NCBI GenBank assembly: GCA_934662525.1
Contig: CAKUKJ010000036.1
Location: forward strand, 1 to 11,666
Direction: 5' to 3'
DNA from: an uncultured Coriobacteriales bacterium
GTDB lineage: Bacteria; Actinomycetota; Coriobacteriia; Coriobacteriales; UMGS124
DNA length: 11,666 bases
How positions within the stretch are numbered: the stretch's first letter is position 1; the number at the start of each line of letters is the position of its first letter. Below are positions 1 to 11,666 of this stretch, one piece after another. Both the position numbers and the translations under genes were made by a program. Under the pieces are notes generated by a model. That model was not told where the DNA came from and ran no database searches. It saw only the letters and a list, made by a program, of their open reading frames with translations.

Positions 1-98
1 GCGTGCAGGTGGCCGACACGGCCCGTCTGCCCGAGCTTGAGGAGCAGCTGGTTCGCATGCGTGCCGCCATGCCTGCCGCTGCAAAGGGAGGGGAGTAG
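1..98 (+). CDS. C-terminal tail of an upstream gene, probably ECF transporter ATPase EcfA1 (5' partial)
   Basis: An open frame enters from the left edge (codons in phase with base 3) and ends at TAG 96-98. The visible 31 residues are hydrophilic and include PELEEQLVRMRAAMP, a likely amphipathic helix, and the end KGGE. No catalytic motif is in view. The stop lies two bases before the ATG of the next ATPase gene, so the two are translationally linked. ECF operons usually run ecfA1-ecfA2-ecfT, so the position suggests the first ATPase, whose C-terminal region is variable. This identity rests on context only. The last codons (AAGGGAGGGGAG) also form the purine-rich ribosome binding site of ecfA2. 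Confidence 0.6.
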   Translation, partial: VQVADTARLPELEEQLVRMRAAMPAAAKGGE

Positions 99-100
99 CC

Positions 101-1015
101 ATGCCGCTCGTCTTCGACCATGTGACCTACCATTACGACACCGAGGTCGTGGGGCCTGCTCTCGACGATGTGTCGCTCACCGTCAACGACGGCGAGTTCG
201 TCGCCTTCATCGGCCACACGGGCTCGGGCAAGTCTACTTTGGCCGAGCACTGCAACGCCACGAAGCTGCCCTCCTCGGGCACGGTGACGATGGACGGCCT
301 GTCCACCGCCGACCGCAAGGCCCGCCGCGAGGTGCGCCGCCTGGTTGGCTTTGTCGCGCAATACCCCGAGTACCAGCTTTTTGCCGAAACCGTGCGCGAG
401 GACGTGGGCTTTGGCCCGCGCAACCTCGGCATGACCCCCGACGAGGTGGACGAGGCCGTGCGCGGCGCCGTCGCCTTGGTGGGCCTGGACTACGACGCCG
501 TGGCCGAGAAGTCGCCGTTCGACCTGTCGGGCGGGCAGAAGCGCCGCGTGGCCCTGGCCGGCATCATCGCGATGCACCCCAAGGTGCTCGTGCTCGACGA
601 GCCCATGGTGGGCCTCGACCCGCGCGGCCGCCGCGAGGTGTTCGACATCGTGAAGTCGCTGCATGCGCGCGGCACCACCATCGTCATGGTGTCGCACTCG
701 ATGGAAGACGTGGCCGAGGCCGCCCAGCGCATCGTTGTGCTCGACCACGGCCGCATCATCGACGAGGGCGCCCCCGAGGTCGTCTTCTCGCATGCGACGC
801 TTCTGCACAACGTCGGTCTCGACGTGCCGCTGCCGGCCCGTGTTGCCTATGAGCTGGGTAAACAGGGATTCGACGTGGGGTGCGAGCCGCTTACGCTTGA
901 TGCGCTCGCAGACGCCGTCGCGGCGGGCCTGGGCAAAGGCCGCCCATGCGGCGTTGACGCGAGGGCCGGGGCCAGCGTGCAGGCCGCAGTTTCGAAGGGG
1001 GGCGATTGCCTGTGA
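101..1015 (+). CDS. ecfA2: ECF transporter ATP-binding subunit EcfA2
   Basis: This is an ABC-type ATPase of 304 residues that powers a group II energy-coupling factor importer for vitamins or metal ions, acting at the cytoplasmic face with a second ATPase, EcfT and exchangeable S subunits. Visible motifs are Walker A GHTGSGKST (residues 38-46), Q-loop Gln87 in VAQYPEYQLF, signature LSGGQ (142-146), Walker B VLVLDEP (162-168) with Glu167 as the catalytic base, and the switch His199 in VMVSHS. The AQYPEYQLF Q-loop is typical of EcfA rather than of other ABC ATPases. The start is set by a strong GGGAGGGGAG site just upstream. The C-terminal tail after about residue 280 is low complexity and makes the protein a little longer than the usual 280-290 residues. 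The gene ends inside the start of ecfT. Confidence 0.93.
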   Translation: MPLVFDHVTYHYDTEVVGPALDDVSLTVNDGEFVAFIGHTGSGKSTLAEHCNATKLPSSGTVTMDGLSTADRKARREVRRLVGFVAQYPEYQLFAETVREDVGFGPRNLGMTPDEVDEAVRGAVALVGLDYDAVAEKSPFDLSGGQKRRVALAGIIAMHPKVLVLDEPMVGLDPRGRREVFDIVKSLHARGTTIVMVSHSMEDVAEAAQRIVVLDHGRIIDEGAPEVVFSHATLLHNVGLDVPLPARVAYELGKQGFDVGCEPLTLDALADAVAAGLGKGRPCGVDARAGASVQAAVSKGGDCL

Positions 1016-1812
1016 GCTCCTCCATCACCGTCGGCTCGTTCTACAACACCGCCTCGCCGCTTCATTCGCTTGACCCGCGTGTGAAGATGATCATCATGGT
1101 GATTTACATGGTGAGCGTGTTTTTGGCGCCGGCTCCCTGGGGCCTTGTCCCGGTCGCCGTCATGCTCGTGCTCGCCACGGCCCTTTCGCATGTGCCGCTG
1201 CGCGTTGTGTGCAAGGCCATCAAACCGCTGTGGTTCTTCGTCATCCTCACGATGATCGTGAACATCTTCCTCGTGCGCGAGGGCGAGGTAGCCTTCCACT
1301 TCCTGGGCTTCGCCATCACCGACCATGCCCTCATCCAGAGCGTCTACATGGCGTTCCGCGTGTTCGCGCTCATGATGGCGGGTACCCTGTTCTCGCTGGT
1401 GACCTCGCCCATCTCCATTACCGACGGCGCCGAGCGCCTGCTTGCCCCACTGGCGCGTTTCGGCGTGCCCGTGCATGAGCTGGCGATGATGTACACCATC
1501 GCCATCCGCTTCATGCCCACGCTGTTCGACGAGGTGCAGCACATCATGGCCGCCCAAGCGTCGCGCGGCGCGCGCTTCGACGAGGGCAGGCTCATCGACC
1601 GCGTCCGTTTCTTCGTGCCCATACTCGTGCCGCTCTTTGCCAGCGCCTTGCGCCATGCCGAGGAGCTTGCGAGCGCCATGGAGGCGCGCTGCTATGTGGG
1701 CGGCGAGGGGCGCACACATTACCATGTCCTTGCAGTGCGCAAGGGCGACTGGGTTGCAATCGCCGTGGCCGTCGTGTATCTGGCAAGCCTCGTTGTGCTT
1801 GCGTTTGTCTAG
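1012..1812 (+). CDS. ecfT: ECF transporter transmembrane subunit EcfT
   Basis: This 266-residue integral membrane protein couples the two EcfA ATPases to the substrate-binding S subunit. Hydrophobic helices are visible at about residues 26-58, 73-87, 110-132, 198-212 and 247-266. The two cytoplasmic coupling motifs that dock into the ATPases are present as ASRGAR (183-188) and MEARCY (223-228), which is diagnostic for EcfT. I chose GTG at 1012, which overlaps the ecfA2 stop and stands about 10 bases after the GGGGGG run at 997-1002. A TTG two codons earlier (1006) is possible but too close to that site. No S subunit gene follows, as expected for a group II module shared by several S proteins encoded elsewhere. 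Confidence 0.92.
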   Translation: MSSSITVGSFYNTASPLHSLDPRVKMIIMVIYMVSVFLAPAPWGLVPVAVMLVLATALSHVPLRVVCKAIKPLWFFVILTMIVNIFLVREGEVAFHFLGFAITDHALIQSVYMAFRVFALMMAGTLFSLVTSPISITDGAERLLAPLARFGVPVHELAMMYTIAIRFMPTLFDEVQHIMAAQASRGARFDEGRLIDRVRFFVPILVPLFASALRHAEELASAMEARCYVGGEGRTHYHVLAVRKGDWVAIAVAVVYLASLVVLAFV

Positions 1813-1839
1813 GCTGTAAGGATGAGAGGGGAGCCGCCG

Positions 1840-2325
1840 ATGTCTGGCATTGGGGCGGAGGTTGAGTGCAGCGCGTCGCCTGTCATTCGCGTGATGCAGG
1901 CCGCAGATTACGAGCAGGTGCACGACCTTTGGGAGCGCATCCACGGCTTTGCCCTGCGCTCGCTCGACGACTCGCGCGCCTATGTGGAGCGCTTCTTGCA
2001 GCGCAACCCCACCACAAGCTGTGTGGCGGAGCTTGACGGGCGCATCGTGGGCAGCATTCTGTGCGGGCACGACGGCAGGCAGGGCAGCTTCTACCATGTC
2101 TGCGTGGCCCCCGAGTGCCGCAAGCACGGCGTCGGCAAACAGATGGTGCGCTTTTGCCTGCAGGCCCTCGCAGCCGAGCACATCAGCAAGGCCACGCTCG
2201 TGGCCTTCGACGACAACGAGGTGGGCAACAAGTTCTGGAACGGCATCGGGTGGACGGCTCGCAAGGATTTCAACTCGTATGAGTTTGCGCTCAACGCGGA
2301 GAACATCACGCGGTATGTGCGTTGA
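1840..2325 (+). CDS. GNAT family N-acetyltransferase
   Basis: This 161-residue cytoplasmic enzyme is predicted to move an acetyl group from acetyl-CoA to an amine. Substrate is unknown. The acetyl-CoA pyrophosphate loop (motif A) is RKHGVG at residues 94-99, directly after the beta strand HVCVAPEC. Motif B follows with FDDNEVGNKFWNGIGW (123-138), the usual N-x-x-x-x-x-FW-x-x-x-GW pattern of GNAT proteins. I start at ATG 1840 because AGAGGGGAG at 1825-1833 is a good ribosome binding site for it. An in-frame ATG at 1822 has no properly spaced site. The gene begins 27 bases after ecfT, so it may read through from the ECF operon, and it is followed by an intrinsic terminator. Nothing links it functionally to cofactor transport. 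Confidence 0.88.
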   Translation: MSGIGAEVECSASPVIRVMQAADYEQVHDLWERIHGFALRSLDDSRAYVERFLQRNPTTSCVAELDGRIVGSILCGHDGRQGSFYHVCVAPECRKHGVGKQMVRFCLQALAAEHISKATLVAFDDNEVGNKFWNGIGWTARKDFNSYEFALNAENITRYVR

Positions 2326-2365
2326 GGCGTCTTGAGGCGTTGCTGCCGGACATTGGGGCTGATGG

Positions 2366-2393
2366 GGCGGCGGGTGATACCGGCCGCCTTTTT
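2366..2393 (+). terminator. Intrinsic terminator of the ecf-GNAT transcription unit
   Basis: Bases 2366-2388 fold into a G+C-rich hairpin: GGCGGC pairs with GCCGCC, there is one G-G mismatch, then GGT pairs with ACC around a three-base loop. TTTTT follows at 2389-2393. This is a classical Rho-independent terminator for + strand transcripts. The reverse strand has no U tract, so it would not stop leftward transcription. Confidence 0.88.
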
Positions 2394-2403
2394 ACGGCTC
2401 TAT

Positions 2404-2426
2404 AATCCTACAAATCCTATAGGATT
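2404..2426. repeat. AATCCTA direct repeat plus 14-bp perfect palindrome (operator-like)
   Basis: AATCCTA occurs at 2404-2410 and again at 2413-2419, and its exact inverse TAGGATT at 2420-2426. The last two form the perfect palindrome AATCCTATAGGATT. Three half-sites spaced by 9 and 7 bases resemble a binding site for a dimeric regulator. No regulator gene is adjacent, so the function is open. Confidence 0.5.
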
Positions 2427-2477
2427 GTGTAAGGTATATGAAGAGTTTGCTAAAGGAAAGTTTTTCGTTAGCTACTG

Positions 2478-2506
2478 TTGACTTAAAGTTAGTTATAACG
2501 TATTGT
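2478..2506 (+). promoter_or_regulatory. Sigma-70-like promoter candidate reading into the hairpin array
   Basis: TTGACT (2478-2483) is followed after exactly 17 bases by TATTGT (2501-2506), close to the TTGACA / TATAAT consensus. Transcription would start near 2513 and run rightward through the five hairpin repeats. It lies downstream of the GNAT terminator, so it would drive an independent transcript. Confidence 0.5.
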
Positions 2507-2512
2507 TCGTGT

Positions 2513-2882
2513 TGTCAGAAGGAGCTAACAAAAAGCACGACAGCAAGCAACTCCGGAAGACAGAGATTCGCCTCCCTCTCCTTTGGGACCCGGTTCTCCC
2601 AACCGGGTCCCGTCCCAGAGAGTCGGATGAATCGCTTGGTTTGCCTCCCTCTCCTTTGGGAGCCTGCATTTTCTCCGGCAGGCTCCCGTCCCTTGCCTCC
2701 CTCTCCTTGGGCCCCGGCAATCTCTCCCAGAAAGTCGGGGCCCGTCCCAAGAGGGTTGAAGCAGCCTCCCTCTCCTAGGCTCCCGGCCTTCCCAGCCGGG
2801 AGCCGTCCCTGAGGGTCCGCTTCGTCGATTTGCCTCCCTCTCCTTGGCCTCCAGCCCTCCCAGCTGGGGGCCGTCCTGTTTT
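2513..2882 (+). ncRNA. Candidate structured RNA made of five UCCC-loop hairpins
   Basis: This is an inference from three observations: the promoter-like site at 2478-2506, five hairpins with compensatory stem changes, and two non-canonical stem pairs that are G-U only if the + strand is transcribed (2717/2735 and 2850/2868) and would be A-C mismatches on the other strand. The loops carry CUCCC or UUCCC and the linkers carry CCUCCCUCUCC, which is complementary to Shine-Dalgarno sequences. Such C-rich unpaired motifs are known in regulatory RNAs of Gram-positive bacteria. The end is uncertain: the last hairpin is followed by a short TTTT at 2879-2882, a weak terminator at best. It could instead be a DNA-level repeat with no transcript. 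Confidence 0.35.
2570..2876. repeat. Five-unit hairpin repeat array with conserved flanks and variable, still-pairing stems
   Basis: Units lie at 2570-2616, 2643-2692, 2695-2748, 2764-2809 and 2832-2876. Each begins with GCCTCCCTCTCCT, then a stem, a C-rich loop, the returning stem arm and GTCCC (GTCCT in unit 5). Left arms are GGGACCCGGTT (2585-2595), GGGAGCCTGC (2658-2667), GGGCCCCGGC (2709-2718), GGCTCCCGGC (2778-2787) and GGCCTCCAGC (2846-2855). The right arms are their complements except for one G-T pair in unit 3 and one in unit 5. Loops are 5, 10, 15, 7 and 7 bases and nearly all contain CTCCC or TTCCC. Stem positions 3, 4, 5, 8 and 10 change between units with matching changes in the partner arm. 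The array lies between two convergent genes and occurs nowhere else in the window. Confidence 0.92.
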
Positions 2883-2920
2883 GGGAGGTTGAGGCTCGCG
2901 CCTTTCAAGCCTGTTGGGCC

Positions 2921-4027
2921 TCAGATATGCTTTCCGCCGTCGAGCCTGCGGAATGTGCGCACGGCCCAGCGGCGGCGTCCCGTGTTGGGCGGAAAGACGA
3001 TGTTCACAAGCGGCATGCCCACCTTGAACGCCATGAACACGACGAGGCGATGACCCAGCGCCTTGGCGTTGCACCGGGACTCCTCGAGCATCGCGACAAG
3101 CTGCTTGCGCCAAGGGCAGCGGCGTGCGTAGGACCACCATTCCTCGGAGAAGTCTACCTTGGGATAGAGCCAAGGACGGTTGTCGGGGCCTGCGTAGTGC
3201 ACGATCTTCGGCGCCCGCCGGGCCTGGGCATATGCCGCCCGCAAGTGGGCGGGGGCACAGGGGATGATGTGCTCGCAGCGCAGCTTCTGCCAGTCGAAGA
3301 GCGTGTTCCACGACATGTCGAGCCGCACATAGTCGCCGCTGGCCAGGTAGTTGAGCACGTCTTGGTCGAGCCATTGCCAGTGGTGCGTCGTGGCCAGGGC
3401 TATGCATTTTCCTGTGGGGCAACTGCGGCGGAACTCTGCGAGGTTGAGCACCAGCACGCCGGCCTGGAAATACGTGTAGGGGTCCTTGAGGCCCACGTCG
3501 TTTTTGAGATAGCCGTAGATTGACTCGTCGTAGCCGCCCGCCATGCCGGCGGTGTCGGCGTCGAGCGTGGCTGCGAGCAGGTGGTTGCCCAGCTCGACGT
3601 CGTAGAGGTCTGCGATGTCGTGGAGCACCACGAGGTCGCAGTCGATGTAGGCGGCCTTGTCGACGCCCGGCAGAAGCTCGGGAGCCAGCAGGCGATAGTA
3701 GGTCTCGCAGGCGAAATGGCCGTGGCAGGGCAACGTCGCGTTGCCGGCGGCGGCCATCGCGTCGAGGAAGCCCACGCGCACGTTGGGCTTGCAGGAGGCC
3801 TGCCAGTGCAACAGCTCCATGTTGGCGGGGGAGATGTCGCTCGTGAGCACTACGATGTCGTACTCGCGGGCGGGATTCACGTGCTCGAGTATCGACTGCA
3901 GCGTGACCGACATATAGGGGACGAACTTCTCGTTGCAAGCGAGAAGCACGACCACGTCGTTCATGGGTTGGCCGAGTTCGGCGGCGTTCTTGCATAGGCC
4001 GATCGGCGGATTCGTCAAAGCGTCCAT
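2921..4027 (-). CDS. Family 8 glycosyltransferase (GT8)
   Basis: This 368-residue retaining glycosyltransferase is predicted to move a hexose from a nucleotide sugar to an acceptor at the cytoplasmic membrane face. GT8 members build lipopolysaccharide, capsule or wall glycans. Visible marks are the N-terminal strand VVVLLACNEKFVPYMSVTL (residues 25-43), the metal-binding DxD as YIDCDLVVL (127-135), the YFQAGVLVLNL segment (186-196), LDQDVLN (220-226) and the C-terminal metal ligand motif KIVHYAG (274-280). The end is basic with a hydrophobic stretch (about 316-336) that may touch the membrane. ATG 4027 follows the previous stop by 9 bases with no clear binding site, so translational coupling is likely. 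The second Met at 3964 begins exactly where the family domain starts and is a fair alternative. Acceptor and sugar are unknown; its place behind dlt suggests a teichoic or other envelope polymer. Confidence 0.9.
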   Translation of the reverse strand: MDALTNPPIGLCKNAAELGQPMNDVVVLLACNEKFVPYMSVTLQSILEHVNPAREYDIVVLTSDISPANMELLHWQASCKPNVRVGFLDAMAAAGNATLPCHGHFACETYYRLLAPELLPGVDKAAYIDCDLVVLHDIADLYDVELGNHLLAATLDADTAGMAGGYDESIYGYLKNDVGLKDPYTYFQAGVLVLNLAEFRRSCPTGKCIALATTHHWQWLDQDVLNYLASGDYVRLDMSWNTLFDWQKLRCEHIIPCAPAHLRAAYAQARRAPKIVHYAGPDNRPWLYPKVDFSEEWWSYARRCPWRKQLVAMLEESRCNAKALGHRLVVFMAFKVGMPLVNIVFPPNTGRRRWAVRTFRRLDGGKHI

Positions 4028-4036
4028 GTCAGGATT

Positions 4037-5476
4037 CTAACTTGCACGGTAGCCGTTGTCGAGGGAGTACGTCATGCTGGTCGCCGGCAGCAGCCAGCCG
4101 TTGGACGACAGCGATGTGTCGATGAGGCACTGCCGCCCGTCGAGGCTTGTAAGGAACACCAGGCCGTGGTCGCCCCAGGCACCGCTCTGCTTGAGCACGA
4201 GGCACGTTTCGGCGATGGCGTCGGCATAGCCGTAATAGCGCATGATGTACTGCACTGCGGCGGCAAACTCGTAGCAGTTGGCCGTCATCTTGGTGAAGCA
4301 CTGCTTGGCGTATGTGATGCGCCAATCCCCCTCCACGTCCCATGGGCGCTGGTTCTGGTCGTCCTCCACATACTCAAGCCAAGAGATGTGCAGGTAGGTG
4401 TAGTAGGCGTTGTCACCGGCGTCAAGGCCGCTCTGGGTCTGGCCGTCGCAATAGTCCTTCACCATCTGGTCGAGCTCGGAGTCGCCGGTCGTGAAATAGC
4501 CGGTGGGCGACCAGGGGTCCTCGACACCGCCGGAATTGTAGGCCGCATCCTTGTTGAAGGAGGTCGTGGCGTAGCTCCAGACGTCCTCCTTGGCGATGGT
4601 CGTGACGTCGTCGACGTCATGGGGCGTCTGGTCGTGCGAGTCGGTCGTTGCTTGGGCGGCATCGGTCCCCTCGGTTGCGGCGGCGCCGTCGGTTGAGCCG
4701 TCTGTGCCCGTTGTGCCGTCCGCGCCGGCGGCGGTCCCGGTGTATGTGGGCTCGTCGACGCTGCCGGTGCCGCCTTCCGATGAGCCTGCGGCGTTTGCTC
4801 CCTGGGAGCCCTCGGCCTGCACATAGCCTTGCTGGGCGTTGCCGGCCACGCAGCTTGCGATGAGGACGATCACGACGACGAGGCCGACGCCGCCCGCGAT
4901 GGCCGCGAGCAGCAGGGGGTTCGCCTGCAGCCTGTCGAGCAGGTCGGCGACGGGCTCGGGGAGCGCGATGCCCTCCCTGGCGGCGCTGTGCATGCCCTCG
5001 CCGCGCTCCTCGCGGTAGTTCGCGCTCTGGGGGGCGCAGCGTTGGGGGCGCTGGCCATAGTCGGCTCGGTTGGGACGATCGCGGGGGTCGTCGCCTCGAT
5101 TGTAGCGGCCTTGGGTAACATTCTCATCTTGCCCGTAGCGCCCATCGCCCTCTTGGCTGTACGAGTCGGGGCGGCCATATCCCGTCTGGCCGTACCCTCC
5201 TTGCTGGCCATAGCGCCCACGCTGGATATACGACGGGGTCTGGCTGTAGCTGCCCTGACGGCTGCCGGAGTCGGCGCCCTGGCTATATTCGGGACGTTCC
5301 CTGTGCGAGTTTGCCGAGTCGTATGGTTGCGTCTTGGGGCGGCCCGACGGATAGCGGTCTTGAGCGCTGTAGCCCCCCGTGCGCTGGGGCCGCATGTCTT
5401 GCGAACGGCTGCGCGAGGAACGCTGCCCCGCGTCGGCTCGTCCGTAGTTGTCGCTGCGGTAACGCTCGTCTGCCAT
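4037..5476 (-). CDS. Membrane-anchored transglutaminase-like protein with Tyr/Gly/Gln/Arg-rich cytoplasmic domain
   Basis: This protein has 479 residues in four parts. Residues 1-165 are low complexity, rich in Tyr, Gly, Gln, Arg and Ser with repeats such as GRYGQ, GGYGQTGYG and DGRYGQ. One membrane helix follows at about 187-212 (PLLLAAIAGGVGLVVVIVLI). A Thr/Gly/Ala/Asp-rich linker covers about 213-295. A compact C-terminal domain (about 296-479) has a transglutaminase-like triad pattern: Cys401 in TANCYEFAA, His437 in GDHGLVFL and Asp453 in CLIDTSL. With no signal peptide and a single central helix, the Tyr-rich part should be cytoplasmic and the catalytic domain outside. Transglutaminase-fold enzymes of this kind act as cysteine proteases or amide-forming enzymes; the substrate cannot be told from sequence. 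The start is 16 bases after dltX, with AGGA overlapping that stop. The family call is from the triad spacing and I am fairly but not fully sure of it. Confidence 0.78.
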   Translation of the reverse strand: MADERYRSDNYGRADAGQRSSRSRSQDMRPQRTGGYSAQDRYPSGRPKTQPYDSANSHRERPEYSQGADSGSRQGSYSQTPSYIQRGRYGQQGGYGQTGYGRPDSYSQEGDGRYGQDENVTQGRYNRGDDPRDRPNRADYGQRPQRCAPQSANYREERGEGMHSAAREGIALPEPVADLLDRLQANPLLLAAIAGGVGLVVVIVLIASCVAGNAQQGYVQAEGSQGANAAGSSEGGTGSVDEPTYTGTAAGADGTTGTDGSTDGAAATEGTDAAQATTDSHDQTPHDVDDVTTIAKEDVWSYATTSFNKDAAYNSGGVEDPWSPTGYFTTGDSELDQMVKDYCDGQTQSGLDAGDNAYYTYLHISWLEYVEDDQNQRPWDVEGDWRITYAKQCFTKMTANCYEFAAAVQYIMRYYGYADAIAETCLVLKQSGAWGDHGLVFLTSLDGRQCLIDTSLSSNGWLLPATSMTYSLDNGYRAS

Positions 5477-5492
5477 GAGGGCTGGTCACATC

Positions 5493-5741
5493 CTAAAACT
5501 GGTTGTAGATGAAGTCGGCGCTGCCGCCGAAATCGGAGAACGCGACAAAGAGGAAGATGCCGAGGACGACGGCGCAGAAGGCGCATGCGATGGCGACGCA
5601 GGCCGCGCCGTTATGCTTCTCGAACCATGCGCGGCCGCCTTCTTTGACCTGCGCCATAGAGAGGTTCCGTCTGGGACGATCGGTTGCCCCGAGGACGGGC
5701 TTGTGCTCGGCATGTGTCACGGGATTGCCGTTTGCTGCCAT
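5493..5741 (-). CDS. dltX: DltX-like small D-alanylation protein, C-terminal FIYNQF
   Basis: This 82-residue membrane protein has a basic cytoplasmic N-terminal part (1-45), one hydrophobic helix (about 47-69) and the C-terminal end SADFIYNQF. Known DltX proteins are about 50 residues with one helix and a terminal FIYNEF motif, whose tyrosine is needed for D-alanine transfer between DltB and DltD. Here the motif carries Gln for Glu, with Tyr79 kept. The start follows the dltD stop by a single base and is preceded by GAGGAGAACGAG inside the end of dltD, a good binding site. An internal Met29 would give a 54-residue protein nearer to the usual length but has no such site. In Firmicutes dltX is the first gene of the operon; here it follows dltD. 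It is embedded in a longer frame whose extra N-terminal part overlaps dltD and is not real. Confidence 0.85.
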   Translation of the reverse strand: MAANGNPVTHAEHKPVLGATDRPRRNLSMAQVKEGGRAWFEKHNGAACVAIACAFCAVVLGIFLFVAFSDFGGSADFIYNQF

Positions 5742-5742
5742 G

Positions 5743-6960
5743 TTACTCGTTCTCCTCGTCCGATGCGGTGGCCGAGTCGTTTGCGAACTCATAGAGCGCC
5801 TGGTTGAGGTCGACCCAGCCTGTCCAACCGAAGTGCACGATATCGTAGAGCCAGTACTGCTCGTATTCACGGTCGGAGAAGTCGCACACCCGCGCCCCTG
5901 CCTCCTCGCAGATTTGGCGCACGTGGCTGTAGCAGTTCTCGCGCGTTTGGGCGTCGATGCCGATGAGGTCGTAGTAGGGCCCCATTTCCGGGCATATGAC
6001 GACCATGACGTCGACGCCGCATTCGTCGGCGACCTTCAGGAACGCGGCAAGGTCGTCGTACTCAGGCGTGTCGGTGTAGGTCTCGTCGGCGCGCGAGCCT
6101 GCTGCGGCGTCGAGCACGGGGGCGAGCGACTTGCTGTAGAAGGTGTCTTCCACGCCCCAGTCGTTGTTTGTGGAACGGGTCTTGGCGTAGTCGAGCGCCG
6201 CAGCGCGCATGGCGTCCCAATCGGGCGTCTGCTCCTCCTGGTCGGCGACGCTTTCTATGCCGCGCGAGCGCACCTCGCTCAAGTCGCGGCGCAGCGACAG
6301 GCCGTCGAAGGCCGAGAAAACGACGCGGTTGAGACAGTCTTGCGGCAAGCTGCCCGACGCCGAGTCGAGCTTCGTCTCGTCGATGCCCAGCTCGGCCAGA
6401 CGGTCCCGCACGTAGGCCTTTGTCTCGTCGCTGATGGCGTCGTTGTCGCAGAATGCCTGGTACAGCGAGTAAGAGAAGCGCGTCTGGAACGTGGAGGCGT
6501 CCTCGCCGCCGTCAACGAACCACCCAGGGCTCACGATGAGCACGCATTTCTGGCGCGGCAGCCCCTCGTCTTGGGCAAGGGCGCCCAGGGCTATGGTCTG
6601 CCAGAGGCTCTGGTCGTATGCCTCGCCCACGAGCATGAGGTCGAGGCCGTAGTTCGTCTGCCCAAAGACTTGGGAAGCCACCTGCGGCACGGTGCTTGCC
6701 GGCGTGGAGAACTCAGACGAGCCGAAGACGATGAGCGAGCGGTCTGTCATGTTCGCCCGCATGAAGTCGACGCTCGACGACTTCGCCCCCGAGTACACGT
6801 ACCCGTAGTTCTGTGAGGCGTTCACGTCGCCCTGGGCCGGCCAGGCGGTGAAGACGCACGCCACGCCCACCCCTGCCAGGGCGATGCCCACGCTGGCGGC
6901 AGCCAGGCGCAAGCGCACCTGGCGGGGATTCATGGGTTTTGGCTTCATCTTGCGGGCCAC
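5743..6960 (-). CDS. dltD: D-alanyl transfer protein DltD
   Basis: This 405-residue SGNH-like protein, anchored by one N-terminal helix (about 18-38), acts outside the cell to place D-alanine on teichoic acids. The nucleophile motif FGSSEFS is at 79-85, with the Ser pair 81/82 following the Gly. Further family segments are VSPGWFVDG (143-151) and NNDWGVEDTFY (265-275). The C-terminal Asp-x-x-His pair is LYDIVHFGWTGW (371-382), giving Asp373 and His376. The start is GTG 6960 with AAAGG about 7 bases upstream; in-frame ATGs at 6948 and 6933 lack one. It lies 41 bases after dltC and one base before dltX. Length and motifs are normal, so it looks functional. Confidence 0.95.
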   Translation of the reverse strand: MARKMKPKPMNPRQVRLRLAAASVGIALAGVGVACVFTAWPAQGDVNASQNYGYVYSGAKSSSVDFMRANMTDRSLIVFGSSEFSTPASTVPQVASQVFGQTNYGLDLMLVGEAYDQSLWQTIALGALAQDEGLPRQKCVLIVSPGWFVDGGEDASTFQTRFSYSLYQAFCDNDAISDETKAYVRDRLAELGIDETKLDSASGSLPQDCLNRVVFSAFDGLSLRRDLSEVRSRGIESVADQEEQTPDWDAMRAAALDYAKTRSTNNDWGVEDTFYSKSLAPVLDAAAGSRADETYTDTPEYDDLAAFLKVADECGVDVMVVICPEMGPYYDLIGIDAQTRENCYSHVRQICEEAGARVCDFSDREYEQYWLYDIVHFGWTGWVDLNQALYEFANDSATASDEENE

Positions 6961-7001
6961 GGCTAACCTTTCTTGCAGAACCTGCCTTTAGCGGGACGGA
7001 C

Positions 7002-7250
7002 TTACATGCGCTCGGCAGTGCGGGCGACGATCTTGTTGAGGGTGTTCATTTCCTCGCGCTCGAGCTCGGTGGGGGCGATGGACACGCCGAAGTTGGCCTC
7101 AAGCGCCACGAGCAGCTCGATGGCGGTCAGCGAGTCGAGCACGTCCTCCTCAAAGAGGTCGATGTCGGGCTCGTCGCGGATGTCGTCCTCGCCGGTGATG
7201 TCGGCCACGAGGTCGCAAATCTGATCGAAAAGGTCGGCGGGTGCGCTCAT
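7002..7250 (-). CDS. dltC: D-alanyl carrier protein DltC
   Basis: This 82-residue acidic acyl-carrier-like protein holds D-alanine as a thioester on a phosphopantetheine arm and delivers it from DltA to DltB. The attachment site is Ser40 in VLDSLTAIELL, and the rest fits the four-helix carrier fold. Length is typical (about 78-82). The start is ATG 7250 with GGAAAGGA about 8 bases upstream. It lies 24 bases after dltB, whose end carries two adjacent TAG stops (7275-7277 and 7272-7274). The neighbours dltA, dltB and dltD set it apart from fatty-acid or polyketide carriers. Confidence 0.95.
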   Translation of the reverse strand: MSAPADLFDQICDLVADITGEDDIRDEPDIDLFEEDVLDSLTAIELLVALEANFGVSIAPTELEREEMNTLNKIVARTAERM

Positions 7251-7274
7251 GTCACAATCCTTTCCTAGAGGCTA

Positions 7275-8471
7275 CTAAGCGGTCACGGGGTGCAAAACCT
7301 GGCCGCTGAACAGGGCAAAGCCGAAGAACACGCAAATCATCGTGATGGCCCAGGAAACAAGCTTGAACCAACCCTGCTTGCGATGCTGCTTGTAGAACCT
7401 GCTCTTCTTCTGAAAGGCCTCGCAGCTCGCCAGGAGCACGCCGTGGTACACGCCGTAGATGAGGTAGTCGGGCGTGATGCCGTGCCAGGCGCCCATAAGC
7501 ACGAAGTTGATCATGAACGCCACGCAGGCGCAGGTGAGCGTGGAGGAGAAGAGCTTGCGCTTGAGGGCGAACTGCGTGAAGCGCATGAACACGAAGTCGC
7601 GCAGCCAGCTGGAGAGGCTGATGTGCCAGCGGTTCCAGAAGTCCTTGATGTCGGTGGCGCAGAAGGGCGCGCGGAAGTTGCGCGGCACATCCACGCCCAA
7701 GGCGTACCCCACGCCCATGGCCATGTGCGAATAGCCCGCGAAGTCGAAGAACAGGTACAGGCCATAGGCGAAGGCGTACACAAGCTGCGTTTGCGCGAAA
7801 GCGACGCCCGTGGACGTGCCGATGGCCGCCGGGCCAAACCACATGAGCCACTGCGCGAGCGGCGCCGCCACAAACTTGTAGAGCGCGCCCGCCGCGAACC
7901 ACCCCAAGCCGCGCAGCAGAAGTTCCAGGTAAGCGTCGCGAGACAGGGGCTTGGTCGTGTTCTCCTCAAACGGGCGGCTGCGCAGGATGGGACCCGAGGT
8001 GAACGTGGGGAAAAACGACAGGAAGTACAGGTAGTGCCAGACCTTCACCTCGTGAATGAGCCCGTCGCGTGTCTCGATGAGCACCTGCACGGCCTTGAAG
8101 GTGATGTAGGAGATTCCCAAGAAGCCAAGGAAATCCGGCTCAAACACCACGCCCATCTTGTAGACGGCCAAGGGGGCTATCTGCACGGCCAACGCCGCGC
8201 GGTAGAGCCCGACCGCGTGCGGCGAGGGGGCCGAGCCGTCTTTGGGGTTGAACAAGCGGCATACCCAGCAGGCAAGCGCGATGGAGCCCACCAGGTAGCA
8301 TGCGAAGAAGGCGAGCGACGGCAGCGCCTTGGAGTAGAGAAGCGCCAGCATGGCAAGCGACGCCACACAGCCCCACGGTGCGATGGGGCGCTCGCGCACG
8401 CCGAGCACGACGGCCACGGCCACGATGGGGAGGAGCGGTATGAAGAACGCCGGGTCGAGGTAGAAGCTCAT
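7275..8471 (-). CDS. dltB: D-alanyl transfer membrane protein DltB (MBOAT family)
   Basis: This 398-residue polytopic membrane protein of the membrane-bound O-acyltransferase family accepts D-alanine from DltC on the inside and passes it outward. Many hydrophobic helices cover the whole length. Family hallmarks are FFDFAGYSHMAMG (241-253), FWNRWHISLSSWLRDFV (278-294, His283) and MGAWHGITPDYLIYG (326-340). His330 in the last corresponds to the catalytic MBOAT histidine. It begins 15 bases after dltA and TAGGGCGG at that junction may serve as binding site. No damage is visible. Confidence 0.95.
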   Translation of the reverse strand: MSFYLDPAFFIPLLPIVAVAVVLGVRERPIAPWGCVASLAMLALLYSKALPSLAFFACYLVGSIALACWVCRLFNPKDGSAPSPHAVGLYRAALAVQIAPLAVYKMGVVFEPDFLGFLGISYITFKAVQVLIETRDGLIHEVKVWHYLYFLSFFPTFTSGPILRSRPFEENTTKPLSRDAYLELLLRGLGWFAAGALYKFVAAPLAQWLMWFGPAAIGTSTGVAFAQTQLVYAFAYGLYLFFDFAGYSHMAMGVGYALGVDVPRNFRAPFCATDIKDFWNRWHISLSSWLRDFVFMRFTQFALKRKLFSSTLTCACVAFMINFVLMGAWHGITPDYLIYGVYHGVLLASCEAFQKKSRFYKQHRKQGWFKLVSWAITMICVFFGFALFSGQVLHPVTA

Positions 8472-8486
8472 GCCTTGCGCGCCGCC

Positions 8487-10094
8487 CTACAGGTCAAACA
8501 TGGCGGCGAGCGCCTTGCGGTCGGCCTTGCCGTTTGAGTTGAGGGGCATGACGTCGATGTATTTGAAGGAGCTGGGCACCATGTAGGCGGGCAACGCCTG
8601 CTTGAGCTGGCTCTTGATCTGCTTGGTGAGGGCAAAGCCGCGCGGGGCCTCCAGGTCGGAGGGCACGACGACGGCCGTGAGGTGGGCGATGGAGGAGCCC
8701 TTGCGCACGGGCAGCACGCAGGCCATGCGCACCTCGGGCACGGCGACCAGGCATGACTCGATGTCGCCGAGCTCGATGCGGTAGCCGTGCAGCTTCACCT
8801 GCAGGTCGAGCCTGCCGTGGTAGTAGATGATGCCGGAGGGGTCGCGCGTGACCTCGTCGCCCGTGCGGTACGACTTGCGGCCCTGCGCCAGCGCCTCGGG
8901 GCAGGAGTGAAACGCCGCCTGAGTGATGTCGGGACGTTTCCAATACCCGCGGGCCACCGTGTCGCCCACGATGTACATCTCGCCTGCCGTGCCGTCGGGC
9001 ACCTGCTCAAGCGTTGCGGGGTCCACGACGTACAGGTCGGTGCCGGGCTTGGCGAAGCCGATGGGAAGCGCCCGGTCGGCCTCGAGCATCTCGTCGGTGA
9101 TGCGCACGAGCGTCACCAGGTCGGTGGACTCGGTGGGGCCGTAGCCGTTGTAGACGTCGACCTTGCCGTGGAAGCGCTCGCGCACGGCGCGCACGGTCTC
9201 GGCGCGCAGGGTCTCGCCGGCAAGCAGCATGCGGTGCAGGCGCGGCATGAGGTCGACGCCGAACGACGGGTCGGCCAGGCACTGCTCCACAAAGGAGGGC
9301 GTGGACACCCAGTCGGTTGCCCCAGACTGCCTGAGCGCGTCGAACGTCGCGGCCAGGCTTGCGTCGGCCTTTGCCTCGTTGGCAAAGCACGTGTCGCCGC
9401 GCGTGAGGCCGCAGCACATGTCGGTGATGCTCACGTCGAAGGAGAACGGCGTGCGGTTGAACCACACGCGGCCGCCGAAGTCAGGGTCCTGGCCGTCTGC
9501 AAGGGGCTCCTCGAAGGCGTAGTCGCGCGTCATCCAGTCGTAGAAGCCGTCGACGCACTCAGTCATGACCTCCACGCCCTTGGGCGTGCCGGTGCTGCCC
9601 GAGGTGAACAGGATGTAGTAGGTGTCCTTCTTGGCAAGGCCTTCGAGCGCTTGGACCTGCTCGGCGGATATGGCCTGCCCGCAGGCGCGGGCAAGCTCGT
9701 CGGGGCCGATGCAGGGCGCGCCCACCTGGCAGTCGTCGGCACGGGCGAACGTGCCGATGGTGTCCAAGACGGCGGTGGGGGCCACCTGTGAGGCGATGTT
9801 GGCGACGCGCTCGGGCGGGTAGACCGTGTCGACGGGCGCATAGGCGTGGCCCGACTTCACGCAAGCCAAAAAGCTCACGAGCATGAGAGGCGACTTGTGG
9901 CCGTACACCACGAGCGGGGCGCCCGCGGGAATCGCGGGGTTGGCGGCAATCCAGCAGGCAAGCGCGTCGGATGCCGCGCGCAACTGGGCAAACATGATGC
10001 GCTCGCCTGCGCTGTTGGCAAAGGCGACGCGGTTGGGCACCACGTCCGCCTGGGCGTCCACCGCCTGTACGAACTCACTGTCAATCCTGGCCAC
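8487..10094 (-). CDS. dltA: D-alanine--D-alanyl carrier protein ligase DltA
   Basis: This 535-residue cytosolic adenylating enzyme activates D-alanine with ATP and loads it on DltC. Core motifs in order are the P-loop FTSGSTGTPKG (163-173), NRTPFSFDVS (213-222), NGYGPTEST (316-324), YRTGDEV (409-415), GRLDLQVKLHGYRIELGDIE (427-446) and the C-terminal lysine in NSNGKADRKAL (519-529, Lys523). Cys272 in STPSFVEQCL matches the cysteine known to favour D-alanine in DltA. The start is GTG 10094 with GGGGGCGG about 6 bases upstream. The enzyme is somewhat longer than the usual roughly 500 residues, chiefly through inserts around 198-212 and 115-150. It heads the dlt genes proper, 171 bases after the small lipoprotein gene, and a repeat element lies in that gap. 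Confidence 0.95.
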   Translation of the reverse strand: MARIDSEFVQAVDAQADVVPNRVAFANSAGERIMFAQLRAASDALACWIAANPAIPAGAPLVVYGHKSPLMLVSFLACVKSGHAYAPVDTVYPPERVANIASQVAPTAVLDTIGTFARADDCQVGAPCIGPDELARACGQAISAEQVQALEGLAKKDTYYILFTSGSTGTPKGVEVMTECVDGFYDWMTRDYAFEEPLADGQDPDFGGRVWFNRTPFSFDVSITDMCCGLTRGDTCFANEAKADASLAATFDALRQSGATDWVSTPSFVEQCLADPSFGVDLMPRLHRMLLAGETLRAETVRAVRERFHGKVDVYNGYGPTESTDLVTLVRITDEMLEADRALPIGFAKPGTDLYVVDPATLEQVPDGTAGEMYIVGDTVARGYWKRPDITQAAFHSCPEALAQGRKSYRTGDEVTRDPSGIIYYHGRLDLQVKLHGYRIELGDIESCLVAVPEVRMACVLPVRKGSSIAHLTAVVVPSDLEAPRGFALTKQIKSQLKQALPAYMVPSSFKYIDVMPLNSNGKADRKALAAMFDL

Positions 10095-10141
10095 AAGCCG
10101 CCCCCATCTTCCCCACTAAGCGAAACGGTCGAATCTCTCTA

Positions 10142-10261
10142 AACGCGGCGCATCAGGTTCCGCAACCCGTTAAAGCGCGGGTTCTCGTCCGCAAGGCGTC
10201 GGGAGGCGACGTGTACTGGAGTACTCTAGCCTCCCGAGAACGCGGCGGACGAGGTTCCGCA
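10142..10261. repeat. Compound palindromic element bordered by 23-bp direct repeats
   Basis: Two direct repeats, 10142-10164 and 10239-10261, share AACGCGGCG and AGGTTCCGCA around a four-base core that differs (CATC versus GACG), 97 bases apart. Between them is a nested fold: CTCGTCCGC (10184-10192) pairs with GCGGACGAG (10245-10253), TCGGGAGGC (10199-10207) pairs with GCCTCCCGA (10229-10237), and GTACT (10213-10217) pairs with AGTAC (10220-10224). A separate hairpin AACCCG / CGGGTT lies at 10164-10169 and 10178-10183. There is no T tract in either direction, so it is not an intrinsic terminator. It fills the gap between the lipoprotein gene and dltA and resembles a REP- or MITE-like element or a leader structure of dltA. 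Confidence 0.8.
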
Positions 10262-10265
10262 TCAC

Positions 10266-10520
10266 TTACGCCTCGGTGTTGATGACGGGAAGGTCGTCGC
10301 CGTAGCAGTTATCCTGCTCCCCCGACGCCTGGTCGGCCGAAGAGGCGTCGTCGGCCGACGCGTCGCTGCCGCTCGCGGCCTGGTCGGTGGCTGCGGGGGC
10401 GGAGCTCTGCGCCGTGGCGTCCTGCTGCTCGGTCTCGCCGCAACCGGCGAGCGCGAGGGTGCCTGCGGCGAGCAGGGTTGCAAGGGCGAGCGTGGCGAGG
10501 TTCTTGAGGGAGCTGGTCAT
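10266..10520 (-). CDS. Small secreted lipoprotein of unknown function
   Basis: This 84-residue protein has a short signal peptide (MTSSLKN, then a hydrophobic stretch 8-24) and a lipobox LAGC with the lipidated cysteine at 27. The mature part is an Ala/Ser/Asp/Gln-rich, acidic, probably disordered tail ending in DNCYGDDLPVINTEA, with one extra cysteine (Cys72). It should sit on the outer face of the membrane. TTTGGAGG about 7 bases before ATG 10520 is a good binding site. It is transcribed with the same orientation as dltA, 171 bases ahead of it, and could be the first gene of the operon or an independent unit. No family is recognised. Confidence 0.82.
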   Translation of the reverse strand: MTSSLKNLATLALATLLAAGTLALAGCGETEQQDATAQSSAPAATDQAASGSDASADDASSADQASGEQDNCYGDDLPVINTEA

Positions 10521-10868
10521 GAGATGCCTCCAAAGGGGGTCGGCAAAGTTGGGTTGATAGGTGCTTCGCTACATGGTAGCCCATACGCCGGCGCTTCAAC
10601 CGCAGCGCGCGCCATGCGACAAACTCAACAGCTATATTAAATAGGAGGGCGACAGGGCGGCCACATGGTCGAAGCTGCGCCATACGGCCTGTTTGCCATG
10701 AATAATCGCGCAAGGCTATACACATCCAGGCAAGGCACGATGTCCACTCAGGTTTCTGTTTATACCGTCGGCCAGAAACGTTGAGGAAACCTCCATATCC
10801 ACAGCCGGAAACATGCAGGTGCGGGGGTACTATCGGCGCGCTCGATTTCACCTTGAGGAAAAGGAACC
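10521..10868. other. Divergent intergenic region between lipoprotein gene and the cstA-type locus
   Basis: These 348 bases hold no convincing protein gene; frames crossing it are shadows. The binding site of the lipoprotein gene is at its left end, and GAGGAAAAGGA, the binding site of the 203-residue gene, at its right end. A short dyad GAGGAAACCTC lies near 10783, and an A+T-rich patch (tatattaaata) at 10633-10643. A + strand promoter candidate is listed separately. I could not place a promoter for the leftward genes with confidence. Confidence 0.5.
10693..10722 (+). promoter_or_regulatory. Promoter candidate for the 203-residue gene and cstA-like ORF
   Basis: TTGCCA (10693-10698) and TATACA (10717-10722) are separated by 18 bases. 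Transcription would begin near 10729, giving a leader of about 140 bases before ATG 10869. The match is moderate and unsupported by other data. Confidence 0.3.
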
Positions 10869-11480
10869 ATGGACGACCAGACGACCGAGCGGCAGGCCTT
10901 CGCCGCACAGGATGCAGCGCTTATGCAGCCGCATGCATCCGAGCGCGCCCAGACCATGCTGAAGCGCCTTCTCGCCGCCCATGAGACGTGGTTCGACGTG
11001 GAGCGCGACCGCACGGTCGCCGGTCGCGTCTTCCCCGGGGTTGCGGAGTACCACGAGCAGGGCGAGAGGTACGTGCTCACCAAGAGGGCCAAGCTCTGGG
11101 AGGTCGCCAGCAACGAATACGTCTTCTTCGACACCGTCGGGTTTCTCGAAGAAGGCGCATTCGAGGACATGGTTTCCTTCATGAAGGCGCAGGCTCTTCC
11201 CGAGATGGTCCATCCGCACCCCGACCACATGTTCTCCAACCTCTCCCTGGTGCTCATCGCCGACTCGGTTGCCCCCGAGGTGGTCCGCGCCGTGCGTCGC
11301 ACGCGCTTCCGCAAGAACTACAAGTGGGGCATCTGGGGATGGAGCGACTTGCGCGTCGCGGTCGTCGACCTGGGCGCGGGCGAAGTCGGGCGCGTGATGA
11401 CAAACGCCGCAGGAAAGACCCTCAAGAAGAACCTTGAGGCAAACCTGGCGCCTGCGGCACAGGCAAAGAAGGAGGACTGA
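10869..11480 (+). CDS. Unrecognised 203-residue cytoplasmic protein upstream of the cstA-like ORF
   Basis: No family is recognised. The protein has no signal peptide or membrane helix. The N-terminal third is helical and charged (ERAQTMLKRLLAAHETWFDVERD). The middle looks alpha/beta, with YVLTKRAKLWEVASNEYVFF (68-87) and NLSLVLIADSVAPEVVRAV (124-142). Then comes a basic aromatic patch RRTRFRKNYKWGIWGWSD (143-160) followed by a strand LRVAVVDLG and a lysine-rich tail. The start is ATG 10869 with AGGAAAAGGA about 4 bases upstream. It ends 5 bases before the cstA-type ORF, and its last codons AAGGAGGAC carry that ORF's binding site, so the two are co-translated. A link to substrate uptake or its control is suggested only by this context. 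Confidence 0.85.
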   Translation: MDDQTTERQAFAAQDAALMQPHASERAQTMLKRLLAAHETWFDVERDRTVAGRVFPGVAEYHEQGERYVLTKRAKLWEVASNEYVFFDTVGFLEEGAFEDMVSFMKAQALPEMVHPHPDHMFSNLSLVLIADSVAPEVVRAVRRTRFRKNYKWGIWGWSDLRVAVVDLGAGEVGRVMTNAAGKTLKKNLEANLAPAAQAKKED

Positions 11481-11485
11481 AGGGA

Positions 11486-11659
11486 ATGAACGCCACGCTC
11501 GTTCTTCTCGTCGCGATCGTCGTCCTCGTCGTGGGCTATGTGGCCTACGGTGGATGGCTCGCGAAGCAGTGGGGCCTTGATGACAGCAACGTCACCCCCG
11601 CGCACGCTCTTGAGGACGGCACCGACTACGTGCCTGCCAAGCCCTATGTGGCTCAATAG
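11486..11659 (+). CDS. CstA N-terminal segment ending at an early stop (split, truncated or short paralogue)
   Basis: The ORF encodes 57 residues: a membrane helix (about 5-22, LVLLVAIVVLVVGYVAYGG), a basic-aromatic stretch WLAKQWGLD and the loop TPAHALEDGTDYVPAK. In CstA, the peptide/pyruvate transporter induced by carbon starvation, the same helix is followed by a TPA...DG-x-DYVP loop and then GHHF-type sequence and many more helices. Here YVAQ and TAG (11657-11659) replace that continuation. AAGGAGG is 10 bases before ATG 11486, a strong binding site. The stop is followed by AGAGGAAAC at the window edge, which looks like a ribosome binding site for another ORF. It may be the first half of a split cstA, a broken gene, or a short protein; the remaining sequence is out of view. 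Confidence 0.65.
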   Translation: MNATLVLLVAIVVLVVGYVAYGGWLAKQWGLDDSNVTPAHALEDGTDYVPAKPYVAQ

Positions 11660-11666
11660 AGGAAAC

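Follow-up and report, generated by a model that had tools for sequence, protein, structure and literature searches.

A conserved array of covarying hairpins and C-rich linkers in Coriobacteriales, a candidate noncoding RNA with repeated anti-Shine-Dalgarno sites

Introduction

Bacterial small RNAs with C-rich single strands include B11 of mycobacteria, which is the 6C RNA, and CcsR1-4 of Rhodobacter, which carry a C-rich motif. In the excerpts cited here, B11 is described as pairing through its C-rich single strand with G tracts beside ribosome-binding sites, impeding translation (PMC12395582), and CcsR1-4 as several sRNAs processed from one transcript and derived from an mRNA 3' UTR (PMC8625941). 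Yfr1 of cyanobacteria is 54-69 nt long and consists of stem-loops with unconserved loops around one unpaired, ultraconserved CU-rich motif, ACUCCUCACAC; its genomic position is conserved in most of its genomes (PMC2190773). The alphaR8 sRNAs of Caulobacter, SisA-D, have a single-stranded 10-mer core, UUUCCUCCCU, with an anti-Shine-Dalgarno (anti-SD) signature, and are separate single-copy genes with unrelated promoters and an association with Hfq (PMC12559287). As far as these excerpts go, sRNAs already known to carry an unpaired CU- or C-rich motif use it to pair at ribosome-binding sites (PMC12395582, PMC12559287).

Here we describe an array of five hairpin units in an 11,666-nt stretch of DNA from an uncultured Coriobacteriales bacterium, referred to as the window. 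The original prediction recognized no named family in it, and a search of the window with the Rfam 15 covariance models agreed, with 0 matches at gathering score. Collinsella-1, 6C, Yfr1 and alphaR8, presumably all in that library, were absent from the weak matches in 2300-2950 (E up to 5) and 2380-2570 (E up to 1). Going by the excerpts, Yfr1 is closest in design, with stem-loops around an ultraconserved CU motif, but the array has five linkers in series, and its linker is GCCUCCCUCUCCU rather than an unpaired ACUCCUCACAC between two stem-loops. The alphaR8 RNAs have the closest core; the full UUUCCUCCCU is absent from the array, only CCUCCCU being common to that core and the array linker, and no tandem units in one transcript are described for alphaR8. 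B11/6C is actinobacterial and is described with three stem-loops and its C-rich part in the loops, without an invariant linker, whereas C-rich hairpin loops as pairing sites are not a general property of the array, GNRA loops occurring in 6/6 units of two relatives. CcsR1-4 are reported to come from an mRNA 3' UTR, while the array is intergenic with its own promoter. What sets the array apart from Yfr1, alphaR8 and B11 is serial repetition, between hairpins, in one array under one promoter. Searches of open-access literature for small RNAs of Coriobacteriia, Collinsella and Eggerthella and for actinobacterial C-rich sRNAs listed no description of it; the available text of two structured-RNA surveys gave nothing for a few terms, and their supplements may contain the array unnamed.

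Results

Searching the window with the pattern GCCTCCCTCTCCT-N1-2-GG...CCGTCC returned five matches on the forward strand, one at the start of each unit in Table 1, while none of 200 shuffled versions of the window contained a match. Five units sharing GCCTCCCTCTCCT and a 10-11 bp stem, as first proposed, are thus present. Across the array (2570-2876) each unit consists of GCCTCCCTCTCCT, 1-2 bases, a stem of 10-11 bp, a loop of 5-15 nt and then GTCC. The proposal of a common loop and a common GTCCC stands in part: GTCCC follows the stem in units 1-4 and GTCCT in unit 5, and the loop is 10 nt long in unit 2 and 15 nt in unit 3. All stems are perfect over their length, bar two pairs, 2717/2735 and 2850/2868, both of which are G-U in forward-strand RNA, as had been predicted. 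Every one of the 50 scored stem cells is paired. Both sides have changed in 5/10 scored stem pairs, a number reached by 13/500 shuffles; the covariation score, at 0.67, is attained by 0/500 shuffles, whose mean is 0.24; and in slid controls only 31-56% of cells pair. The claim that stem pairing is under selection is upheld by these values. The array region also folds better than 100/100 shuffles on each strand, with z of -5.7 for the forward and -5.0 for the reverse strand. Unit 5 and the TCCTGTTTTG after it make a weak terminator-like end, and terminator-like sites in the region number 3 against 1.0 expected.

Table 1. Array units, promoter elements and flanking genes in the window, and array loci in three related genomes
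Feature	Location	Strand	Details
ecfA2-type gene	101-1015	+	Pfam; upstream of array
ecfT-type gene	1006-1812	+	Pfam; upstream of array
GNAT gene	1822-2325		Pfam; between ecf genes and array
Palindromic box TTAGCTACTGTTGA	2468..2481	+	overlaps -35; aligns with GTTARC-N4-GTTGAC or a close variant in three relatives
Promoter TTGACT-17-TATTGT	2478..2506	+	sole promoter-like site in 2300-3000 (0.1 expected)
Second, weaker candidate box TCAGAAGGAGCTAA	2515..2528	+	near +8; picked by eye on the four-locus alignment
Unit 1	2570..2616	+	linker 2570-2582; stem 2585-2595/2601-2611; loop 2596-2600; GTCCC 2612-2616
Unit 2	2643..2692	+	linker 2643-2655; stem 2658-2667/2678-2687; loop 2668-2677; GTCCC 2688-2692
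Unit 3	2695..2748	+	linker 2695-2707; stem 2709-2718/2734-2743 (one G-U); loop 2719-2733; GTCCC 2744-2748
Unit 4	2764..2809	+	linker 2764-2776; stem 2778-2787/2795-2804; loop 2788-2794; GTCCC 2805-2809
Unit 5	2832..2877	+	linker 2832-2844; stem 2846-2855/2863-2872 (one U-G); loop 2856-2862; GTCCT 2873-2877
Glycosyltransferase family 8 (GT8) gene	2921..4027	-	PF01501, E 2.7e-34; convergent with array
G596 array	L075	-	4 units and a degenerate one
G668 array	L076	+	4 units
G689 array	L077		2 units, then contig end

A covariance model of the five window units, run on 396 genomes of one class, matched 94 of them at E up to 0.01, many of the matches being single, stem-only or low-scoring. With an array defined as at least two units within 300 nt, by which single-unit matches are dropped, this search left runs of units in only three of the 396 genomes (G596, G668 and G689). 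One further genome (G463) gave three identical matches. A pattern search of 395 genomes of the order matched G596, G668, G154 and G820, its spacing missing G689; by eye, G154 and G820 lack hairpin units and were rejected as arrays. A second model, made from 15 units of four genomes and run on the same 395 genomes, matched 31 at E up to 0.001, and unit runs were again confined to G596, G668 and G689. In all, 16 loci from the class-wide model search and 12 from the second-model search were inspected. G596, G668 and G689 are the family of G596 in the searched collection, so the array is present in 3/3 genomes of that family. In the other 392 genomes of the order the pattern and model searches found no further array; the filters were strict and 15 candidates were scored in each genome, which could let diverged copies escape. 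Each of the three relatives has one array locus, and G668 and G689 each have one single-unit sibling besides. The original prediction held that many genome copies with randomly mismatched stems would mark an inert DNA repeat; such copies were not found in these three genomes, nor were the many copies per genome of a dispersed palindromic (REP-like) repeat.

Outside these genomes, a strict pattern picked up 12 singletons in unrelated genomes of the collection, which we took as chance matches, the shorter motif occurring at one site only in each. In viral contigs a two-linker pattern was found in 58 stretches; one (L109) is a coding-type repeat by its sequence, and the others were judged probable chance or coding matches, for some on motif spacing.

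The four genomes together provide 15 units, in all of which CCTCCCTCT is identical while the stems differ widely. In an alignment of the 15 units 98% of 148 cells are paired, although this alignment was fitted by the model and so leans toward the structure; slid versions of it pair in 20-67% of cells. Double changes occur in 7/10 pairs (3/500 shuffles reach 7), the doubly changed cells number 34 in all (0/500 shuffles), and the covariation score was again attained by 0/500. The window and G596 have pyrimidine-rich loops, and all six units of G668 and G689 have GNRA loops (GCAA, GAAA or GCGA). The emphasis that the original prediction placed on C-rich loops is not sustained, the conserved part being the linker. 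Because the linker is invariant, the stems stay paired and the loops vary, selection acts on linker sequence and hairpin pairing, not on hairpin sequence or loop. GNRA loops stabilise RNA, and on the array strand G-U cells outnumber A-C cells by 3 to 1; the GNRA loops of G668 and G689 and this G-U bias point to an RNA read from the forward strand, the strand favoured from the outset.

When the window, G596, G668 and G689 loci were aligned, a shared promoter appeared on the array strand. In all four loci its -35 element, TTGAC(A/T), overlaps a box that reads GTTARC-N4-GTTGAC or closely resembles it, as with GTAAGC in G689; the -10 element, TATTNT or TACTAT, lies 16-17 nt beyond, and a second box of similar sequence, picked out by eye, sits near +8. 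From the window promoter we estimate a transcript start near 2513-2516. Exact matches to GTTARCNNNNGTTRAC number one in G596 and one in G668, each at the array promoter, and none in G689. In the window alone the box, with up to 1 mismatch, does not occur beyond chance (0.55 expected; 83/200 shuffles). A 5-4-5 palindrome is the kind bound by Crp/Fnr proteins, and the box over the -35 is perhaps a Crp/Fnr-type operator.

The array is intergenic, lying between position 2325, where the gene to its left stops, and position 2921, the end of the convergent GT8 gene. In G596, too, a GT8 gene is convergent with the array, and ecfA-ecfT genes lie on the opposite side. The window EcfA2 and EcfT proteins are 53% and 50% identical to their best matches at the G596 locus, above 20 other loci compared, and the GT8 proteins of the two loci share 51%. 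The ecf genes of the window are in the opposite orientation relative to the array compared with G596, with the GNAT gene intervening. The array neighbours in G668 and G689 differ, being tRNA-Arg and a pth-like gene (named by eye). A MAG named 'Coriobacteriales bacterium' carries a protein to which the G596 GT8 is identical over 93%, and the window GT8 has full-length relatives at 86-94%. Elsewhere in the window, a dlt-like cluster spans 5746-10094 on the reverse strand, with DltD, a PP-binding carrier and MBOAT assigned by Pfam and a dltA-like ORF at 8487-10094 by eye; an inverted repeat, CGGGAGGC...GCCTCCCG, lies at 10200-10250, beyond the start of that ORF.

The linker GCCUCCCUCUCCU is complementary to AGGAGAGGGAGGC and therefore to common Shine-Dalgarno (SD) sequences, in keeping with the early description of the C-rich stretch as anti-SD-like. 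Its predicted unpaired fraction is 0.38-0.67 in the window, 0.39-0.45 in G689, 0.55-0.98 in G596 and 0.58-0.82 in G668. In the predicted window fold, G-rich stretches 3' of four of the five units (2617-2622, 2749-2755, 2810-2815 and 2883-2888) pair back to the linker as an outer helix, so the window linkers may be partly masked in this species. Inspection of the G668 sequence showed no helix of this kind, and that of G596 showed one at most, so the helix was set aside as a general feature.

Of 50 matches to GGAGAGGGAGG in G596 with up to 1 mismatch outside the array, 16 are followed by an ORF start at a distance of 2-15 nt, compared with 6/38 for the reversed pattern; products assigned by eye to the start-proximal matches include Tat-signal, DmsB-, KorD- and NifJ-like proteins. 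Among 723 sampled G596 genes, with gene starts called by a crude rule as in all these target tests, the linker's strong start-region partners exceed those of 20/20 equal-composition probes at all four thresholds (linker 46, 24, 9, 5; shuffle maxima 37, 13, 4, 1; reversed 19, 7, 1, 1). Counts for 283 sampled G668 genes were 47, 27, 10 and 6 for the linker, with shuffle maxima of 36, 20, 8 and 3 and reversed counts of 24, 13, 5 and 2. Because shuffling also disrupts the anti-SD core, that core may by itself account for this excess, and we regard the target enrichment as only suggestive.

Six of the 16 start-proximal G596 matches are Tat-type by eye, against 1/6 for the reversed pattern; two rules put the base rate among the 723 sampled genes at 80 or 87. 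Tat genes, however, have stronger SDs (p = 9e-9). Within the sampled G596 genes, Tat genes make up 2/6 matches with up to 1 mismatch (1.4 expected) and 8/22 with up to 2 mismatches (Fisher 0.0025 unmatched), a modest excess over the 4.5 expected when SD strength is matched, and five control patterns gave 1/11, 5/18, 1/12, 2/14 and 0/18. By duplex energy, G596 Tat genes do not differ from the others (p = 0.73). Those of G668 pair better with the linker (p = 0.015) but with the reversed probe too (p = 0.001), without a linker-specific advantage (p = 0.42). In G689, 32/68 matches lie before an ORF (the 68 including the array's own two), with Tat genes at 6 by rule and 2 more by eye; these are plain counts without a base rate, and the reversed pattern, counted only at loci picked for the linker, is no fair control. 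Tat genes as a target class are a lead only.

Related single units were also seen. In G668 (L081 3850-3896, contig C83) and G689 (L078 4237-4288, contig C399), a single hairpin unit consists of (C)CTCCCTCTCTTT, a GGAGCCC stem and then CTCCCCTCCTTTCT, with GTATCA..G.GTCAA common upstream; it is perhaps a sibling sRNA. In six other genomes a PTS-type gene and a glycosidase-type gene, assigned by eye, are separated by a C-rich linker and hairpin (near 1500 in L152-L156 and at 4138-4219 in L080), a possible intercistronic element. G331 and G543 share an orthologous unit in an intergenic position (L148 and L151, near 1500); it consists of (A)G(C/T)CTCCCTCTCC, a hairpin and TCTATTTGT and is terminator-like.

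Discussion

We conclude that the array is a genuine structured RNA element, conserved in relatives and without a match in Rfam. It is very likely transcribed, and its RNA is most likely a multi-site anti-SD regulator that would pair with and repress mRNAs. On balance we think it probable that the array is the gene of a new noncoding RNA whose repeated anti-SD linkers block translation of several mRNAs. Such an RNA would be about 360 nt long, running on the forward strand from about 2513 to about 2880 by prediction, and would be driven by its own promoter under control of the palindromic box over the -35, perhaps through a Crp/Fnr-type factor. It would expose five copies of GCCUCCCUCUCCU between hairpins serving as rigid spacers and end protectors, and each copy would pair with SD sequences of the AGGAG or GGGAGG type. 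Since each linker could pair in this way, one RNA molecule could block initiation on several mRNAs. By analogy with Yfr1, alphaR8 and B11, which block translation with single motifs, the array RNA probably does so with several.

CsrB and RsmZ titrate an RNA-binding protein through GGA motifs, and the CU-rich linkers between hairpins could similarly make the array RNA a sponge for such a protein. Identical linker copies in one RNA (5 in the window, 4 each in G596 and G668, 2 before the contig end in G689) would suit this role, as would a linker that is invariant in sequence beside stems selected for pairing only; but a protein site need not be complementary to SD sequences, and single-unit siblings exist in G668 and G689, so that we hold a sponge to be unlikely. 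It is distinctly unlikely that the units are processing, stability or termination elements at a transcript 3' end, with no mRNA binding in trans by the linkers. Other Coriobacteriales genomes do have single linker-hairpin units between genes or downstream of them, the last window unit is terminator-like and the array faces a convergent gene, yet in all four loci the array is preceded by a conserved promoter of its own, and neither serial copies nor an invariant 9-mer is required of a terminator or stabiliser.

Readings below the level of noncoding RNA fare worse. Tandem palindromic units and good folding of both strands are what a cruciform or a mobile palindrome family would give at the DNA level, but the single array locus per relative without scattered copies in G596, G668 and G689, together with the GNRA loops, the G-U bias and the conserved promoter, makes this very improbable. 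As would be expected of units encoding a repeated peptide, the arrays of the window and of relatives are overlapped by ORFs; the stem changes follow pairing, however, and the units stand in different frames, as their spacings are mostly not multiples of three (73, 52, 69 and 68 in the window; 49, 50 and 47 in G668), so a coding repeat is scarcely credible.

Pairing with mRNAs fits best, although the linkers of the window and G689 are predicted to be only partly exposed, Tat genes as a class are not specifically better partners, and an identical motif in several copies would suit a protein sponge as well. A more specific version, which we consider doubtful, is that a family-defining multivalent anti-SD RNA with its own Crp/Fnr-type redox switch represses anaerobic electron-transfer enzymes as a group, Tat-exported reductases and ferredoxin oxidoreductases among them, with several mRNAs per RNA. 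The array adds an RNA family to a bacterial class for which the open-access literature, in the part available, yielded no small-RNA study. Its serial layout, an invariant strip between interchangeable hairpins, is a natural test of why an RNA would keep several copies of a pairing site, whether for binding multiple targets or for titration.
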